Below the pieces are notes generated by a model that saw only the letters and a program-made list of their open reading frames with translations, was not told the DNA's origin and did not search any database. Both the position numbers and the translations under genes were made by a program. Shown piece by piece: positions 1 to 64,000 of a stretch of DNA of 64,000 nucleotides. Each line of letters opens with the position of its first letter. The stretch's first letter is position 1. This DNA is from Gemmatimonadota bacterium (GTDB taxonomy: Bacteria; Latescibacterota; UBA2968; UBA8231): contig JABHDC010000253.1 in NCBI GenBank assembly GCA_018673255.1, positions 186,001 through 250,000 on the forward strand. Reading direction: 5' to 3'.

Positions 1-1
1 C

Positions 2-268
2 TCATTCTACGATCCGGAGCGTGATGGCCTGGAAGTGGCAGACTCTCGACCCATCGCACTGCGGTCGCCGGCATTGGCTCAGTTGCAGTGCTCGACCCAG
101 GGTGCCTCGATCGCCTACACCTTCGACGCCGGCGACGATGTACACTGGTCTCTCTATTCGGAGCCTCTCAGATTGCGCCCCAAGACCCAGACGCTTCGTG
201 CACGAGCGATCCGCATCGGTTACCAGGAGAGTGACGAGTTGGAGACGAGACTCGAGGTCTCCCCATGA
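2..268 (+). CDS. C-terminal end of a sulfatase-like or glycan-active protein (5' end outside window)
   Basis: Only the last 88 residues are present, so the enzyme itself cannot be named. The visible part holds a beta-sandwich of the chitobiase/beta-hexosaminidase C-terminal type: the segment GASIAYTFDAGDDVHWSLYS followed by EPLRLRPKTQTLRARAIRIGY matches the usual pattern 'xxxIxYTxDG...LYxxPxxL...LRARAxRxGY'. In environmental Gram-negatives this module often ends secreted sulfatases, and the preceding SFYDPERDG would suit the end of a sulfatase domain; that assignment is inference. The next gene begins 79 bases after the stop. A different glycan-processing enzyme could carry the same tail. Confidence 0.55.
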   Translation, partial: SFYDPERDGLEVADSRPIALRSPALAQLQCSTQGASIAYTFDAGDDVHWSLYSEPLRLRPKTQTLRARAIRIGYQESDELETRLEVSP

Positions 269-347
269 ATGCTCGGTCTCTCAAAGTGACTCGATCCGCA
301 CGCGCTCTCAGCCACAGGCGTGTGTTTATCGTGGCAGTGGCGGCGTC

Positions 348-1736
348 ATGACGCGGAAGCGACCGATCGTAATCGTCGAACCGGATCCGGCCTGGGCCAC
401 TCAATTCCAGGAGATGGCGGTGGTCCTGAAGGCTGCACTGGGGTCACTGGCACTGGCCGTCGAACACGTGGGCAGCACATCCGTGCCTGGTCTGCCTGCC
501 AAGCCGATCATCGACATCGACGTCGTCATCGAGTCACCGGAGCAACTGCCCGATGTGGTCGAGGCTCTCGCAGCCGTGGGCTATCGTCACGAAGGCGACA
601 TCGGCATTCCGGGTCGGGAAGCCTTCATCCTCGATGGCGCCGAGGCGCCGAACGATGGCACCGGCAGGCACTGGCCCAGGCACCATCTCTACGTCTGTGA
701 CCAGGACAATACTGAACTGGCCAAACACCTGATGTTCCGGGATACCTTGCGCGCGCATCCCGACATCTCGGCGGCCTACGCGAAGGTGAAACGCGAGCTC
801 GCAGAGACCTATGTGGACGATGTCGATGCCTACGCCGAGGCGAAGGCATACTTCGTCGAAGGTGTTCTGCGTACCGCTGCCGAGTGGGCAGGTAGAGACG
901 GCGACGCGGATCCGGGACAGATGGGATCGGAGATCCAGGCCTACTATCGCCGGGGTCGTGAAGCCACTCGATGCCAGGGCGGAAGTGGTCTGCTCGAGTT
1001 TGCGCGGATTCAGGAATTGGTACGCCGGTATCTGCCACCGGCGCCAGCGATTGTTCTGGATGTGGGCGGTGGACCGGCCACCCATGCCGGCTGGTTGGCT
1101 GCCGATGGTTACGAGGTGCACTTGATCGACCCGGTGGAAGAGTTGCTCGAGGATGCCCGAACGGTCTCGGCGGCGCAGCCTCAGGCGCCGATTGCCAGCA
1201 TCAGGATGGGAGAGGCCAGGCAACTGCCCCACGCTGATGGCAGCGTCGATGCGGTCCTCCTCTTCGGCCCCCTCTACCACCTGACCCAACGGCAGGCGCG
1301 CATCGAGGCCCTGCTCGAAGCCGGTCGGGTCGTGCGGCCCGGGGGCGTCATTCTGGCGATCGGTATCTCCCGTTTCGCCTCAGCTCTGGATGGGCTCCTG
1401 CGCCGGTTTGTCGATGACGAAGCCTTCATCGAGATGATGGAACGCGACCTGGACCAGGGCCAACACCGCCGACCGGCCCATCGTGCCACATATTTCACGA
1501 CGGCCTTTTTCCACCACCCCGATGAGCTGGCCAGCGAGGCTACTGATGCCGGCCTGGAAGCGCTGACCACGCTGGCGATCCAGGGACCGGCCTGGCTTCT
1601 GGGAGACTTCGACGAACGATGGGCCGACGAGGCGCACAGGGAGCGGATCCTGGATGTCCTGCGTCGGATTGAGGCGGAGACCTCGATGCTGGGGGCCAGC
1701 GGTCATCTGATGCTTGTGGCGCGCAGGCCGGCATGA
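348..1736 (+). CDS. GrpB-family domain fused to class I SAM-dependent methyltransferase
   Basis: A 462-residue protein with two complete domains. Residues about 3-180 are a GrpB (UPF0157) domain, a nucleotidyltransferase-like fold, seen in VEHVGSTSVPGLPAKPIID, which carries the family's HxGSTSxxGLxAKPxID signature. Residues about 190-462 are a Rossmann methyltransferase with motif I VLDVGGGPATHAGW near residue 235, the acidic residue ending strand 2 (HLIDPV) and VLLFGPLYHL as the later motif. An open frame runs upstream to position 21, but homology starts at the ATG at 348. The stop overlaps the next start by four bases (ATGA), implying translational coupling. The two halves are normally separate proteins; a joint substrate is not known. 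Cytoplasmic, as no signal peptide is visible. Confidence 0.85.
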   Translation: MTRKRPIVIVEPDPAWATQFQEMAVVLKAALGSLALAVEHVGSTSVPGLPAKPIIDIDVVIESPEQLPDVVEALAAVGYRHEGDIGIPGREAFILDGAEAPNDGTGRHWPRHHLYVCDQDNTELAKHLMFRDTLRAHPDISAAYAKVKRELAETYVDDVDAYAEAKAYFVEGVLRTAAEWAGRDGDADPGQMGSEIQAYYRRGREATRCQGGSGLLEFARIQELVRRYLPPAPAIVLDVGGGPATHAGWLAADGYEVHLIDPVEELLEDARTVSAAQPQAPIASIRMGEARQLPHADGSVDAVLLFGPLYHLTQRQARIEALLEAGRVVRPGGVILAIGISRFASALDGLLRRFVDDEAFIEMMERDLDQGQHRRPAHRATYFTTAFFHHPDELASEATDAGLEALTTLAIQGPAWLLGDFDERWADEAHRERILDVLRRIEAETSMLGASGHLMLVARRPA

Positions 1737-2170
1737 GCACCGAAGGCAATCAGACAGAGAGGCATTTCCGCCTGAGCCTGTCCGAGGATCAGCTGTCGGT
1801 CTGTCGACTCGATGTCGATGGCCGCATCCCTTCATGGGCCACGGGAGATGGATTCTGGGCCGTCCTGCGACGTGAGATGGAACTGACGGTGGTCTGCATC
1901 ACGGATCGCGTGCCTGAAGGAACCTGTCATACGTCGGGTTGGCGTGCCCTGACCATCGATGCCACCCTGGATTTCTCAGAGGTCGGGATTCTCGCAGATC
2001 TCACCACACTTCTGGCACGAGCAGGGGTCTCCATCTTCGCCCTGTCGACGTATGACACGGATGTTGTGCTTGTGCAGGAAGCTGTACTCAGCTCAGCCAT
2101 CGAGGTGCTGCGGGCTGGGGGGCATGAAATCGCGGACGTGTCTGGAGACCGACCCCACCCAGAGCGTTAG
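1733..2170 (+). CDS. ACT-domain protein
   Basis: A 145-residue cytoplasmic protein. Its C-terminal half, about residues 70-133, reads as an ACT-type ligand-binding domain: a strand ALTIDATLDF, then GILADLTTLLARAGVSIFAL, the usual 'GxLAxLxxxLAxxGVSIxxxST' helix-strand pattern, then TYDTDVVLVQEAV. This resembles the ACT_7/CASTOR-like stand-alone proteins thought to sense amino acids. It overlaps the GrpB-methyltransferase gene by four bases, so the two are probably one transcript. No catalytic residues are expected or seen. The ligand cannot be read from the sequence. Confidence 0.8.
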   Translation: MSTEGNQTERHFRLSLSEDQLSVCRLDVDGRIPSWATGDGFWAVLRREMELTVVCITDRVPEGTCHTSGWRALTIDATLDFSEVGILADLTTLLARAGVSIFALSTYDTDVVLVQEAVLSSAIEVLRAGGHEIADVSGDRPHPER

Positions 2171-2242
2171 CAGTGTTCTGCCTCTTGCCACTGTCCGATT
2201 CACGCACGACCATACGACCTGTGACGCGACGTGTCTGATTCC

Positions 2243-2257
2243 GGGCGCCTGTCGCCC
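2243..2257 (+). terminator. Weak terminator-like hairpin after the ACT gene
   Basis: A five-base-pair GGGCG/CGCCC stem with loop CCTGT lies 70 bases after the ACT-gene stop and before the PhzF-like gene. There is no real U-tract (TTGATC follows), so it is at best a weak terminator. Confidence 0.25.
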
Positions 2258-2300
2258 TTGATCGCGGCCAGAGCCGATTCAGTATTCATCCGAATGGAGA

Positions 2301-3086
2301 GTGCGAGTGGAACTGCCCATCTACCAGGTTGATGCCTTCACTTCTGAGGTGTTCGGTGGCAACCCGGCCGCCGTCATCCCTCTGGAGGCGTGGCTGGCGG
2401 ACGATGTGTTGCAGTCGATTGCCGCAGAGAACAACCTGTCAGAGACAGCCTTCTTCGTCCCGTCTGCGGGGCACTTCGAATTGCGCTGGTTCACACCGAC
2501 CGTTGAAGTCGACCTGTGTGGTCACGCGACGCTGGCCACGGCGCATGTGTTGTTCGCTGAGCTTGGCCTCACGCCGAATCTGCTCAAGTTCAGTTCGGCG
2601 AGCGGGCAACTGACCGTCGAGCGGGAGGAGGCCCAGCTGGTCCTCGATTTTCCCGCCTATGAACTAGAATCTGCGCCAGTGGACGAAGTGCTCTGCCGAG
2701 GCCTCGGTGCGACCCCACGGGAGGCCCATAAGACCCGTGATCTGCTGGCGGTCTTCGAGACCCAGGATCAAGTCCTGGCGCTGACGCCTGACTTCGCTGC
2801 ACTGGGCCAGGTTGAGGGTCTAGTAGTGATCGCCACAGCCCCGGGAGAGGACTGCGACTTCGTGTCCCGATGTTTCGCGCCACGCGGGGGAATCGACGAG
2901 GATCCGGTGACCGGGTCAGCTCACTGCACGCTGACACCCTACTGGGTGAACCGGTTGGGCTCGTCTGAACTGCGTGCGCGTCAACTGTCAAAGCGCGGTG
3001 GTGAACTCAACTGCGAGTTGCGAGGAGACCGCGTTCGCATTGGTGGTCAGGCGCAGCTCTATATGCGCGGCAGCATCTTCGTCTAA
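2301..3086 (+). CDS. PhzF-family isomerase/epimerase-like protein
   Basis: A 261-residue PhzF-family protein (diaminopimelate-epimerase-like fold, two similar halves). Family signatures are YQVDAFTSEVFGGNPAAV at the N-terminus, NLSETAF with the glutamate that serves as the general acid/base in PhzF, then WFTPTVEVDLCGHATLATAH. The C-terminal half has RCFAPRGGIDEDPVTGSAH, also characteristic. The start is GTG at 2301 behind GGAGA; a second GTG at 2307 is possible. No phenazine biosynthesis genes lie nearby, so the substrate is unknown, as for most stand-alone PhzF homologues. The next gene begins one base after this stop. Confidence 0.9.
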   Translation: MRVELPIYQVDAFTSEVFGGNPAAVIPLEAWLADDVLQSIAAENNLSETAFFVPSAGHFELRWFTPTVEVDLCGHATLATAHVLFAELGLTPNLLKFSSASGQLTVEREEAQLVLDFPAYELESAPVDEVLCRGLGATPREAHKTRDLLAVFETQDQVLALTPDFAALGQVEGLVVIATAPGEDCDFVSRCFAPRGGIDEDPVTGSAHCTLTPYWVNRLGSSELRARQLSKRGGELNCELRGDRVRIGGQAQLYMRGSIFV

Positions 3087-3087
3087 C

Positions 3088-3864
3088 GTGGCACGTTTGC
3101 GCACACCGGCGATAGATCGAGTTGTCCTGTTGGGCGCCCTTTGCCGCCGGTCGGCAGGTCTGACTGTCTGTCTGCTCGCCTTGTGTCTGTCGTGGATGCG
3201 TTGCGCCGCAGTGCATGCACAAGAGCCGGCCACCTGGCCCGATCCGACGCGCTACGAGACCACGATTGCCGCCTTTGAGGCTGCTGACGCGGTGTCGATG
3301 CCGGCGCCACGTGGCATCCTGGCGATTGGCAGCTCGAGTATTGGCGCCTGGCACGGCACGATTGAACGCGATCTATCCCCATTTGTGATCATTCCCCGTG
3401 GTTTCGGGGGCAGCGTCATGAACGATGTCCTCCACTATGTCGATCGTGTGGTGTTGCCGTATCGGCCGAATGCCATCCTGTTGTACGAGGGTGACAACGA
3501 TGTCTCCCGCGGCATCTCTCCCGATTCGATCCGGGTCTGTTTCGAGGCGCTCGTGGCCCGCGTGCATTCAGCACTCCCCGAAACGCGCTTCTACGTGCTG
3601 TCCGTGAAGCCGAGCGCATCTCGCTGGCATCTGTGGCCTCAGATGGAGCGAGTGAATCAGGTGCTGTTGGAGGCCTGTAATCTGGACTCCCGGTTGATAT
3701 ATATCGACGTGGCTTCACCCTTTCTGGGTGTCGACGCGCGCCCGGATTCCTTGCTTTTCAGGAAGGACCGGCTCCATCTGAACTCGGCAGGCTATCAGGT
3801 ATGGACCGCGATGGTACGGCCCGTGTTGATGGCGGGTGAGGCGCAGTATGAGTCGGCCGACTGA
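3088..3864 (+). CDS. Secreted SGNH/GDSL-type hydrolase
   Basis: A 258-residue exported esterase-like protein. I start it at the GTG at 3088, right after the PhzF stop, because it leaves a clean signal peptide (LTVCLLALCLSWMRCAAVHA, cleaved before QEP); an open frame extends further upstream but overlaps PhzF. SGNH blocks are in order: block I ILAIGSSSIGAW with the nucleophile serine, block II RGFGGSVMNDV with the conserved glycine, block III YEGDNDV with the asparagine, and block V KDRLHLNSAGYQVW with the catalytic Asp and His. Substrate is likely an acylated carbohydrate or lipid in the periplasm or outside; the exact ester is unknown. Confidence 0.85.
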   Translation: MARLRTPAIDRVVLLGALCRRSAGLTVCLLALCLSWMRCAAVHAQEPATWPDPTRYETTIAAFEAADAVSMPAPRGILAIGSSSIGAWHGTIERDLSPFVIIPRGFGGSVMNDVLHYVDRVVLPYRPNAILLYEGDNDVSRGISPDSIRVCFEALVARVHSALPETRFYVLSVKPSASRWHLWPQMERVNQVLLEACNLDSRLIYIDVASPFLGVDARPDSLLFRKDRLHLNSAGYQVWTAMVRPVLMAGEAQYESAD

Positions 3865-3921
3865 TCAGATGACTGGCCACCCGGCCACAGCAGAGACCCG
3901 ATGAGAGCGACAGGACACTAA

Positions 3922-4305
3922 ATGAGTGACGACTATGCCCGTGGTCTGGCGCAGTTCCGGCAGATGGTTGGTGACGAGAAGATCGACGACCTGATCGAAC
4001 GATTCCGAGCCGTCTGCCCGGATTTTGAGACAGAAGCGGTCAGCGTCGTGGGGGGCCGCATCTGGTCGCGAGGCGGGATCGATCTGAAGACGCGGTCCCT
4101 GTGCAGCATCAGCGCCCTGGCCGCACTGGGCCGGGTCGGTGCCCTGAAGCTGAATTTCGAGATGGCCCTCAACAATGGTTGTACCCTGCAGGAGATCTTC
4201 GAGGCTCTGTTCCAGGTTGCCGCCTACGCCGGCTTTCCGGCGGCATGGGATGCGCTGGTGATGCTGGAGACGGTCTTGCAGGAGCGCGGGGACGAGGTCG
4301 CCTGA
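3922..4305 (+). CDS. Carboxymuconolactone decarboxylase family protein
   Basis: A 127-residue single-domain CMD/AhpD-fold protein, the normal size for this family. The segment KTRSLCSISALAALGR, then the helix with NNGCTLQEIFEALFQVAAYA and GFPAAW, follows the 4-carboxymuconolactone decarboxylase pattern. The redox CxxC of AhpD is absent, which favours a decarboxylase-like rather than a peroxidase-partner role. The next gene begins one base after the stop, suggesting co-transcription. No other beta-ketoadipate pathway gene is near, so the natural substrate is open. Confidence 0.85.
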   Translation: MSDDYARGLAQFRQMVGDEKIDDLIERFRAVCPDFETEAVSVVGGRIWSRGGIDLKTRSLCSISALAALGRVGALKLNFEMALNNGCTLQEIFEALFQVAAYAGFPAAWDALVMLETVLQERGDEVA

Positions 4306-4306
4306 T

Positions 4307-6805
4307 ATGGTGTCCGGCATCCGAGGAATCCCGATACCGACGCTGCTTGTGGTCCTGCTCATCGGCTGGTCCCTTGCAGCAGGGCCCGCTTCGGCTGCCC
4401 ATCTCGTGGGTGGCACCGTGCGTGAGGCGGCCTCAGGTGAGGGACTCGTGGCCGCCACGATCCAGATCGAGGGCACCTTCCGCGGCACGATCGCCAACGA
4501 AGTCGGTGAATACGCCCTCGAGATCCCGCAGCTGCCGGCGACCCTTCGCATCACCCACATCGGTTATCACTCGCAGATCATCGAGATCACCGATTCTGCG
4601 ATGACTCGCGTTGACGTGGCGCTGCAGGTCTCACCCCACAGGCTGCCCGAGATCGTGGTCTATCCGGAGCTGGGGGCGGATCTCATGCGGAAAGTGATTC
4701 AGCACAAGGCCACGTGGATGCCGCGCATCCAGAGCTACCAGGCTGAGGCTTACACGCGACGGTCGATCGATCGAACCGGTGAGATCATCGAGTTGTACGA
4801 AGTGGTCTCCGACGTGTATTGGGATCATGAATTGGGGACACGCGAGGTGGTCACGTCCCTGCGCAAGACGGCCAATGCTGAAGAGAACGAGTTCGCCTCG
4901 GCTCTGGAAGGCACGGTGAATCTCTACCACGACGACATCGAGTTCATCGAGTCGGATCTGATGGGGATCACGCATCCGGATGCGCTGGACCACTATGACT
5001 TCGATCTGATTGGACGTCGACTCGTGGACGATCAGGTGGTCTACGATCTTCAAGTCAGACCGCGCAATCGGCTGCACTCCGGATTCGAGGGCACGGTGGC
5101 GGTTCTCGACAGCGAATTCGTCATGCTTGAGGTCGATCTCGTGCCGACGCGTTCGACGCTGGCCACGGCGATTCCCATTCCCCTGATCCAGGATCTGACC
5201 TGGCGCTACCGACAGCAATTTCGCGGCTTCGACGGCCTCTGGCTTCCCGTCGACTACCGGCTGTCGGTGGGGATCAAGATCGGCATGGTGGGACTCCAAC
5301 TTCCGTTGATCGGCATGGAGCAGGTGACGCGATTTGCCGATTACGAGGTCAACGCCACGACGCGGGTCGGCGAATCATCCACGGCGACCGAGCCCCCCTT
5401 CAGCGCCTTCTTTTCAACGGAATCGGTTCGCATGGACACGGTGGCGATCGCCGCCGATACAGCCTTCACGCGGTTTGCGGATCCGGTGCCCATGACGGCA
5501 GCCGAGCAGGTTGCCCTCGATACCATTACCGCGCAGTTCAAGGGGGAAAAGGTCCTGCGACCGACGGGTTTTCTCGTGCGTTTCATGGATTTCGACGACG
5601 AGATCGATGAGGAGCAGGATGAGAGCGGGGGAGGCACGATCAATGTGACGGTGAATTCCGGTGAGTCATCGCCCGGGCGACCTCTGCGCAGGAAATGGTG
5701 GCAGGTCGCCGATTACTCGCCGTCGGGCCGCTTCAATCGCGTCGAGGAGGCGCTACTGGCACTGGGGGCACAGCGCCAGGCGTGGGGACTGAAGCTGCGC
5801 GGCAAGGTTGGTTTCAGCTCTGGCCTCGAGAAGGTGAGCTTCAACGTGGGCGGGCGTCGTCAGTGGGATGATGAAGGTCGATCGGCCTACGTGGATGCGG
5901 GATATCACCGTGGCGGTGGCAGTCACTATACATCTGATACGTATCCGGTCTTCCTCAACACGGCACAGGTGCTGCTGGGTGAGGATGACTACTTCGACTA
6001 TTACTGGAGTCAGGGCCTGGCTCTGGACATCGGCGCCGACTCAGGTCGCCTGCAGACAAAGGCACGACTTGGTTTCCGGGCTGAAGATCACTCGTCTCTG
6101 ACGATGACGACGGATGTGGATCTGTTCAATCGAGGACCGATGCGACCGAATCCATCCGTCGATGAGGGGCGCATGCATCGCGTCGAATTGCGCGTCGAGG
6201 TCGGTGGGGGATACAACCGTTTCGGCACGGTGCCGAATCGCCGCCTCGAGGTCTCCGTCGAACACTCTGCCGACTGGATGGGCTCGGATTTCGATTTCAC
6301 CAAGGTCCACTTCGCCGCCGACTGGCATCAGACGACATTTCTGCAACGGCGCTGGGTTCCCAATGCGCTGGATCTGCGCGTCGTGGGCGGCACATTCCGT
6401 GGTGAGTTGCCCGTGCAGCGTTTTGGTGCGCTGGATGTCGCCATGGGGCCCGTGTCACCTTACGGTACACTGCGTGGGGCACACGGCCACCCCTTCGTGG
6501 GCGAGAGCTATCTGGGCATGGTAGCGGAGCACAACTTCCGGAGTGCCCCCTTCGAGTTGCTGGGGCTCTGGCCACTGGTCGAGCGGGGCTTTGGCCTGGT
6601 GGCTTTTGCTGGATACGGGCAGACCTGGATCGACGAGGATCGCCGGGCGGCTTTTCCCCTCGTGCCACGCTGGACGAAGGTACCCCACAAGGAGGTCGGT
6701 GCGAGCCTGTTCCTCTACAACATTATCAGAGCGGATCTGACACGCCTCGTCGATCCTGGAGGCTGGGCCGTGGGGATCAGCCTGGCGCGTTTCGAATTCG
6801 ACTGA
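4307..6805 (+). CDS. DUF5686-type outer-membrane protein with carboxypeptidase-D regulatory-like N-domain
   Basis: An 832-residue exported protein. A signal peptide (LLVVLLIGWSLAAGPASA) leads into a carboxypeptidase-regulatory-like beta-sandwich at about residues 28-110, recognisable by LVGGTVREAASGEGLVAATI and later LRITHIGYHSQ. This arrangement usually heads TonB-system or DUF5686 barrel proteins of the Bacteroidota and relatives. The central region matches the DUF5686 layout, and the last 300 residues are rich in alternating aromatic/polar strands and end in FEFD with a terminal aromatic, as expected of an outer-membrane beta-barrel. Function is unknown; it lacks the plug domain of a real TonB receptor. 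Confidence 0.75.
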   Translation: MVSGIRGIPIPTLLVVLLIGWSLAAGPASAAHLVGGTVREAASGEGLVAATIQIEGTFRGTIANEVGEYALEIPQLPATLRITHIGYHSQIIEITDSAMTRVDVALQVSPHRLPEIVVYPELGADLMRKVIQHKATWMPRIQSYQAEAYTRRSIDRTGEIIELYEVVSDVYWDHELGTREVVTSLRKTANAEENEFASALEGTVNLYHDDIEFIESDLMGITHPDALDHYDFDLIGRRLVDDQVVYDLQVRPRNRLHSGFEGTVAVLDSEFVMLEVDLVPTRSTLATAIPIPLIQDLTWRYRQQFRGFDGLWLPVDYRLSVGIKIGMVGLQLPLIGMEQVTRFADYEVNATTRVGESSTATEPPFSAFFSTESVRMDTVAIAADTAFTRFADPVPMTAAEQVALDTITAQFKGEKVLRPTGFLVRFMDFDDEIDEEQDESGGGTINVTVNSGESSPGRPLRRKWWQVADYSPSGRFNRVEEALLALGAQRQAWGLKLRGKVGFSSGLEKVSFNVGGRRQWDDEGRSAYVDAGYHRGGGSHYTSDTYPVFLNTAQVLLGEDDYFDYYWSQGLALDIGADSGRLQTKARLGFRAEDHSSLTMTTDVDLFNRGPMRPNPSVDEGRMHRVELRVEVGGGYNRFGTVPNRRLEVSVEHSADWMGSDFDFTKVHFAADWHQTTFLQRRWVPNALDLRVVGGTFRGELPVQRFGALDVAMGPVSPYGTLRGAHGHPFVGESYLGMVAEHNFRSAPFELLGLWPLVERGFGLVAFAGYGQTWIDEDRRAAFPLVPRWTKVPHKEVGASLFLYNIIRADLTRLVDPGGWAVGISLARFEFD

Positions 6806-6940
6806 GGTGATGGTGGCAGGCCGCCGAGGATGTTGCGCAGCTGTACCTGTTTGTGCACACTCGCCTATGGACGTCTGTGGAGCGATTCTGGTAACCAAAC
6901 GTCCCAGGCACCAGACATTCCAGCACGAGAGAGTTCAGAG

Positions 6941-7711
6941 ATGAAGAAGGTGGTTTTCACCGGCGTGAACGGGCAGGTCGCCTATGCGATGCAGAAGGAA
7001 CTGACCGGCAAGTACGACACGTCGGGCATCAGCATCAAACGGATGGATGAGATCCTGCAGAATGGGGCGCCATCCACGTGGAAAGAGCAGATGGATGCCT
7101 ATCGCGAACTGCTGATGGAGCAGATGACGACGGCATTTCGGGGCGCCACGGCGGTTGTTCATCTCGGCTGGAATACACGCGACGACAACTGTGGTCAGGG
7201 CATGGATCCACTCAATCTCCTGGCCGTCGATTGCTGTTATCAGGCGGCGATCGCCGAGGATGTGGCGCGAATCTACATGGCCAGTTCCGTCCACTCTTAC
7301 GATTTTACCCACGATCTGAAGGACGATGTCGAGTCGGTGAAGCCCTTTCCCGACGTGCGGGAGAACCCCTTTGGTGTGCCCCCCACAAGCCTGTACGGGG
7401 TGAGCAAGCGCTGGATGGAGATATCGGGCCAATTCTATGCGCAGAAGCTGTCAGAGGCGCAGAAGATCCTTGTCGTCCGCCTGGGAGCGGTGGGACGTGA
7501 GGATCATCCGCACCGGGCCGGATCCCGCCTGTGGAACAGCCATCGGGACCTGGCCGGCCTGCTCGAAGCATTCATCGAGTGCGAGGATGCACCGAATTTC
7601 TGGGTCGCCTTCGGCGTCTCAGACAACTACGGTGAACAGACCACCCGCGGTTACTTTGACTCGGTGAATCCCTACGGATACGTGTCGCAGGATAACTCCT
7701 ACGACCACTGA
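6941..7711 (+). CDS. NAD-dependent epimerase/dehydratase (uronate-dehydrogenase-like)
   Basis: A 256-residue extended short-chain dehydrogenase. The start is the ATG at 6941, where the Rossmann strand MKKVVFTGVNGQVAYAM begins; the open frame extends upstream to 6830 without homology. The dinucleotide motif is TGVNGQVA (TGxxGxxx), and the catalytic YxxxK is YGVSKRWME with a serine in the MASSVHSYD segment before it. The overall pattern, including VVHLGW, resembles uronate dehydrogenases and related sugar oxidoreductases. That reaction would fit the many sugar-acid genes in the window, but the substrate is inferred only. Confidence 0.8.
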   Translation: MKKVVFTGVNGQVAYAMQKELTGKYDTSGISIKRMDEILQNGAPSTWKEQMDAYRELLMEQMTTAFRGATAVVHLGWNTRDDNCGQGMDPLNLLAVDCCYQAAIAEDVARIYMASSVHSYDFTHDLKDDVESVKPFPDVRENPFGVPPTSLYGVSKRWMEISGQFYAQKLSEAQKILVVRLGAVGREDHPHRAGSRLWNSHRDLAGLLEAFIECEDAPNFWVAFGVSDNYGEQTTRGYFDSVNPYGYVSQDNSYDH

Positions 7712-7785
7712 CTTCACCAGCGGGTCACTGGACGGCGCATTTCGGGCTGGCGCCTGACGCGTTATTCCGCATCTTTATCAGTCCT

Positions 7786-8058
7786 ATGCCCGAATTCGAA
7801 TCAGGAATCCAGAGCATTATCGACGGCAGGGGTCTGCCGATTGCGATCGTCGGCATGTCGATCGTCTTTACCGCCCTGTCCGCGATTGCGGCCATCATCT
7901 CTCTGCTGCCCCGCGTACTGAAGCTATTGGCGAAGTACGTGCCGGAGGTCGACCACCATGCCCCGCGCGAACGCCCCGGTGGTCCCGATAGGGATCTGGC
8001 GGCGGTGGCAGCAGCAGCGGCGGCATACCACACCCATCGTACGGGCGCCGATTCATGA
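7786..8058 (+). CDS. oadG: Sodium-pumping decarboxylase, gamma subunit
   Basis: A 90-residue membrane protein with one N-terminal transmembrane helix (LPIAIVGMSIVFTALSAIAA) followed by a hydrophilic tail rich in alanine and ending HTHRTGADS. GMSIVFTAL is the hallmark of the OadG/gamma family. In known enzymes this subunit holds alpha to the membrane beta subunit and its tail histidines bind zinc. It overlaps the beta gene by four bases and precedes alpha, the usual order gamma-beta-alpha. No strong ribosome-binding site is visible before this ATG. Confidence 0.88.
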   Translation: MPEFESGIQSIIDGRGLPIAIVGMSIVFTALSAIAAIISLLPRVLKLLAKYVPEVDHHAPRERPGGPDRDLAAVAAAAAAYHTHRTGADS

Positions 8059-9182
8059 GCGTTCTGCAGGAATTCCTCGGCACGACCGGCTTTGCCACGA
8101 TGACCTGGGGGAATCTCCTCATGATCGTCATCGGGCTGGTCTTTATTACGCTGGCCATCACCAAGGACTATGAACCGCTGTTGTTGTTGCCCATTGGCTT
8201 TGGTGCCATGGTGGGTAATATCCCGTCGATCCCCGGCATGGCGCTCAGCGTCTACGATCCGGGCAGCGTGCTTTCCTACATCTACTACGGCGTCAGTCAG
8301 GGCATCTTCCCGCCGCTGATCTTCCTCGGGATCGGGGCCATGACGGATTTTTCGACGATGCTGTCGAATCCGCGACTGGTTCTGCTCGGGGCAGCGGCCC
8401 AGGTGGGTATTTTCCTGACCCTCATGGGTGCCCTGTATCTGGGATTCACACCGGAGGAAGCTGGCGCCATTGGCATCATCGGTGGGGCAGATGGTCCGAC
8501 AGCCATCTTCCTGTCGGCCAAGCTGGCACCCCACCTGATCGGTGCCATCGCTATTGCTGCCTATTCCTACATGGCCCTGGTGCCGGTGATTCAGCCGCCG
8601 ATCATGAGGTTGCTCACGACCCGCAAGGAGCGCCTGATCCGTATGAAGCCGCCGCGCGACGTCTCGAAGCGCGAGCGAATCTTCTTCCCGATCATCGCCT
8701 TTCTCGTAGCGGCACTGATCGCGCCCGGTTCGCTGGCTCTGGTGGGGATGTTGATGTTCGGCAATCTGCTCAAGGAGAGTGGTGTCACCGACCGACTGGC
8801 GGATACGGCGCGGCACGCGTTCATCGACATCGTGACGATCCTGCTGGGCTTTTCCGTTGGAGCCAGTACGCAGGCACAGACTTTTCTGACACCCGAGTCG
8901 TTGTCGATTTTTGGACTCGGCGCCCTGTCTTTCGCCGTGGCCACGGCCGGTGGCGTCATGTTCTGCAAGTTCCTGAATCTGTTCACAAAAGAGAAAGTGA
9001 ATCCCCTGCTCGGGGCCGCCGGCGTGTCGGCCGTACCTGATTCTGCACGAGTCGTACAGATGGTTGGCCTGCAGGAAGATCCACACAACCATCTGTTGAT
9101 GAATGCCATGGCCCCGAATGTGGCCGGCGTCATCGGTTCGGCGATCTGCGCCGGTATTCTGTGGTCAGTGATGGTCAAGTGA
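8055..9182 (+). CDS. oadB: Sodium ion-translocating decarboxylase, beta subunit
   Basis: A 375-residue polytopic membrane protein, the family length, that carries the Na+ channel of the oxaloacetate/methylmalonyl-CoA/glutaconyl-CoA decarboxylases. Signatures are YYGVSQGIFPPLIFLGIGAM, then GAIGIIGGADGPTAIFL, the conserved GGADGPT loop that holds the catalytic aspartate for decarboxylation coupled to Na+ movement, and NPLLGAAGVSAVPDSARV near the C-terminus, followed by NHLLMNAMAPNVAGVIGSA. The start overlaps the gamma stop. Substrate choice is set by the alpha subunit. The enzyme would export Na+ while decarboxylating. Confidence 0.95.
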   Translation: MSVLQEFLGTTGFATMTWGNLLMIVIGLVFITLAITKDYEPLLLLPIGFGAMVGNIPSIPGMALSVYDPGSVLSYIYYGVSQGIFPPLIFLGIGAMTDFSTMLSNPRLVLLGAAAQVGIFLTLMGALYLGFTPEEAGAIGIIGGADGPTAIFLSAKLAPHLIGAIAIAAYSYMALVPVIQPPIMRLLTTRKERLIRMKPPRDVSKRERIFFPIIAFLVAALIAPGSLALVGMLMFGNLLKESGVTDRLADTARHAFIDIVTILLGFSVGASTQAQTFLTPESLSIFGLGALSFAVATAGGVMFCKFLNLFTKEKVNPLLGAAGVSAVPDSARVVQMVGLQEDPHNHLLMNAMAPNVAGVIGSAICAGILWSVMVK

Positions 9183-9207
9183 ATAGCACGTAGACGAGAG
9201 CGATCTG

Positions 9208-11004
9208 ATGAAAAAAGTCACCTTCATGTGCACGGCATTCCGTGACGGTTTCCAATCTGTCTACGGCGCGCGTGTGCTGACACCCGACTTCCTGCCTGCG
9301 CTGGAAGCGGCCCGCGATGCCGGTATCGATTATTTCGAGGCCGGCGGCGGTGCCCGTTACCAGTCGCTCTATTTCTATTGCCAGGAAGACGCCTTTGACA
9401 TGATGGATCAGTTCCGTGCCACAGCGGGACCGGATGCCAATCTGCAGACGCTGTCCCGCGGTGTGAATGTGGTCGGTCTCGACTCTCAGTCCGGCGATAT
9501 CATCAAGCTGCATGCAGATCTGTTCGCCAAACACGGCATGACCACGATCCGGAACTTCGACGCCCTCAACGACGTGGAGAATCTGATCCACTCGGGGCGC
9601 TGTATCACCGATGCGGGGCTGAAGCACCAGGTCTGCGTGACGATGATGGCCCTGCCACCCGGGTGTGAAGGTGCTCACGACGCCGACTTCTACGAAAGCA
9701 CCCTGCGGCAGATTCTCGATGCCGGGATCCCCTATGACTCGGTCTGCTTCAAGGATGCCTCAGGTACGGCGACGCCAGCCGTCGTCCATGATTCGATCAA
9801 GCGGGCGCGCAAGATGCTGCCGGAAGGGACCTTCATCCACTTCCATACACACGAGACCGCCGGTATCTCGGTGCAGGCGTATATGGCGGCACTGGAAGCC
9901 GGTGCCGATGCCATCGACCTGTCACTGGCGCCCTGTTCAGGCGGCACGTGTCAGCCGGATGTCCTGGTCATGTGGCATGCCCTGCGTGGTACCGAATACG
10001 ATCTGGATATCGATGTCGACAAGGTCCGGGACGCCGAAGAGGTGTTCAAGGAGTCCATGGCCGACTACTTCCTGCCGCCCGAGGCTGTCGCAGTAGAGCC
10101 GATGATTCCGTGGAGTCCGATGCCTGGTGGTGCCCTGACGGCCAATACGCAGATGCTGCGTGACAATGGCATCATGGACCGTTATCCGGAGATGATCAAG
10201 GCCATGGGCGAGGTCGTCGAACGAGGCGGCTTCGGCACGAGCGTGACCCCTGTCTCTCAGTTCTACTTCCAGCAGGCCTTCAACAATGTGATGATGGGTA
10301 CCTGGGAGCGGATCGCCGAAGACTATGGTCGTATGGTGCTGGGATATTTCGGCAAGACCCCCGTGCCGCCCGATCCGGAAATCGTCAAACTCGCCTCAGA
10401 GCAGTTGGGGATGGATCCCATCGACCGCCCGGTGATGGACTTGAATGATGCGGATCCGAAGAAGGGGATCGAAGCAGCCAAAGGGCGTCTCACCGAAGAG
10501 GGTCTGGAGATCTCCGACGAGAGCATCTTCATCGTCGCTGCCTGCGGTGACAAAGGTGTCGCCTTTCTCAAGGGCGAGGCCGAAATGGGGGTGCGCAAAG
10601 TGGATCCGGCCGCCGCGTCTGCTGCGGCAGCAGGCGGCAACTACGCCGTTCAGCTCGATGGGCGCTCCTACGACGTCAGTGTTGATGGCGATCAGGTGCG
10701 AATCGGCGGTCGTGTCTTCGACTTCAGTGTCGGCGATGGCGTTGCGGCGTCTGCCGACGGTCAAGCACCGGTGGCTGGTGGTGCCTTGATCGATGTGGAA
10801 GCTCACATGCCCGGCAAGGTGATCCGTATCGCCGCTGATACGGGTGCCTGGGTCGAAGAGGGTGATCCCGTCATCATCATCGAAGCGATGAAGATGGAAG
10901 TACCCGTGCCGGCACCGGCTACGGGTGAAGTGGCGCAGATCAATGTGGGTGTAGGTGAGCAGATCGCGTCGGGTGCCAGCCTGGCGGCGCTGCGACCCGC
11001 CTGA
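9208..11004 (+). CDS. oadA: Biotin-dependent decarboxylase/carboxyltransferase alpha subunit (OadA-like)
   Basis: A 598-residue cytoplasmic protein with the OadA layout: carboxyltransferase TIM barrel (about 1-265), PYC_OADA domain (about 290-480), an Ala-rich linker, and a biotinyl domain (about 525-598) with IIIEAMKMEV, whose lysine near residue 562 is the biotin site. Barrel motifs are TAFRDGFQS, FKDASGTATP with the lysine expected to be carbamylated, HFHTHETAG with the metal histidines, and PCSGGTCQPD. The KDASGTATP loop differs from the common KDMAGLLTP of classical oxaloacetate decarboxylases, so another 2-oxoacid or acyl-CoA substrate is possible. It follows the beta gene by 25 bases and faces birA, the enzyme that would attach its biotin. 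Confidence 0.9.
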   Translation: MKKVTFMCTAFRDGFQSVYGARVLTPDFLPALEAARDAGIDYFEAGGGARYQSLYFYCQEDAFDMMDQFRATAGPDANLQTLSRGVNVVGLDSQSGDIIKLHADLFAKHGMTTIRNFDALNDVENLIHSGRCITDAGLKHQVCVTMMALPPGCEGAHDADFYESTLRQILDAGIPYDSVCFKDASGTATPAVVHDSIKRARKMLPEGTFIHFHTHETAGISVQAYMAALEAGADAIDLSLAPCSGGTCQPDVLVMWHALRGTEYDLDIDVDKVRDAEEVFKESMADYFLPPEAVAVEPMIPWSPMPGGALTANTQMLRDNGIMDRYPEMIKAMGEVVERGGFGTSVTPVSQFYFQQAFNNVMMGTWERIAEDYGRMVLGYFGKTPVPPDPEIVKLASEQLGMDPIDRPVMDLNDADPKKGIEAAKGRLTEEGLEISDESIFIVAACGDKGVAFLKGEAEMGVRKVDPAAASAAAAGGNYAVQLDGRSYDVSVDGDQVRIGGRVFDFSVGDGVAASADGQAPVAGGALIDVEAHMPGKVIRIAADTGAWVEEGDPVIIIEAMKMEVPVPAPATGEVAQINVGVGEQIASGASLAALRPA

Positions 11005-11086
11005 GGCAGGCAGCTCAGGCAGGGTGGCAATGAGGGAGCCACTTCAGTTCTGCGGCCCTCGCCAGGGGCTGCGCACACCTGAGATC

Positions 11087-11857
11087 CTACGAATCACTGG
11101 GCGTCGTCTGGCGCAGGTGGCCTGACCAGATCTCCACCGGCGGCGATTCCGGTGCCGTGCCGGCTTTGCGCATCAGCAACTGCCCGGCATCGCCAAAACC
11201 CTCCAGTATCCCTTGTTGCCGCGTATCCCCGTCATCGATGACGATGTCCTGTCCCAGGGCCAGGCACTGGCGCGTCCAGTCAGATCGCAGGCCCGAGAAC
11301 CCTTCCCGCTCCCACGTGTTCAGACGTGGCGCCAGGGCTGCCAGCAACCGTGGCAGGATGTCCTGTGGGGCCAGGACGGTGCCGGTCTGAATCAGGATGG
11401 AGGTAGCGGGCTGATCGATCTGCTGCGCCTCTGTGGCCGACATACTCACATTCAATCCGAAGCCGACCACCACGACCCCCGGTCGCAGTTCGCACAGGAT
11501 GCCGGCGATCTTGGCGCCACCGGCTTCTCCATCCGGGCACACGACGACATCATTGGGCCACTTCGTTCGGGCGTCGATGCCAAGCTCCTGCAGGCAGTCG
11601 ACGAGGCCCAGCGCCGTAGCCATGGCCACAGAGGCCAACTGACGGGTCGGGGCCTGGGTCCGGAGCAGGAAGGAACAGCACAGGTCACGCCCGGCCGCCG
11701 CGTGCCAGGTCCGGGAGCCACGTCCGCGACCGGCTGTCTGCTCGGTCGTGGCCAGCACGTAACCGTCTGCCACCGGGGCGCCGGCATCGATTCGGCCGAG
11801 GAGAGCCGTATTGGTGGAGGTGACACGCGCCACCCACTGCGGGTCGAGAAACTGCAT
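11087..11857 (-). CDS. birA: Biotin--[protein] ligase (BirA, catalytic type)
   Basis: A 256-residue biotin protein ligase without the DNA-binding N-domain of bifunctional BirA, so it is an enzyme and not a repressor. It shows STNTALL near the start, the biotinyl-AMP loop TAGRGRGSRTW, the core KWPNDVVV and KIAGIL, and VVGFGLNV, all diagnostic. The C-terminal domain follows. It would use ATP and biotin to modify the lysine of EAMKM in the alpha subunit encoded convergently just downstream. The UroD-family gene lies 11 bases upstream on the same strand, so they may share a transcript. Confidence 0.93.
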   Translation of the reverse strand: MQFLDPQWVARVTSTNTALLGRIDAGAPVADGYVLATTEQTAGRGRGSRTWHAAAGRDLCCSFLLRTQAPTRQLASVAMATALGLVDCLQELGIDARTKWPNDVVVCPDGEAGGAKIAGILCELRPGVVVVGFGLNVSMSATEAQQIDQPATSILIQTGTVLAPQDILPRLLAALAPRLNTWEREGFSGLRSDWTRQCLALGQDIVIDDGDTRQQGILEGFGDAGQLLMRKAGTAPESPPVEIWSGHLRQTTPSDS

Positions 11858-11868
11858 GTTCGGGCGAC

Positions 11869-12840
11869 CTACTCTCTGACCAACTCGGAGACCAGATCGT
11901 AGGCGAATCTTAGCTCTTGGATCGAACAGTGATCCTGTACGAAGTGGGTCGTGCAGAATAGCAGGCCGCCATCGGCGAACATGCCGAGTACTCGCCGTAT
12001 GTCGGCGCCCAGTCTGTCGTAGTCGCCGAAGCCGATGGTCGTCTGTACGTCCAGGCCGCCCATGGCGACGAAGGATCCCCTGTATTTCTGGTTGTACAAC
12101 GCCAGATCCATGCCAGCCGATTCCTGATAGGGATGCAGGACATCATAACCAAGCTGGATGATGCCATCGATCACCTGATTGATGTTGCCATCGGTGTGCA
12201 GGCTCAGGTAGGCGCCCCGCTCCTTCACTGCGTCGCACGTGGTCTTGTGATAGGGGTAGATCAGGTCCCACCATGTCTGGGGGCTGAACATGAGTGCCTC
12301 CTGGGCACCCCAGTCATCGGAGATGTGGATCATATCGACGCCCAGATCGAGGCAATTGTGGGCGAATGCCTGGTTCCACGCAGCCTGGCGGGTGTAGACC
12401 TCGCGCAGATCGTCTGCATACAGGCTGAGATACATCAGGTGATTCTCGATACCGAAGGGCCCGTTGTTGCTCTCAAAGATGCCGGGGGTCTGCACGTAGG
12501 TGAAGCGGCCGCGCGAGTCCTTGTAGTGCCGCAGAGATTCGATGATGCCACTGTAGCGGGCCTGGTCATTGGGGTCCGCCATGGGGATATCCAGCAAGGA
12601 CCGCGGGTCGATGGTGCCGCCGTTGCGGGCACGCAGCTCTTCCAGCGCGTCGGTGGCATAGGTGGCGGGGCCACCGAAGATGTGGGCGAGGTCGAATTCG
12701 TAGTGGTCTTCGAAGGCCTCGACTGACCCGAAGGCCTCGTCCAGTTGATCTTTCAGATTGGCTCGAACCCAACCATAGACCGGCGTGCGGTCGGGCGTTC
12801 GGCCCTCGATCACCTCGATGACACGTTCCCGTGGCAACAC
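11869..12840 (-). CDS. Uroporphyrinogen decarboxylase family protein (non-haem clade)
   Basis: A 323-residue TIM-barrel protein of the UroD/MtaA superfamily. RERVIEVIEGRTPDRTPVYG is the typical opening of this superfamily, and MIHISDDWGAQEALMFSP then YLSLHTDGNINQVIDGI are the core barrel motifs. It lacks the RxPVWxMRQAG start of true haem-pathway HemE. Relatives act as corrinoid methyltransferases or have unknown functions. The start is GTG at 12,840 with GAGGAG nine bases upstream. A second member of the same family lies at 15,297, and neither has neighbouring haem or corrinoid-protein genes. Confidence 0.85.
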   Translation of the reverse strand: MLPRERVIEVIEGRTPDRTPVYGWVRANLKDQLDEAFGSVEAFEDHYEFDLAHIFGGPATYATDALEELRARNGGTIDPRSLLDIPMADPNDQARYSGIIESLRHYKDSRGRFTYVQTPGIFESNNGPFGIENHLMYLSLYADDLREVYTRQAAWNQAFAHNCLDLGVDMIHISDDWGAQEALMFSPQTWWDLIYPYHKTTCDAVKERGAYLSLHTDGNINQVIDGIIQLGYDVLHPYQESAGMDLALYNQKYRGSFVAMGGLDVQTTIGFGDYDRLGADIRRVLGMFADGGLLFCTTHFVQDHCSIQELRFAYDLVSELVRE

Positions 12841-12962
12841 GGTGGCATTCTCCTCTTCTGGTTTCTGCGTCGACTTCTCGTCGGACCGATGGGCTCAGTA
12901 TGAGTGCCAGCCACAACGCGAGCAAGCGGGCGCCCAGGTCGTGTAGCCGCCAGGGTACGGGC

Positions 12963-14237
12963 TCAGGACGCCAGCAGATGGCGGGCGGTGCGTTCGAGGG
13001 CCTCGCCGGCGCTGTCCGGATCGATCGTGGTGCCACTGTAGGTGAGGCACAAGTTGTGCCGGGGTCCTGACACCAGCATCATACGCAGACCGGGGGGCGT
13101 GTGGGTGTGAGCCCATGCATTCACGTCGGCGACGGTGGCATCAGGGAAGGATGGCAGGGTGTCGCCAGCGACGCGCATCCATGTGACCACGAGGCTCTCG
13201 CGCCGATTCGTCGTCGAGCGCAGGTGAGTGCGCGCCAGCAGTTCACGCAGCAGGGGCGGCAGCAGGCTGGGTACGACAAAACGCGTCATCGTCGTCAGTG
13301 CCGTCGCCGACAGCGTGTCCTCGGAGAGCGTTGCCTCCATGTGATCCTCGACGAGGCGCATGTGGGCCAGATCCTCGGATGGCAGATCCGCCGACACAGA
13401 CACGACATGATTCTGCAGCGTCGTCGGTTCGGGAGCCATGATGGCGACGGGCACGTAGACCCGTGCGGGCAGATCTCGTTCACTACCCCAGGTTTCGTGA
13501 CAGGCCCGTACTGCGGCGGCAACGAGTACGGATGTCGGGGACAGGCCGCGTGATCTGGCACTGCGGCGCACATCCAGGATCGTATCCGGCAGGGAAAGCA
13601 CCTGCCTCCCGCTGTGGGCCACGCCCGGTGTCGGGGCATGATCGGCCCAGGTGGCGACTTCTGGTGCTGTACCTCTCACGGTCCTCAGAGGGGCGCACAG
13701 TGAGCGCCAGGCATACCCGGGCCACTCGAGAAGAGGGCGCTGGGAATAACATGTGCGCAGGCGGAAGCTGGCCCGATCCTGTGGGCCCGGTTGGGCCCCG
13801 GCCATCGCCGCTCCCAGCAGGCGCAGCAGGACGAGGGCGCCGCGGCCATCGGTGAAGGCATGATGGCAGGTGAACCACAATCGCTGCCCGCCATCCGGCA
13901 GTGGCGTCACCACAAGACGTACGGGCAGGTCGCGCGCCAGATCGAGGGGGCACTGACACGTCGCTTCGGCGGCCTGTGTATCAGGCTGTGCGAACACAGC
14001 TCGGGCGATAGCCGCTTCGGGGTCAGCCACTGGACGCCAATGGTAGTCCAGAGGGCGGCGAACCACACAACTCACCAGGCGGGATTCCCATCCGGCCAAC
14101 TGCACATATGCACGGCGCAGCAGATCGACATCGAGGGATCCCGCCACGTCGATGCGCAACCATATATCGGCACAGACGCCGATGGCGTTCAGCGACAGAT
14201 AGAGGCGTTCGATGCAGTTTGGCGGGGTCGGTCTCAT
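12963..14237 (-). CDS. Condensation-domain-like acyltransferase
   Basis: A 424-residue stand-alone protein of the chloramphenicol-acetyltransferase/condensation/wax-ester-synthase superfamily. The catalytic motif is HHAFTDGRGAL (HHxxxDG), with the second histidine the general base. The C-terminal part has VPVAIMAPEP and later YSGTTIDPDSAGE, similar to the DFGWG-region latch, but degenerate. I start it at the ATG at 14,237, where homology starts (RPTPPNCIERLYL); an ATG at 14,318 would overlap the divergent nitrilase start. No carrier protein or adenylation domain is nearby, so it may acylate a small molecule or lipid. Substrate unknown. Confidence 0.75.
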   Translation of the reverse strand: MRPTPPNCIERLYLSLNAIGVCADIWLRIDVAGSLDVDLLRRAYVQLAGWESRLVSCVVRRPLDYHWRPVADPEAAIARAVFAQPDTQAAEATCQCPLDLARDLPVRLVVTPLPDGGQRLWFTCHHAFTDGRGALVLLRLLGAAMAGAQPGPQDRASFRLRTCYSQRPLLEWPGYAWRSLCAPLRTVRGTAPEVATWADHAPTPGVAHSGRQVLSLPDTILDVRRSARSRGLSPTSVLVAAAVRACHETWGSERDLPARVYVPVAIMAPEPTTLQNHVVSVSADLPSEDLAHMRLVEDHMEATLSEDTLSATALTTMTRFVVPSLLPPLLRELLARTHLRSTTNRRESLVVTWMRVAGDTLPSFPDATVADVNAWAHTHTPPGLRMMLVSGPRHNLCLTYSGTTIDPDSAGEALERTARHLLAS

Positions 14238-14245
14238 GCCATCGA

Positions 14246-14276
14246 TTGCGGAAGTGATGGGTTGTTTCGGTATACT
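14246..14276 (+). promoter_or_regulatory. Candidate sigma-70-type promoter for the nitrilase gene
   Basis: A good -10 box TATACT at 14,271-14,276 is preceded by TTGCGG at 14,246-14,251, a 19-base spacer that is longer than ideal. Transcription from here would start about 35 bases before the nitrilase ATG at 14,317, and GGGAGA sits just before that ATG. The region is the short divergent gap to the condensation-domain gene. Confidence 0.45.
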
Positions 14277-14316
14277 TGAGCGTGAGGTCAGCTCAGGATA
14301 GAAAGGGAGATCGGAC

Positions 14317-15276
14317 ATGTCCACACGTGTGAAGATCAGTACGATCGGTGCCCGGGCCGTCAGCGGTCGGCCGGTTCCGGACAATGAAGCGGTGGCTCGT
14401 ATGATCGCGCACTGGGAGGGACGATTCGCTCAGGTGCTGCCCGATGAGCCGGACTTGATCGTCGTGCCCGAATGCTGCGATCGGTATCCCGAACACCCGA
14501 TCCCTGAACTGCATGCCTACTATCGTGAGCGTGGTGATCAGGTAGGGGAGTATTTCGCCAGCGTCGCGCGCGACAGTCGCTGTTACGTGGCTTATCCGGC
14601 CGTGCGTGAGATGGAAGATGGGAGTTGGCGCAACTCGATGCAGCTGTTCGATCGGGATGGCGAGTCGATGGGGGTCTACAACAAGAACCACCCCGTCATC
14701 AGCGAGACCACCGACGGGGGTATTCTCGCCGGCTGCGAGGCGCCTCTGTTCGAGTGCGATTTTGGCGCTGTTGGCTGCGCGATCTGCTTCGATCTGAATT
14801 TCGCACCGATCCGTGAGGCCTACATGGACTCACGGCCCGATCTGATTCTGTTTCCATCCATGTATCACGGCGGACTCATGCAGGCCTACTGGGCTTATGC
14901 CTGCCGGGCCCACATGGCGACGGCGATCTGTGGTATGCCTTCGGGCGTGATCTCACCCATCGGGCAGACCCTGGCCATGTCGACGAACTACTTCGACTTC
15001 GTGACCTGCATGGCCAATCTTGATTGCCAGATCGTCCATCTCGATGAGAACTGGCCGCGTCTGCAGGCGATGAAAGATGCCTACGGTCCTCGCGTGACGA
15101 TCACCGATCCGGGATACCTGGGCTCAGTCCTGATCACCAGCGAGGATGAGGAGGTCAGCAGCGAGGAGATGGTGGAAGCCTTCGAGGTCGAGTTGCTCGA
15201 CGACTACATGGAGCGCTCGCTGGCGCACCGGGATGATCCGGAGAACCAGGCTCCCGAAGAACGCGAAGACCTTTAG
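14317..15276 (+). CDS. Carbon-nitrogen hydrolase (nitrilase superfamily)
   Basis: A 319-residue cytoplasmic amidase-like enzyme. The full catalytic triad can be seen: Glu in DLIVVPECC, Lys in GVYNKNHPV, and the nucleophile Cys in VGCAICFDLNF, each in its family context. It is likely to hydrolyse an amide or N-carbamoyl group to release ammonia. The ATG at 14,317 has GGGAGA seven bases upstream. It is transcribed away from the acyltransferase gene; the two putative starts at 14,317 and 14,318 would overlap in CATG. The last 30 residues are acidic and low in complexity. The specific substrate cannot be assigned. Confidence 0.9.
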   Translation: MSTRVKISTIGARAVSGRPVPDNEAVARMIAHWEGRFAQVLPDEPDLIVVPECCDRYPEHPIPELHAYYRERGDQVGEYFASVARDSRCYVAYPAVREMEDGSWRNSMQLFDRDGESMGVYNKNHPVISETTDGGILAGCEAPLFECDFGAVGCAICFDLNFAPIREAYMDSRPDLILFPSMYHGGLMQAYWAYACRAHMATAICGMPSGVISPIGQTLAMSTNYFDFVTCMANLDCQIVHLDENWPRLQAMKDAYGPRVTITDPGYLGSVLITSEDEEVSSEEMVEAFEVELLDDYMERSLAHRDDPENQAPEEREDL

Positions 15277-15296
15277 ATCTCTCGCCGGTCTCGCGC

Positions 15297-16373
15297 CTAC
15301 CCGAAGTTGCCGAACTGCTGCACCGCGTCGTACATGGCCACGACATTCTCCGTGGGGGAATTGTCCTGTAACTGATGCGTCGGCGCGAAGCAGTAGCCGC
15401 CACCCGGCATCATCGTTGCCAGTGTCTCCTGACAGTATTGCAGGACCCCTGCCGGATCGCCCGTCGCCACCGGTCCTGCGGTGCTGATGCAGCCGTGGAA
15501 GGCCAGGGCGTGGCCGTATCGCTTCTTCAGGTGAGCGGGTGACATATCCCTGGCTTCGGGCTGCAGTGTATCCACTGCGGCGATCCCCATATCAATGAAG
15601 TCGTCATAGACCCAGCTGCTGGATCCGCAGGTGTGGATCATCACGGGTTTGCCGAATTCAGTCGCCAGGTCGACGTATCGCTGATGGCGCGGTCGCAGGT
15701 GCCGGCGGTAGAGGTCGAGTCCGATGAGGGGACCTTTCTGCGTGCCCAGATCCTCGCCCAGCCAGATGAAATCGATGTCATCGGCGGCAACTTCCAGGCA
15801 CCGACGCGTAACGGCGATCTCGTGTTCTACTTTTCGGTTGATCAGGGCCAGGCCAGCCGGATCGTCGGTGATCAGGTCGACGAGGACCTGCTCCATGGTA
15901 CGGATCATGCCATTGCTGTTGATGATGTCTCCCAGGCCAGGGCCGCCGTAGAAGACCGCGACACCGGTGGCGCGCAAGCGCGCCGCCTCACTCGCCATGG
16001 CGGCATAGTCGAAGTCGTCATCCGAAGGCGAGGGCCAGGCGGCGATGGCGGCTTCATCTGCATCACGCAGGGGAAAGTCGCAGAAATCCCAGTAGCCACC
16101 GCTCTCGTGTTCGATCCATCGAGTCCGACGGCCCCACAGAGGATCCACCCGGCGATCGGGGATCTCATCGTGCAGCTTTGGCCCCTTGTAGATCGATCCC
16201 ACGCCACGGAAGTCGACGCCAAGCTGTTGACGAAGGCCTTCATGGTCATTCGCCTCCAGGCCGAAGTGGGCCTTCAGCCGGGCATCGATTCCCGGATTCG
16301 CACTGTAGTTTACCGGTACACGATCGACTTCCTGACGAGCGAAGGTCGTCAGCACCCGTTCACGAGAATTCAT
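15297..16373 (-). CDS. Uroporphyrinogen decarboxylase family protein
   Basis: A 358-residue TIM-barrel protein of the UroD/MtaA family. NSRERVLTTFARQEVDRVPV is the standard start, and FIWLGEDLGTQKGPLIG and MIHTCGSSSWVYDDFIDMGI are the core family motifs; HTCG is the loop that holds zinc in the corrinoid methyltransferase members. I chose the ATG at 16,373, which has GAGGAG eight bases upstream; the ATG at 16,382 would put the same site directly against the start. It ends 20 bases from the convergent nitrilase gene. Likely a demethylase or lyase of unknown substrate, not haem synthesis. Confidence 0.85.
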   Translation of the reverse strand: MNSRERVLTTFARQEVDRVPVNYSANPGIDARLKAHFGLEANDHEGLRQQLGVDFRGVGSIYKGPKLHDEIPDRRVDPLWGRRTRWIEHESGGYWDFCDFPLRDADEAAIAAWPSPSDDDFDYAAMASEAARLRATGVAVFYGGPGLGDIINSNGMIRTMEQVLVDLITDDPAGLALINRKVEHEIAVTRRCLEVAADDIDFIWLGEDLGTQKGPLIGLDLYRRHLRPRHQRYVDLATEFGKPVMIHTCGSSSWVYDDFIDMGIAAVDTLQPEARDMSPAHLKKRYGHALAFHGCISTAGPVATGDPAGVLQYCQETLATMMPGGGYCFAPTHQLQDNSPTENVVAMYDAVQQFGNFG

Positions 16374-16406
16374 CGGCGTCATCTCCTCTTCTCTCCCCAC
16401 ATACCC

Positions 16407-17831
16407 CTATTCATCGTCATCTGGCAAGCCGGTGAAGCGGATGAGGAAGTGTGTCCCGTTGCTCCGATCGACTTCGATCGCGCCATGGATCTGACGGCTC
16501 AGGGCGGTGACCAGCTGTAGTCCGAGGCTGGGTGAATCGTGGATGTCGATGTCAGCGGGTAATCCGATTCCGTCATCCTGGACGGATAACTCAAATGCAT
16601 CTTCATCAAGTCCGCGCAGAATGACAATCAGTTTCCCCTGTCGACCATCCGGGAAGGCGTATTTCAGCGAATTGGATACCAGTTCGTTGATGATCAGACC
16701 ACAGGGGATCGCTGTGTCGACATCGAAGGAGACGTCGGCCACGAGAGTCTGCACGTCCACCGACTGAGCCACCGCCCCGTATGACAAGGTCAGGTTGCGA
16801 CACAATTCGTCCAGATACTCGCCCAGATCGATGCGGGCGAGGTCTTCTGTCTGGTATAGATGCTCGTGGACGAGGGCCATGGAGCGGACGCGATTGCGAC
16901 TGTCGACGAGAGATGCGTTGGTGACGTGATCGTCTTCGGCCTGGCGGGCCTGCAGGTCGAGGAGGCTCGCGATGATCTGCAGGTTGTTCTTGACTCGGTG
17001 GTGGATCTCCTTGAGCAGGACCTCTTTTTCGAGCAGCGAGGCACGAATGCGACTTTCTGCCCGTTCGCGTTCGGTCAGCTCCACCTGCAGCTCTCGCGCC
17101 CGCAGTCCCAGTTCCTCCTGGACATGGACCAGTTCCTCGTCGCGGTGCTGAATCTGGTTGAGCATGAGGTTGAAGCCCTCGATCAGTTCGCCGAGTTCAT
17201 CGTTGGAATGTTTGGGTGCCCGCACGCTGTAGAGTTTGTCCTCTGAGACTTGCTGCATGATCTCCAGCAAACGCATGATCGGGTCAGAGATCACAGATCG
17301 CAGGCGGAAACCGACGAGGACGGCAATCACTGTGGCGACCAGAATGAAGAGAACGACGATCTGAGCGTAGCGGCGGATTCGTTCGTCCAGCTCGAGCAGG
17401 TCGGATTGGACGAAGATTGTGCCGATCCGCTCTCCGTCCAGCATGATGGGCCGCAAGACTTCGATGCGATCCTCATGGAACACGTGACCGATGTCGTGCG
17501 CAGTCGGATCGGTGAAGTCTTTGCGATCGCGATGGAAGGCGGCAAAGCGCTGATTCTCTCCATCGTAGATGGCGGCACTGATGATGTGGCGCTCGGATCG
17601 CAGGGCATTGAGGGTTTGGCGGGCATCGATCGGATCATCGAAGGTCAGCGCAGCAGTGCTGTTGGTGCCCACCACATCCGCCAGACTCACCAGGCGTCGA
17701 GACAGTGCATCGCGCGTGCTGACAAAGTCGAAGGCGACAAAGGCCGCACACGCCGCCAGCAGGGCCGATCCACTGGTCACCAGGATGATGAGCAGCAATT
17801 TGTGCCGAATGGAGATGTCCCGAAGACGCAT
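16407..17831 (-). CDS. Sensor histidine kinase, CHASE8-like sensor, HAMP, HisKA_2 type
   Basis: A 474-residue inner-membrane kinase. TM1 (about 8-32) and TM2 (about 150-172) bracket a periplasmic domain whose segment NSTAALTFDDPIDARQTLNA is typical of CHASE8. A HAMP linker follows, then the HisKA_2 phosphorylation site EIHHRVKNNLQIIASLLDLQ near residue 275 and an ATPase domain with NELVSNSLKYAF, VQDDGIGLP and LGLQLV boxes. It starts one base after the YfiR-like gene and is the last gene of a three-gene operon with the TonB receptor. No response regulator is adjacent, so its partner must be elsewhere. By analogy with YfiN, the CHASE8 domain is a plausible YfiR docking site; this is inference. 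Confidence 0.9.
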   Translation of the reverse strand: MRLRDISIRHKLLLIILVTSGSALLAACAAFVAFDFVSTRDALSRRLVSLADVVGTNSTAALTFDDPIDARQTLNALRSERHIISAAIYDGENQRFAAFHRDRKDFTDPTAHDIGHVFHEDRIEVLRPIMLDGERIGTIFVQSDLLELDERIRRYAQIVVLFILVATVIAVLVGFRLRSVISDPIMRLLEIMQQVSEDKLYSVRAPKHSNDELGELIEGFNLMLNQIQHRDEELVHVQEELGLRARELQVELTERERAESRIRASLLEKEVLLKEIHHRVKNNLQIIASLLDLQARQAEDDHVTNASLVDSRNRVRSMALVHEHLYQTEDLARIDLGEYLDELCRNLTLSYGAVAQSVDVQTLVADVSFDVDTAIPCGLIINELVSNSLKYAFPDGRQGKLIVILRGLDEDAFELSVQDDGIGLPADIDIHDSPSLGLQLVTALSRQIHGAIEVDRSNGTHFLIRFTGLPDDDE

Positions 17832-17832
17832 G

Positions 17833-18369
17833 TCAGTCCTCGGTTCCGTAGATCTCGGCCACACGCAGCAGGCGTGAACTGAGACGAATGCCGGCCGCCT
17901 CGGCGGCGGCGGGATTCACGAGGAAGCGGACCTTCTTGCCGCGGATGACGAAGCCGATCATGCCACCGGCACGGACGAAATCCTCGCCATCACCCACGGT
18001 CAGGATCGGGCGTGTGGCGACGGTGGTGAAGATTTTGCGCCACCGCTGCTTGTTGATGGCGGGCGTCACGAAAAGCACGTGGCAGGAATCCGTGGAGGAT
18101 ACAGATCCAATCGTCTGAACCTCGATCCTCTTCTGCCGAACGGTCTGACCGACGATGTCGTCGAAGGCTGGGCCAAAAGGTGCATCACCGAGCAGGCAGA
18201 TCCGCAGTGTGCCGCTGTCTACTTCCTGAGGCCACTGAGCGAAACGAGCGAAGTTGTAGAGGAATGCGGCCTTGACGTCGTATTCAGTCGGCGCGACCTG
18301 GGCGCTCAGGCCGCCTGTCGGCAGCAGCAACAGACACAGCAGCAGAAGACGGAGGCGAGCCACTGTCAT
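17833..18369 (-). CDS. YfiR-family periplasmic protein (DUF4154)
   Basis: A 178-residue exported protein. A signal peptide (LRLLLLCLLLLPTGGLSAQ) is followed by EYDVKAAFLYNFARFAQWP, the hallmark of the YfiR/DUF4154 family, and later GFVIRGKKVRFLVNPAAAEA, the matching C-terminal signature. In Pseudomonas YfiR represses the CHASE8 cyclase YfiN in the periplasm. Here it overlaps the TonB-receptor stop by four bases and ends one base before a CHASE8-like kinase, suggesting it relays a periplasmic signal to that kinase. The ATG at 18,369 was chosen because upstream codons are hydrophilic and would hide the signal peptide. Confidence 0.9.
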   Translation of the reverse strand: MTVARLRLLLLCLLLLPTGGLSAQVAPTEYDVKAAFLYNFARFAQWPQEVDSGTLRICLLGDAPFGPAFDDIVGQTVRQKRIEVQTIGSVSSTDSCHVLFVTPAINKQRWRKIFTTVATRPILTVGDGEDFVRAGGMIGFVIRGKKVRFLVNPAAAEAAGIRLSSRLLRVAEIYGTED

Positions 18370-20363
18370 TGCCTCCAACCGAGGGAGACGAAGATCTCTC
18401 GTGGGACGCGTGTCGGCACGGCCCCCACGCTGTTCGAGACTGCCTCGCGGTGTGAAGACTTCAGCAAATTGGCTCCACTGATGGCCACTTCGAGCCCGGA
18501 GGGCCACGTATAGGCAAGTCGCCCATTCGCATCCAGATACGAGGGAATGTTTGGCAAGGGACCTGGCAACTGTGCCACCCAGCGGCCACTCACTGCCAGT
18601 GACCAGGGTCCCCGGCTGAGCTGCGAACGAACACCGACCTGATGCGTGGGGCTGTCGTTCTCATAGAAGCCGTCGGCGGTTGTCGCGAGACTCTCAGCAT
18701 CGAGTCTGGTGTCGAGATCAAGATAGGTGTAGCTGCCACGAATCTGCCAGATGGGTGTGAGGGCCCAGTCAAGGAGGATCTCCATGCCCTTTGCCGTGGC
18801 CTGGGCCAGATTGGCACCGTACAGAGGCACGACAAGATGTGTGGGCCCTCGGTCTTCGATCGTGTAGGGGAAACCTGGCTCGTGAGTTGCCACATCGTCG
18901 TATTCATAATGGAACCAGGTGACGTCCACGAATCCTCTCCCCCCCAGAGGGAGGCGCAGGCCCGTGTCGATGGCGAGCAGGTTTTCGGCCACGACTTCGG
19001 TTCCGCCGAGCAGGGCGACCACCGCCTCCGGCGCACCACTGTAGAGGGAATCTGAGGGGATTGCCCCCACTGCGGCATGGAAATCCTGATCGCCGCGTGA
19101 TGGCGTGCGGACCGCACGACTCACCGCAGCCCACATCGACACATCGTCGATCGGAGCAAACCAGAGACTCAGATTGGGTTGCCACTCCCAGCCAGAATAG
19201 CTGTTGTGCTCAAGTTTGGTACCACCCGAGAGAGAGAGTCGCCCCGGCGAGATCTCAACATCATCGTGAATGAACCCGCTCACCAGGTGCGTCGTGCGCG
19301 CGGCGGGTTCCAACCACATGGTGAACGTGCCATCGAAGTCGTCCCAGGTGCGCCGATAGCCTGCTCCCCAGACCCAGTTGTGGCCCCCCTTTCGGAGGCG
19401 ATGCTGGATATCGATGTCCGCATTGTGGATACGTCCCTTGAGAACCCGCTCCTCCCGATCGAATAGATCGACGTAGGCCTGGGCCTCCAGAACATGATCC
19501 TGACTCCACTGTCGGCGCCACCGTCCGAGCAGATCGACGGCGAAAAGATCCGCGTCGAAATACTGGGTGGTCGCCAGAGCAGGCACAGGTTGGGCGACAT
19601 ACGTCACGCTCTGTCCGACGCTGCCGCCCCGCGCGCTGCCCAGAAAGGTCAATTCATGGCCCGTATCGGTCTCAAAATCTGCGCGGAACCCGACGCGGTG
19701 CATGCGCCAGTCATCCCTTACAGGTAGATCACCGGCCCCCGTCGTGCGACTGCGGTCGATCCGTTCAGCATCGATGCGCAGGTTGCCACCACGGATCTGC
19801 CGACCGTGCCGGAAGGCAACCTGTCGGCGCTCATTGCCTGCGCCCATCTCAACGAAAGTTTGAGCTGTGTCGCCGGCAGGTTTCGTGATGACGTTGACGA
19901 TGCCATTGACGGCGTTGGCTCCCCACAGGGCTCCGCCTGGCCCGCGGATCACTTCGAGTCGTTCCACATCCTCCATGAACACGCCCTGGGATTCCCAGAA
20001 GACACCGGAGAACAGGGGTGTGTAGACACTGCGTCCGTCGACGAGAACCAGCAGTTTGTTGGCGAAGAGTCCGGCGAAACCACGTGAGGTGACGACCCAC
20101 TTGTTTGCATCGACCTGGCCTACCTGGAACCCGGGCACCAGCCGCAGGGCATCGGGCAGGCTGCGAACACCTGCTCGGCGCAACTCATCACCCGTCAGCA
20201 CGATGACCGCCGCCGGTGTCTCGGCAAGGAGTTGGGGACGCCTGGAGACCAGCGTGACCTCCAGATCCATGAGCTCGTCGAGGCTCAGATCGATCAGCGC
20301 TGCATCTGCAGGGCGAACGCCGCACATCAGGATAGCCAGGACCCAACCGAGTCGGGGGATCAT
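18366..20363 (-). CDS. TonB-dependent receptor
   Basis: A 665-residue outer-membrane receptor with signal peptide (LGWVLAILMCGVRPADA), plug domain (LAETPAAVIVLTGDELRRAG, then PGFQVGQVDANKWVVTSRGF and VERLEVIRGPGGALWGANAV, with the IRGPxxxLWGxNAVxGxxNI signature) and a 22-strand-type barrel ending FVSLGWRQ. The N-terminal LSLDELMDLEVTLVSRR resembles the short extension found in receptors of this operon type. First gene of the TonB/YfiR/kinase operon; the ligand is unknown, and a solute delivered or sensed here may be what the kinase reports. Confidence 0.93.
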   Translation of the reverse strand: MIPRLGWVLAILMCGVRPADAALIDLSLDELMDLEVTLVSRRPQLLAETPAAVIVLTGDELRRAGVRSLPDALRLVPGFQVGQVDANKWVVTSRGFAGLFANKLLVLVDGRSVYTPLFSGVFWESQGVFMEDVERLEVIRGPGGALWGANAVNGIVNVITKPAGDTAQTFVEMGAGNERRQVAFRHGRQIRGGNLRIDAERIDRSRTTGAGDLPVRDDWRMHRVGFRADFETDTGHELTFLGSARGGSVGQSVTYVAQPVPALATTQYFDADLFAVDLLGRWRRQWSQDHVLEAQAYVDLFDREERVLKGRIHNADIDIQHRLRKGGHNWVWGAGYRRTWDDFDGTFTMWLEPAARTTHLVSGFIHDDVEISPGRLSLSGGTKLEHNSYSGWEWQPNLSLWFAPIDDVSMWAAVSRAVRTPSRGDQDFHAAVGAIPSDSLYSGAPEAVVALLGGTEVVAENLLAIDTGLRLPLGGRGFVDVTWFHYEYDDVATHEPGFPYTIEDRGPTHLVVPLYGANLAQATAKGMEILLDWALTPIWQIRGSYTYLDLDTRLDAESLATTADGFYENDSPTHQVGVRSQLSRGPWSLAVSGRWVAQLPGPLPNIPSYLDANGRLAYTWPSGLEVAISGANLLKSSHREAVSNSVGAVPTRVPREIFVSLGWRQ

Positions 20364-20420
20364 GCGGTACCCCCAACGAAAGCAGGAGATCTTTCCAAGT
20401 ACGATCCAGGCATCACATGC

Positions 20421-21521
20421 TCAATAGTCGGCGACGGATCCGTCGATGAGACGGTAGTCAGGCCATGTGAATTGCTGGTCGGATCGCTCGCCCACCTGCC
20501 GAGCCAGGGTTTCATCCATCTCCACGCCAAGCCCCGGTCCCTCGGGCAGGTCCACGAAACCCTCGTCGTCCATCTGCCAGGTCTTGGTTGCTACACCCTC
20601 GGCCATCTGCGTCGTGTAGCCTTCGTGGATGAGGAAGAAGGGAATCGCGGCCGCCACATGGAGACTGGCAGTCAGCCCCAGGTAGGACATCGTGCAATGC
20701 GGGGCGAGGGGGACGTGATGGGCTTCGGCCAGGGCGGCGACCTTCTTCATCTGTGTAATCCCGCCACCGTGACCGCAGTCAGGTTGCAGGATGTCGATGA
20801 CCTGGGCCTCGAGGATCTCACGGACCTCCCAGATTGTGCGATCCCGCTCGCCTGTAGCCAGTGGGACGGGGACTTCCTCGCGCACCCGTTTCATGACCTC
20901 GATGTTGCCCGGTACCCAGGCCTCCTCGAGGAAGAGCAGGTCGTCTGACTTGAGGTGTCCACCAAATTGGCGAACCAGAGGGGGTGGCAGCATCGAGTGG
21001 GCGTCGAACATCACGGCCCCATCCGGGCCGACTTTGGCGCGTGCATCACGAACCCGACTCAGCAGGTCTTCGATATCGGCCGGTGTGCCGGCGTGATATT
21101 TCGCACCGCCCGGGGAAATCTTGATCGCCTTGGGGCTCGGATACATCCAGATCCTGTCACGGCACGGACCGCCCAGCAGTCGGTAGACGGGTACGCCGTG
21201 CAACTTGCCCGCAATATCCCAGAGCGCCATATCGATGCCCGAGATCACGTGTGTCATCAGGCCACCACCTCGCAGATTCCGGTGGGCCCGATACATGCGC
21301 TGCCAGAGGTGTTCTACACGCGTCGGGTTCTGCCCGATCACGAGTTCACCCAGTGACTCAGCCAACGAGCAGGCGACGGGCGTGACCATGTTGTTGATCT
21401 CGCCCCATCCAGTGATGCCCGCAGAGGTCTCCAGTTTCACGTATCCCTTGCGACCTGCATTGATCGCCTGCAGGGAAGTGACTCGGATGCTGGACGCGCG
21501 GTCGACGACGGGATCGGACAA
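20421..21521 (-). CDS. Enolase-superfamily sugar-acid dehydratase (galactonate-dehydratase-like)
   Basis: A 366-residue mandelate-racemase/muconate-lactonizing family enzyme. I place the start at TTG 21,521 because a perfect AGGAGG lies six bases upstream (21,528-21,533) and homology begins there. The barrel carries the metal ligands in VMFDAHSMLP (Asp, with the His two residues on that is typical of galactonate-type dehydratases), LFLEEAWVP and LATGER, and the opposite face in LAPHCTMSYLGL. It would dehydrate an aldonate to a 2-keto-3-deoxy sugar acid. The 450-base gap upstream holds a structured region. Confidence 0.85.
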   Translation of the reverse strand: MSDPVVDRASSIRVTSLQAINAGRKGYVKLETSAGITGWGEINNMVTPVACSLAESLGELVIGQNPTRVEHLWQRMYRAHRNLRGGGLMTHVISGIDMALWDIAGKLHGVPVYRLLGGPCRDRIWMYPSPKAIKISPGGAKYHAGTPADIEDLLSRVRDARAKVGPDGAVMFDAHSMLPPPLVRQFGGHLKSDDLLFLEEAWVPGNIEVMKRVREEVPVPLATGERDRTIWEVREILEAQVIDILQPDCGHGGGITQMKKVAALAEAHHVPLAPHCTMSYLGLTASLHVAAAIPFFLIHEGYTTQMAEGVATKTWQMDDEGFVDLPEGPGLGVEMDETLARQVGERSDQQFTWPDYRLIDGSVADY

Positions 21522-21693
21522 GGGTTGCCTCCTGCTCAGGAGTAAGAGGGGAACACCAACGCTGCCGAAAGTAGCGTGCCGAGGTACGCACACAAGAGTG
21601 GCGAGCAAGCGAAGTGCATCCGATATAGGGGTAGAGGGGACACTCCCGTGCACGGGTCCCCGGCGAACTTGTGGCTTCACGGCCAGGGTTCGT

Positions 21694-21768
21694 CCTCCTT
21701 CCACGCTAACAAGGAGGTTCAGGATGCAGAATACCAATCGCCCGACAATGTCGAGGCACCAGGGCTAA
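21694..21768 (+). other. Possible leader peptide ORF with a sequestered ribosome-binding site
   Basis: AAGGAGG at 21,711-21,717 is a near-ideal ribosome-binding site, six bases before an ATG at 21,724 that opens a 14-codon frame (MQNTNRPTMSRHQG, stop at 21,766-21,768). The same AAGGAGG pairs exactly with CCTCCTT at 21,694-21,700 across a ten-base loop, which would hide it. A strong terminator follows 40 bases after the stop. The layout resembles a regulated leader, but the peptide itself is unrecognised. Confidence 0.4.
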
Positions 21769-21807
21769 CACAGCCTGATACGGGTCCGAAGAGCTATTCG
21801 GGCAGAA

Positions 21808-21842
21808 GGGGGTCGCCTAAATGCGGGTGACCCCCTTTCTTT
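21808..21842 (+). terminator. Rho-independent terminator upstream of the ankyrin gene
   Basis: A ten-base-pair stem GGGGGTCGCC / GGTGACCCCC with one G-U pair and an eight-base loop, followed by TTTCTTT. It ends whatever + strand transcript begins in the 21.5-21.8 kb gap, because no annotated + strand gene precedes it. Confidence 0.8.
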
Positions 21843-21973
21843 GTGTGAGGTAGATCACTTAGGTAAGGTCGTCCTAACTCATAGTTTAATCAGGGCGTAA
21901 GGCGAGTTTTACTCCACGGTGACAGGCGAGTCGATCGTCGACCACCGACGACAAGTGACAGTGAGCGCGATCC

Positions 21974-23728
21974 ATGACTGAATGGGCCGGTGTCGGACTG
22001 CTGCGTGCTGCCAAGAATGGCAATGCTCGCAATGTTCGTCTGATGCTCACTCGCGGCTCCGACGTGAATGCCACGGACGAAGCCGGCGCGACGGCGCTGA
22101 TGCACTCGGCCAACAATGGTCACCTGGAAGCTGTCCAGGCGTTGTTGGAGGTGAGTGCAAATCCTAATCATGCGGATTCGTCGGGGTGGACGGCGCTGCT
22201 GCGTGCGGCTCAGCACGGTCACGCCGATGTGATCGATGCCCTGTTGGCGGCGGAGGCGGACGTCAATGCGCAGGATCGTCTCGGATGGAATGCTTTGTTG
22301 AGGGCATGCCGTGACGGGTCCGTACAGGCCGTAAGGGCACTGCTGGGGGCAGGGTCTGAGTTGGACGCACGAAATGCCGAGGGCAACACGGCACTGATGA
22401 TGGCCGCCGGATCCGGGCACACTGAAGTCGTGGAGTTGCTGCTGGAGGCCGGTGTCGATGTGGATGTACAGAACAAGGCCAAGTTCACGGCCCTCATGTT
22501 TGCTTCACTGCGCGGCCCTGCTGAGCTGGTCTGGCAATTGTTACGCGTCGGGGCGGATGTCTCCCTGGTCGATACCGGTGGCGGGACAGCCCTCATGCTC
22601 GCGGCCAAGCAGGGGCACACGTCAGTGGCGCGTACTCTACTGCGAGCCGGCGCCGATGTGAATGCGAAAGATCGCAATGGCCATACGGCCCTGGCTGTGG
22701 CTGGCAATGAGCGAGTGCGCAAATTGCTGGAGGGTGTAAAGAAGGGGCTCAAGCGCAAGGTCGAGAATGTCGCCAGCGCCACGACGAAACTAGGCGACGC
22801 GGCCAAGTCCGGCAGTGTGCTGGAGATCCAGAAATTGATCCAGTCGGGTGCCGACATTGACGCACCAGACGACACGGGCCGTACGCCGCTGATGCATGCC
22901 ACCTCGAAAGAGGTCGTGCAACTTCTGATCAAGGCGGGTGCCAATCTCGACGCCAAGGATCAGGGGGGGCGGACGGCCCTGATGCACGCGGCTCGCACGG
23001 CCCTCATGCATGCGGCGAATCGTGGTAATCTCGATGTCGTGGAAGCGCTGGTCGAATCGGGAGCCGACGTCAATGGTGGCGATCGTCAGGGCAAGACGGC
23101 GCTCATGTTTGCGGCGGCCAGTGGCCATGTGGATGTGACGAAGATTCTTCTGGATGCTGGCGCCGATCCGGAATCAGAGTTGAAGATGGGGCGGACCGTC
23201 TTGATGTTCGCTGGCAGCGGCGACATCGCGAAAATGCTCATCGACGCCAAGGTCGACGTGAATTCCTGGGACGAGAGTGGTCGGACTGCGCTGATCTATT
23301 CTGCCAATGCCGGTGTCACGACAGCTCTGGTGCAGGCCGGCGCCCAGGTGAATGGAGCGGATGACGAAGGCAATACACCGGTCATGTGCGCTGTCGAAGA
23401 TGGCGACCAGGAGATGTTGCAGGCTCTGCTCGACGCAGATGCCAATGTGAATGCTCGAACGGCGAGTGGCCGCACGGCCCTCCAGTTTGCCTCTGATGCC
23501 GACGTGGTGCGTGTCCTGCTCGAGGCGGGGGCAGATGCCAATGCGGCCGACAACGATGGTCGCACGGCCCTGCTCAATTTCGCTGAAGCGGCCGATGCGG
23601 AGGGAGTCCGAGTCCTGGTGAAGGCCGGGGCGGAGGTGACCGCAACGAATTCCAAGGGCGATACGGCGATGACGCTGGCGACCAAGAGCAACGATCGCGA
23701 TCTGGTGAATGCCCTCAAGGGACAGTGA
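21974..23728 (+). CDS. Ankyrin-repeat protein, about 18 repeats
   Basis: A 584-residue protein made almost only of ankyrin repeats (GxTALMxAAxxGHxxVVxLLLxAGADVNAxD), with no signal peptide. Seven regular 33-residue repeats are followed by a broken one containing the basic linker KKGLKRKVENVASATTK, then ten more. Several second-block repeats are three residues short, lacking the GH turn (for example TPLMHATSKEVVQLLIKAG). Repeat 11 carries a duplicated octapeptide RTALMHAARTALMHAA. Ankyrin proteins bind other proteins; no partner can be inferred. It stands alone between a terminator and a convergent mannosidase. Confidence 0.93.
   Translation: MTEWAGVGLLRAAKNGNARNVRLMLTRGSDVNATDEAGATALMHSANNGHLEAVQALLEVSANPNHADSSGWTALLRAAQHGHADVIDALLAAEADVNAQDRLGWNALLRACRDGSVQAVRALLGAGSELDARNAEGNTALMMAAGSGHTEVVELLLEAGVDVDVQNKAKFTALMFASLRGPAELVWQLLRVGADVSLVDTGGGTALMLAAKQGHTSVARTLLRAGADVNAKDRNGHTALAVAGNERVRKLLEGVKKGLKRKVENVASATTKLGDAAKSGSVLEIQKLIQSGADIDAPDDTGRTPLMHATSKEVVQLLIKAGANLDAKDQGGRTALMHAARTALMHAANRGNLDVVEALVESGADVNGGDRQGKTALMFAAASGHVDVTKILLDAGADPESELKMGRTVLMFAGSGDIAKMLIDAKVDVNSWDESGRTALIYSANAGVTTALVQAGAQVNGADDEGNTPVMCAVEDGDQEMLQALLDADANVNARTASGRTALQFASDADVVRVLLEAGADANAADNDGRTALLNFAEAADAEGVRVLVKAGAEVTATNSKGDTAMTLATKSNDRDLVNALKGQ
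22970..23017 (+). repeat. 24-base tandem duplication inside ankyrin repeat 11
   Basis: Two adjacent 24-base copies (22,970-22,993 and 22,994-23,017) each encode RTALMHAA. They differ at four positions, all of them third-codon, silent changes. The extra eight residues break the normal 33-residue ankyrin spacing. Confidence 0.9.
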
Positions 23729-23749
23729 TTCCCTGTCCTGGCCCGCCGC

Positions 23750-26700
23750 TCAGGTGGGCGTGATCCACAGTGTCTTGATCTCGAAGGGCCGGAAGTAGGT
23801 CTCGACTCGGCGTCGGCTCCTGACGGAGATCTCCTCCATGATCTCATCTTCCAGCATGTTCGTCTCGGCGACCCTCGTCACATCTGCGCCAAAGCGGAGA
23901 CGCGTCCGACGACCAGTGCCTTCGCACTCGAAGAGCCGCAACACGTATCCGCTGCCGTCTTCAGCCCACTTCACCGTATCGATGATGACGTTGTCAGCAT
24001 CCACGCTGACGAGGCTATCCAGATCACTGGCGCCGGGTGCTTCGATCGTGAGCGGTGGAACATTCAGTTCGTAGCCTGGTCGGACCACGGCAGGCCCGCT
24101 GAAGCCACCCTCGTGGGGGAGCAGGGCGTAGGTGAAGGTGTGGCGGCCATCATCTCCGCGGGGATCGGGTCGCAGGCCTGACTTGAGCAGCGTCAGTCGA
24201 GCTTCGGATCCATCGACACTGATCCCATACTTCCCGTCGTTCAGGATGGCGACGCCGAAACCTGTTTCGGACAGATCGGTCCAGTGGTGATTGACGACCT
24301 CAAACTGGGCGCGATCTGCAGGTCGATTGCGATGAGTCGGCCGGAGCACGTGGCCGAACTGAATCTCGTGTCGAGCCGCCTCGACATGCACATCCAACGG
24401 GAAACCCGCCTTCAACAGCATGTGCTGCTCATGCCAGTCGACGACTGTATCAAAGTCGATGCGGGGTGTTGTGCTGTGGACGACGAGGTCCTGTGTCAGT
24501 GTGGATCCCTTGCCGACGGTATAGGTCGATCGAATCCGTAATTGCAGCGGGCCATCGGCCACGATCTCCCGCGATTGCAGCCGGGTGTCCGGCTGCATCT
24601 TGAACTGCTGGTCGAAGTCGATGTCCCAGTTGTCCCATGCGGCAGGCACATCCTCGCCAATCCAGAATGTGTTGAGGACGCCCCCCTTGCTGACCAACTG
24701 CCGGCCACTGGCCTTGTCGAGCAGAGAGCGGATCCGCCCGTGTGCATCGAATCCAACTCTGGCAAAAGGTGTTTCGACACCACGCTCGGTCACCTTGAAG
24801 GGAGAGGGCTCCTTCTTCGTGCGTCCGTTCCTCATCGGCAAGCCGATAGCACCCAACGCGGGCAACGTTACGCCCTGGATGGCGAGCTGACGTTGTCCGG
24901 TGACGGTGGTGATCTGCTGGCTGACCAACCCGTCTCGATCCGGGACCATTCCCGCTGGCACGCCGGTGAGGCAGATCTCGCCCTCCCGGTCCCAACCCAA
25001 GGTGTTGGCGACCAGCAGAGCCGGTGAGCGGTCGCGTCCCTGCCGGGTCGCGGCGGCCAATGAGCCCAGGCCGTCGTTGGTGAGGTCGCGCATCTGTGCC
25101 AGCAGGCGTCCCATCTGCTCGATGGCCTCATCATTCACCTCGGGAATCGAACTGCCAGGCAGGATGTCATGGAACTGATTCACCAGGAAATCAGCCCAGA
25201 GCTGATGCAGGATCGCTGCCGGGTATTTCTTCGGTCGGCGTGCATTCGAGTGCGCCAGTGCAGCCAGAGTCCACACGAACTCCGCATCGTGCAGGGCTTC
25301 TTCGCAACGTCGATTGAGGCGTTTGATCTCGGCGATCGATGTCAGGGTGCCACGATGTAATTCCAGATAGAGTTCGCCCACCCAGCGGGGCAACTGGCCA
25401 CCCTCCGCCTCGATCCCGCGCATGAAGTCGCTGATGCTCGTGTAGGCCGTGCGTGGAACACCTTCCAGATCGCCCACGCGTCGAGCGTATTCCAGCATCT
25501 CGAACTGTGGACCGCCACCACCATCCCCGTAGCCGATTGCGGCAAGGCGACGGTCGGCCGTGACCTTGTGCTGCACGTCCTTCCATTGATCGATGAGGGT
25601 CTTGGGATCGGGAAAGCAGTGGATCTTGTTGAAGTGAGACAGCACCGTCGTGCCATCGATGCCCTGCCACTGGAACGTGTCGTAGGGGAATCTCGTCGTG
25701 TCATTCCAGGCGATCTTCGTCGTGTAGAAGTAGTCGACGCCACTCTTGCGCAGAATCTGCGGCAGCGCTGCAGAGTAGCCGAATACGTCCGGCTGCCAGA
25801 AGGCATCGGCTGTGTAGTCGAAGTGCTGCCGAGTGAACTGCTGGCCGAGCAGGAGCTGACGCACGAAAGCCTCGCCAGACGGGATATTGCAGTCTGGCTC
25901 AACCCACATGGCGCCATTCGGTTCCCAACTGCCATCGGCGGCGGCTGCCTGCATGCGCCTGAAAATGCCGGGATACTCGCGTCGCACGATCTCTGCGTGG
26001 TAGGGAGAACTCTGGACGAAGCGGAACTCAGGATACTGCTCGATGAGATTCAGGGCGCTGGAGAATGTGCGGGCACACTTGCGCTCGGTCTCGGCGATCG
26101 TCCACAACCAGGCCGTATCGATGTGTGAATGGCCGACGATGCCGATGAAGGGTGCGCTGTCACCATTGCGGGCAGAGAGCAAGGGCTGCATCAGAGCCCG
26201 GGCGGCGTGCAATTTCGGCCGCCAGCTGCTTTCTTCGGTTTCGGCTGGCATGGCATCGATCGTCTGCCACACATCGGCGAGTCCCGCCAGAATCCGGCTC
26301 TTGCGCAGCGAGTCCTCGTCCAGTGCCTCGGCCAACTGCAGCAGGGTCTGCAGATCGAAGACGAAGGCCACAACATCCTCGCGTTGCAGGAGGAGTTCGA
26401 ACCCCTCGAAGACGCGGCGATGATCACTCGTGTCGAGTTCGTCAGGCTGGGTCCCGATGCATGGGTGGCCGGCGTGGGCCTCTACGGCGATCTGGTAATT
26501 GCGTCGGGTGTTGCCGCTGCCCGTGAGCATCACCACAGGGTGGTTCGGATCAAAGACGCCACGGTGTTCGCCATCGACGATGAGCAAGCCCTCAGGCGCA
26601 CCGGTTGCGGCACGCAGATACACCTGTTGAGACTGGCATCCGGTGGGCAACTTTGTACGGATACGAAACCAGCCGCTGATCCACGATCCTCCCCATGAAT

Positions 26701-26896
26701 CACCAGATCGCACGCGTCTCCATTTCAGGTCGGAACCTGTGGGAAGCTCACGGAAGTGTTCCTTTGTCTCTGCCATCTCGACACCCTCCAGCTGCTCAAC
26801 GGCGTCGAAGCAGAATGGCGTGTAGCGACGGGCAACGGCTTCCAGTTTGGCCGGGATCTTCTTGTCGTATATGGGATCTGGTATGTGATCTGACAT
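23750..26896 (-). CDS. Alpha-mannosidase, glycoside hydrolase family 38
   Basis: A 1,048-residue GH38 enzyme. The start is ATG 26,896, with AGGA upstream; the longer open frame is not supported by homology. After a substrate-independent N-domain the catalytic domain has GHSHIDTAWLWTIAETER (zinc-binding His and Asp, near residue 255) and FWQPDVFGYSAALPQI with the nucleophile aspartate near residue 367. The middle helical domain and C-terminal beta domains follow. No signal peptide is visible, so it probably acts on mannosides taken into the cell. It is convergent with the ankyrin gene. Confidence 0.95.
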   Translation of the reverse strand: MSDHIPDPIYDKKIPAKLEAVARRYTPFCFDAVEQLEGVEMAETKEHFRELPTGSDLKWRRVRSGDSWGGSWISGWFRIRTKLPTGCQSQQVYLRAATGAPEGLLIVDGEHRGVFDPNHPVVMLTGSGNTRRNYQIAVEAHAGHPCIGTQPDELDTSDHRRVFEGFELLLQREDVVAFVFDLQTLLQLAEALDEDSLRKSRILAGLADVWQTIDAMPAETEESSWRPKLHAARALMQPLLSARNGDSAPFIGIVGHSHIDTAWLWTIAETERKCARTFSSALNLIEQYPEFRFVQSSPYHAEIVRREYPGIFRRMQAAAADGSWEPNGAMWVEPDCNIPSGEAFVRQLLLGQQFTRQHFDYTADAFWQPDVFGYSAALPQILRKSGVDYFYTTKIAWNDTTRFPYDTFQWQGIDGTTVLSHFNKIHCFPDPKTLIDQWKDVQHKVTADRRLAAIGYGDGGGGPQFEMLEYARRVGDLEGVPRTAYTSISDFMRGIEAEGGQLPRWVGELYLELHRGTLTSIAEIKRLNRRCEEALHDAEFVWTLAALAHSNARRPKKYPAAILHQLWADFLVNQFHDILPGSSIPEVNDEAIEQMGRLLAQMRDLTNDGLGSLAAATRQGRDRSPALLVANTLGWDREGEICLTGVPAGMVPDRDGLVSQQITTVTGQRQLAIQGVTLPALGAIGLPMRNGRTKKEPSPFKVTERGVETPFARVGFDAHGRIRSLLDKASGRQLVSKGGVLNTFWIGEDVPAAWDNWDIDFDQQFKMQPDTRLQSREIVADGPLQLRIRSTYTVGKGSTLTQDLVVHSTTPRIDFDTVVDWHEQHMLLKAGFPLDVHVEAARHEIQFGHVLRPTHRNRPADRAQFEVVNHHWTDLSETGFGVAILNDGKYGISVDGSEARLTLLKSGLRPDPRGDDGRHTFTYALLPHEGGFSGPAVVRPGYELNVPPLTIEAPGASDLDSLVSVDADNVIIDTVKWAEDGSGYVLRLFECEGTGRRTRLRFGADVTRVAETNMLEDEIMEEISVRSRRRVETYFRPFEIKTLWITPT

Positions 26897-27080
26897 GAGG
26901 GTCTGCTTCCTGCGAGAGCGGTGGGTAAGATCAGAGGCGCGACCCGAAGATAGGAGAGACCTCAATGCCGGCCAGTTGTCACGAGTCTTTGGTCGCTGCC
27001 CGGTCCATGCGTAGCTTTCATGCATCCCCTCCATCACCGAATCGCAACTGTGGCCACAAGCGGCCAGAAGAGAGGCGACG

Positions 27081-27647
27081 ATGCCCATCATCGACTTCTT
27101 CACCGGCAATCAACGACTTCTGCATCTGCTCGGCGGTTTCGCGGTAGGACTCTTCATCGGCTTCCGCGTCCTTCCTGTGTGGTTTGCCACCACGCCCCCC
27201 GATGAAGGGCAGCAACAGGCATTGCAGGCGGAAGCGGCAGACCTTGAGGAACAGATTGAGCGTGCCGTCGTGGCCCTCGACGTCGTGGACATCGCCGACG
27301 CGAACCTGACCCTCTCCCTCGACCACCGGTTGCGTCGCAGGGGGCAAGCGGTGGTGACAGTGCATCTTCGCAACGACGCCACGACGGATCAGCTCGACGG
27401 CATGGCAACCCTCGTGGCCTCTCTCGTGGAGGGTGTTGCGCCAGGGCAGGTAACACTCATCGATGGCACGGGGCGACAACTCAACAAAAGCTCGATCCAG
27501 GAATACGAGCAGAAGGTCTTCTGGACCGGTATCGCGATCAACATTGCCAAGATTCTGGGAATTCTGGCTGCCCTGATCACGGTGAAGTTCATCATCAGGG
27601 CCGTCGGGCGCTCGGCCGATTCCGAGCAGGATTGCGGAATTGGCTGA
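27081..27647 (+). CDS. Miniature YscJ/FliF-like membrane protein
   Basis: A 188-residue protein with a transmembrane helix at about 14-34 (LLHLLGGFAVGLFIGFRVLP), a periplasmic domain, and a second helix at about 146-170. The middle, residues about 68-135, closely follows the ring-building domain of FliF/SctJ: a basic segment, VVTVHLRNDATTDQLDGMAT, LVASLVEGVAPGQVTLIDG, TGRQLN, equal to the family's 'SVxxxLxPG..LSxxQVxxIxxLVASSVEGLxPxxVTVVDxxGxLL'. It lacks the remaining RBM domains and the FliG-binding tail of real FliF (about 550 residues). No flagellar or type III genes are near. It overlaps the TPR gene by eight bases. Function unknown; a ring or a degenerate remnant are both possible. Confidence 0.7.
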   Translation: MPIIDFFTGNQRLLHLLGGFAVGLFIGFRVLPVWFATTPPDEGQQQALQAEAADLEEQIERAVVALDVVDIADANLTLSLDHRLRRRGQAVVTVHLRNDATTDQLDGMATLVASLVEGVAPGQVTLIDGTGRQLNKSSIQEYEQKVFWTGIAINIAKILGILAALITVKFIIRAVGRSADSEQDCGIG

Positions 27648-28959
27648 ATCTTTCGCAGCTGTCCGGCGCGCCCTGCGCAATCTCTCGCTGGCGATGACGG
27701 TGCTGGCAGTCGTGATCACCCTCATCTCAGGCCCTGATGGCCTGGACGTCCTGTCCCCATTGCGAACGCCCCTGATGCTCGCCAGCATGGTTGGCTGGGT
27801 CGCATATTTCGGGGTGCGATCGGTCCTGAGTGCCCGATCGCAGGGCAGGGGACCGCGGGAAACCCGGACAGTCGAGGGGCCTGCTGAAGAGCTGGTTCAG
27901 AAGGCGACAGCTCTCAGTATCACGCTGCAACCCGACCACGAGCCGGGCGGAACGGCGGAAGGGCTCTACGAAGAGGCAGAGCGGCTCTACGACAGCCATC
28001 AGTATCCGGCGGCGGCAGAGAAGTATGGTGCCGCGGCGGAAGCACGGGCCTCCCTGCCCGCCTATCTGAACTGGGGCGCGGCGCTGATCAACTGCTCCGA
28101 TTTCTCCCAGGCTGAAGAGGTCACGAGCCTTGGACTGCAGATGGCGACGCGGATGAAGCGCAAGGATTTCCGCGCCGCCTGCCTGGCGAATCTGGCCGTG
28201 GCACGCAATCGTCTGGGGCGGATCGATTCTGCGGAGAAGACGTGCGAGGAGGCGCTGGAGCTGTTTCGCATGGTCGGCGACAGTCACGGTCAGGCTGACG
28301 TGACACTGACGCTGGGCAACGTACACGCGCACCGTGGGGAGTACGAGAAGGCAGAATCGGCCTACAAGTCGGCGTTGCAGCGTTTCCAGGCCGTCGGCAA
28401 TGACGTGGGCCAGGCGAATTCCCGTGGAAATATGGGCAATCTCGCCATGCACCAGGAGCAACTGCCTCAGGCCCTGGCGCACCATCGGGCGGCGTTGAAG
28501 TTACATGAACAGGTGGCCAATCCGCTCGGTCGGGCCAATGCACTGGCGAATATCGGGAATGTTCGTTTCCGCATGGGGCGACCGAAGGAAGCGCGGCAGT
28601 CGTATGATGCGGCGCTCGAGATTTACCGCCAGATTGAGGTGCCACTGGGCGAGGCGAGTGTGCTTGGGAATCTCGGCAACGTCCTGTTCAAGAGTGGTGA
28701 GCACGACGAAGCGTTGCAGACCTATGAACGCACGATCGAGATTCATCGACACATCGGCAATGTGCTCGGCCATGCCAATACCCTCACGAATCTGGGCAGT
28801 CTGCTGATGAGGATGGAACGGCGGGCCGAGGCGTTGGAAGCCCTCCACGAGGCGCGCAGGCTCTTCGAGAGTGCCCAGGCGAAGACACGCGGGGCTACGG
28901 CCGCCGCAGCGCTGATCGAGCGCCTGGAGGGCGCCGACAAGGCCAACGGTGATGACTGA
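27640..28959 (+). CDS. Membrane-anchored TPR protein
   Basis: A 439-residue protein with two N-terminal transmembrane helices (about 15-33 and 43-62) and then tetratricopeptide repeats from about residue 105 to 425. Repeats are regular, e.g. ANALANIGNVRFRMGRPKEA, ASVLGNLGNVLFKSGEHDEA and ANTLTNLGSLLMRMERRAEA, with the 40-residue spacing of Kinesin-light-chain-like TPRs. The start is TTG 27,640, eight bases inside the end of the FliF-like gene, which implies coupled translation. It likely scaffolds a complex with the FliF-like partner. No catalytic residues. Confidence 0.85.
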   Translation: MAESFAAVRRALRNLSLAMTVLAVVITLISGPDGLDVLSPLRTPLMLASMVGWVAYFGVRSVLSARSQGRGPRETRTVEGPAEELVQKATALSITLQPDHEPGGTAEGLYEEAERLYDSHQYPAAAEKYGAAAEARASLPAYLNWGAALINCSDFSQAEEVTSLGLQMATRMKRKDFRAACLANLAVARNRLGRIDSAEKTCEEALELFRMVGDSHGQADVTLTLGNVHAHRGEYEKAESAYKSALQRFQAVGNDVGQANSRGNMGNLAMHQEQLPQALAHHRAALKLHEQVANPLGRANALANIGNVRFRMGRPKEARQSYDAALEIYRQIEVPLGEASVLGNLGNVLFKSGEHDEALQTYERTIEIHRHIGNVLGHANTLTNLGSLLMRMERRAEALEALHEARRLFESAQAKTRGATAAAALIERLEGADKANGDD

Positions 28960-29059
28960 ATCTGCTCTCACCGGCAACTGCAACCGTCCGATGACACACG
29001 AGGCGCCACAATGGCGCAACAACAGAACCGTGAACTATGTGCCTGAAAGGGGTGTACGA

Positions 29060-30163
29060 TTGAGAGGAATTGTGCCGAACAGAGTGTGGGGTCTTGTATG
29101 TATCAGCACTGCGATCTGCGCGGTGCTCTGCACTTCGGGTTCGGTTGATGCCCAACTCTACTCCGGTCTCACCTGGGAACAGCGATGGGAGATTGCCGAC
29201 AGTCTCGATCAAGGCAGCCGCCAGGCAGCCAATAGCGGAGATCTGGTCGGTGCGCTCGAGCTGGTGGATGCGGCGATTATAGCGCATCCGTCGCACTATC
29301 GTTCATGGCTGAACCGGTGGACCATGCGCATCCGCCAGGGGCTGCAGACGAATGTGTCCAATGAAGATCTGGCGGCGATGATCCTGGCCGACCAGCCTAA
29401 GATCGAGGCTGGTAATGCGCACGAAGATCAGGTGTACGTGCTCAGTTTTGGCGATACACGGTTGTTCCAATTGACGGGTGACTCGTCCCATGTGAGGCGG
29501 AGAGATCAGCGTCTGGCTACCCACGTGGCAGAGTTCTCCGACACGCCCCGCACATTCGATTTCCAGCTGACCCTGGCGAAATCTGTCGAGTCAGACGGCG
29601 CTGCCCGCACCTACTTCGATGCGGCACAAGGTCAGGCGATCAACTCAAGTCGCCGCAGAGCCTGGAGCCAGGCGGCCATCGAGCGGGGGATCGAGCGTCC
29701 CGAGTTTCTCAGCGACGAGGACGTGCAGGCAACGATCACACAGTGGTATTCGACCTTCGAAGACATTGAGAATGAGACGACGAAGCTGCGGGAAGAGGCG
29801 AATCTCGTCCTGTGGCACGGCCGCCTCTCCGTTGCTCGTGACGACTCGGCGGGTGTCGCCCACCTGGTTGACGCCTATGCCAATCGTCGCAGCAAGCTGG
29901 AACCGTGGGAGACACAACTGCTGGAGCAGGGCTGGAAGGCAGAGGTCCTGCCGCTGGCCATCATGGATGCACGTTACGAGGCCCTGCGGGGCGATCTGGC
30001 GATTATCCAGGGCGATACGTCCTCAGCCACAGACCGATACCGTGCTGCCTGGAAGCACATTGCGCCGATTCTCGAGGACTGGACTCGAGATCGCCAGCTG
30101 TTGTCGGGTGAACACATGGACAGACTGCGCCAGCGTCTCCTGCCTTACGTTCAGCAGCCGTGA
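29060..30163 (+). CDS. Secreted helical-repeat-like protein of unknown function
   Basis: A 367-residue protein that I do not recognise. The start is TTG 29,060 with AAAGGGG seven bases before it, which leaves a good signal peptide (WGLVCISTAICAVLCTSGSVDA, cut before QLYS). An ATG frame begins at 28,949, overlapping the TPR gene, but its codons give a poor signal. The mature part is mostly amphipathic alpha helix, e.g. WEIADSLDQGSRQAANSGDL and LVDAAIIAHPSHYRSWLNRW, which suggests TPR-like hairpins. It is the third gene of the FliF-like/TPR cluster and may be the periplasmic partner. It ends in a GC-rich hairpin. Confidence 0.55.
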   Translation: MRGIVPNRVWGLVCISTAICAVLCTSGSVDAQLYSGLTWEQRWEIADSLDQGSRQAANSGDLVGALELVDAAIIAHPSHYRSWLNRWTMRIRQGLQTNVSNEDLAAMILADQPKIEAGNAHEDQVYVLSFGDTRLFQLTGDSSHVRRRDQRLATHVAEFSDTPRTFDFQLTLAKSVESDGAARTYFDAAQGQAINSSRRRAWSQAAIERGIERPEFLSDEDVQATITQWYSTFEDIENETTKLREEANLVLWHGRLSVARDDSAGVAHLVDAYANRRSKLEPWETQLLEQGWKAEVLPLAIMDARYEALRGDLAIIQGDTSSATDRYRAAWKHIAPILEDWTRDRQLLSGEHMDRLRQRLLPYVQQP

Positions 30164-30169
30164 CACAAG

Positions 30170-30196
30170 GCGCCTCGTCGTCACGGCGGGGCGCCA
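30170..30196 (+). terminator. GC-rich hairpin between convergent genes
   Basis: GGCGCC at each end of a 27-base segment pairs with itself around CTCGTCGTCACGGCG. It lies between a + strand and a - strand gene that converge, so it could act as a bidirectional terminator, but there is no U-tract. Confidence 0.35.
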
Positions 30197-30213
30197 GGTG
30201 CCAGAGGATCCGG

Positions 30214-31239
30214 TCAGAAGGACAGCATTGCCTTCACGACCCCCGTTTGTGGCTCGAGCCATGACGGGAATTCTTCCACGACCGCCTCGAAGTCGGTGCG
30301 GTGCGTGATCCATGGTGTCGTATCCACATCGCCGCATTCCATCAGCGCCAGGATCCGCCTGAACTGAGCCGACGTACTGTTGCGGCTGGCGAGCAGACTC
30401 AGTTCGCGACGATGGAATTCGGGATTGGCGAAGCTGATGGTTTCGAGTTGGAAACCGACGAAGACCAGCCGACCGGCACTGGCCGGAAAGCTGAGGGAAG
30501 TTTCCATGGATGCGCGTGATCCCGTGCAATCGAAGACACACGTGGGCAGGTCGCCATCCAGATGCTCACGCAGGTCGGCCAGGGTGGTCTCGGCATCATC
30601 ACCGGGTGCACGGGCTCCAGCGATATCGAAGTGACCCAGTGCGAAGTCGCGGCGTCCCCCATCCAGTTCAATCATGTGGACGCGGGTTCCGGCCAGGGCG
30701 GCGAACTGAGCCGTCGCCAGGCCGATTGGGCCGGCGCCGACAACGAGGACTGTTTCCCCTGAGCCGAGTTGGGCCCGTTCGACGGCGTGCGCGCCGATCC
30801 CGAGTGTTTCCACGAGGGCCAGTTGCTCGAGGTCGAGGGTGTTCGACCGAAAGAGTTTCCTTGCCGGCACATCGATAAACTCTCGCATGCCCCCATCCGT
30901 GTGCACTCCCAGAACCTGTAGTGACTGGCAGCAGTTGTAGGTGCCGGCGCGACAGGCCTGGCAGGTGCCACACTCCATGTACGGTTCGACGGCCACGTGA
31001 TCACCTACACACAGGTCGTCAACACCATCGCCCAGCGCCACGATCTCAGCGCCGAGTTCGTGGCCGAGGATGCGGGGGTATTCAAAGAAGGGTTGGCGAC
31101 CACGGAAGGCGTGCAGGTCGGTGCCACAGATTCCGACGCGGTGGATGCGGAGCGTGGCGTGCCCAGCCGCAGGTGCGTCCGGCTCAGTCGTGTCGGCTCG
31201 TTCAAAGCGGCCCGGTTCGGCCAGGATCAAGGTCTTCAT
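30214..31239 (-). CDS. Zinc-binding alcohol/polyol dehydrogenase (MDR family)
   Basis: A 341-residue medium-chain dehydrogenase. The zinc-catalytic block is GICGTDLHAFRG, GHELGAEIVALGDGV, and the structural zinc cysteines are in CGTCQACRAGTYNCC. The Rossmann motif is LVVGAGPIGLATAQ. NAD(P)-linked polyol or L-gulonate/galactitol-type dehydrogenases are the closest general match. The start ATG 31,239 gives MKTLILAEPG; the frame extends upstream without homology. It lies 81 bases after a uronate-reductase-like gene on the same strand, so a joint sugar-acid pathway is plausible. Substrate not assigned. Confidence 0.88.
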   Translation of the reverse strand: MKTLILAEPGRFERADTTEPDAPAAGHATLRIHRVGICGTDLHAFRGRQPFFEYPRILGHELGAEIVALGDGVDDLCVGDHVAVEPYMECGTCQACRAGTYNCCQSLQVLGVHTDGGMREFIDVPARKLFRSNTLDLEQLALVETLGIGAHAVERAQLGSGETVLVVGAGPIGLATAQFAALAGTRVHMIELDGGRRDFALGHFDIAGARAPGDDAETTLADLREHLDGDLPTCVFDCTGSRASMETSLSFPASAGRLVFVGFQLETISFANPEFHRRELSLLASRNSTSAQFRRILALMECGDVDTTPWITHRTDFEAVVEEFPSWLEPQTGVVKAMLSF

Positions 31240-31320
31240 GGTGACTCGATCTGTGTTGTGGTGTTGAAACGGCAGAGCATATTCGCAGAACGTGCTCCAA
31301 GAGAGCCCCCGCGTCACGCC

Positions 31321-32523
31321 TCAACGACCGAGGATCTGAGCCAGCAGCGGCGGCTTCTCTCCGAAGCGATTGACGTAGTCGTCGAAACTCGGTTGTAGTC
31401 GCGTCTGCAGCTTGGTCTCGTGATGCAGGGCGATATCGGCCAGACGATGTTCCAGCCAGGGGTTGGCAAAACGTTCGAAGGTGGCCGCCGCAAAATCGTC
31501 GGCCCCTTCCACGCGATCACCGAGGGCGGGGAGGATCTCCTCTTCGAGCAGTTGATGCAGCCATTTGTCGACGTCGTCGTGGCCGATCGCAGCACCTACT
31601 GTCTCGATGCCCATGGGCAGGGCCCGTGCCACCAGGGCCGTGTGGGCGCCATTGAGGATTCGCACCTTGCGCAGGCTGTAGGGTGTGATGTCCGGGACGC
31701 GTTCGATGGCGTCATGCTCGAGGAATCCCAGACGCCCATCGTCCTGGATCGCCCACAGTGCGAAGGGCTCTGTCACCGTCAACAGGGCGTCCACGTGCAG
31801 CAAGGGGTGTGACGCCGGTCGACCGGAGACGATTCGATCGACGAGGGTGTTCACCCAGCGACACTCGCTGTCGAGCCAGGCCATCAAGACATCTGGCAGG
31901 CGCCAGCGTTGTGCCTGCTCGAAAACAAGACCTCGCAGCACATCGGCATTGGCGTCGACCAGTTCGCACGGCAGGATCGTGACGCCGGGCAAACCGCAGT
32001 GGTGACGGTGAGCCAGGACGGTGAGCAACTTCGCGGGGAAGGAGATCGGCGTGGATGGCGAGAGGGCCGATGGGGTTTCGGCCGCGGTGTCTGCACCGAC
32101 CTCATCATCGGCCAATTGCAGACCGGCCTCGGTCGTGTTGGAGATGATCCAACGCAGATCAGGCGATTCCGCCACCTCCAGAACCGCATCCCATTGATCG
32201 GTAGCGGACAGGGCACGTGAGATGCCCTGGTCCACACGGATCACCTGATCGACATCGTTTCCATGCGTCAGGCCCCGCACGACGACGTGGTAACATCCCT
32301 TCTGGTCGTTGATCCACCGTGTGCGGTCGCTATTCGTGGAGGTGACGACGACGGCCCGGCCCGCATGCTGGCCGGCTTCGTTGGCCTCGTGCAGGAACAG
32401 GTCGGCGAAGGCGCGCAGGAAGTTGCCGCCACCAAATTGCAGGACCGTCTCAGGCTGGGTAGGTGTCTGGTCCGGCCTGGGGTGCAGCGATCGATGGCAG
32501 GCGTCGTGTCCCGGGCCGGTCAA
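31321..32523 (-). CDS. Mannitol dehydrogenase family, tagaturonate-reductase-like
   Basis: A 400-residue long-chain dehydrogenase. ETVLQFGGGNFLRAF is the N-terminal Rossmann entry, and LRKVRILNGAHTAL carries the family's conserved catalytic Lys and Asn/His region. The layout suits tagaturonate/fructuronate reductases that turn a keto-uronate into altronate or mannonate. It starts with TTG 32,523, preceded by GAGG, and overlaps the sialidase-like stop. Residues before ETVLQ are poorly conserved, so the exact start is uncertain. No uxaA/uxuA hydratase is adjacent; the dehydratases at 20.4 and 51.9 kb could be downstream. Confidence 0.8.
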   Translation of the reverse strand: MTGPGHDACHRSLHPRPDQTPTQPETVLQFGGGNFLRAFADLFLHEANEAGQHAGRAVVVTSTNSDRTRWINDQKGCYHVVVRGLTHGNDVDQVIRVDQGISRALSATDQWDAVLEVAESPDLRWIISNTTEAGLQLADDEVGADTAAETPSALSPSTPISFPAKLLTVLAHRHHCGLPGVTILPCELVDANADVLRGLVFEQAQRWRLPDVLMAWLDSECRWVNTLVDRIVSGRPASHPLLHVDALLTVTEPFALWAIQDDGRLGFLEHDAIERVPDITPYSLRKVRILNGAHTALVARALPMGIETVGAAIGHDDVDKWLHQLLEEEILPALGDRVEGADDFAAATFERFANPWLEHRLADIALHHETKLQTRLQPSFDDYVNRFGEKPPLLAQILGR

Positions 32524-33638
32524 TCGATGACCTCAAGTCGTGTCCACCGCGTGTGGGTGATGCCCCCGCTCGTGCACCAGAACCAGGTCAGCAGTGTGCC
32601 GTCGTCGAGTCGACGGCCACCGGGTTTGCCGAAGGCGATGAGCATGTGTTCGGCGAGGAAGTTGTCGTGGTCGGTCGTGCCCAGGGTCGCCTCGGTACCA
32701 GCGTCAAATACAACCGCTTCGTGCTGGGTGTCGAAGTGGGTGAGATCGGCGCTCAGGGCGACGTGCACGCCCTGCGGCTCATGACGGTGGTTGTAGATGG
32801 CGGCGACGCGGCCATCGGCCAGGGGGATCGGCGTGCAAACCTGACCACGCAGATTGGTCGGGATCGGGGGCGACCAGGTGTGCCCCCCATCGCTGGAAAG
32901 GACCTGGTGATTCGTGATGTCTTCACTGGTCCCATACAGGTGGGTCCACATCATCGTATACAGGCGACCATCGGCCAGCTGGCAATTCATCTGATCCCAA
33001 TAGAGGATCTTCCCCTGCGGATCGTCGGCGACGACGGTGAGATCGCCCCATGTTCTGCCCTGATCGGTGGAGACAATGTGCCAGGCGCGCTGATCGGGTG
33101 GTCCCTCGTGGCCCTCGGGTTTCCAGGTTTCCAGTGGCCAGAGCCAGCGGTCGGGCGACAACTGCAACAACTGGCCTGCCGAATTCCAGGTGTAGCGACT
33201 CGGGTCCAGATCCACGGGCACAACCTGGGGTGGCGTCCAGGTGCTGCCCCCGTCCTCGGACCAGAACAGGCACATCTCGGGTCGGGCCAGGGCTTCGCTG
33301 TCGGGATTGAAGAGGTTTCCGTCCGTCGTCTCGAAGCGAGTGCACGTCATCACCAGTCGCGGGACTGAATCCGTGGGCGCCTCGACGAGGCTGATCTGGG
33401 GGCAGCGGTACGCCCAGCCATCGGCAGGAAGTCCACCTGCGTGAATGGAACCGGCTTCCGTCCATGGTTGACCATCGGGGGAGTGCAGCACAACGATGTG
33501 GTTGTCGTCGCTGCCGAGTTCCTGGCCCACATGCTGGCAGGCGATGAATGTTCCATCCGGCAGGGGGGTCATCCACGGCATGTAGGCACCCCGCCCTTCG
33601 ACGAGGGAGAGGATGCCCTGGTCAACGATACGCAGCAT
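32520..33638 (-). CDS. Sialidase/BNR-repeat-family protein
   Basis: A 372-residue six-bladed beta-propeller-like protein with no signal peptide. Three Asp-box motifs are visible: FWSEDGGSTWT, VSTDQGRTWG, LSSDGGHTWS. A catalytic Arg-triad of true exo-sialidases cannot be confirmed; several such propellers in this operon context act on other glycans. The reading frame overlaps the reductase start (four bases) and is likely co-transcribed with it. GRGAYMPWM and WYWTC near the ends show the usual aromatic blade content. Confidence 0.75.
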   Translation of the reverse strand: MLRIVDQGILSLVEGRGAYMPWMTPLPDGTFIACQHVGQELGSDDNHIVVLHSPDGQPWTEAGSIHAGGLPADGWAYRCPQISLVEAPTDSVPRLVMTCTRFETTDGNLFNPDSEALARPEMCLFWSEDGGSTWTPPQVVPVDLDPSRYTWNSAGQLLQLSPDRWLWPLETWKPEGHEGPPDQRAWHIVSTDQGRTWGDLTVVADDPQGKILYWDQMNCQLADGRLYTMMWTHLYGTSEDITNHQVLSSDGGHTWSPPIPTNLRGQVCTPIPLADGRVAAIYNHRHEPQGVHVALSADLTHFDTQHEAVVFDAGTEATLGTTDHDNFLAEHMLIAFGKPGGRRLDDGTLLTWFWCTSGGITHTRWTRLEVID

Positions 33639-33714
33639 AGCAGTCTATTCTCTATCTTGGAACCGAATTCCGGATCTTCGAGACAATACGAAACAGCGAG
33701 AGGGAGAGTAGTCG

Positions 33715-34557
33715 ATGACGAGTGCCACAGCCAACGAGGCACGGCAGCAATTGCTGCGCGATGGGTTCTGTCGTTTCGAGCAGGTCCTGGATGCGGATCT
33801 GCTCAAGCGCACGCGGCAAGTCTCGGATCGACTGCTCGATGCAGCTTCTCAGGAGCACCTGGAAGAACAGAAATCCACCGGGTCACTGATCAGCGTTCTC
33901 GAAGACCCATTCTTCGCTGAACTGATTGCCGCGCCCGCTGCTCGGGAGGCTCTCGCTGCACTCGGGTTCCCAGATCCGAAGTATGCGGCAGGTTTCGTTA
34001 TCAGCAAACCGGGTGGCTCGCCGCCTCTCTTCTGGCATCAGGACTGGTGGGGTTGGGACGAGGAGTGCTCCTACACATGGGCGCAGCCGATGCAGGCATT
34101 TCTCATGTGGTATCTGGTGGACACCACGACTGAGAATGGTTGCCTGCGTGTGCTCAAGGGCACCCATCGCAAGCGCCATTCGATGCACGACGAAGTGCCG
34201 GATGCACATACGGCTGAATTGCGCGCCGTCGTCGATCCAGATCATCCAGCCTATCGGGCCCAGCCTGAAGAGGTGGATGTGCCCGTGAATGCGGGCGATC
34301 TTGTCATCGGTGACTCGCGCCTGCTGCACTCGGCCCATGCGAACAAGACCGACCAGCGGCGCACGGTAATCACGCTGTGGTACTACCCGGCGTGGGATGA
34401 ATTGAGCGAGCCGATCCGGGCCCGGCTCTCCAAGGATGGCATGGAGGATCATTGGCCGCCTGAGGCGATCGAGCGCATTGGATCGTTGCGGCCCACCTAT
34501 GATGGCGACGCCGAGGATGCGAACTGGAATCGCATCCCCGGTCCACGACTCAAGTGA
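33715..34557 (+). CDS. Phytanoyl-CoA dioxygenase family protein (PhyH, 1)
   Basis: A 280-residue Fe(II)/2-oxoglutarate-dependent oxygenase with intact iron ligands: WHQDWWGW (HxD) and the distal His in SRLLHSAHANKTDQRRTVIT, where the Arg for 2-oxoglutarate follows. Members in this lineage hydroxylate many small molecules, so phytanoyl-CoA itself is not implied. The ATG has GGGAGAG upstream. It ends 12 bases before an Ldh-family oxidoreductase, with which it may share a transcript. It is the first of four PhyH genes in this window. Confidence 0.9.
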   Translation: MTSATANEARQQLLRDGFCRFEQVLDADLLKRTRQVSDRLLDAASQEHLEEQKSTGSLISVLEDPFFAELIAAPAAREALAALGFPDPKYAAGFVISKPGGSPPLFWHQDWWGWDEECSYTWAQPMQAFLMWYLVDTTTENGCLRVLKGTHRKRHSMHDEVPDAHTAELRAVVDPDHPAYRAQPEEVDVPVNAGDLVIGDSRLLHSAHANKTDQRRTVITLWYYPAWDELSEPIRARLSKDGMEDHWPPEAIERIGSLRPTYDGDAEDANWNRIPGPRLK

Positions 34558-34569
34558 GGGGACACAAGC

Positions 34570-35625
34570 GTGACTGAACTACGGGTGGATGGGAAGGACC
34601 TCGAGCGCTTCACGGCGCAGGCCTTCGAAGGGGTCGGTATGTCCCCGGAGGATGCGGCAGTGGAAGCGGAGGTGCTGGTCTGGGCGAATATGCGGGGGGT
34701 CGATTCTCACGGCGTGGCGAGAATCGAATCGTATCTGGCCGCTGCTGACAGTGGCAGCATGAAGGTGAAGCCAGATGTTCGCATCATCAGCGAGAGGGCG
34801 GCGGCGCTCTATATCGAGGGTGACCATGCTTTTGGCCCCGTCGTCACCTCGTACGCCGTGGGCCTGGTGGCAGAAAAGGCCAAGCAAGCCGGCGTCGGCT
34901 GGGCGCTGATCCGAAATACGACGCACCAGGGCGCCATGGGGTACTACACTGAGCAACTGGCGTTGCGGGGGCTGGCTGGAATCGCCGTCGTGACGAATCC
35001 ACCGAATATGGCCCACCCGGGTACGAGGGCGGCAGGTGTGCACAACAGTCCGATCTCCTTTGCCGTGCCCGGCCCCGATGGTCGCGGACCTCTCGTACTC
35101 GACATGGCCACCAGTATTGCCGCCTTCGGCAAGGTGATGGTCGCCGGAGACAAAGGGGTCCCGATCCCCGATACGTGGGCGCTGGATGCTGATGGTGATC
35201 CCACGACCGATCCGGCAGCGGCGCGCACACTGCGGCCGGCCGGTGAATACAAGGGCTACGGTCTGGCCCTGCTGTTCGAGTGTTTCACCAGTCTCATGGC
35301 GGCCAATCCACTGGTCTCGCCGAATATTCTGGCCGACAAGACCGGGCCGGCCACGTCTGGCGCACAGAACTCCTTTCTGTGTGCCGTCGATGTGTCGATG
35401 TTTGGCGATCTGACCGACTATCGGCAGGAAGTGGAGGACCTGATCCGTGCCGAGAAGTCCCTGCCCCGGCAGGATGGCGTGGACGAAGTCTTCGTGCCCG
35501 GTGATCCGGAATTGCGAACCCTGGCTGAGCGTGAGCGGGATGGGGTGCCCATGCCACCGGGTACGTGGGCGAAGATTGAGGTGGCGGCCGAACGATTCGG
35601 TCTGGAACTGCCCAAGCAGGTCTGA
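34570..35625 (+). CDS. Ldh family oxidoreductase (malate/L-lactate/ureidoglycolate dehydrogenase type)
   Basis: A 351-residue NAD(P)-dependent dehydrogenase of the Ldh_2 family. MRGVDSHGVARIESYL is its hallmark, with the catalytic His in DSHG, and HQGAMGYYTEQLALRGL and APGTRAAGVHNSPISFAVPG-like segments follow. A GTG start at 34,570 is 12 bases after the PhyH stop. Typical substrates are malate, sulfolactate, ureidoglycolate or 2,3-diketo-gulonate-type sugar acids; no neighbour decides among them. Confidence 0.92.
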   Translation: MTELRVDGKDLERFTAQAFEGVGMSPEDAAVEAEVLVWANMRGVDSHGVARIESYLAAADSGSMKVKPDVRIISERAAALYIEGDHAFGPVVTSYAVGLVAEKAKQAGVGWALIRNTTHQGAMGYYTEQLALRGLAGIAVVTNPPNMAHPGTRAAGVHNSPISFAVPGPDGRGPLVLDMATSIAAFGKVMVAGDKGVPIPDTWALDADGDPTTDPAAARTLRPAGEYKGYGLALLFECFTSLMAANPLVSPNILADKTGPATSGAQNSFLCAVDVSMFGDLTDYRQEVEDLIRAEKSLPRQDGVDEVFVPGDPELRTLAERERDGVPMPPGTWAKIEVAAERFGLELPKQV

Positions 35626-35688
35626 TCTGCACGGCGAGCACGATCACCGCAACGGTGAGTGTCTTCGCCACCAACCAAGAAAGGCCAC

Positions 35689-36546
35689 ATGATGGCCGAC
35701 GAATCTCTGATTGCCGTCTTCATCGATTTCGAAAACCTGGCCATCGGTCTGCGACCGGGACGCTTCCAGGCTGACATCGTGCTCAAGCGATTTCTCGAGC
35801 GGGGGCGTGTCGTCCACAAGCGCGCTTACTGCGACTGGAGTGGCTACCGCAACGACGTGCGGGACATGCATACGCAGGGAATCGAACTCATCGACATTCC
35901 CCAGACTCGGCACAGCGGCAAGAACTCAGCCGATATCCGCATGGTGGTGGACGCCATCGACCTGAGTTACGCCAAGGATCACATCGATACCTTCGCACTG
36001 ATCACCGGCGATTCGGATTTCTCGCCCCTGGCATCGAAGCTGAAGGAGAACAACCGTCGCGTCATCGGCTGTGGCGTGCGCAAGTCGACATCGGATCTGC
36101 TCATCAACAGCTGCGATGAGTTCATGTTCTACGATGATCTGGTAGAGAAGTCCCAACAGCGACCGACTCGAAGAAAGAGGGTCCCAGCCCCCGTTCCTGA
36201 GCCAGAGGTGAAGGCCGAGCCGAAATCCAAGGCGAAGCCGAAGAGCCGTGCCAAGGGCAAGCCAGCGGTAAAGGCACCGGTCGTTGAACCCGTGGTGGAT
36301 TCTCCACAGGAAGAGGGCATTGATCGTCTCGTGCAGATCGTCGCCTCGCTGGAAGAAGACTATTCTCCTCTGTGGAGTTCACTGGTGAAACAGTCCCTGC
36401 GGCGCGTCGATCCAGGCTTCAGCGAGAAGCGCTACGGATTCCGCAATTTCAACGAGATGATGGCCGCTGCAGCGGCGGCGGGCTACATCGAGTTGGAACA
36501 TGACAAGTCGCGCGGCAATGACATGGTGCGCCTGCGCGAGGCTTGA
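35689..36546 (+). CDS. NYN-domain protein with C-terminal LOTUS/OST-HTH domain
   Basis: A 285-residue protein with a PIN-like nuclease NYN domain (about 1-150): IAVFIDFENLAIG, DIRMVVDAIDLSY, and ALITGDSDFSPLASKL carry the acidic metal-binding residues. A linker of lysine, proline and glutamate follows (residues about 160-210), then a winged LOTUS/OST-HTH domain (GIDRLVQIVASL to RLREA), a pairing common in bacterial and eukaryotic RNA-regulating proteins. It may cut or bind structured RNA. ATGs at 35,689 and 35,692 are both close to AAAGG; the GTG at 35,659 is less likely. Confidence 0.9.
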   Translation: MMADESLIAVFIDFENLAIGLRPGRFQADIVLKRFLERGRVVHKRAYCDWSGYRNDVRDMHTQGIELIDIPQTRHSGKNSADIRMVVDAIDLSYAKDHIDTFALITGDSDFSPLASKLKENNRRVIGCGVRKSTSDLLINSCDEFMFYDDLVEKSQQRPTRRKRVPAPVPEPEVKAEPKSKAKPKSRAKGKPAVKAPVVEPVVDSPQEEGIDRLVQIVASLEEDYSPLWSSLVKQSLRRVDPGFSEKRYGFRNFNEMMAAAAAAGYIELEHDKSRGNDMVRLREA

Positions 36547-36575
36547 GAGGCAGATACAGACTCATCAGCCAGGAT

Positions 36576-36601
36576 GCTGGCCGGAGCTGACGCCGGCCAG
36601 C
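36576..36601 (+). terminator. Nine-base-pair hairpin between convergent genes
   Basis: GCTGGCCGG and CCGGCCAGC pair exactly around an eight-base loop, between the NYN gene and the convergent exosortase-partner gene. No U-tract follows on either strand. Confidence 0.45.
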
Positions 36602-36622
36602 AGATTCCTGGATGCGCTGGCC

Positions 36623-37183
36623 TCAGGCTGGCGGGTCTTCCGGATGCCCCTGGCGCACCTGCTCTTGCGCCTGCCACCGCGACCACTGGGCCCAGAGAAT
36701 CGCCAAGGGCACCAGCTGACGAGCGGCCAGGACGTTGAAGTTGTTCGCAACCTTCACGAGCAGGAACCACAGATCCAGACCGCCTGCCACATCAACATCA
36801 TAGCCTGATGGCCGCGCGAGAGTCAGCCACTGACTTTCGATCCCCAGCAAGACATCGCCGATCTGCCAGAGCAGGAGTACAGGCAGGGCCGCGGCACACC
36901 ACTCCAGCCGTTGTCGGGCCCTCACGTGTTTCACGGCAATGGCTGCTGTGAGATAGAGGCCCAGATGGTAGGAGAGGAGGCGCAGCCCAATACTGCCCTG
37001 TGCTGCACTGCCGCTGCGCCAGGCCAGGTCTGCCCCGTCGATCCACACATAAAATGGGTGATCTGAGCCGAAAGCCAGCTGGGCGAAGGCGACGGCAAGT
37101 CTGCCCAGGAGATACTCGATCCAGGCTGACTGCATCGTGGCGATGAAGAGACTGGCCCCGATGAAGGCGGCTACCCAGCGCAT
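36623..37183 (-). CDS. Exosortase-H-associated membrane protein
   Basis: A 186-residue membrane protein with about three transmembrane helices: WVAAFIGASLFIATMQSAWI at the N-terminus, LYLTAAIAVKHVRARQRLEW with LPVLLLWQIGDVLLGI in the middle, and VKVANNFNVLAARQLVPLAI near the end. The ATG at 37,183 is two bases after the stop of the exosortase frame. The pairing and residue pattern match a small protein encoded next to exosortase H in other genomes, which I assign by context and recollection rather than by any search. Its function in C-terminal sorting is unknown. Confidence 0.65.
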   Translation of the reverse strand: MRWVAAFIGASLFIATMQSAWIEYLLGRLAVAFAQLAFGSDHPFYVWIDGADLAWRSGSAAQGSIGLRLLSYHLGLYLTAAIAVKHVRARQRLEWCAAALPVLLLWQIGDVLLGIESQWLTLARPSGYDVDVAGGLDLWFLLVKVANNFNVLAARQLVPLAILWAQWSRWQAQEQVRQGHPEDPPA

Positions 37184-37185
37184 GA

Positions 37186-37696
37186 TCAACTGGGTGCTCC
37201 CGCGACCGACTCCTCTGGTGGAAGCTGTCGCACGCGATCCACGTGTCGCATCCACAGCAGAAGGACGACGATGACCATCACCCCCTGGGCGATCTGGTCG
37301 TGGGCGACGTCGATCCAGTCGGGATGCCGGGCCATCGTATAGAGACAGGGCGAGGATCCGCAGGAGATTCAGGCCGAAGAGCAGGGGCAGATCGCGAGCC
37401 AGGGTTCGCAGGCGCAGCGACCACGGGGCCGGCAGGGCCAGGACACCGGCCAGCATCAACAGGAGGGCCTCAATGCCACTACAGCCTCCCCGGATCACGA
37501 CAGCCGTGCTCGCCAGTTCCGGTTCGATCACTTCGCCTTCGTCGGGGACCGTGCGAGTACCGAGGGTGATGTCACCCCGCCGTTCGATATCGAAGGGGAG
37601 CAGGGGGTGGCCGAGATGCTCGGCGGCGATGGTCACCAGTCGTGTGTAGGGCAGGTCGAGGATCTGCCTATCCAGCAGGCGTCGTTCGGCCTGCAT
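37186..37696 (-). pseudogene. Exosortase H (XrtH-like), frameshifted
   Basis: Minus-strand exosortase with intact motifs split over two frames. In the first frame, RGGCSGIEALLLMLAGVLAL gives the catalytic Cys and FGLNLLRILALSLY the catalytic Arg. At 37,333-37,348 the frame must slip by one base; in the next frame MARHPDWIDVAHDQIAQGVM supplies the catalytic His and runs to a stop at 37,186. Reading in one frame only gives Arg/Pro-rich nonsense. The usual N-terminal transmembrane helix before Cys is also missing. The residues and size match exosortase H of the IPTLxxWG-CTERM system, and no such substrate is in this window. Sequencing error, real loss or programmed slip cannot be told apart. Confidence 0.75.
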
Positions 37697-37783
37697 GCAG
37701 TGGCCTCTGCATAGGCGGGGTTGAGGTGGAGTGCATGGTCTGGCAGTGTTCAGGCATGGTCACTCAAGGATGGGCAGTTATAT

Positions 37784-37799
37784 ATCAAGAAATCTTGAT
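37784..37799. promoter_or_regulatory. Operator palindrome ATCAAGA-AA-TCTTGAT
   Basis: A perfect seven-base inverted repeat with a two-base centre, upstream of the ArsR-methyltransferase gene. It overlaps the -35 box at 37,795-37,800. This is the position expected for a repressor of the ArsR type acting on its own promoter and on ahcY. Confidence 0.7.
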
Positions 37800-37823
37800 G
37801 TTTCTCTATCCAACCTGTATACT
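37795..37823 (+). promoter_or_regulatory. Sigma-70-type promoter for the ArsR-methyltransferase/ahcY unit
   Basis: TTGATG (37,795-37,800), a 17-base spacer, and TATACT (37,818-37,823). Spacer length is ideal and both hexamers are close to consensus. The ATG of the regulator is about 58 bases downstream. The palindromic operator covers the -35 box. Confidence 0.75.
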
Positions 37824-37880
37824 CAGGGAGCGTGACATTCGTTTCCGCCTGAATCTGCTCGTTTCGCCTGACCTGAACGT

Positions 37881-38897
37881 ATGCCCGAACCTCTGCAAAT
37901 CTACAAGGCCCTGGCCGACGAGACGCGACTCCGACTGCTTCGTTTGTTGGCGCGATCTCCGTTGAATGTCAATGAGATCCTCTCCATCCTCGAGATGGGG
38001 CAGAGCCGGATCTCGAGGCATCTGCGGATTCTTGCCGAGGCCGATCTGGTGACGCGCCGTCGCGAGGGCACGTGGATCTACTATGAGTCGCACGCTGACA
38101 GCGACTGGCCCCTGGTCAAGGATACACTCTCGTTGCTGTCCGATCACGAGCGTGAACTGCCATCCTACGAACATGATGTGCAGCGCCTCGAAGAAGCGAT
38201 CGAACGCCGTCGCCAGCAGACGATCTCCTTCTTCGACAGCCTCACCGATCACAACGATGCCGGCGAACGTCAGAGTCCGGATGGACAGTACTACCGCGAG
38301 GTGACTCTGGCCATGATGCCGGAGCGTCTCGATCGTGTACTGGATCTGGGCACGGGGTCAGGTCTGATGTTGCCATCGTTGCTTGAACGTGCAGAGAGAG
38401 TCATCGCCGTCGATGCGTCGTCGACGATGCTCCAGCTGGCGCGGCAGACGGCGGGCAAGGCCGCGGTGGATCGCTGCGACTTCCGTCTCGGTGATCTCGA
38501 GCACCTGCCTGTCGCTGATGGTGAAGTTGATGCCGTCATCGCCTGCATGGTTCTGCATCACGTGCCCCGACCTCAAGCCGCGATCGAGGAAGCCTGGCGA
38601 GCACTGGCGCCAGGGGGAGCACTTACCATCGTCGATCTGGCCCAGCACGCAGACGAGTCCATGCGTGAGGCGCACGCCGACCTCTGGCTCGGTTTTCGAC
38701 CGATCGAGATCCGTCGCTGGCTTACGCAGGCGGGGTTCGAGGTCGACGCAGCCGATGTCCCGAACAAGAATCCCAATCAATCCACACTACCACTCATCAC
38801 TCTTCGAGGAACCAAATCATGCTCAAAACCAAACCTCGCCGCACGGCGAAGTCGAGCAGCAACGGCGCCAAGCGTACCAAGAAAGACTACAAAGTAG
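37881..38897 (+). CDS. ArsR-family regulator fused to SAM-dependent methyltransferase
   Basis: A 338-residue protein. Residues 1-80 are an ArsR winged helix ([40 protein letters not shown], no metal cysteines), and residues about 130-320 are a class I methyltransferase with motif [14 protein letters not shown], the acidic AVDASSTM, and [20 protein letters not shown]. Upstream of adenosylhomocysteinase, this suggests a sensor of S-adenosylmethionine or S-adenosylhomocysteine; the arrangement resembles SahR-type regulators described for the SAM cycle, an inference. Its last 79 bases overlap ahcY. The ATG lacks a strong ribosome-binding site. Confidence 0.88.
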
Positions 38898-40168
38898 CAG
38901 ACATCGGCCTGGCCGAATGGGGACGCAAAGAGATTCGTCTTGCAGAGCGCGAGATGCCCGGTCTGATGGCACTGCGTGCCGAATACGGCAAGAGCCAGCC
39001 GCTGAAGGGCGCGCGAATCGCCGGTTCGCTGCACATGACCATTCAGACGGCCGTGCTGATCGAGACCCTGCAGGCCCTGGGCGCGAAGGTGCGCTGGGCG
39101 TCGTGCAACATCTTCTCGACGCAGGATCACGCCGCTGCCGCCATCGCCGCTACGGGCACGCCCGTCTTCGCCTGGAAGGGCGAAACGGAAGATGAATACT
39201 GGTGGTGCACCGATCAGACGCTGCAGTGGCCTGGTGGCAAGGGGCCGAACATGATCCTCGACGACGGGGGTGATCTGACCAAGCGGGTCCATGACAAGCG
39301 CCCGGAACTGCTCGCCGCCATCCAGGGCACGTCGGAAGAGACCACGACGGGTGTGCACAATCTGAATCACATGCTCGCCGAGGGCACGCTGAAGATTCCT
39401 GCCATCAATGTCAACGACTCGGTGACGAAGTCGAAATTCGACAACCTCTACGGTTGCCGGGAGTCGCTGCTGGACGGCATCAAGCGCGCCACCGACATCA
39501 TGACGGCGGGCAAGACCGTCGTCGTGGCCGGCTACGGCGATGTTGGCAAGGGATCGGTGGGATCGATGAAGGGCTTCGGCGCCCGTGTCATCGTTACCGA
39601 AATCGACCCGATCTGCGCGCTGCAGGCGTCGATGGAGGGGCTCGAGGTCATGCCCATGAGTCAGGCCGTGAAGGAGGGCGACATTTTCGTCACCACCACG
39701 GGCTGCAAGGATGTGATCACGCTCGACCACATGGAGAAGATGAAGGACGGCGCTATCGTCTGTAACATCGGCCACTTCGACATCGAGATTCAGGTCGAGC
39801 AGTTGCAGAAGCGTCGCGGCATCAAGCACATCGAGATCAAGCCTCAGGTGGACGAGTTCACGTTCCCCGATGGCCACTCGATCATTCTGCTGGCCGAAGG
39901 ACGACTGGTGAATCTGGGTTGCGCCACCGGTCACAGTTCCTTCGTGATGTCCATGTCCTTCACCAACCAGGTGCTGGCGCAGATCGAGCTGTACACGAAG
40001 AAGCACGAGATCGGCGTCTACGTCCTGCCGAAGTATCTGGATGAGAAGGTCGCCAGACTGCATCTGAAGAAGCTGGGCATCCGGCTCGACAAGTTGAGCA
40101 CTGACCAGGCTGACTATCTGGGCATCAGCCGCTCAGGCCCCTACAAGGCTGATCACTACCGCTACTAG
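38819..40168 (+). CDS. ahcY: Adenosylhomocysteinase
   Basis: A 449-residue S-adenosylhomocysteine hydrolase. It cleaves SAH to adenosine and homocysteine, removing the inhibitor of all methyltransferases. Signatures are [38 protein letters not shown], the NAD motif [20 protein letters not shown] near residue 237, and KADHYRY-like C-terminus with the essential YKADHYRY residues. The N-terminal ~25 residues are basic and outside the family core. A GAGGA precedes the ATG, which lies inside the regulator's last 79 bases. A strong terminator follows. Confidence 0.97.
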
Positions 40169-40194
40169 GTCAGATACTCGCTACAGATAACGAG

Positions 40195-40228
40195 AAGGGC
40201 CCGCGGCATACGCCGTGGGCCCTTTCTT
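40195..40228 (+). terminator. Rho-independent terminator of the ahcY unit
   Basis: A 13-base-pair stem AAGGGCCCGCGGC / GCCGTGGGCCCTT with one G-U pair and a four-base loop ATAC, then TTTCTT. It begins 27 bases after the ahcY stop. Confidence 0.9.
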
Positions 40229-40241
40229 GTGTACAAAGAAA

Positions 40242-40344
40242 AAGAGCGACCAACCCACCGGAATGCCGTCTTGATTATTGTCGAAGTTCCACCGTGGTGG
40301 ACAACTTCCATCGAGGCATTCTTCTGTGAATTCAGGTCGCTCTT
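40242..40344. repeat. Nested inverted repeat, about 103 bases
   Basis: Three arms nest inside one another: AAGAGCGACC / GGTCGCTCTT (40,242-40,251 and 40,335-40,344), GAATGCC / GGCATTC (40,261-40,267 and 40,315-40,321), and GAAGTT / AACTTC (40,283-40,288 and 40,303-40,308) with CCAC/GTGG in between. It would form one long imperfect hairpin as RNA or a cruciform as DNA. It lies in the 418-base gap after ahcY and before the serine hydrolase. No gene or known element in the gap explains it; the rest of the gap (40,345-40,586) shows no clear feature. Confidence 0.65.
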
Positions 40345-40586
40345 CATTCGACATGCTTGACGCAATCCTCGTGCCAACCATCGTGTCTCGACTGATTGAT
40401 CTTCGGGCTGCCACATCAGCCGGAGAGACTGGGAAGATTCTTCCGCGCCTGATACCCGGATGTGGATCATCCTGCCGGAATCAGAAGAGATGCCTGGCTG
40501 GAGGAGCCGCCCGGTTGCACGAGCTGCCCGGGTAGAGGAGTTTGGGGCACCGGCGCCTTCATCCATCTCAACTGAATCGATGCTCG

Positions 40587-42554
40587 ATGCGAATCCTGTC
40601 GCTCTGTCTGGTGACCTTGTTCTCAGCCTCTGTGGTTCTGGCCCATCATACACTCACCGCCGTTGCTCCCGTCGTGAGCGGAATCGTGATCGATGGCGAT
40701 CTGTCCGACTGGCCTGACAACGTGTTGACCCTGCCCATCGCACGGTCCCGTTTTGGGGCTGCAGCGGACAGCGTCGATGACCTGCAGGCCTGGTTCCGCG
40801 TTGCCCACGACCCGGATTCCTCGAGGCTCTACGTCGCAGTGGAGATGGTCGACGATTCTCCCGTTGTGTCAGATACCGCTACGGCGTGGAATGCGAGCGA
40901 CGCGTGCGAGATCTTCCTGGATTTCGAACACGGGGATCGCACCTCCGGGTGCATTCAGCACGTGCTCTACGGCCGCCATCACGAGGTGTTCACCCAAGGT
41001 GATGTGAATGACGACTCAACGGCGGGGATTGTGTCACGCGCCTATCGCGATGGCCGACACGTATTCGAGTGGCGATTCGATCTGGGTCAGATGGCCGGTG
41101 TTGAGGAGCCGCCCGGGCCGGGAGATGTGATCGGGTTCGACGTGTCAATCGGTGATCGCGATGCGGACGAGTCCTTCACCTGGATGGCCTGGGGAGATGG
41201 GATCGGCAAACTCGGTGCGCCGTCTCGGCGAGGGGATCTGGCGCTGTTACCCGCCCAGGGTGGCGGGCGTATCACAGGACGGGTGGCCTGGTCACACGAG
41301 GGCCAGGGTGTGCCGCCGCGCCGCGTCCAGATCCAGAGTGATCAGGGTTGGCTGCGAGCGGCGGTTGATGCCGACGGCGTGTTCGATCTACTCCTGCCGC
41401 CAGGATCGTACGAAGTGGCGACGCAGGACCTTCGCATCGGGCGAACCGGGCGCCGAGCGACGACGATCGAGGTCTCTTCTGGATCTGCGGTGAAGGTCCC
41501 GGATCTGATCGTCGATCCTGTCCAGGACAAGGGAATCCTGGTGGGTGAGTTGTTCGATCACCTGGGCCCCGAAGACCCTGGTGCTGCCGTCCTCATCGCC
41601 CACGAAGGCAAACTCCTGCACGAGGGCGGCTATGGCCTGGCCGATGTGGAGCACGCCATTCCCAACACACCGCGCACGCGCTTCCGCCTGGCGTCGGTCT
41701 CCAAGCAATTCACGGCGCTGGCGGTCATGCAACTGGTCGAGGCAGGGCGCATCGATCTGGACGTGCCACTGATTACCTATCTGCCGGACTATCCACGCGC
41801 CTCCGAAGTGACGACGCGTCAGTTGATGACGCACCAGTCAGGGATTCCGAATTACCTGGGCGATTCAGAATTCTGGGCAGAGGCGGCCCTTGGGCGGGAC
41901 ATGGCCGAGTTGCTCGATGTCTTCCAGCACAAGGATCTGGATTTCGAACCGGGAAGCCGCTACAGCTATTCGAACTCCGCCTACGTCGTGCTGGCGCATC
42001 TGCTGGAGACGGTTTCGGGCCTCAGTTTCGAGGAATATCTGCAGCGCAACATCTTCGATCCTGTCGGGATGGACGATACAGGTGTCGACCAATACCGGGC
42101 CATCGTACCCGATCGCGCCCACGGCTACTCCACTTCAGGTGATGGCATCATCAACACCTGGTGGCTGGATATGTATCTGCTCACGGGGGCCGGGAATCTC
42201 TACTCGACCGTGCGAGATCTGCTCAGGTGGGACCAGGCACTCTACACTCAGACCGTACTGCAACGGGAGACGCTGCAGCAGACCTATACACCAGCGACGC
42301 TCAATGACGGCAACGAAACCGCCTATGGTCTGGGCTGGCGAATCGGTGAGGTCCACGGGCTGCCGTATATCGGTCACTCGGGCAGCATCAATGGATTCAC
42401 GACACAGATCTATCGATACACCAGGCACGGCTACACGGTGATCGTGCTGGCGAACAATCCACGCCTGCATGCGGGAGAGGTGGCGCGGCAGATCAGTGAG
42501 ATCTACCTGTCAGATCAGATGACGTGGCCGACGGCGGTTGCCGCCGGCCCCTGA
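40587..42554 (+). CDS. Exported serine hydrolase (class C beta-lactamase fold) with N-terminal CBM9-like domain
   Basis: A 655-residue protein. Signal peptide ILSLCLVTLFSASVVLAHH, then a CBM9/DOMON-like sandwich (about 25-220, with DACEIFLDFEHGDR), a small carboxypeptidase-regulatory-like domain, and a beta-lactamase/penicillin-binding domain from about 330. The catalytic set is SVSKQFTAL (SxxK, near residue 370), YSYSNSAY (YxN) and GHSGSINGF (HxG), intact. Enzymes with this arrangement act as esterases or D-peptidases. Start ATG 40,587; an ATG at 40,579 is out of frame and the longer open frame has no signal. Carbohydrate or cell-wall binding by the N-domain is inferred. Confidence 0.9.
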   Translation: MRILSLCLVTLFSASVVLAHHTLTAVAPVVSGIVIDGDLSDWPDNVLTLPIARSRFGAAADSVDDLQAWFRVAHDPDSSRLYVAVEMVDDSPVVSDTATAWNASDACEIFLDFEHGDRTSGCIQHVLYGRHHEVFTQGDVNDDSTAGIVSRAYRDGRHVFEWRFDLGQMAGVEEPPGPGDVIGFDVSIGDRDADESFTWMAWGDGIGKLGAPSRRGDLALLPAQGGGRITGRVAWSHEGQGVPPRRVQIQSDQGWLRAAVDADGVFDLLLPPGSYEVATQDLRIGRTGRRATTIEVSSGSAVKVPDLIVDPVQDKGILVGELFDHLGPEDPGAAVLIAHEGKLLHEGGYGLADVEHAIPNTPRTRFRLASVSKQFTALAVMQLVEAGRIDLDVPLITYLPDYPRASEVTTRQLMTHQSGIPNYLGDSEFWAEAALGRDMAELLDVFQHKDLDFEPGSRYSYSNSAYVVLAHLLETVSGLSFEEYLQRNIFDPVGMDDTGVDQYRAIVPDRAHGYSTSGDGIINTWWLDMYLLTGAGNLYSTVRDLLRWDQALYTQTVLQRETLQQTYTPATLNDGNETAYGLGWRIGEVHGLPYIGHSGSINGFTTQIYRYTRHGYTVIVLANNPRLHAGEVARQISEIYLSDQMTWPTAVAAGP

Positions 42555-42578
42555 TGCCCTCACACGGCACTCGTCATC

Positions 42579-43742
42579 CTATTCTACGCGCTTGTAGTCG
42601 CCGGCCTCGTCCCAGGCCAGTGTCGTGATGCCGTAGTCGTCCCAGACGATCCGGCCATCTCGCAGCGTCACGCGGCACTCGATCTTCTCCGTCCCGGGGT
42701 GGCGGGCGGAACCGGAGTCGACGAAACCAAATTCGCCTTCCCGCACTTCCAGGATGGCGACGTCAGCACCCGCGCCGATGCTCAAGTTGCCGAGTTCCGG
42801 TCGACGGATGACCTCGGCCGGCTTCTGCGTCGATCGGTAGATGACCTCCTGCAGACCCATGCCCATGGCGAGGAACTTCGACATGGTGATGTCCATCGTG
42901 GCATTGGCGCGCATGCGGCTGGAGCGGTGCAGGTCGGTGCTGATCGTGTCGGGCTGGAAGCCCTGCTGCATGGCCGGTACGGCGATACGGAACCAGAAGC
43001 TTCCGCCGCCATGGCCCGTGTCGAAGATGATGCCCCTCTCACGCGCGGTCTTGACGTAGTCGTTGATCTTCAGATTCTCATCCAGCAGCGGGATGTGGCT
43101 GGCATACAGATGCGTGTGGATGTCACCAGGTGCCATGCGCTGGATGAGTAATTCCTCGTAAGTGCGCGACTCCTTCGGCGCGAAGTCGACCATGGTGATG
43201 GAGTCGGCCAGCCGAGCGGCATCGATCCCGCCCTGGGCGGACTCCCAACCGGATCCACCATAGTGAGCGGATTTTGAGCCGACCACGTGCTGGGGATACT
43301 GCTTGATCATGTCGGCACACGGCTCAGGCACCATCTCACCGGCGTCCTGTTCACAGCGTCCGGCCATACCGGCACCCACGATATTGATGAAGGCCAGCAC
43401 GCGCATCGTGGCCGTGTCGATGACGGTCTCGACGAAGCCCGGGAAGTGCTGCCAGCCCGAGCTGCCCGTGTCGACGCAGGTCGTAACACCGTAGGGCAGG
43501 CAGTGCTGATCCGGATAGAGCCAGGCATTGAAGCGACTGAAGGCATGCAGGTGGATGTCGAGCAGCCCTGGGGTGACATACAGGCCGCTGGCGTCAATTT
43601 CCTTCGTTGCCGTTCCTGGCAGGTCTTTGCCCACAGCGGCGATGAGGCCGTCTTTCACTGCGACGTCACTGATGCCATCGATGCTGTTGCGAGGGTCGAT
43701 GACGTGACCGTGGCGGATCAATACATCGTACGCTTGACTCAT
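42579..43742 (-). CDS. Amidohydrolase/deacetylase-type metal-dependent hydrolase
   Basis: A 387-residue TIM-barrel metallohydrolase. YVTPGLLDIHLHAF carries the HxH metal ligands, and YASHIPLLDENLKIND, then FDTGHGGGSFWF and DTISTDLHRSSRM, give the later His and Asp ligands. The family includes N-acyl-D-amino-acid deacylases and D-aminoacylases. The KDPG-type aldolase 1.3 kb away recalls the D-glucosaminate pathway, where a related hydrolase and aldolase pair is known, but no aminotransferase is present. Several ATGs lie in the first nine codons; I use 43,742. It is divergent from an FMN reductase with a 50-base gap. Confidence 0.88.
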   Translation of the reverse strand: MSQAYDVLIRHGHVIDPRNSIDGISDVAVKDGLIAAVGKDLPGTATKEIDASGLYVTPGLLDIHLHAFSRFNAWLYPDQHCLPYGVTTCVDTGSSGWQHFPGFVETVIDTATMRVLAFINIVGAGMAGRCEQDAGEMVPEPCADMIKQYPQHVVGSKSAHYGGSGWESAQGGIDAARLADSITMVDFAPKESRTYEELLIQRMAPGDIHTHLYASHIPLLDENLKINDYVKTARERGIIFDTGHGGGSFWFRIAVPAMQQGFQPDTISTDLHRSSRMRANATMDITMSKFLAMGMGLQEVIYRSTQKPAEVIRRPELGNLSIGAGADVAILEVREGEFGFVDSGSARHPGTEKIECRVTLRDGRIVWDDYGITTLAWDEAGDYKRVE

Positions 43743-43792
43743 CTTCTCACCCATCTGGGATCTCAACTCCTGGATTCAACGAAGGACGACCG

Positions 43793-44326
43793 ATGCCGAA
43801 GATCGTCGTGATCAGCGGCTCCCTGCATCCCATGAGCCGCTCGCGGGTTCTTGCCCGACATACTGTGGATACACTGGCCTCCATGCAAGTGGAGGCGGAT
43901 TTCGTGGACCTGCGGGATGTGCCGATGGAGTTGTGCGATGGCGCCGGGGGCGGCAAGACCGAAGCCGTCCTGGCCTTGGGGGCAAGGATCGCGGCGGCGG
44001 GTGCCGTCATCGTCAGTGTCCCCATTTACGTCTACGATGTGAATGCGGCGATCAAGAATCTGGTCGAGCTCACAGGGCGTTCCTGGACGGACAAGCCTGT
44101 TGGTCTTCTGTGCGCTGCCGGCGGCCGTTCCAGCTACATGTCAGTGATGGCCTTCGCCAATAGCCTGATGCTGGATTTCCGTTGCCTCATCGTGCCGCGT
44201 TTCGTCTATGCCACGGGAGATGACTTCGGCGATGACAGAACGGAGTCGATGCATATCGCCAGCGATGAACTGCGTGATCGGCTCGATGATCTGGCCCGGT
44301 CGATCGTGCATCTGTGCCGACCCTGA
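43793..44326 (+). CDS. NADPH-dependent FMN reductase
   Basis: A 177-residue flavodoxin-fold protein. IVVISGSLHPMSRSRVLA is the flavin-phosphate loop of the FMN_red family, and VSVPIYVYDVNAAIKNLVEL the second flavin-binding segment (GxxPxYxxxxxxxLKN). It would reduce FMN or quinones with NAD(P)H. A well-placed AAGGAC precedes the start. It is divergent from the amidohydrolase, so the pair could share regulation. Nothing links it to a specific monooxygenase. Confidence 0.9.
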   Translation: MPKIVVISGSLHPMSRSRVLARHTVDTLASMQVEADFVDLRDVPMELCDGAGGGKTEAVLALGARIAAAGAVIVSVPIYVYDVNAAIKNLVELTGRSWTDKPVGLLCAAGGRSSYMSVMAFANSLMLDFRCLIVPRFVYATGDDFGDDRTESMHIASDELRDRLDDLARSIVHLCRP

Positions 44327-44415
44327 AGTCAGGGGAATCCGGCGAATCGAACCGGTCTGCTGGCATTCGGACTGCTCTTCCGGCAGCGGCGCCGGGCGGG
44401 GCGAAGCGACTGAGA

Positions 44416-44832
44416 TTAGTCTGCTGATCGTTTCTCGGAGACGCGCACGATGACGTAGGCGATCAGGGCGAAGAGAAAGAAGACCAGCAGCATCCAGGCG
44501 ATGCTCTGCAGCGTGCCGATCAGGGCCCGGTAGACTTCCAGGACCCAGCGCTCCGTCGTCAGTGCGAGCACTTCGGGCGGCATCTTGGCGCCCTCGACAA
44601 GGCCCCGAGGCACGCGGGGCGTGATGTACTGCTCCAGATCCCAGATACGCACGCCACCCGAGACACCGGTGACGTAAATGGCGAAGGTGATGTACTTGCG
44701 CCAGGCCGAAGAGATATCGTCAGCGATGATCCGCGAGAGGATGCGGTCGACGGGATCGCGGAAGACCCGGGCCAGCAGAGCAGCCGTACTCAGGGAGGCG
44801 ATGAAGGTGACCAGGAGCAGGGTCAGAAACAT
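44416..44832 (-). CDS. Small integral membrane protein of unknown function
   Basis: A 138-residue protein with one helix at the N-terminus (MFLTLLLVTFIASLSTAALL), a central amphipathic part, and a second helix at the C-terminus (IAWMLLVFFLFALIAYVIVR). I do not recognise a family. ATG 44,832 begins it; the open frame starts 15 codons earlier. The central motif AIYVTGVSGGVRIWDLEQYI could be a re-entrant or periplasmic segment. It lies between a convergent FMN reductase and an intergenic terminator and has no obvious partner. Confidence 0.65.
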   Translation of the reverse strand: MFLTLLLVTFIASLSTAALLARVFRDPVDRILSRIIADDISSAWRKYITFAIYVTGVSGGVRIWDLEQYITPRVPRGLVEGAKMPPEVLALTTERWVLEVYRALIGTLQSIAWMLLVFFLFALIAYVIVRVSEKRSAD

Positions 44833-44942
44833 GGATCCCTCTCTGCCGGGTTGAATTGCGCTTGCGTGGTGAAACACTAGTGCACGGTTGCCGTTCTTAC
44901 GCGATCGCCGCTCTCAGGCGATCGAACATCTGCCAGAATAGG

Positions 44943-44978
44943 AAAAGGCCGCCCGCTCTCACAAGCGGACGGCCTTTC
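44943..44978 (-). terminator. Terminator after the KDPG-type aldolase gene
   Basis: AAAAGGCCG-CCCGCT / AGCGGA-CGGCCTTT forms a long stem. Read on the minus strand it ends in CCTTTTTCC and lies 33 bases after the aldolase stop; on the plus strand it ends CCTTTCTTTC, so it may work both ways. Confidence 0.85.
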
Positions 44979-45010
44979 TTTCATCAATTTCGCCGACTAC
45001 GTGGCCGCGT

Positions 45011-45694
45011 CTACTTGGCCAGTTCGCCGCGGATCTCCTCGATCCAGGTCACGGTCTGCCGCACGTGTTTGGTCAGCGACGCGTAATCCTTGTTGGCCAC
45101 CACGTCCTTCGTGACCAGATTCGAGCCAATACCCACGCAGGCGACGCCGGCGGTGAACCACGCTTCAAGACTTTCACGTGTCGCACTCACGCCACCGGTG
45201 GGCATGATCCGCGTCCATGGGCAGGGCCCCAGGACTGATTTCACGAATCCCGGGCCGCCGACTTCGCCACCGGGGAAGACTTTGCAGATCTCGACGCCGA
45301 GTTCCTCGGCCTGGGCAATCTCGGATGCAGAGCCGCAACCGGGAGAGTAGGGCACCTTGCGACGATTGCAGACCTTGGCCACTTCCGGATTCAGCAGAGG
45401 GCCGACGACGAAGTTGGCACCGCTGGAGATGTAGATCCCGGCCGTGGGTGCGTCGACGATGGATCCCACGCCGAGAATGATGTCGAGATCGTTGTCGAGG
45501 ATGTGCTCCGTGGCCTCGACGAAGACCTTCCACGCCAGATCGCCGCGATTGGTGAACTCGACGCAGCGGGCGCCCCCTTCGGCGCAGGCCTTGATGACAT
45601 CGATCGTCGTCTGCGGATCCTTGTGGTAGAACACGGGCACGACGCCCACGTCGACGATCGAATTCAGGACGGTCATACGGTCGTACTTAGCCAT
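45011..45694 (-). CDS. KDPG/2-keto-3-deoxy-sugar-acid aldolase family
   Basis: A 227-residue class I aldolase (Eda type). VGVVPVFYHKDPQTTIDVIK and GGARCVEFTNRGD hold the active-site Glu (VEFTNR, the usual 'xEITxR'), and VEICKVFPGGEVGGPGFVKS carries the Schiff-base Lys in the CKVFPG segment. It splits KDPG or a related 2-keto-3-deoxy acid, the product of the dehydratases in this window. The ATG at 45,694 fits; an upstream open frame does not. A strong terminator follows. Confidence 0.9.
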   Translation of the reverse strand: MAKYDRMTVLNSIVDVGVVPVFYHKDPQTTIDVIKACAEGGARCVEFTNRGDLAWKVFVEATEHILDNDLDIILGVGSIVDAPTAGIYISSGANFVVGPLLNPEVAKVCNRRKVPYSPGCGSASEIAQAEELGVEICKVFPGGEVGGPGFVKSVLGPCPWTRIMPTGGVSATRESLEAWFTAGVACVGIGSNLVTKDVVANKDYASLTKHVRQTVTWIEEIRGELAK

Positions 45695-45770
45695 GAACTT
45701 TCGTTCCCTTCGCTCATCTGGTAGGTAGTTGGGCACTCACAGGTTAATAGGTCCGCCACGTCACCAAGTG

Positions 45771-46541
45771 TCAACTCCCCGGGAAAGCGAATGGCGCGTC
45801 CGTCACCGGATAGTGATGGTGGCGATCCTCGCCCTTCACCAGGATTGGGCGCCATTTGTGGCCCAGGGAATTCGTCTTCGCCTGCCGCGCCTGGGGCGGG
45901 ATGAAGCGGACCGTCAGGCCGCAGCGGCGCCTGTCGGATCGATTCGGACGGCTTGCGTGGAACAATTGCCCCTCGTGGATCGATGCCTGCCCCGCCTTGA
46001 GTTCTATCGGAACGGCCTTGCTCTGATCGACAAGTTCGTCGGGGATCTCCTGATTGATGCTGAGCAGATTCTGGCCCGATTCCGACGTGCCGTGCGTGGC
46101 GATGCCCTCCCGCTGCGAACCGGGAATCACCTCCATGCAGCCATTGGCCAGATCCGCATCGTCCACGGCGATCCATGCCGTATGCGCCTCGGGTGGCTCG
46201 AGACCCCAGTAGGTGATGTCCTGATGCCAGGCGACGAATTTCTCGTTGTCCGGTTCCGGATACTTGCAGAAGAAGTGTGTCGACAGCAGCATGATATCCT
46301 CACCCATGCAGGCACAGATCGCGTCGATGACACGGGGATCCGTCGACATCTGCCAGATGAATTCCTCGTCCATGTGTCGTCCCTGCAGGCCGATGGCGCA
46401 TTGTTCCTTGCCTTCGCTCGCCTCGAGTGCGTCGAAGCTGGCGCGGAAGCCGTCCATCTCGGTGGACGTGAACAGGTCGAGGCGGGTCACATACCCGTCG
46501 CGTGCATACGCAGCGGTCAGATCCTGAGGGGCAACGGTCAT
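45771..46541 (-). CDS. Phytanoyl-CoA dioxygenase family protein (PhyH, 2)
   Basis: A 256-residue Fe(II)/2-oxoglutarate oxygenase. KFVAWHQDITYWGLEPP has the HxD ligands, and LFHASRPNRSDRRRCGLTVR the distal His and the Arg that binds 2-oxoglutarate. WIAVDDADLANGCMEVIPGS is the usual PhyH inner strand. Its nearest plus or minus neighbours are an aldolase and a NIPSNAP protein. Substrate unknown; like the others it may hydroxylate a sugar-like or lipid metabolite. Confidence 0.92.
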   Translation of the reverse strand: MTVAPQDLTAAYARDGYVTRLDLFTSTEMDGFRASFDALEASEGKEQCAIGLQGRHMDEEFIWQMSTDPRVIDAICACMGEDIMLLSTHFFCKYPEPDNEKFVAWHQDITYWGLEPPEAHTAWIAVDDADLANGCMEVIPGSQREGIATHGTSESGQNLLSINQEIPDELVDQSKAVPIELKAGQASIHEGQLFHASRPNRSDRRRCGLTVRFIPPQARQAKTNSLGHKWRPILVKGEDRHHHYPVTDAPFAFPGS

Positions 46542-46646
46542 TGTCAGACTCCTGGGTGGCGAGATCGGCAGAACGCCGGAGTTCAGAGCGCTGGAGTATA
46601 GCCGCGGTGTGGCAGGGCCGCCAACACCGCAATGAGAACGGATGGG

Positions 46647-46970
46647 CTACTTCATCGGTGAGAAGTCAGTCGCCACCATCGACTTCTCGATCACTTCGTC
46701 GACGATGGCACCATTTGCCTCAGTCACCCGCCGCGTCTCCAGCCACTCCTCGTCGGCACGGAAGGCAGCCCAGCCCTGCTGTGACGCCTCGGCGGAGTCC
46801 CAGCGCAGTAGATAGATCATTTCGCGTTCGGTCGGGTCATCCACCGTCCAGAAGCCGACGACGTCGAATCCGTGGCGGGCGAAGATGCCGAGGGTCTTGG
46901 AGCGGAAACGCTCGAGAATATCGGGCATGCGGCCCGGCGGGATCAGGTAGGTGCGCAGTTCGTAGATCAT
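46647..46970 (-). CDS. NIPSNAP family protein
   Basis: A 107-residue dimeric alpha-beta barrel protein. MIYELRTYLIPPGRMPDIL, the regular start of NIPSNAP proteins, then FWTVDDPTEREMIYLLRWDS and AFRADEEW, the family's typical strand-helix-strand. ATG 46,970 is the start; 23 extra upstream codons show no homology. It lies 105 bases upstream of the PhyH gene start and may be co-transcribed. Function in bacteria is not settled. Confidence 0.9.
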   Translation of the reverse strand: MIYELRTYLIPPGRMPDILERFRSKTLGIFARHGFDVVGFWTVDDPTEREMIYLLRWDSAEASQQGWAAFRADEEWLETRRVTEANGAIVDEVIEKSMVATDFSPMK

Positions 46971-47111
46971 GTCGATACCCGGGAAATGGGGGAAGACGGA
47001 GTAGGACATGAAAACTCGCGTCCAACACGGATGAGTCAAGGCGCTGGAGGTCAGGGGGCACCTCGGCTACTTTCCAGAAAGCATCCAACCCCAAGCCGAA
47101 GGATGAACCCC

Positions 47112-48362
47112 ATGTCGGATGAATCGTATATCGTCAACGAAGAGCTGCTCGACGGATGCGAACCCTTCGATACGGAGGAAGCGCGCGCGGAACTTCGCCA
47201 GTTCTTCAAATTCGACGAACGCCGGATCCTCTTCGGTCATGGCGCCCTGCAGGCACTGCCCGACGAATGCGAACGACTCGGTGCCCGTCGCGTCTATCTC
47301 GTGCGAGACCCGGCGCTGGATGATCTGAGCCAGCATGTGGAAGGTGAACTTGCCGACGCGCAGATCGGGGTGGTTGCCATCGACACGGCCGTCGTGGCCA
47401 ACCCGACGGTAGAGGGTGTGGATGCGCTGGCGGCACGCCTGAGCTCGGCGCCGAGCTTCGATGTCGTGGTTGCCCTGGGCGGCGGTTCCACGATGGACAG
47501 TTGCAAGGTGGCCGTCACGCTCGCGGCCAATGGCGGGTCAGCCTCCGACTACTTCGGCTTCGATCAATTTGAGAAGGCCGCCTCGTGGCCGCTCATCTGC
47601 CTGCCCACCACAGCAGGAACTGGCGCCGAAGCCAGTCGGGTCTCGGTCGTGGCCACAGACCAGGGCAAGCAGGCGATCTATGACGATCACATCCTGCCGG
47701 GGACGGCCATCGTTGATCCTGAGTTGACGATGAACATGCCGCACGTGCTCACAGCGACTACCGGGCTGGACGCGATTGGCCACGCGCTGGAGTGCACGGC
47801 ATCGAAGAAGAGCAATGCCCTGGCTGATGCAGTCGCGCGGGCCTCGTTGCAGGCCGGATTGCCATACTTCGAGCGCGCTGTAACGGATGGTGCCCTCGAT
47901 GCGGCGGCTCGCCGACAGATGTCCCGTTGCAGCATTCTGGCCGGTCTGCTCCTGGGGCCGATCAACACCGGTGCGGCCCACGCACTGGGTTACAGCATTG
48001 AGAAGCTTTCATTTCTGCGGGGGCATCCTGTACCGCACGGCACGGCCGTGGCCCTCGTCCTGCCTGGTGTGATGCTGCACAATGCACCGGTGGCAGCAGA
48101 GAAGTATTACTACGCCGCTGGCGTGGCTGGCATCGATCTGGGCGGCGCAAGTCAGGAAGAAGGTGTGGGGCGAATTGTGGCCTGGATCGACGATCTGCGT
48201 CGACGCCACACGCCCTATGGCTGTCTGGGGGATGCGGGACTGACTTCGGCGGATATCCCGGAGATGATACAGATCAGCCTGCAGATCCGACGTCTCCTGG
48301 ATCCCAATCCGGTGGAGGTCACCGAAGCGGACGCCGAACGAATCTACCGAGGGGTTCTATAG
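47112..48362 (+). CDS. Iron-containing alcohol dehydrogenase
   Basis: A 416-residue group III dehydrogenase. VVALGGGSTMDSCKV is the NAD loop, LICLPTTAGTGAEASRVSV the substrate/cofactor strand, TGLDAIGHALECTASKK and FLRGHPVPHGTAVALVLPGV carry the Asp/His metal ligands. The ATG 47,112 is eight bases after a GAAGGA; an ATG at 47,103 is also in frame. It could reduce a lactaldehyde- or tartronate-semialdehyde-type product of the sugar-acid pathways; the substrate is inferred. Confidence 0.93.
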   Translation: MSDESYIVNEELLDGCEPFDTEEARAELRQFFKFDERRILFGHGALQALPDECERLGARRVYLVRDPALDDLSQHVEGELADAQIGVVAIDTAVVANPTVEGVDALAARLSSAPSFDVVVALGGGSTMDSCKVAVTLAANGGSASDYFGFDQFEKAASWPLICLPTTAGTGAEASRVSVVATDQGKQAIYDDHILPGTAIVDPELTMNMPHVLTATTGLDAIGHALECTASKKSNALADAVARASLQAGLPYFERAVTDGALDAAARRQMSRCSILAGLLLGPINTGAAHALGYSIEKLSFLRGHPVPHGTAVALVLPGVMLHNAPVAAEKYYYAAGVAGIDLGGASQEEGVGRIVAWIDDLRRRHTPYGCLGDAGLTSADIPEMIQISLQIRRLLDPNPVEVTEADAERIYRGVL

Positions 48363-48367
48363 GGAGC

Positions 48368-49015
48368 TCAAGCCACTGGACCGATGCCGCAGGCCCAACG
48401 AACTGCATTCTCCATCAGGCGCAGGAAATCCAGTTCCCAGAAGTCCCGCTGGTGACCAAGTGAGGTCGTGAAGGCGCGCCCCGTGCGTTCGCAGGTCCAG
48501 GCGACGGGTTCCACATGATCACCTGCCTGGCCGTGGAGCAGGACGCTGGCATCCTCGGCAAGTGGCGTGTTCCGGTAGAGTGCGCCGTAGGCGGGGAAGG
48601 GCTCGATCTCATCGAGGATGTCATGCTCGCAGTCAGGGGCCAGCTGCACTGCCGTTTCCTGCCCCGCCTCGAGGTGTCCGTCGTAGTTCCCGCCGAGAAT
48701 CTCGTGGTCGAGTTCGAGCCAGTGTTGGAAGGCATGGCTGGCCGTGCGGATGCCGATCAGTGGACGCCCGGCGCGGCAGTAGCGCTGAAATCGTTCCAAC
48801 TCCACCCCCTTCGTTTCCAGGCGTCGCGCGAAGAGGACGACGGCGTCAGCGTCCTCAATGGGTGCGAGGGATACGTCATCGGTCTCAGTGCAGAATGTGA
48901 CGAGATCGCACGTGACGGGTGCATTGACGTGCAGGTAGTCCCGCAGGATGACGAGGGATTCTTCCGAGTCGTATTCAAAGGACCCCGAGATCAGCACGAT
49001 CCGGCGATCGCTCAC
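48368..49015 (-). CDS. ThuA-domain protein (class I glutamine-amidotransferase-like fold)
   Basis: A 215-residue ThuA-type protein. IVLISGSFEYDSEESLVILR, then DADAVVLFARRLE and the GIRTASHAFQHW segment are characteristic of ThuA/trehalose-utilization proteins, which lack the glutaminase Cys and are thought to act on sugar derivatives. It overlaps the PhyH gene start by four bases (PhyH stop at 49,012), so they are translated together, which suggests a joint sugar-related reaction. The ATG is at 49,015. Confidence 0.88.
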   Translation of the reverse strand: MSDRRIVLISGSFEYDSEESLVILRDYLHVNAPVTCDLVTFCTETDDVSLAPIEDADAVVLFARRLETKGVELERFQRYCRAGRPLIGIRTASHAFQHWLELDHEILGGNYDGHLEAGQETAVQLAPDCEHDILDEIEPFPAYGALYRNTPLAEDASVLLHGQAGDHVEPVAWTCERTGRAFTTSLGHQRDFWELDFLRLMENAVRWACGIGPVA

Positions 49016-49965
49016 GCGTCCACCTGCATGGGCGTCGTTGTCGTGGGGCGCGGCGAGCGTCGAGGACGCGTCTGCGCCGGTGTTTCAGCCAGTGCCTTCT
49101 CCCAGCGGCCGCACCAGGTGGCATAGTCCTCAGAAACCGCGGATGGGTCGTGCCGGCTGCGAACGGTGAAATCCGGATAGAAACCACGTCCCGTGGGCGT
49201 GCCGACGGGTTGATATCGCAGATCCAGACTCCAGCGGATATCCTGGGTCCGGTTGGGGGTCGATTGGTGTGGTGTCAGCTTGTGCATGAGCAGCACGTCA
49301 CCGGCGGCCATGGGCAAGGTGATCACCTCCCCTTCGGGCAGCCCATCCTCGTCGATGCCGAATCCACTGCCCCAGTAGACCAGACCCGTGGCCGGTACAT
49401 CCCGGATCAGCTGAATGCAGCCATTCTCCGGTGTCGCATCGACGAGGGGAACCCAGACGGTCAGAATGGGTACGGGGTCGGCATCTTCCAGGTGGACCTG
49501 CGCGTCCTGATGCCAGGGCGCCACATTCTCTGCCACGTGACGAGACCAGCGTTCGTGTTCTTCGGCCGTACCGGCGGGGAATCGCTGTTTCAGATCCTCC
49601 GGTAACTTGGCGCGGCTGTGTTGGATGGGGCTACAGAGAATCTCAGGGCCAACGATGGGCTCGATCAGGTCGAGCAATCGATCGTTCTGCAGAAAATCGA
49701 AGACGGCCTCGAGGCGGCAGTCCATGAGATCGACATGCTCGTAGATGGAGAAATCGTGCTCGCAGATCCGCGCCAGGCGCCGTTCGAAGGGTTCATCGGC
49801 AAAGGTCTGCGGCAGGCGCCCCAGAGTGTGGAGGTGCTGCGCCTCTTCGTCGATCCAGGCGCTGAAGCCGTCGCGCACCGGCGCCAGGTCACCTTCCATC
49901 AGCGCACCCTGAGCCACGACAAAGCCGTGTTCATGGAAGTGTTGAATCTGCTCAGCGGTCAGCAT
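49012..49965 (-). CDS. Phytanoyl-CoA dioxygenase family protein (PhyH, 3)
   Basis: A 317-residue Fe(II)/2-oxoglutarate oxygenase. HFHEHGFVVAQGAL is the typical N-terminal, APWHQDAQVHLEDADPVPIL has HxD and KLTPHQSTPNRTQDIRWSLD has the distal His and 2-oxoglutarate Arg. The last 25 residues (TRPRRSPRPTTTTP) are low complexity. It is translationally coupled to the ThuA gene. I use ATG 49,965, five codons inside the open frame, because LTAEQIQHFHEHG starts there. Confidence 0.92.
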   Translation of the reverse strand: MLTAEQIQHFHEHGFVVAQGALMEGDLAPVRDGFSAWIDEEAQHLHTLGRLPQTFADEPFERRLARICEHDFSIYEHVDLMDCRLEAVFDFLQNDRLLDLIEPIVGPEILCSPIQHSRAKLPEDLKQRFPAGTAEEHERWSRHVAENVAPWHQDAQVHLEDADPVPILTVWVPLVDATPENGCIQLIRDVPATGLVYWGSGFGIDEDGLPEGEVITLPMAAGDVLLMHKLTPHQSTPNRTQDIRWSLDLRYQPVGTPTGRGFYPDFTVRSRHDPSAVSEDYATWCGRWEKALAETPAQTRPRRSPRPTTTTPMQVDA

Positions 49966-50058
49966 GCCTCGATCTCTCATCAGCAGCCACCGAGCCGCAG
50001 GGCACCGACATGAGGTGCCATCGGGCAGCGTCCGCGAGCCAAACCCACCCCGGGCTCT

Positions 50059-51855
50059 TCAGCCGCCACTGCGCATCTGGGCCAACTGGCGCCTGGCGGC
50101 GTCACCACCAGGACCATCGCCATACGCGCGCACATAGCTCGACAGGATCTGCACGGCCGCCTCGGTGCCCTCCAGTTCGCGGACCACGTGGGCCCAATCG
50201 AAGTAGATAGGGAAGAAGCCGGGAGACAGAGACGCTGCGGTCTCGTAGTTCTCGATGGCACCCTCCAGAGCAGCCTGAAGAGCGTCGTCATCGCCGGCAT
50301 CGCGTGCGTCCTGTGCGACCAGATACTGTTGGCAGAGCCCGTGGTAGAGGTACCCTTCGCGTTCGTCCGGATACAGTTCCATGGCCAGGTTATACTTCGA
50401 GCAGCAGCCTTCGGCATCGCCGGCACCCCAACGGGTATTGCCCTGGAAGATGAGGGCTTCGAGGCGTGTGCTTTCCACCAGGCGATCGTCCGCATGCTGG
50501 AGGGCAAGGTTGAAGTAGTGCCCGGAAAGCGAATCCTGTTTGTCGAAGGACAGGGCGCACGCAGTGATCGAGTAGGCCAGGGCGAATCCGGTGTCGATCT
50601 GTGTCGCCTTGATCAACTCTGATGCACCCTCTTCCAGGAATCCGGCGTAGGCCAGGTCGTGGCCCCGCACGAAGTGGGCATAGGCATCCAGATTGTGCGT
50701 CGTCATGTCGCCGGCCCGGGCAATGCGGAAGTCATCCATCTCGAATTCGAAGACATCGGCCAGTCGCTGCTGGAAGGCGGTACAGGCCGAATCGACCAGC
50801 GCCAACAGCTGGTTATCGTTATCGGCGGTCCAGGAACGGCGCACGAGCACTTTGCCTTCACCGGCCAGATCGTAGAGTGAGGCGGTGAAATGGAGTTGCT
50901 CACCCCGTCGTGTGAGCTGGCCCGTTGCGGCGAGACGGATGTCGATGGCAGAGGTGAGTGAGGCGATCGATGCCAGGTCCGAGGCGCCGTCGTCAAGTCC
51001 CAGTTCCCGCCGGGCCCGTGCCACGCGCAGGGGACTGACGAGACGAATGGGCTGGAATTCATAGAAATACTGTTCGATGGCGTCGTGGGCGATTCTGCCC
51101 AGATACGCATCGTCGTCTCCCGTGCGGTCCTCAATGCCCATCACGGCCATCGCAGGGCGCTGGGCGAGGGGATCCTCGGTGCCGGGATTCGAGTGGAAGA
51201 TGATGACGGCAGCGGCGGCGATGACGGCGATCGCGCCAACCGCATAGCCGATCCGCGCGCCCTTGTTTGAGCCGGCTGCGGCCGGTGATCGCGGGGGCTG
51301 GGCATCGGCCTCTGACTGGCGCGCCGGATCCCACAGCAATTCGTAGATGTGAATGGGACGGGAGATATTCTTGAGGTCTCGCACGCCGACGTCGCGGTAG
51401 CCGAAGGGCACACGATCATAGGTGATGGAGAACACGTCATGGGAGACGAAGACCTCGCCGCCACTGGCCTGTGCTTCGACACGACTGGCGACATTCACAC
51501 CGTCACCAAGGACATCACGTCCTCCAGCCGGATCGTCGGTGAAGACGACATCACCCGCATGGATGCCGATCCGAACGTGCAACTGCCGCTCTTCCGGCAG
51601 TCCTTCGTTGCGGACGGCCAGGGCCTGCTGGATCCCGGCGGAGGCGGCGACGGCGGCGCCGGCCGATTCGAAGGATGCCAGAAAACTGTCGCCCGCGGTC
51701 TTCAGGGTCTGCCCGCCCTTACCGTCGATGAGCTGTCCGACGATTCGGTTGTGCTCCTCGAGTAGTTCGAGGGCCAGACGTTCATCGGTCTGCACCATGC
51801 GGCTGTAGCCGACGATATCGGTGAAGACGATGACGGCGAGACGTCTCTCTTCCAT
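50059..51855 (-). CDS. Membrane-anchored class III adenylate/guanylate cyclase with TPR-like C-half
   Basis: A 598-residue protein. The N-terminal cyclase domain (about 1-180) has VIVFTDIVGYSRMVQTDE and TLKTAGDSFLASFESA for the metal aspartates, and DVLGDGVNVASRVEAQASGG for the transition-state Asn and Arg, so it is probably active. One transmembrane helix at about 205-224 (IGYAVGAIAVIAAAAVIIFH) follows, then a C-half with FlgO/TolB-like and helical-repeat segments. This is the common 'AraC-like pH2 cyclase with TPR' layout of environmental bacteria. Effector protein not nearby. Confidence 0.92.
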   Translation of the reverse strand: MEERRLAVIVFTDIVGYSRMVQTDERLALELLEEHNRIVGQLIDGKGGQTLKTAGDSFLASFESAGAAVAASAGIQQALAVRNEGLPEERQLHVRIGIHAGDVVFTDDPAGGRDVLGDGVNVASRVEAQASGGEVFVSHDVFSITYDRVPFGYRDVGVRDLKNISRPIHIYELLWDPARQSEADAQPPRSPAAAGSNKGARIGYAVGAIAVIAAAAVIIFHSNPGTEDPLAQRPAMAVMGIEDRTGDDDAYLGRIAHDAIEQYFYEFQPIRLVSPLRVARARRELGLDDGASDLASIASLTSAIDIRLAATGQLTRRGEQLHFTASLYDLAGEGKVLVRRSWTADNDNQLLALVDSACTAFQQRLADVFEFEMDDFRIARAGDMTTHNLDAYAHFVRGHDLAYAGFLEEGASELIKATQIDTGFALAYSITACALSFDKQDSLSGHYFNLALQHADDRLVESTRLEALIFQGNTRWGAGDAEGCCSKYNLAMELYPDEREGYLYHGLCQQYLVAQDARDAGDDDALQAALEGAIENYETAASLSPGFFPIYFDWAHVVRELEGTEAAVQILSSYVRAYGDGPGGDAARRQLAQMRSGG

Positions 51856-51867
51856 GCGGTATTTGCT

Positions 51868-53118
51868 CTATTGCGTCTGGTTCCACGCGGCGTCAGTGAA
51901 GTCACTCGACGCGCCCGGTTCCTGCGGTGTGTGGTAGACCCCGTCAGACACCTCGGCCGGATGCCGGAAGTGTTGGCGCAGATGCGGGATATACTCGAGG
52001 AAGATCTCCGGATGTCCCATGGCGATGTGATTCACCAGCACCAGGTGTTGGTGAATCTGGCCCATGTCGCCCACGTGGGGGACGACGGGGATGTCGAACT
52101 TGCGAGCCAGCAGACTCACCGTCAGAAATTCGCTGATCCCGGCGACACGCACACAATCCACCTGAATGAAGCCGGCGGCCTTCTCCTGAAGATAGTTCTT
52201 GAAGAGCACGCGGTTGGGAACATGTTCACCAAGGGCCAATGGAATGGGCGAAATCGCCTGGGCAAGTGTCCGATGGCCGATGACATCGTCCGGGTGGGTG
52301 GGTTCCTCAACCCAGAAAGGATTCATCGGCGCCAGCCGCTGGCACATGTCGATTGCCTGAGGCACCGTCCACTGCTGATTCACATCCACCATGAGACGCA
52401 CGTCGTCACCCACGGTGTCACGGATCAGGGCCGCTCGCCGTACGTCGCGCTCCGGTTCGATGGAACCCACCTTGAGCTTGAGTGCATCGAATCCTGCCGC
52501 CACGGCTTCGCCAGCCCGCCGCCGCACTTCTTCATCCGGGTAGTGGAACCAGCCTACGGATGTGTCATATCCAGGGTATCCGCGCTCGATGACCCCCTCC
52601 CGCTCACCGCGGGTAGGCTCCTGGCCACGTAACAGCGTCAGGACGTCCTCGGCGGTGAGAGCATCTTCGAGATAGCTCAGATCCAGTGTCGCCAGCAGGG
52701 CTTCGGGGGACAGATCCAGCAAGAGGCGCCACAGGGGAACACCGCGAGACTTGGCCCACAGGTCGAAGCACGCATTGGTGACGGAGGCGAGGGCCAGATG
52801 GATGACACCCTTGTGCGGTCCGAGCCAACGCAACTGATGATGATCGGCCATCTTCCGCATCAGCGGTCCGAAATCCGCCATGATCTCTTCAATGTCCCGG
52901 CCCACCAGAGGCTGGGCCAGGGCTTCGGCGGCAGCACAGACCCAGTCATTGCCACCACCCAGCGTGAAGGCGAGTCCCGTACCCTGGTGCTTGCCGGTAT
53001 CGAGACAGGTCACGGCATAGGAATACTGGGGTTCGGAGTGGATGGCGTCAGAGCCGGCGCCGCCTTCCAACTCGAAGCGGAGATCGCGACTGCTGACGGA
53101 TTGGATCGAAACGGTCAT
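51868..53118 (-). CDS. L-fuconate dehydratase (FucD-like, enolase superfamily)
   Basis: A 416-residue enolase-superfamily enzyme. AGSDAIHSEPQYSYAVTCLD and GLAFTLGGGNDWVCAAAEAL near the N-terminus are distinctive of the fuconate dehydratase/ENOSF1 group. The catalytic KxK is FDALKLKVGS, the metal ligands are LMVDVNQQW, FWVEEPTHPDD and LALGEHVPN, and the His base is in PHVGDMGQIHQHL. It would convert L-fuconate to 2-keto-3-deoxy-L-fuconate. The cyclase gene ends the transcript after it. Its aldolase or dehydrogenase partner is not adjacent. Confidence 0.9.
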   Translation of the reverse strand: MTVSIQSVSSRDLRFELEGGAGSDAIHSEPQYSYAVTCLDTGKHQGTGLAFTLGGGNDWVCAAAEALAQPLVGRDIEEIMADFGPLMRKMADHHQLRWLGPHKGVIHLALASVTNACFDLWAKSRGVPLWRLLLDLSPEALLATLDLSYLEDALTAEDVLTLLRGQEPTRGEREGVIERGYPGYDTSVGWFHYPDEEVRRRAGEAVAAGFDALKLKVGSIEPERDVRRAALIRDTVGDDVRLMVDVNQQWTVPQAIDMCQRLAPMNPFWVEEPTHPDDVIGHRTLAQAISPIPLALGEHVPNRVLFKNYLQEKAAGFIQVDCVRVAGISEFLTVSLLARKFDIPVVPHVGDMGQIHQHLVLVNHIAMGHPEIFLEYIPHLRQHFRHPAEVSDGVYHTPQEPGASSDFTDAAWNQTQ

Positions 53119-53303
53119 CGGTGTCGTTGGGCCAGTTGCTTAACGGGTGGGATGAATGAGTGTGCGCCGAGTTGGCCAATCTGGTGTTCTTCACCGGGTC
53201 GCGCAACGAATGGACTGGCGGCAGGTGTTGATGGACCCTTCAATACGTGGTCTGCGACGAGGTGAGACCACGCAAGAGATCCCATGTAATGGAGACATGA
53301 GTC

Positions 53304-54146
53304 ATGACACAGCTGCTGCCCACGACGAATGCCGATGAGCGCCCGGTGGTGTCCATGTCGGATGAGCAGAAGTATCGTTTCGACGTGAAGGGGTGGCTCC
53401 TGCTGCCCGGCCTGCTCAGCGAAGAGGAACTTGAGCCGATTCGTGCACATCAGCTGGCATTTCTGAACGATCGGGAGTCGTTGCCGCCTGATCAGCGTGA
53501 TCACCATGGCGGCCCGTCGCAGGTGCTCCTCGACCATCCGGCCGTCGTCGGTGTGCTCAATGAAGTCCTGTCCCAGCAGTCGCTGGCCAGTGAAGAATGC
53601 TACGGCTTCCGGTATGACCATACCTACACCAGCTACCGGGAAGCGGGTCACGACAACTTCAGCCCTCACGGCGGCGGTGGATTCTTCAACTTCGCCGGCA
53701 CCTCACACATCTATCAGATGGTACCGGGTCGTATCCACGCCGGATTGTGTCGTGTTGTCTGGGAGCTGAATGAGGTGCGAGAGGGAGATGGTGGCACGTT
53801 GCTGCTGTCGGGCAGCCACAAGGCAGCCTTTCCTCGCCCTGAAGAGCTCAGTGGCCGAGACAGCGATATCTGGGACACCTATGCGTGCCCCGCCGGCTCG
53901 GTGATGATCTTCACTGAGGCACTGTGTCACTCGGGAACAAAGTGGGTCAATGAAGAATGGCCACGCTTGAGCCTGTTCACCTGCTACAATACGGTGAATG
54001 CCCGCTGGGGCCGCCATCAGCCGCCCTCAGAGGTTCTGGCTGCACTGCCACCCAAGCGGCAGTCCCTCTTCCGGGGGGCCTGGCACGGTATGGGTGAAGT
54101 GCCGGGTGTGAATCGCTACTGGGACGAAGAGAACACGGCCGTCTGA
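53304..54146 (+). CDS. Phytanoyl-CoA dioxygenase family protein (PhyH, 4), altered iron motif
   Basis: A 280-residue PhyH-like protein. The expected HxD is replaced by NFSPHGGGGFFNF, in which the Asp is a Gly; the distal His is in FTEALCHSGTKWV. The fold is otherwise clear (KGWLLLPGLLSEEELEPIR, DGGTLLLSGSHK). If the Asp ligand is truly absent, activity or metal coordination may differ, as in halogenase-type relatives that accept halide in the vacated site; this is inference. A short region of 185 bases lies upstream. Confidence 0.88.
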   Translation: MTQLLPTTNADERPVVSMSDEQKYRFDVKGWLLLPGLLSEEELEPIRAHQLAFLNDRESLPPDQRDHHGGPSQVLLDHPAVVGVLNEVLSQQSLASEECYGFRYDHTYTSYREAGHDNFSPHGGGGFFNFAGTSHIYQMVPGRIHAGLCRVVWELNEVREGDGGTLLLSGSHKAAFPRPEELSGRDSDIWDTYACPAGSVMIFTEALCHSGTKWVNEEWPRLSLFTCYNTVNARWGRHQPPSEVLAALPPKRQSLFRGAWHGMGEVPGVNRYWDEENTAV

Positions 54147-54165
54147 ATCGGGTGGCTCGCCTCGT

Positions 54166-56727
54166 CTACAGGCCGATCCAGCGATTCATCTTCACGAGGA
54201 AGATGTTGTTCCCTTCGTCTGTGAAGCTGTTGCCCAGGCCATTGAGAGGCTCAAAGTCCGGTGCACGGGTCAGGTCCTGCTCCCAGTCGCGGCTCTGCTG
54301 CCAGACGACGAAGATCGTGCTGCCGGGGCCATATTCCCATCTGAGTACGAGATTTGAACGCAGCGCTCGTCGAGAGAAGTCAGGATTCTCTTCCAGTGCG
54401 TCCGTGTAGGGGATGAAGGCAAAGGAATTTGGCCGGGCCAGTTCCTTGATGTGGCTGTATTCACCGGTCGTGACAAAGGGCTGCATGAACAATTGCAGGC
54501 TCAATGTGGGTGAGTAGGCGTAGCTGGCCCGCATCTCCAACTCGAAGGTGCGATTGTCGAGTTCGCCGAAGATGAAGCGATCGTCCTCGTCATCTGCGTC
54601 GATGTCGATGTTATCCACCCACTGCGCCGTGTTCTTCTGCACAGCGAGACTGGGCTCGATCTCGATCTCGATATTCGAAACAGGTCGCCATTCGACTTCG
54701 AAGCCGAGGCGATTGTTGTATTGATCTCCATTCTGGCCTCTGTTGCCGTTATAGAAGAGATCTCCACTCAGATTGCCACGATCATCCGTCCACAGGCTGG
54801 CCCAGAACCAGGTCAGTGCGGGGCGCACCATGACCGGGCCGCCTCGCGTGTTGAGATCATCCTTCACCCTGAAGTCGTGACTGACGCCGAAGTTGAAGCC
54901 CCAGAAATTATGGAGGCGGTTCCACATGTTGAAGTTGACGCCCCGCGCCAACTCGTCGCTGTCGTAGTTGCGACGGTGCCAGACATTGAGGTTGTATCCC
55001 GATCGGCGTCCGAGCCAGTAGGGTTCCAACATTTCGTAGAAGACGTGGGCACCGGTGTTGATGATGCCATTGCGATTCATAAAACCGAGATCATTGGCAT
55101 CAAAGCCTTCCGATCGGGCATCGGCATAGAATTGTCCACCCAGGGATCCACCATTCTTCGTGAAGTAGAAGGACCCCTCGTAGCCACTTCCACGGTCCTC
55201 ATCCTGGCCCGCCCGACTGCCAGCGAGACGACTGTAGATCTGCCACGCGTTGTCGTTCCACTTCAGGTGACCGTCGACGGCGCCCACGTAGGCGGCCTCG
55301 AAGTCCTGGCCGTTGACGGCGGTCAGTTGGGCGCCGACGGAGGAGTTGTTGAGCAGATCCTGCTGAACGCGACCGACGAAATAGTTCGTATAGGGTTCGA
55401 CTCGGACATTGCGGCGCAGTGTGTCGATAGCCCCGGTCTGTGAGTCGGTGATGTATTCCTCGATCCGGGCCCGTTCTTCACTCGTCACCGCATTGATGAT
55501 GCCGAAGGCGGTGCGATGCTCGGTCTTGCCGCTCACCTTCACGGCACCGAGGATCGTGCTGTTGTCGGGGCGGGTCAGTTCCTCGCTGTCATCGGGCAGA
55601 TCGAATCGCCCCGGTCGTCGGCCGATCCGGCGCGAGTGGAACAGGCGCGTCGGCCCATCGATGCCGACGATATTCGGTCCGGGATTCTCGAAGATCGAGA
55701 TCCCCTCCAGGAAGAAGGGACGTCGTTCGCGGAAGAACGTCTCGAAGACGCTCAGATTCAGGACGGCCGGGTCCGCCTCGACCTGGCCGAAGTCGGGATT
55801 GATCGTGCCATTGAGAGAGATGTTGCTGGTGATCCCGTAGCGGACATCGACACCGGCTGTGGCGAACAGATCCGTCTCATCACTGCCGCCGTCCTCACCG
55901 GGCGACATGGTGACGCGGCCCAGTCCAAAGGGGAAGATCTCGAGCGAGCGCGGTGGCTCAATACCTTCGATGCCTTCCAGGTGGCCAAAACGTGAGACCC
56001 AGCCGCTGAGGCCACGCGGGTAGTAGGACCACATGGTCCACTCGTTCTTGCGGGCGATATCCCGCATGACCTGAATGCCCCAGGTGTAACTCTCATCGGG
56101 ACTGAAGCGCAGCACGTGATAGGGGATCTTGATTTCCGCGCTCCAGCCATTGTCGAGGATCGCCGTGCGTGCTTCCCACACGCCGTCCCAGCTGTCGTCG
56201 TCCCAGCCATCGTTGAAGATGGTACCATCTCCCATGTAGCCCGAGGGACCGACGACGAAGAAATGCCCCGTCTGGTGATCGTGGTGCGGGTCGATGTTGA
56301 TGCTGAGGTCGTCACGATTGCGCCAGTCGTCACGGCGAGCCAGTGCGGTGGAGATGGAGTCCGGTGCGCTGTCATACATCATCGCGCCGATGTAGATCGC
56401 CTCATCGTCGTAGACGATCATGAACTCTGTCTTCTCAGAGGACGGGGTTCCCGCATCCGGGTCACGCTGCACGAAGCCGGACTGTACGGGTGCGCTCGAC
56501 CAGACTGCATCGTCAAGACGGCCATCCAGATCGGGTGCCGTCGAGGCTCGCATGGCACGTGCCACTTTGAGCGGGTGGTTGCTGTATGCCGCGGTGTCGA
56601 CGGCCGCCGTGTCGGGCGTTGCCGCGTCGTGTCCTTCGTCGGCGGACGTGATCCCTGCCAACAGGAGCACGGCGGCGGGGAAGAAGAGCCTGGATAGGGC
56701 GGATGCGATCTTCACGGAGACTGACAC
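54166..56727 (-). CDS. DUF5916-domain outer-membrane protein with CBM9-like N-domain
   Basis: An 853-residue exported protein with GTG start. A signal peptide is followed by a CBM9-like domain (about 55-240; ARAMRASTAPDLDGRLDDAVW, IYIGAMMYDSAPDSI, NIDPHHDHQTGHFFVV) and a large barrel domain with DUF5916 features (NPDFGQVEADPAVLNLSVFETF, RRPFFLEGISIF, LFHSRRIGRRPGRF). The C-terminus ends in WIGL. This combination occurs in Bacteroidota and relatives as a surface protein of unknown role. It is convergent with PhyH 4 and ends 20 bases after it. Confidence 0.88.
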   Translation of the reverse strand: MSVSVKIASALSRLFFPAAVLLLAGITSADEGHDAATPDTAAVDTAAYSNHPLKVARAMRASTAPDLDGRLDDAVWSSAPVQSGFVQRDPDAGTPSSEKTEFMIVYDDEAIYIGAMMYDSAPDSISTALARRDDWRNRDDLSINIDPHHDHQTGHFFVVGPSGYMGDGTIFNDGWDDDSWDGVWEARTAILDNGWSAEIKIPYHVLRFSPDESYTWGIQVMRDIARKNEWTMWSYYPRGLSGWVSRFGHLEGIEGIEPPRSLEIFPFGLGRVTMSPGEDGGSDETDLFATAGVDVRYGITSNISLNGTINPDFGQVEADPAVLNLSVFETFFRERRPFFLEGISIFENPGPNIVGIDGPTRLFHSRRIGRRPGRFDLPDDSEELTRPDNSTILGAVKVSGKTEHRTAFGIINAVTSEERARIEEYITDSQTGAIDTLRRNVRVEPYTNYFVGRVQQDLLNNSSVGAQLTAVNGQDFEAAYVGAVDGHLKWNDNAWQIYSRLAGSRAGQDEDRGSGYEGSFYFTKNGGSLGGQFYADARSEGFDANDLGFMNRNGIINTGAHVFYEMLEPYWLGRRSGYNLNVWHRRNYDSDELARGVNFNMWNRLHNFWGFNFGVSHDFRVKDDLNTRGGPVMVRPALTWFWASLWTDDRGNLSGDLFYNGNRGQNGDQYNNRLGFEVEWRPVSNIEIEIEPSLAVQKNTAQWVDNIDIDADDEDDRFIFGELDNRTFELEMRASYAYSPTLSLQLFMQPFVTTGEYSHIKELARPNSFAFIPYTDALEENPDFSRRALRSNLVLRWEYGPGSTIFVVWQQSRDWEQDLTRAPDFEPLNGLGNSFTDEGNNIFLVKMNRWIGL

Positions 56728-56850
56728 TCTCGTCGTTGGGGGACGGGTCTGGAAGCCTGGACTCGGATGATGGGCACTTCAGATACGATGCCGGCAAGGG
56801 CCGGTGGGTTTAGACCCCGTCGGCAACTTGCTGAAGAGCAGGGCACACAG

Positions 56851-56886
56851 ATCCGAGGGGAGGACGGCTCTGCCCTCTCCTCGGAT
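56851..56886 (-). terminator. Inverted repeat after the DUF4097 gene
   Basis: ATCCGAGG and CCTCGGAT pair around a GC-rich centre that also pairs in part. On the minus strand it lies 40 bases after the DUF4097 stop, but no U-tract follows. Confidence 0.45.
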
Positions 56887-56925
56887 CGGATGCACAGACC
56901 TGTGTGGCTGGATCGTGATGGGTGC

Positions 56926-58596
56926 TCAGCCGGCGCGTAGGCAGAGGCGACCGGCATCGACTTCGGCCTGCAATTTGGCGCCGCCCTTCCCGAGGGTGCC
57001 ATTCACGGACTGTCCCTGTTGGCCATTGGCTGCAACGTCCAATGGTAGATCGGTCTCGATGTTGCCTTTGCGGACGAAGCCCTGCACGTCCAGGTCAGAT
57101 CCTTCGGGCAGGACGACGGTCACATCGCCTCGGTTGTTACTCAAGGTATACGCACTGTGGACCGGTTCGTTCGATGTAACGGTGATCGCCGCCCGATTGT
57201 TCTCGACCATGACCTCGCCCGCGGGATTCTCGATCACGACCTCGCCACGGTTGGCGCGAACCGTCACGCGGCCACCGGCGCGACCCAGGTGCATTGCGCC
57301 ACGTTCGCATTCGACGGTGACTTCACCATTTACCTCACCCAGATCCAGGGCGCAATGGGTATGGTGGACGACGGCAGAGCGACCGACGGACTCGATGCAC
57401 AGTCCGGCGTGTGAATTGCGCGCCGAGAGATCTCCGCTGACCTGCCGGATGTTGACCCCACCATGATTGCTGGCCAGGCGTAGTGAGCCGCCGATGTCGT
57501 CGATCTCAACCGCGCCGTGATGGGAATTCACGGTAACATCGCCCAGCACCTGGCGCAGATTCACCGGACCATGGTGAGAGTTGATGACGGCTGTGCCGTG
57601 TACTTCCTGCGCTTCGAGGGGGGCGTGGTGCGAATTGAGGGACAGATTGCCCCCAATGCGGCGCAACGTGATGCCACCGTGGTGAGCATTCACATTCGCT
57701 TCCTCGACGACTTCATCCATCGTGACGCCCGCATGGTGGGCATTGAGGGCGAGTTTGCCGCCGATTCGGCCAAGGACGACACCACCGTGATGGTGGTCGA
57801 TGCCGGCGTCACCGGATGTGCCCTCCAGATGAAGTTTCCCATGGTGGCCACTGAGCACGACGTCATTCTCCATCTCCGGCACGACGAGATCGCCATGGGA
57901 CGTATGCAGATTGAGTCGCAGGCGACGGGGGACGTGAAGCAGGATGTCCAGTCGATAGGATGCGTCTTCCTTGCCCTTGGGAAACACGGGACGCAGTGTC
58001 AACCGGCCATCGCCTGGTTCCTGTAGAAGCTGCACGGCATCGGCACAGGACTGGGCCGTCTCCTCGTCGCGAGATTTCACCGTCAGGTGAACGTCCGCCT
58101 GGAACCTCTCCTCGTCCCAGGTGACCACTTCGATATGCCCGCGGGGATTGCGCAGCTCCAACTCTGACTCCGGCTGGATTGGGGCTTCCTCGCTGAACTG
58201 GCGTTCGACCTTCACCGGGAACTCATCATCACCGGCGTTACGTACGGAGCCCAGAGCGTCGCGGATGGCACGGGACACCTCATCGACCATGCCGGGGATT
58301 GAGGAGGTCGCCTCCTCAACGATGCGTTCGACATCAGGTGCAGCATCACGGATCACGGTCCGCAGGCGGGGCATCGACGCCTGTACCGTGCGCCGCACGT
58401 CGTCGACACTGGATCTGATCTGATTCTCCAGGTCATCGAATTGGCGACCCGTCTTGCTGGACGGCTCTTCCCGGTCGGGCTCATTTCCCGGTGGTGGCGT
58501 GTTTTCGCCGAGTGCCTTCAGGAGACGTTCGGCCTCGTCGACGTTGATTTTCCCTTCGGCCAGCATTTCCAGGACCTTCTTCCGTTCGTCGCTCAT
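56926..58596 (-). CDS. DUF4097-type beta-solenoid with SHOCT-like N-terminus and a histidine ladder
   Basis: A 556-residue protein. The first 30 residues (SDERKKVLEMLAEGKINVDE) are an SHOCT/YvlB-like hairpin; a coiled stretch to about 110 follows. From about residue 205 the sequence is a right-handed beta-solenoid of 13-14 turns, each exactly 18 residues, as in NSHHGPVNLRQVLGDVTV and NAHHGGITLRRIGGNLSL. Most turns carry His-His or His at the same place (HHG, HHAG, HHAP, SHAG, THCA), a stacked ladder that could bind metal or polymer. It lacks a signal peptide and shares its start with the DUF2089 stop (58,596). Function unknown. Confidence 0.85.
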   Translation of the reverse strand: MSDERKKVLEMLAEGKINVDEAERLLKALGENTPPPGNEPDREEPSSKTGRQFDDLENQIRSSVDDVRRTVQASMPRLRTVIRDAAPDVERIVEEATSSIPGMVDEVSRAIRDALGSVRNAGDDEFPVKVERQFSEEAPIQPESELELRNPRGHIEVVTWDEERFQADVHLTVKSRDEETAQSCADAVQLLQEPGDGRLTLRPVFPKGKEDASYRLDILLHVPRRLRLNLHTSHGDLVVPEMENDVVLSGHHGKLHLEGTSGDAGIDHHHGGVVLGRIGGKLALNAHHAGVTMDEVVEEANVNAHHGGITLRRIGGNLSLNSHHAPLEAQEVHGTAVINSHHGPVNLRQVLGDVTVNSHHGAVEIDDIGGSLRLASNHGGVNIRQVSGDLSARNSHAGLCIESVGRSAVVHHTHCALDLGEVNGEVTVECERGAMHLGRAGGRVTVRANRGEVVIENPAGEVMVENNRAAITVTSNEPVHSAYTLSNNRGDVTVVLPEGSDLDVQGFVRKGNIETDLPLDVAANGQQGQSVNGTLGKGGAKLQAEVDAGRLCLRAG

Positions 58597-58994
58597 TACT
58601 CCGCTCCCTCCAGCTGTTTGATCGCTTCATCAGGCGTGATGTCGCCCTTCTGCAGGCGATCTAGGATTTTCTGACGCTCTTCGCTCGATGCTTCATCGCT
58701 CGAGGCGTCATCGGTTGTTGGGGCCGTGTCCTGCGTGGGGCCCAGTTCACGGACCACCTCGTCGAGTCGATGTCGGACGGTGCTGTACGGAACACCCAGT
58801 TCACGCTCCATCTCCTTCAGATTGCCCTTGCGTCGCACGAAGAGTTCCACAAAGGCAAGACTCTCGGGGGGCAGGCGATCGAAGGAACTCGGCTGGAAGC
58901 ACCCTTCAACACAGGTCTGGCAGCCGGGGCATTCCATGCGTGACACGGTCAGATGTCCTCCGCAGGCGGGGCACCGCTCGATCAGTTTTCTCAT
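58596..58994 (-). CDS. DUF2089-type zinc-ribbon/HTH protein
   Basis: A 132-residue putative regulator. RCPACGGHLTVSRMECPGCQ is a four-cysteine zinc ribbon; FVELFVRRKGNLKEMERELG then VPYSTVRHRLDEVV is the DUF2089 helix-turn-helix. The tail SSEERQKILDRLQKGDITPDE is the same SHOCT-like hairpin found at the N-terminus of the neighbouring DUF4097 protein. The stop overlaps that gene's start by one base, so the two are coupled and may interact through the shared hairpin. It probably regulates its own operon; the target is not known. Confidence 0.9.
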   Translation of the reverse strand: MRKLIERCPACGGHLTVSRMECPGCQTCVEGCFQPSSFDRLPPESLAFVELFVRRKGNLKEMERELGVPYSTVRHRLDEVVRELGPTQDTAPTTDDASSDEASSEERQKILDRLQKGDITPDEAIKQLEGAE

Positions 58995-59277
58995 TTTTCC
59001 ACCATGATGTGCAAAATTTGCGGAATACGGCCGCTGTGGTGACAGATTGCTTCGATGATTTAACAAAAGATGAAAATGGAAGACTCTGTCAACTAAAAAA
59101 TGAACCGCTACGTGAAATAATTACATCAGATGGGATAATTCAGACAGGAAAGGGTAGCCCGTGTGTAAATCTGGACGTCATGGGTTGGGCCACCCGAGGC
59201 GACAACGCGAAGGAGATCCGCGTTGTTGCGAGCGGCAGATGGCTGCCGTTGAGCTGATGGTGGGGATCAGCTGAAGA
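58995..59277. other. AT-rich intergenic region with a hairpin, no confident gene
   Basis: The stretch from about 59,042 to 59,155 is strikingly AT-rich for this window and lies upstream of the DUF2089/DUF4097 operon, so it may hold its promoter. A 72-codon frame starts at GTG 59,039 and ends at 59,257 (start MTDCFDDLTKDENGRLCQLK), with codon use unlike the neighbours and no recognised homology. A hairpin ACAACGCG/CGCGTTGT with AAGGAGATC as loop lies at 59,202-59,226. Confidence 0.4.
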
Positions 59278-60030
59278 TCAGGGCGATGACCACGAGGCGA
59301 AGTAGGCTGGGGCCCATCGCCTTGAGAGGTGATAGGTCCGCTCGTGATATGAGCCGCCCGGGGGCGCTACCTCTGCATTGATCCACGCCTCGGCGCCGAC
59401 CAGATCCGGGAACTCGAGAATCCATACGAGATCGCCATCGCGGCCCGAACCGACGAGACGGAAGACTTCGCCGTGAAGCAGTCCATGGTCGCCGGCGACG
59501 TCCTGCAGTCGTTGCCGGCGCAACTCGTCACCTCTCACGTGCGGGGCAATCTCGTCCGATCCTGGTTGCCACCGACTGAAACAGAGCACGACGATCGAAC
59601 CGGCGTCGACGGCCAGTGCCGGCACAACACGTGGGTCGGCACCATCTTCGGCGTGGATCGTGCGTTGGGGCAGCCAGGCCAGGCTCTCCGGTCGCCATCG
59701 CCGGGCCAGGTCGTATTCGTAGTACCCGTAGCGACCATAGGGCGGCGCGACTTCGGCCGACATCCACGCTTCGGCACCGGCCAGGTTGGGGAAAGCGATC
59801 GTCCAGAAACGCTCCCAGGCGCCCCGCGGGGTGACCAGTCGGTAGCCGTACATCGACTGCAGGTGATGCTCTCCTGCCACGCTGAGCATGAGATCCACAT
59901 GCTCCTGCTGGACAGCCAGCTGCTGTTCGGCATCCAGCTGATCCCACGAGGGGAGACGACCGCCACGATACAGGATGACTACGTCGTCCTCATCCTGGCG
60001 CGTCGTGGCGGGCTCAGTGTCCGGTGTCAT
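59278..60030 (-). CDS. Unknown protein with an internal tandem domain duplication
   Basis: A 250-residue protein with no signal peptide and no recognised family, though the strand-helix pattern recalls dimeric alpha-beta (NIPSNAP/EthD-like) barrels. The two halves repeat: [20 protein letters not shown] then [13 protein letters not shown] in the first, and [20 protein letters not shown] then [13 protein letters not shown] in the second. A duplicated single domain could form an intramolecular dimer. An AGGAGG lies seven bases upstream of the ATG, a strong start. It is divergent from msrB with a 111-base gap. Confidence 0.65.
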
Positions 60031-60141
60031 CTCGTTGCCTCCTATGGCGTGCCGGCTAAGTTAGTTGCCTCCGCGGCGCCCCCACAATCTGCGACGCGCA
60101 GAAATCTCCCAGCGAAACAATCTTTCAGCGAAGGTCTGAAC

Positions 60142-60537
60142 ATGAGTGAGCAGGAAAAGAGCGATGAGCAGTGGCGCGAGCAATTGTCCGACGAGCAATA
60201 CGCTGTGCTGCGCGAGAAGGGCACTGAACGGGCCTTCACGGGGCCCTACAATGACCACAAGGCATCCGGCACCTTCGTGTGTGCTGGGTGCGGTACCGAG
60301 TTGTTCAACTCGGCCGACAAATACGATTCAGGCAGTGGGTGGCCCAGCTTCGTCCGCCCTGCCGCCGATGGGTGCGTGAAGGTCGAGCGAGATGTGGGCC
60401 ATGGCATGGTCCGTACTGAGGCCCTGTGCGCGAGCTGCGGTGGTCATCTCGGTCACATCTTTCCAGATGGTCCTGCACCGACGGGGACCCGCTATTGCAT
60501 CAATTCTGCAGCACTCGGCTTTCGCGACGAAGGATAA
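60142..60537 (+). CDS. msrB: Peptide-methionine (R)-S-oxide reductase
   Basis: A 131-residue MsrB. It repairs methionine-R-sulfoxide in proteins. [20 protein letters not shown] and [17 protein letters not shown] give the two CxxC pairs that bind zinc and the HLGHxFxDGP box, SGSGWPSF is the substrate loop, and RYCINSAAL has the catalytic Cys. ATG 60,142 was chosen; the frame extends upstream into non-coding sequence. It precedes a hairpin terminator and is convergent with the creatininase gene. Confidence 0.96.
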
Positions 60538-60538
60538 G

Positions 60539-60568
60539 AGGCCCGTCGAGCGTCTCGACTCCGGGCCT
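60539..60568 (+). terminator. Terminator-like hairpin after msrB
   Basis: AGGCCCG-TCGAG / CTCGA-CT-CGGGCCT, a 12-base-pair stem with small bulge and three-base loop, starting a few bases after the msrB stop. The tail is only ATTGC, so termination strength is uncertain; it may serve the convergent creatininase gene too. Confidence 0.65.
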
Positions 60569-60635
60569 ATTGCACACGCAGCCTGAGAGGGACCCGGCCG
60601 AATGCGCCGGAGGCGGGCCCAGTGATGAGCGCCCA

Positions 60636-61424
60636 TCAGACATAGGGAAAACGTTCGTCCCAGGGTGTCGCCGACAATTCTACGAGCAGGTCGCTCAGGG
60701 TGGCAGAGGTGGTCTCCAGAATCGTGCGCCCTTTCTCCGAGGATGACGCACGTGTTTCGCCACCGGCACTCTCGGGTACATACAGGTGCCAGGGGCGGAC
60801 GAAGTTCGCCTTGCTCAGTTTGGGGATGCGCAACTGCCCGATCGGATTGTCCGTCAGCTTGTCCTGACGCACGAGGTCTGGTCGAATCCACAACATGCGA
60901 GAGGTCTCGTCTTCGCCCCCATGGTCGGAGGCGTGCTCGATCGGATACTCGACGCCCTCCGGCCACGCGCCCCACGTCCAGCAGACGAAGGGCATGTCAT
61001 CCATCCCGGCGATCTCACGAAGCGTAGCATCCAGCGTACCGGGGTTTCCTCCGTGGCCATTCACGAAGACGATCTTCTTGATGCCATCTTCCCGGCACTG
61101 CATCACGATGTCGATGAGCATCTGCATCAGTGTGCGTACGCCGACGCGCAGGGCGAAGGGGAATCGACGAAAGTTGACGTTGTTCGTGATGGGCAGCGTT
61201 GGATACAGCAAGGCACGGGCGCCACGTTCGTTGGCGCTGCGCACAGCATCTTGAGACAGGCGCGTCACCTGGTAACAGTCCGTACCCAGGGGCAGGTGAG
61301 GGCCATGGGGTTCGGTCGACCCCAGGGGCAGAACGACGACTTGAGGATCGAAGGCGCGTACTTCCTCGACCGTCATCTCTTCGAGGAGTCCAGGGAAGGC
61401 TGGCACAGATGCGTCATTCTTCAT
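60636..61424 (-). CDS. Creatininase family amidohydrolase
   Basis: A 262-residue metal-dependent hydrolase. VVVLPLGSTEPHGPHLPLGT carries the Glu and His ligands, TDCY the Asp, and IVFVNGHGGNPGTLDATLRE the GHGGN loop; DHGGEDETSRMLWI is the C-terminal ligand block (HAGEDETS-like). Family members hydrolyse creatinine, mycofactocin-type peptides or lactam/amide bonds. No mycofactocin or riboflavin genes are beside it, so the substrate is unknown. It is divergent from the DUF4832 gene. Confidence 0.92.
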   Translation of the reverse strand: MKNDASVPAFPGLLEEMTVEEVRAFDPQVVVLPLGSTEPHGPHLPLGTDCYQVTRLSQDAVRSANERGARALLYPTLPITNNVNFRRFPFALRVGVRTLMQMLIDIVMQCREDGIKKIVFVNGHGGNPGTLDATLREIAGMDDMPFVCWTWGAWPEGVEYPIEHASDHGGEDETSRMLWIRPDLVRQDKLTDNPIGQLRIPKLSKANFVRPWHLYVPESAGGETRASSSEKGRTILETTSATLSDLLVELSATPWDERFPYV

Positions 61425-61523
61425 CGAGATCTTTCACAGGTTGCAGGCGGCAGCCGCTGGCAGCGAGCTGAAGCGGCTCACCTGCCCTTGCGCAGTCGTG
61501 GTTGTTCCGGCGTAAGTAAGGGC

Positions 61524-62885
61524 ATGGTTACAGAAGCCCGCCACAAAGTGCGTTTCCAGGAACGCCGCGAACCCCTGCTGAGCAACCCGCACAAGGGGTG
61601 TGCCACATTTCAGCGGTTCAATGGTGACCCGCTCAATGAAGGCACACGGTGGTCTGAAGAAGGGCCGGTCTCTTTCTCTGATCCGGCCGCTCCGGTGCCC
61701 ACCCCGTTGGTCGCCGCAGGTTATCTGCCTTCGACCGTCTCCTACTGCCGGTGGTTCTGGGATGTGCTGGAACCGTCGCAGGGCCATCTGGATTTCGGTG
61801 TCATTGAGGCAGCGCTACGAGTGGCACGCGAGCGGGGGCAGACCCTGCAGGTGCGACTGATGCCTCACGGATCGCAGGGACAGCCACAATTGCCTGCCTG
61901 GTATCAGGCGCAGTTTCCGACGCACCCCAGCACACGCAAGGCGGGGCGTGTCTACCTGGAAGCTGAATACGCTGCCCAGCACTACTTCGACGCCTGGGGC
62001 CGCGTGATCACCGAATTCGGCGCTCAATTCGATGGCCACCCCGATCTCGAATCCGTCGACCTGGCCTTCATCGGGCCCTGGGGCGAAGGAGCCGGCGACA
62101 TAGGTGAAGCGGAGATTGACCGCTTCGTCGATCTCTATGTTCAGGCGCATCCGCAGACATCGCTGCTGGCGAACATCGACGCCTACCAATTTGTCTCAGG
62201 TATCGAGCGCGGTCTGGGCTGGCGCTGCGACTGTTTCGGGGATCTTGGATTCTTCGGCCGCACCTGGAATCACACCTTCGATGCCTACCCGAAAGCGGTC
62301 GCCAAGGCGGGTGCTGGCGATCAATGGCGAACGCAGCCGATCACGCTGGAAAGTTGTGGCGTGCCCCAGTCGTGGATGGATTCTGACTTCGATCTGGAAT
62401 TCATCCTCGAGCAGGGGCTCAAGATGCACGCCTCCGTGTTCATGCCGAAATCAAATCCGATTCCTGAAATCTGGCTTGATCCCCTGGCGCGATTCTGTGA
62501 TTCGATAGGGTATCGCTTCGTGCTGCGGCAGGCAGAATGGCCCCGGAAGATTGAGTTGGGCGATGGTCTGCCCGTGGAGATGTGGATCGAGAACACCGGT
62601 ACTGCGCCCATCTATCGGCCCTACCGGATGGCTATCCGGCTGCGCCAGGATTCGTCGGAGTGGGTCGAGGTGTTGTCGCCCGAACTCACTCAGTGGCTTC
62701 CCGGAGATGCGTGGGTCGACGAGACAATCCGTCTGCCTACTGGCTTGAGACCGGGGATCGTCGAAATCGATGCAGGGATCATCGGACCCGATGGCGCTGA
62801 TATGAGGCAGGCGGCGGTGCGCTTTGCCGTCGACGAAACCAGAGCAGACGGATGGGTTGGGTTGGGCACAGTGGAGATTGGCTAG
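61524..62885 (+). CDS. DUF4832/glycosidase-like protein
   Basis: A 453-residue protein with a TIM-barrel-like N-part and a beta-sandwich C-part. LLSNPHKGCATFQRFNGDPL and YCRWFWDVLEPSQGHLDFGV are typical openings of GH42-like proteins with the DUF4832 C-terminal domain; VDLAFIGPWGEGAGDI would carry an active-site Glu, and ELGDGLPVEMWIENTGTAPI the DUF4832 domain. ATG 61,524; the open frame upstream overlaps the divergent creatininase. It abuts the racemase gene (stop 62,885, start 62,886). Glycan substrate not assigned. Confidence 0.8.
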   Translation: MVTEARHKVRFQERREPLLSNPHKGCATFQRFNGDPLNEGTRWSEEGPVSFSDPAAPVPTPLVAAGYLPSTVSYCRWFWDVLEPSQGHLDFGVIEAALRVARERGQTLQVRLMPHGSQGQPQLPAWYQAQFPTHPSTRKAGRVYLEAEYAAQHYFDAWGRVITEFGAQFDGHPDLESVDLAFIGPWGEGAGDIGEAEIDRFVDLYVQAHPQTSLLANIDAYQFVSGIERGLGWRCDCFGDLGFFGRTWNHTFDAYPKAVAKAGAGDQWRTQPITLESCGVPQSWMDSDFDLEFILEQGLKMHASVFMPKSNPIPEIWLDPLARFCDSIGYRFVLRQAEWPRKIELGDGLPVEMWIENTGTAPIYRPYRMAIRLRQDSSEWVEVLSPELTQWLPGDAWVDETIRLPTGLRPGIVEIDAGIIGPDGADMRQAAVRFAVDETRADGWVGLGTVEIG

Positions 62886-63578
62886 ATGAAGAGAATCGGT
62901 ATCATCGGCGGTATGTCGTGGGAATCGACGCAGACCTATTACCAGCTGATCAATGAGGCGGTGCGCGATCGACTCGGGGGATTGCACTCGGCGCAACTGG
63001 TCCTCTATAGCGTGGACTTCCACCAGGTCGAGAGGCTGCAGGCGGCAGGCGACTGGGATCGTGCTGGGGATCTGTTGGCCGACGGGGCGAGAGGACTGGA
63101 GGCGGCCGGTGCAGACTTCCTCATTCTGGCGACCAATACGATGCATCAGGTTGCTCCAGCGATTGAAGCGGCCGTGGAGATCCCCTTCCTGCACATTGCT
63201 GACGCCACGGCGGAGCGCATTCGCGCCGATGGACTGAGTCAGGTGGGGCTATTGGGCACGCACTACACGATGGAGGAGGCATTCTATCGTGGGCGGCTGC
63301 GCGACCGCCACGGGCTCGACGTGCTGATTCCCGGTGAGGCAGCACGTGACACGGCGCATCGTGTCATCTTCGAGGAGCTCTGTCTGGGGCGCATCGAGTC
63401 TTCATCGCGCGAAGCCTATCGCCAGATCATTTCCGGTCTCGTGGAAGACGGAGCCGAGGCGGTGATCCTCGGCTGCACGGAGATCTCGTTACTGGTGTCT
63501 GAGGTCGATGCGACTGTGCCGCTATACGACACGACGGCTCTGCATGCGGCAGCTGCCGTCGATATGGCCCTCTCGTGA
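62886..63578 (+). CDS. Aspartate/glutamate racemase family protein
   Basis: A 230-residue PLP-independent racemase. MKRIGIIGGMSWESTQTYYQ is the family start (IGGMGxxxT), VILGCTEISLLVSE has one catalytic Cys. At the other site the usual CNT is LATNTMHQV, in which Cys is Thr or Ala; related YgeA-type enzymes vary here, so activity is uncertain. It begins immediately after the DUF4832 stop. Substrate likely an amino acid; specificity not clear. Confidence 0.85.
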   Translation: MKRIGIIGGMSWESTQTYYQLINEAVRDRLGGLHSAQLVLYSVDFHQVERLQAAGDWDRAGDLLADGARGLEAAGADFLILATNTMHQVAPAIEAAVEIPFLHIADATAERIRADGLSQVGLLGTHYTMEEAFYRGRLRDRHGLDVLIPGEAARDTAHRVIFEELCLGRIESSSREAYRQIISGLVEDGAEAVILGCTEISLLVSEVDATVPLYDTTALHAAAAVDMALS

Positions 63579-63615
63579 GTTGGGGCCGTACCGAACCATT
63601 GGAGGGATGAGGAAG

Positions 63616-64000
63616 ATGAGGCAGAAGGAGATCGGTGCCGCCGCCCAGATCTGGGGTGCACCGGAGAGAGTTGCCCTCGTGTCATCGGTCGACGCGTCGG
63701 GCCAAGGGAATCTGATCGCCGTGGGGTGGGCGATGCGGGCGAATATGGACCCACCCGTCTATGCGATCGGGTTGGGCCATAAGAGTCTGAGTTGCGCCAA
63801 CATCCAGGTGTCCGGCGAATTCGTGTTCGGTATCCCCGGTGCTGACCTGGCGACACAGGTCCTGTATTGCGGAACCCATACGGGTCGGGATGGCGACAAG
63901 TTTGCCGCGACGGGGCTGACACCGGCGACCGCTGCCCGGGTCAAGGCGCCATTGGTGGCCGAGTGTCTGGTGAACCTCGAGTGCCGGGTCATTGCCACGC
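63616..64000 (+). CDS. Flavin-reductase-like domain protein (3' end outside window)
   Basis: The first 128 residues are visible. QIWGAPERVALVSSVDASGQ and NLIAVGWAMRANMDPPVYAI, then FVFGIPGADLATQVLYCGTH, follow the FMN-binding split-barrel flavin reductase family (PVALVTTxDxxGxxNxxxxxW...). The ATG 63,616 is preceded by GAGGA. It is 38 bases after the racemase, on the same strand. It would bind FMN; the partner or substrate lies beyond the window. Confidence 0.85.
   Translation, partial: MRQKEIGAAAQIWGAPERVALVSSVDASGQGNLIAVGWAMRANMDPPVYAIGLGHKSLSCANIQVSGEFVFGIPGADLATQVLYCGTHTGRDGDKFAATGLTPATAARVKAPLVAECLVNLECRVIAT

Follow-up and report, generated by a model that had tools for sequence, protein, structure and literature searches.

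The C-terminal tail of FliF binds FliG, and SctJ (PrgK, EscJ), the inner-ring protein of the injectisome, combines an RBM1 domain with a lipid anchor at a lipoprotein N-terminus. For Salmonella FliF, it has been described that RBM2 alone forms rings, that RBM1-RBM2 is monomeric and that RBM3 lifts this block (PMC8786727), and a report on the i-loop states that removal of ten residues abolishes flagellation and FlhA assembly, with FliF spots persisting (PMC8092281). In another phylum, FlgV of Helicobacter and Campylobacter is described as a two-helix protein that builds a ring close to where the MS- and C-rings meet and, in models, touches the membrane helices of FliF (PMC10655999). Flagellar genes have been reported from Latescibacteria (PMC4454575).

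Here, we describe a small relative of FliF, mini-FliF, encoded in a 64,000-nucleotide stretch of Latescibacterota DNA (hereafter the window). The original prediction, made from the letters of this DNA, had proposed a miniature YscJ/FliF-like ring protein in a three-gene membrane cluster, together with a TPR scaffold and a periplasmic partner. Judged from its sequence and a predicted structure, the gene is very probably a FliF-derived paralog that keeps the N-terminal membrane helix, RBM2 and TM2, without RBM1, the RBM3/collar or the long cytoplasmic tail.

Results

A FliF-type domain between two predicted membrane helices

The mini-FliF gene (27081..27647, + strand) encodes 188 residues and has an ATG start with a GAGG-like ribosome site upstream. 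Pfam family PF01514 (YscJ_FliF) matches residues 53-135 with an E value of 4.6e-9 and 36.8 bits (gathering cut-off 24.4), with the aligned positions (91-178 of 179) lying in the profile's latter half, and the FliF equivalog TIGR00206 scores 24.9 bits, below its cut-off of 129.75. The best solved structure by sequence is Salmonella FliF (residues 136-224, E 0.0021), and Foldseek placed the fold on residues 125-222 of Salmonella FliF, which is RBM2; the PDB list for this fold is a second look at the same Foldseek matches and shares their source. The domain predicted as YscJ/FliF is therefore confirmed, narrowed from FliF/SctJ generally to the RBM2 of FliF.

In the AlphaFold2 model (mean pLDDT 84.4), long helices at residues 11-34 and 136-180 flank an alpha-beta-beta-alpha-beta domain, which is the RBM fold, in line with the predicted 188-residue frame in which two membrane helices enclose a domain. 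N-terminal to residue 42, two helices (3-9 and 11-34) are all that the model shows, the second being the first membrane helix (27111..27182, + strand; hydrophobicity judged by eye). The RBM2 domain spans residues 44-136 (27210..27488, + strand) and is followed by the long helix holding TM2 (27486..27620, + strand), which is common to full-length FliF of the same subclade. The chain ends eight residues past this helix in a short tail (27621..27644, + strand) that contains residue 185, the sole cysteine of the protein, and the long cytoplasmic tail of FliF is absent. Of 26 mini-FliFs, 15 have a cysteine among their five C-terminal residues, and in 12 it is the terminal residue. Profile and structure concur in supporting a miniature ring-building protein, and a chance YscJ_FliF match was rejected on that ground; a sequencing artefact was rejected as well, the same protein being present on 16 contigs. 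No second mini-FliF copy was found in the window.

Lost domains and descent from FliF

No PF08345 (RBM3/collar) match was found among those to mini-FliF up to an E value of 10. The equivalent of the i-loop region, residues 78-90 (27312..27350, + strand), is shortened and rewritten. Between the same anchors, this stretch counts 16 residues in all 22 FliFs that we extracted, most of them with a P-E-x-x-L-F motif; in 26 mini-FliFs it counts 13 residues in 22, four in two and 19 in two, and the motif is absent. Because of the Salmonella results on the RBM domains and the i-loop, and reasoning across phyla, a protein of this layout would be expected to form rings unaided and would not be expected to build an export gate.

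At two loci (L003 and L004), each encoding a full-length FliF (504 and 506 residues), patterns made from mini-FliF TM2 match the end of that protein, which extends about 55 residues beyond the TM2 helix and is adjoined by other flagellar genes, as judged by eye. A TM2 profile gave 56-87 bits on 12 FliFs of this subclade, 17-28 bits on four further FliFs, and no clear match to those remaining. Computed over 26 mini-FliFs, 11 subclade FliFs and four other FliFs of the phylum, mean TM2 identity is 0.65 between mini-FliF and subclade FliF and 0.39 between mini-FliF and other FliF, compared to 0.61 among mini-FliFs, 0.82 within the subclade FliFs and 0.50 between these and the others. For RBM2, the corresponding values are 0.30, 0.27, 0.41, 0.67 and 0.44. 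A profile of the mini-FliF TM1 matched none of the FliF frames, and no TM1 kinship was found.

In a likelihood tree of the RBM2 and TM2 segments, one branch with a support of 100/100 parts 26 mini-FliFs, the window protein and 25 relatives, from 16 FliFs. This tree is built on 140 columns, its root is not known, and its segments were delimited by profiles made from mini-FliFs; FliF was extracted from 22 of 24 FliF genomes (G015 and G016 were left out as partial), and six of the 22, being without a TM2 segment, are absent from the tree. The root not being known, the derivation from FliF is drawn from the TM2 likeness together with the loss of domains, and not from the tree alone. The original prediction had considered a decayed FliF less likely: 'decayed' is indeed wrong for this copy, but with a TM2 identity of 65% the origin lies in FliF after all.

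Family and occurrence

In three protein searches, at least about 31 clusters of mini-FliF build (155-199 residues, including that of the window) were present among the matches listed, along with shorter or partial matches; two of these searches scored the 7997 candidates with the most shared words. Each of the other clusters comprises one to 11 contigs, and the one named organism is a Candidatus Latescibacteria MAG. In an alignment of 25 rows, 16 positions are invariant and 12 nearly so, with 24 relatives at 29-61% identity to the window protein. Mini-FliF thus represents a protein family and not a single case of FliF decay. Three proteins of 99-112 residues (P0031-P0033) resemble further mini-FliFs that were cut short. 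For two different mini-FliFs (P0009 and P0011), the longest contig is given as 82,208 bases in each case, so that the two may be copies on one contig. In another protein (P0035, 155 residues), a FliF-type TM2 helix sits inside a different protein with a signal-peptide-like start, an extra hydrophobic helix (by eye) and no Pfam family at E 0.01.

Scanning genome_contigs with the single window protein returned no relative. Two TM2 patterns run against the same collection (84,980 species), a scan blind to small RBM2 proteins without this TM2, returned six loci, whose records carry the names Latescibacterota, Gemmatimonadetes or Gemmatimonadaceae. They come from five genomes of a single phylum, taken as Latescibacterota, of which we surveyed 64 genomes. 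No relatives were present in viral_contigs or, by tblastn, in plasmids, and carriage as mobile-element cargo was rejected for want of such matches. A transposase-like frame (by eye) adjoins the copy in genome G001.

Within the 64 genomes, mini-FliF is intact in G001 and G002. The copy in G003 is broken, its aligned frame being interrupted by two stops and, as judged by eye, shifted over one stretch, and that in G005 has 132 residues and is missing about half of RBM2. G050 holds a TM2-only relic, located on two contig ends that resemble one place, and a second copy in G001 is likewise reduced to TM2. These two relics lie at the same place and diverge about as much as their flanks (440/471 and 434/463 identical); the possibility that they are working microproteins was rejected, as their differences are at flank level and one stop differs.

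Mini-FliF or a relic is therefore found in five of the 64 genomes, and all five also encode full-length FliF, which is found by PF08345 in 24 of the 64 (hypergeometric 0.006, uncorrected for kinship). The prediction that flagellar genes are lacking fits the window in so far as no FliG relative was found there at E 1e-3, but does not extend to these five genomes. FlhA is present in 25 of the 64 genomes and in four of the five carriers; G005 gave no FlhA match, though it has FliF. Seven of the 12 genomes with the subclade TM2 type of FliF have no mini-FliF copy, so flagella do not need it. None of the copies seen lies inside a flagellar operon.

Genes next to mini-FliF

Directly downstream lies a gene for a 439-residue protein (27640..28959, + strand) whose reading frame overlaps that of mini-FliF by 8 bp, and whose predicted TPR identity is borne out by strong family matches. 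Its orthologs are 77% identical in G003 and 74% in G002. The next gene, which is secreted-looking and matches no Pfam family at its cut-off, has a frame that opens at 28949 (404 residues). Since its relatives in G002 and G003 (about 56% identical) do not align before residue 47 or 56, its start is probably near 29060, at a TTG before a signal-peptide-like stretch, giving a gene at 29060..30163 (+ strand). With this start, the overlap between the TPR gene and the third gene would not be real. Upstream are an ankyrin-repeat protein gene (21974..23728, + strand) and a GH38 alpha-mannosidase frame (23750..27109, - strand), the true start of which is probably further in.

The corresponding loci in G002 and G003 have the order ankyrin-TPR-PhyH-like-third gene-ADH, and the ring gene is absent; the stretch missing at this place consists of the mannosidase and mini-FliF. 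In G002, three bases separate the end of the ankyrin gene (83% identical) from the TPR start; the ankyrin frame of G003 is shortened and continues into the TPR gene. Further downstream, the ADH is 75% and a UxaB-like gene 67-69% identical, and the PhyH-like gene weakly matches the PhyH of the window. The mini-FliF of G002 and the broken copy of G003 are on contigs other than that of the TPR locus. A relative of the mannosidase (72% identical) occurs in G005, on a contig other than that of the G005 mini-FliF, and none was found in G003. Either the mannosidase and mini-FliF stretch arrived in the window by insertion or G002 and G003 have lost it, insertion requiring fewer events. The TPR gene and the third gene are part of a different and older locus. 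The TTG start codon of the TPR gene is the same in G002 and G003, so the 8-bp overlap needs no shared history.

Mini-FliF was found beside none of ten related TPR genes, which are best matches with unequal flanks (one begins 0.76 kb before the gene), and a whole-genome search places none there either. Comparing five mini-FliF loci (window, G001, G002, G003 and G005) by tblastx revealed no shared neighbour, only mini-FliF itself and scattered short or repeat matches. The three genes thus stand together in the window alone, and the proposed TPR scaffold and periplasmic partner find no support in these loci. The original prediction had named a lack of joint conservation as grounds for giving it up; this is what we observed for the cluster, but not for the ring protein, which is its own family in one little-known bacterial group and does not travel with its neighbouring genes.

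Switch proteins in the same genomes

FliG_C is strongly expanded in this phylum. FliG_C matches, which are not gene counts because some proteins give two and some are short FliG_C-only frames, were obtained in 28 of the 64 genomes. They number 19 in G002, 12 in G005, 11 in G050, 10 in G003 and nine in G001, all genomes with mini-FliF or a relic, one to seven in seven other subclade genomes and eight in G030. Carrier genomes are larger as well as rich in FliG_C. Six G002 proteins are FliGs with all three domains, and a 924-residue frame in the same genome (L075:1422-4196, contig G002:C15) combines a complete FliG with FliM and two FliMN_C stretches. Genes for FliG and FliM are adjacent or close at L090 and L091 (G002:C8 and G002:C75), L092 (G050:C63), L093 (G005:C272) and L095 (G058:C122), the last additionally with FliN-like frames (by eye); no FliF match was found on the contigs of these five loci. 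Four genomes (G023, G057, G062 and G064) have FliG_C matches with neither a PF08345 FliF nor an FlhA match, and look like non-flagellated genomes with switch proteins, or are incomplete MAGs.

Discussion

We consider it most likely, with a probability of roughly 0.45, that mini-FliF is an accessory of the FliF ring, joined to it via TM2 and helping or limiting MS-ring assembly. It would be an inner-membrane protein whose RBM2 faces the periplasm and, going by the Salmonella domain work, would form a ring or ring segment there; its FliF-like TM2 would lie packed against, or in between, the TM2 helices that FliF contributes to the M-ring. The export gate would not be housed in it, since mini-FliF has a rewritten version of the loop required by FliF for FlhA assembly, or has lost it. 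Full-length FliF in all five carriers, a TM2 closer to that of subclade FliF than to other FliFs and the modelled FliF contact of FlgV speak for this reading. Against an accessory role stand the broken G003 copy, the half-domain of G005, whose genome has FliF but gave no FlhA match, the cut-short P0031-P0033, the seven genomes with the subclade FliF TM2 type but no copy, and the location of all copies seen outside flagellar operons. Moreover, TM2 is slow in FliF too (0.82 within the subclade), so its likeness in mini-FliF may reflect packing rather than contact with FliF.

The main rival, possible though on balance doubtful, is an inner-membrane ring derived from FliF that stands alone, independent of the flagellum and with a partner of its own. 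This would fit genes that are scattered outside flagellar operons with no shared neighbour in five loci, an i-loop region rewritten in 26 of 26 proteins, an RBM2 only 30% identical to that of subclade FliF, and the reported ability of RBM2 to form rings when RBM1 is missing (PMC8786727); it fits poorly with the presence of FliF in all five genomes that have a copy or relic, with a TM2 that stays close to that of FliF and with the lack of a conserved partner gene. The broken, internally deleted and TM2-only copies (G003; G005; G001 and G050), the cut-short P0031-P0033 and the unconserved neighbourhood could also mean that these are FliF fragments of no settled function, which arise, move and decay, the window copy being caught between birth and death. 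We regard this as unlikely in view of a deep single clade and of the positions conserved across 24 relatives at 29-61% identity (16 invariant, 12 nearly so).

It is very improbable that mini-FliF rings are membrane bases for the extra FliG and FliM proteins, in non-flagellar switch or rotor devices: the five carriers do have the highest FliG_C counts of the 12-genome subclade (9-19 versus 1-7), but their genomes are larger, mini-FliF is without the tail that holds FliG, and G058-G061 have extra FliGs and no mini-FliF. Least probable of all is that ring, TPR scaffold and periplasmic partner form one machine encoded by the three genes. Adjacency on one strand and the 8-bp overlap of the first two genes speak for it in the window; the ring gene is missing from all ten TPR loci, the TPR gene follows an ankyrin gene by three bases in G002 and a shortened ankyrin frame in G003, and its TTG start is identical in both.

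Mini-FliF appears to be a natural counterpart of a Salmonella laboratory construct, with RBM2 released both from RBM1, which inhibits it, and from RBM3, and with membrane helices added. We found no description of a reduced FliF paralog or an RBM2-only protein in the open-access literature searched. As the family suggests, a reduced form of FliF may be retained even without the loop required for the export gate. If mini-FliF forms rings, it would offer a small natural model of inner M-ring formation; should it act on the MS-ring by joining FliF, it would count as a FliF paralog dedicated to that task.

Among known systems, the sporulation channel rings of SpoIIIAG and SpoIIIAH differ in context, as mini-FliF lies not in a spoIIIA setting but next to a mannosidase, a TPR protein and an ADH. 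FlgV is the closest parallel, in function only, being likewise a small two-helix membrane protein with a proposed FliF contact through membrane helices; its published description mentions no ring-building domain of the kind present in mini-FliF. SctJ differs in its RBM1, which mini-FliF does not have, and mini-FliF has no cysteine before residue 185. Compared to FliF (TIGR00206, PF01514 and PF08345), mini-FliF is without RBM1, the RBM3/collar and the long cytoplasmic tail, has a rewritten i-loop region and a TM1 with no detectable match, and is encoded outside the flagellar operon; it shares with FliF the sequence and fold of RBM2, a periplasmic domain between two membrane helices, and the TM2 of one FliF subclade.
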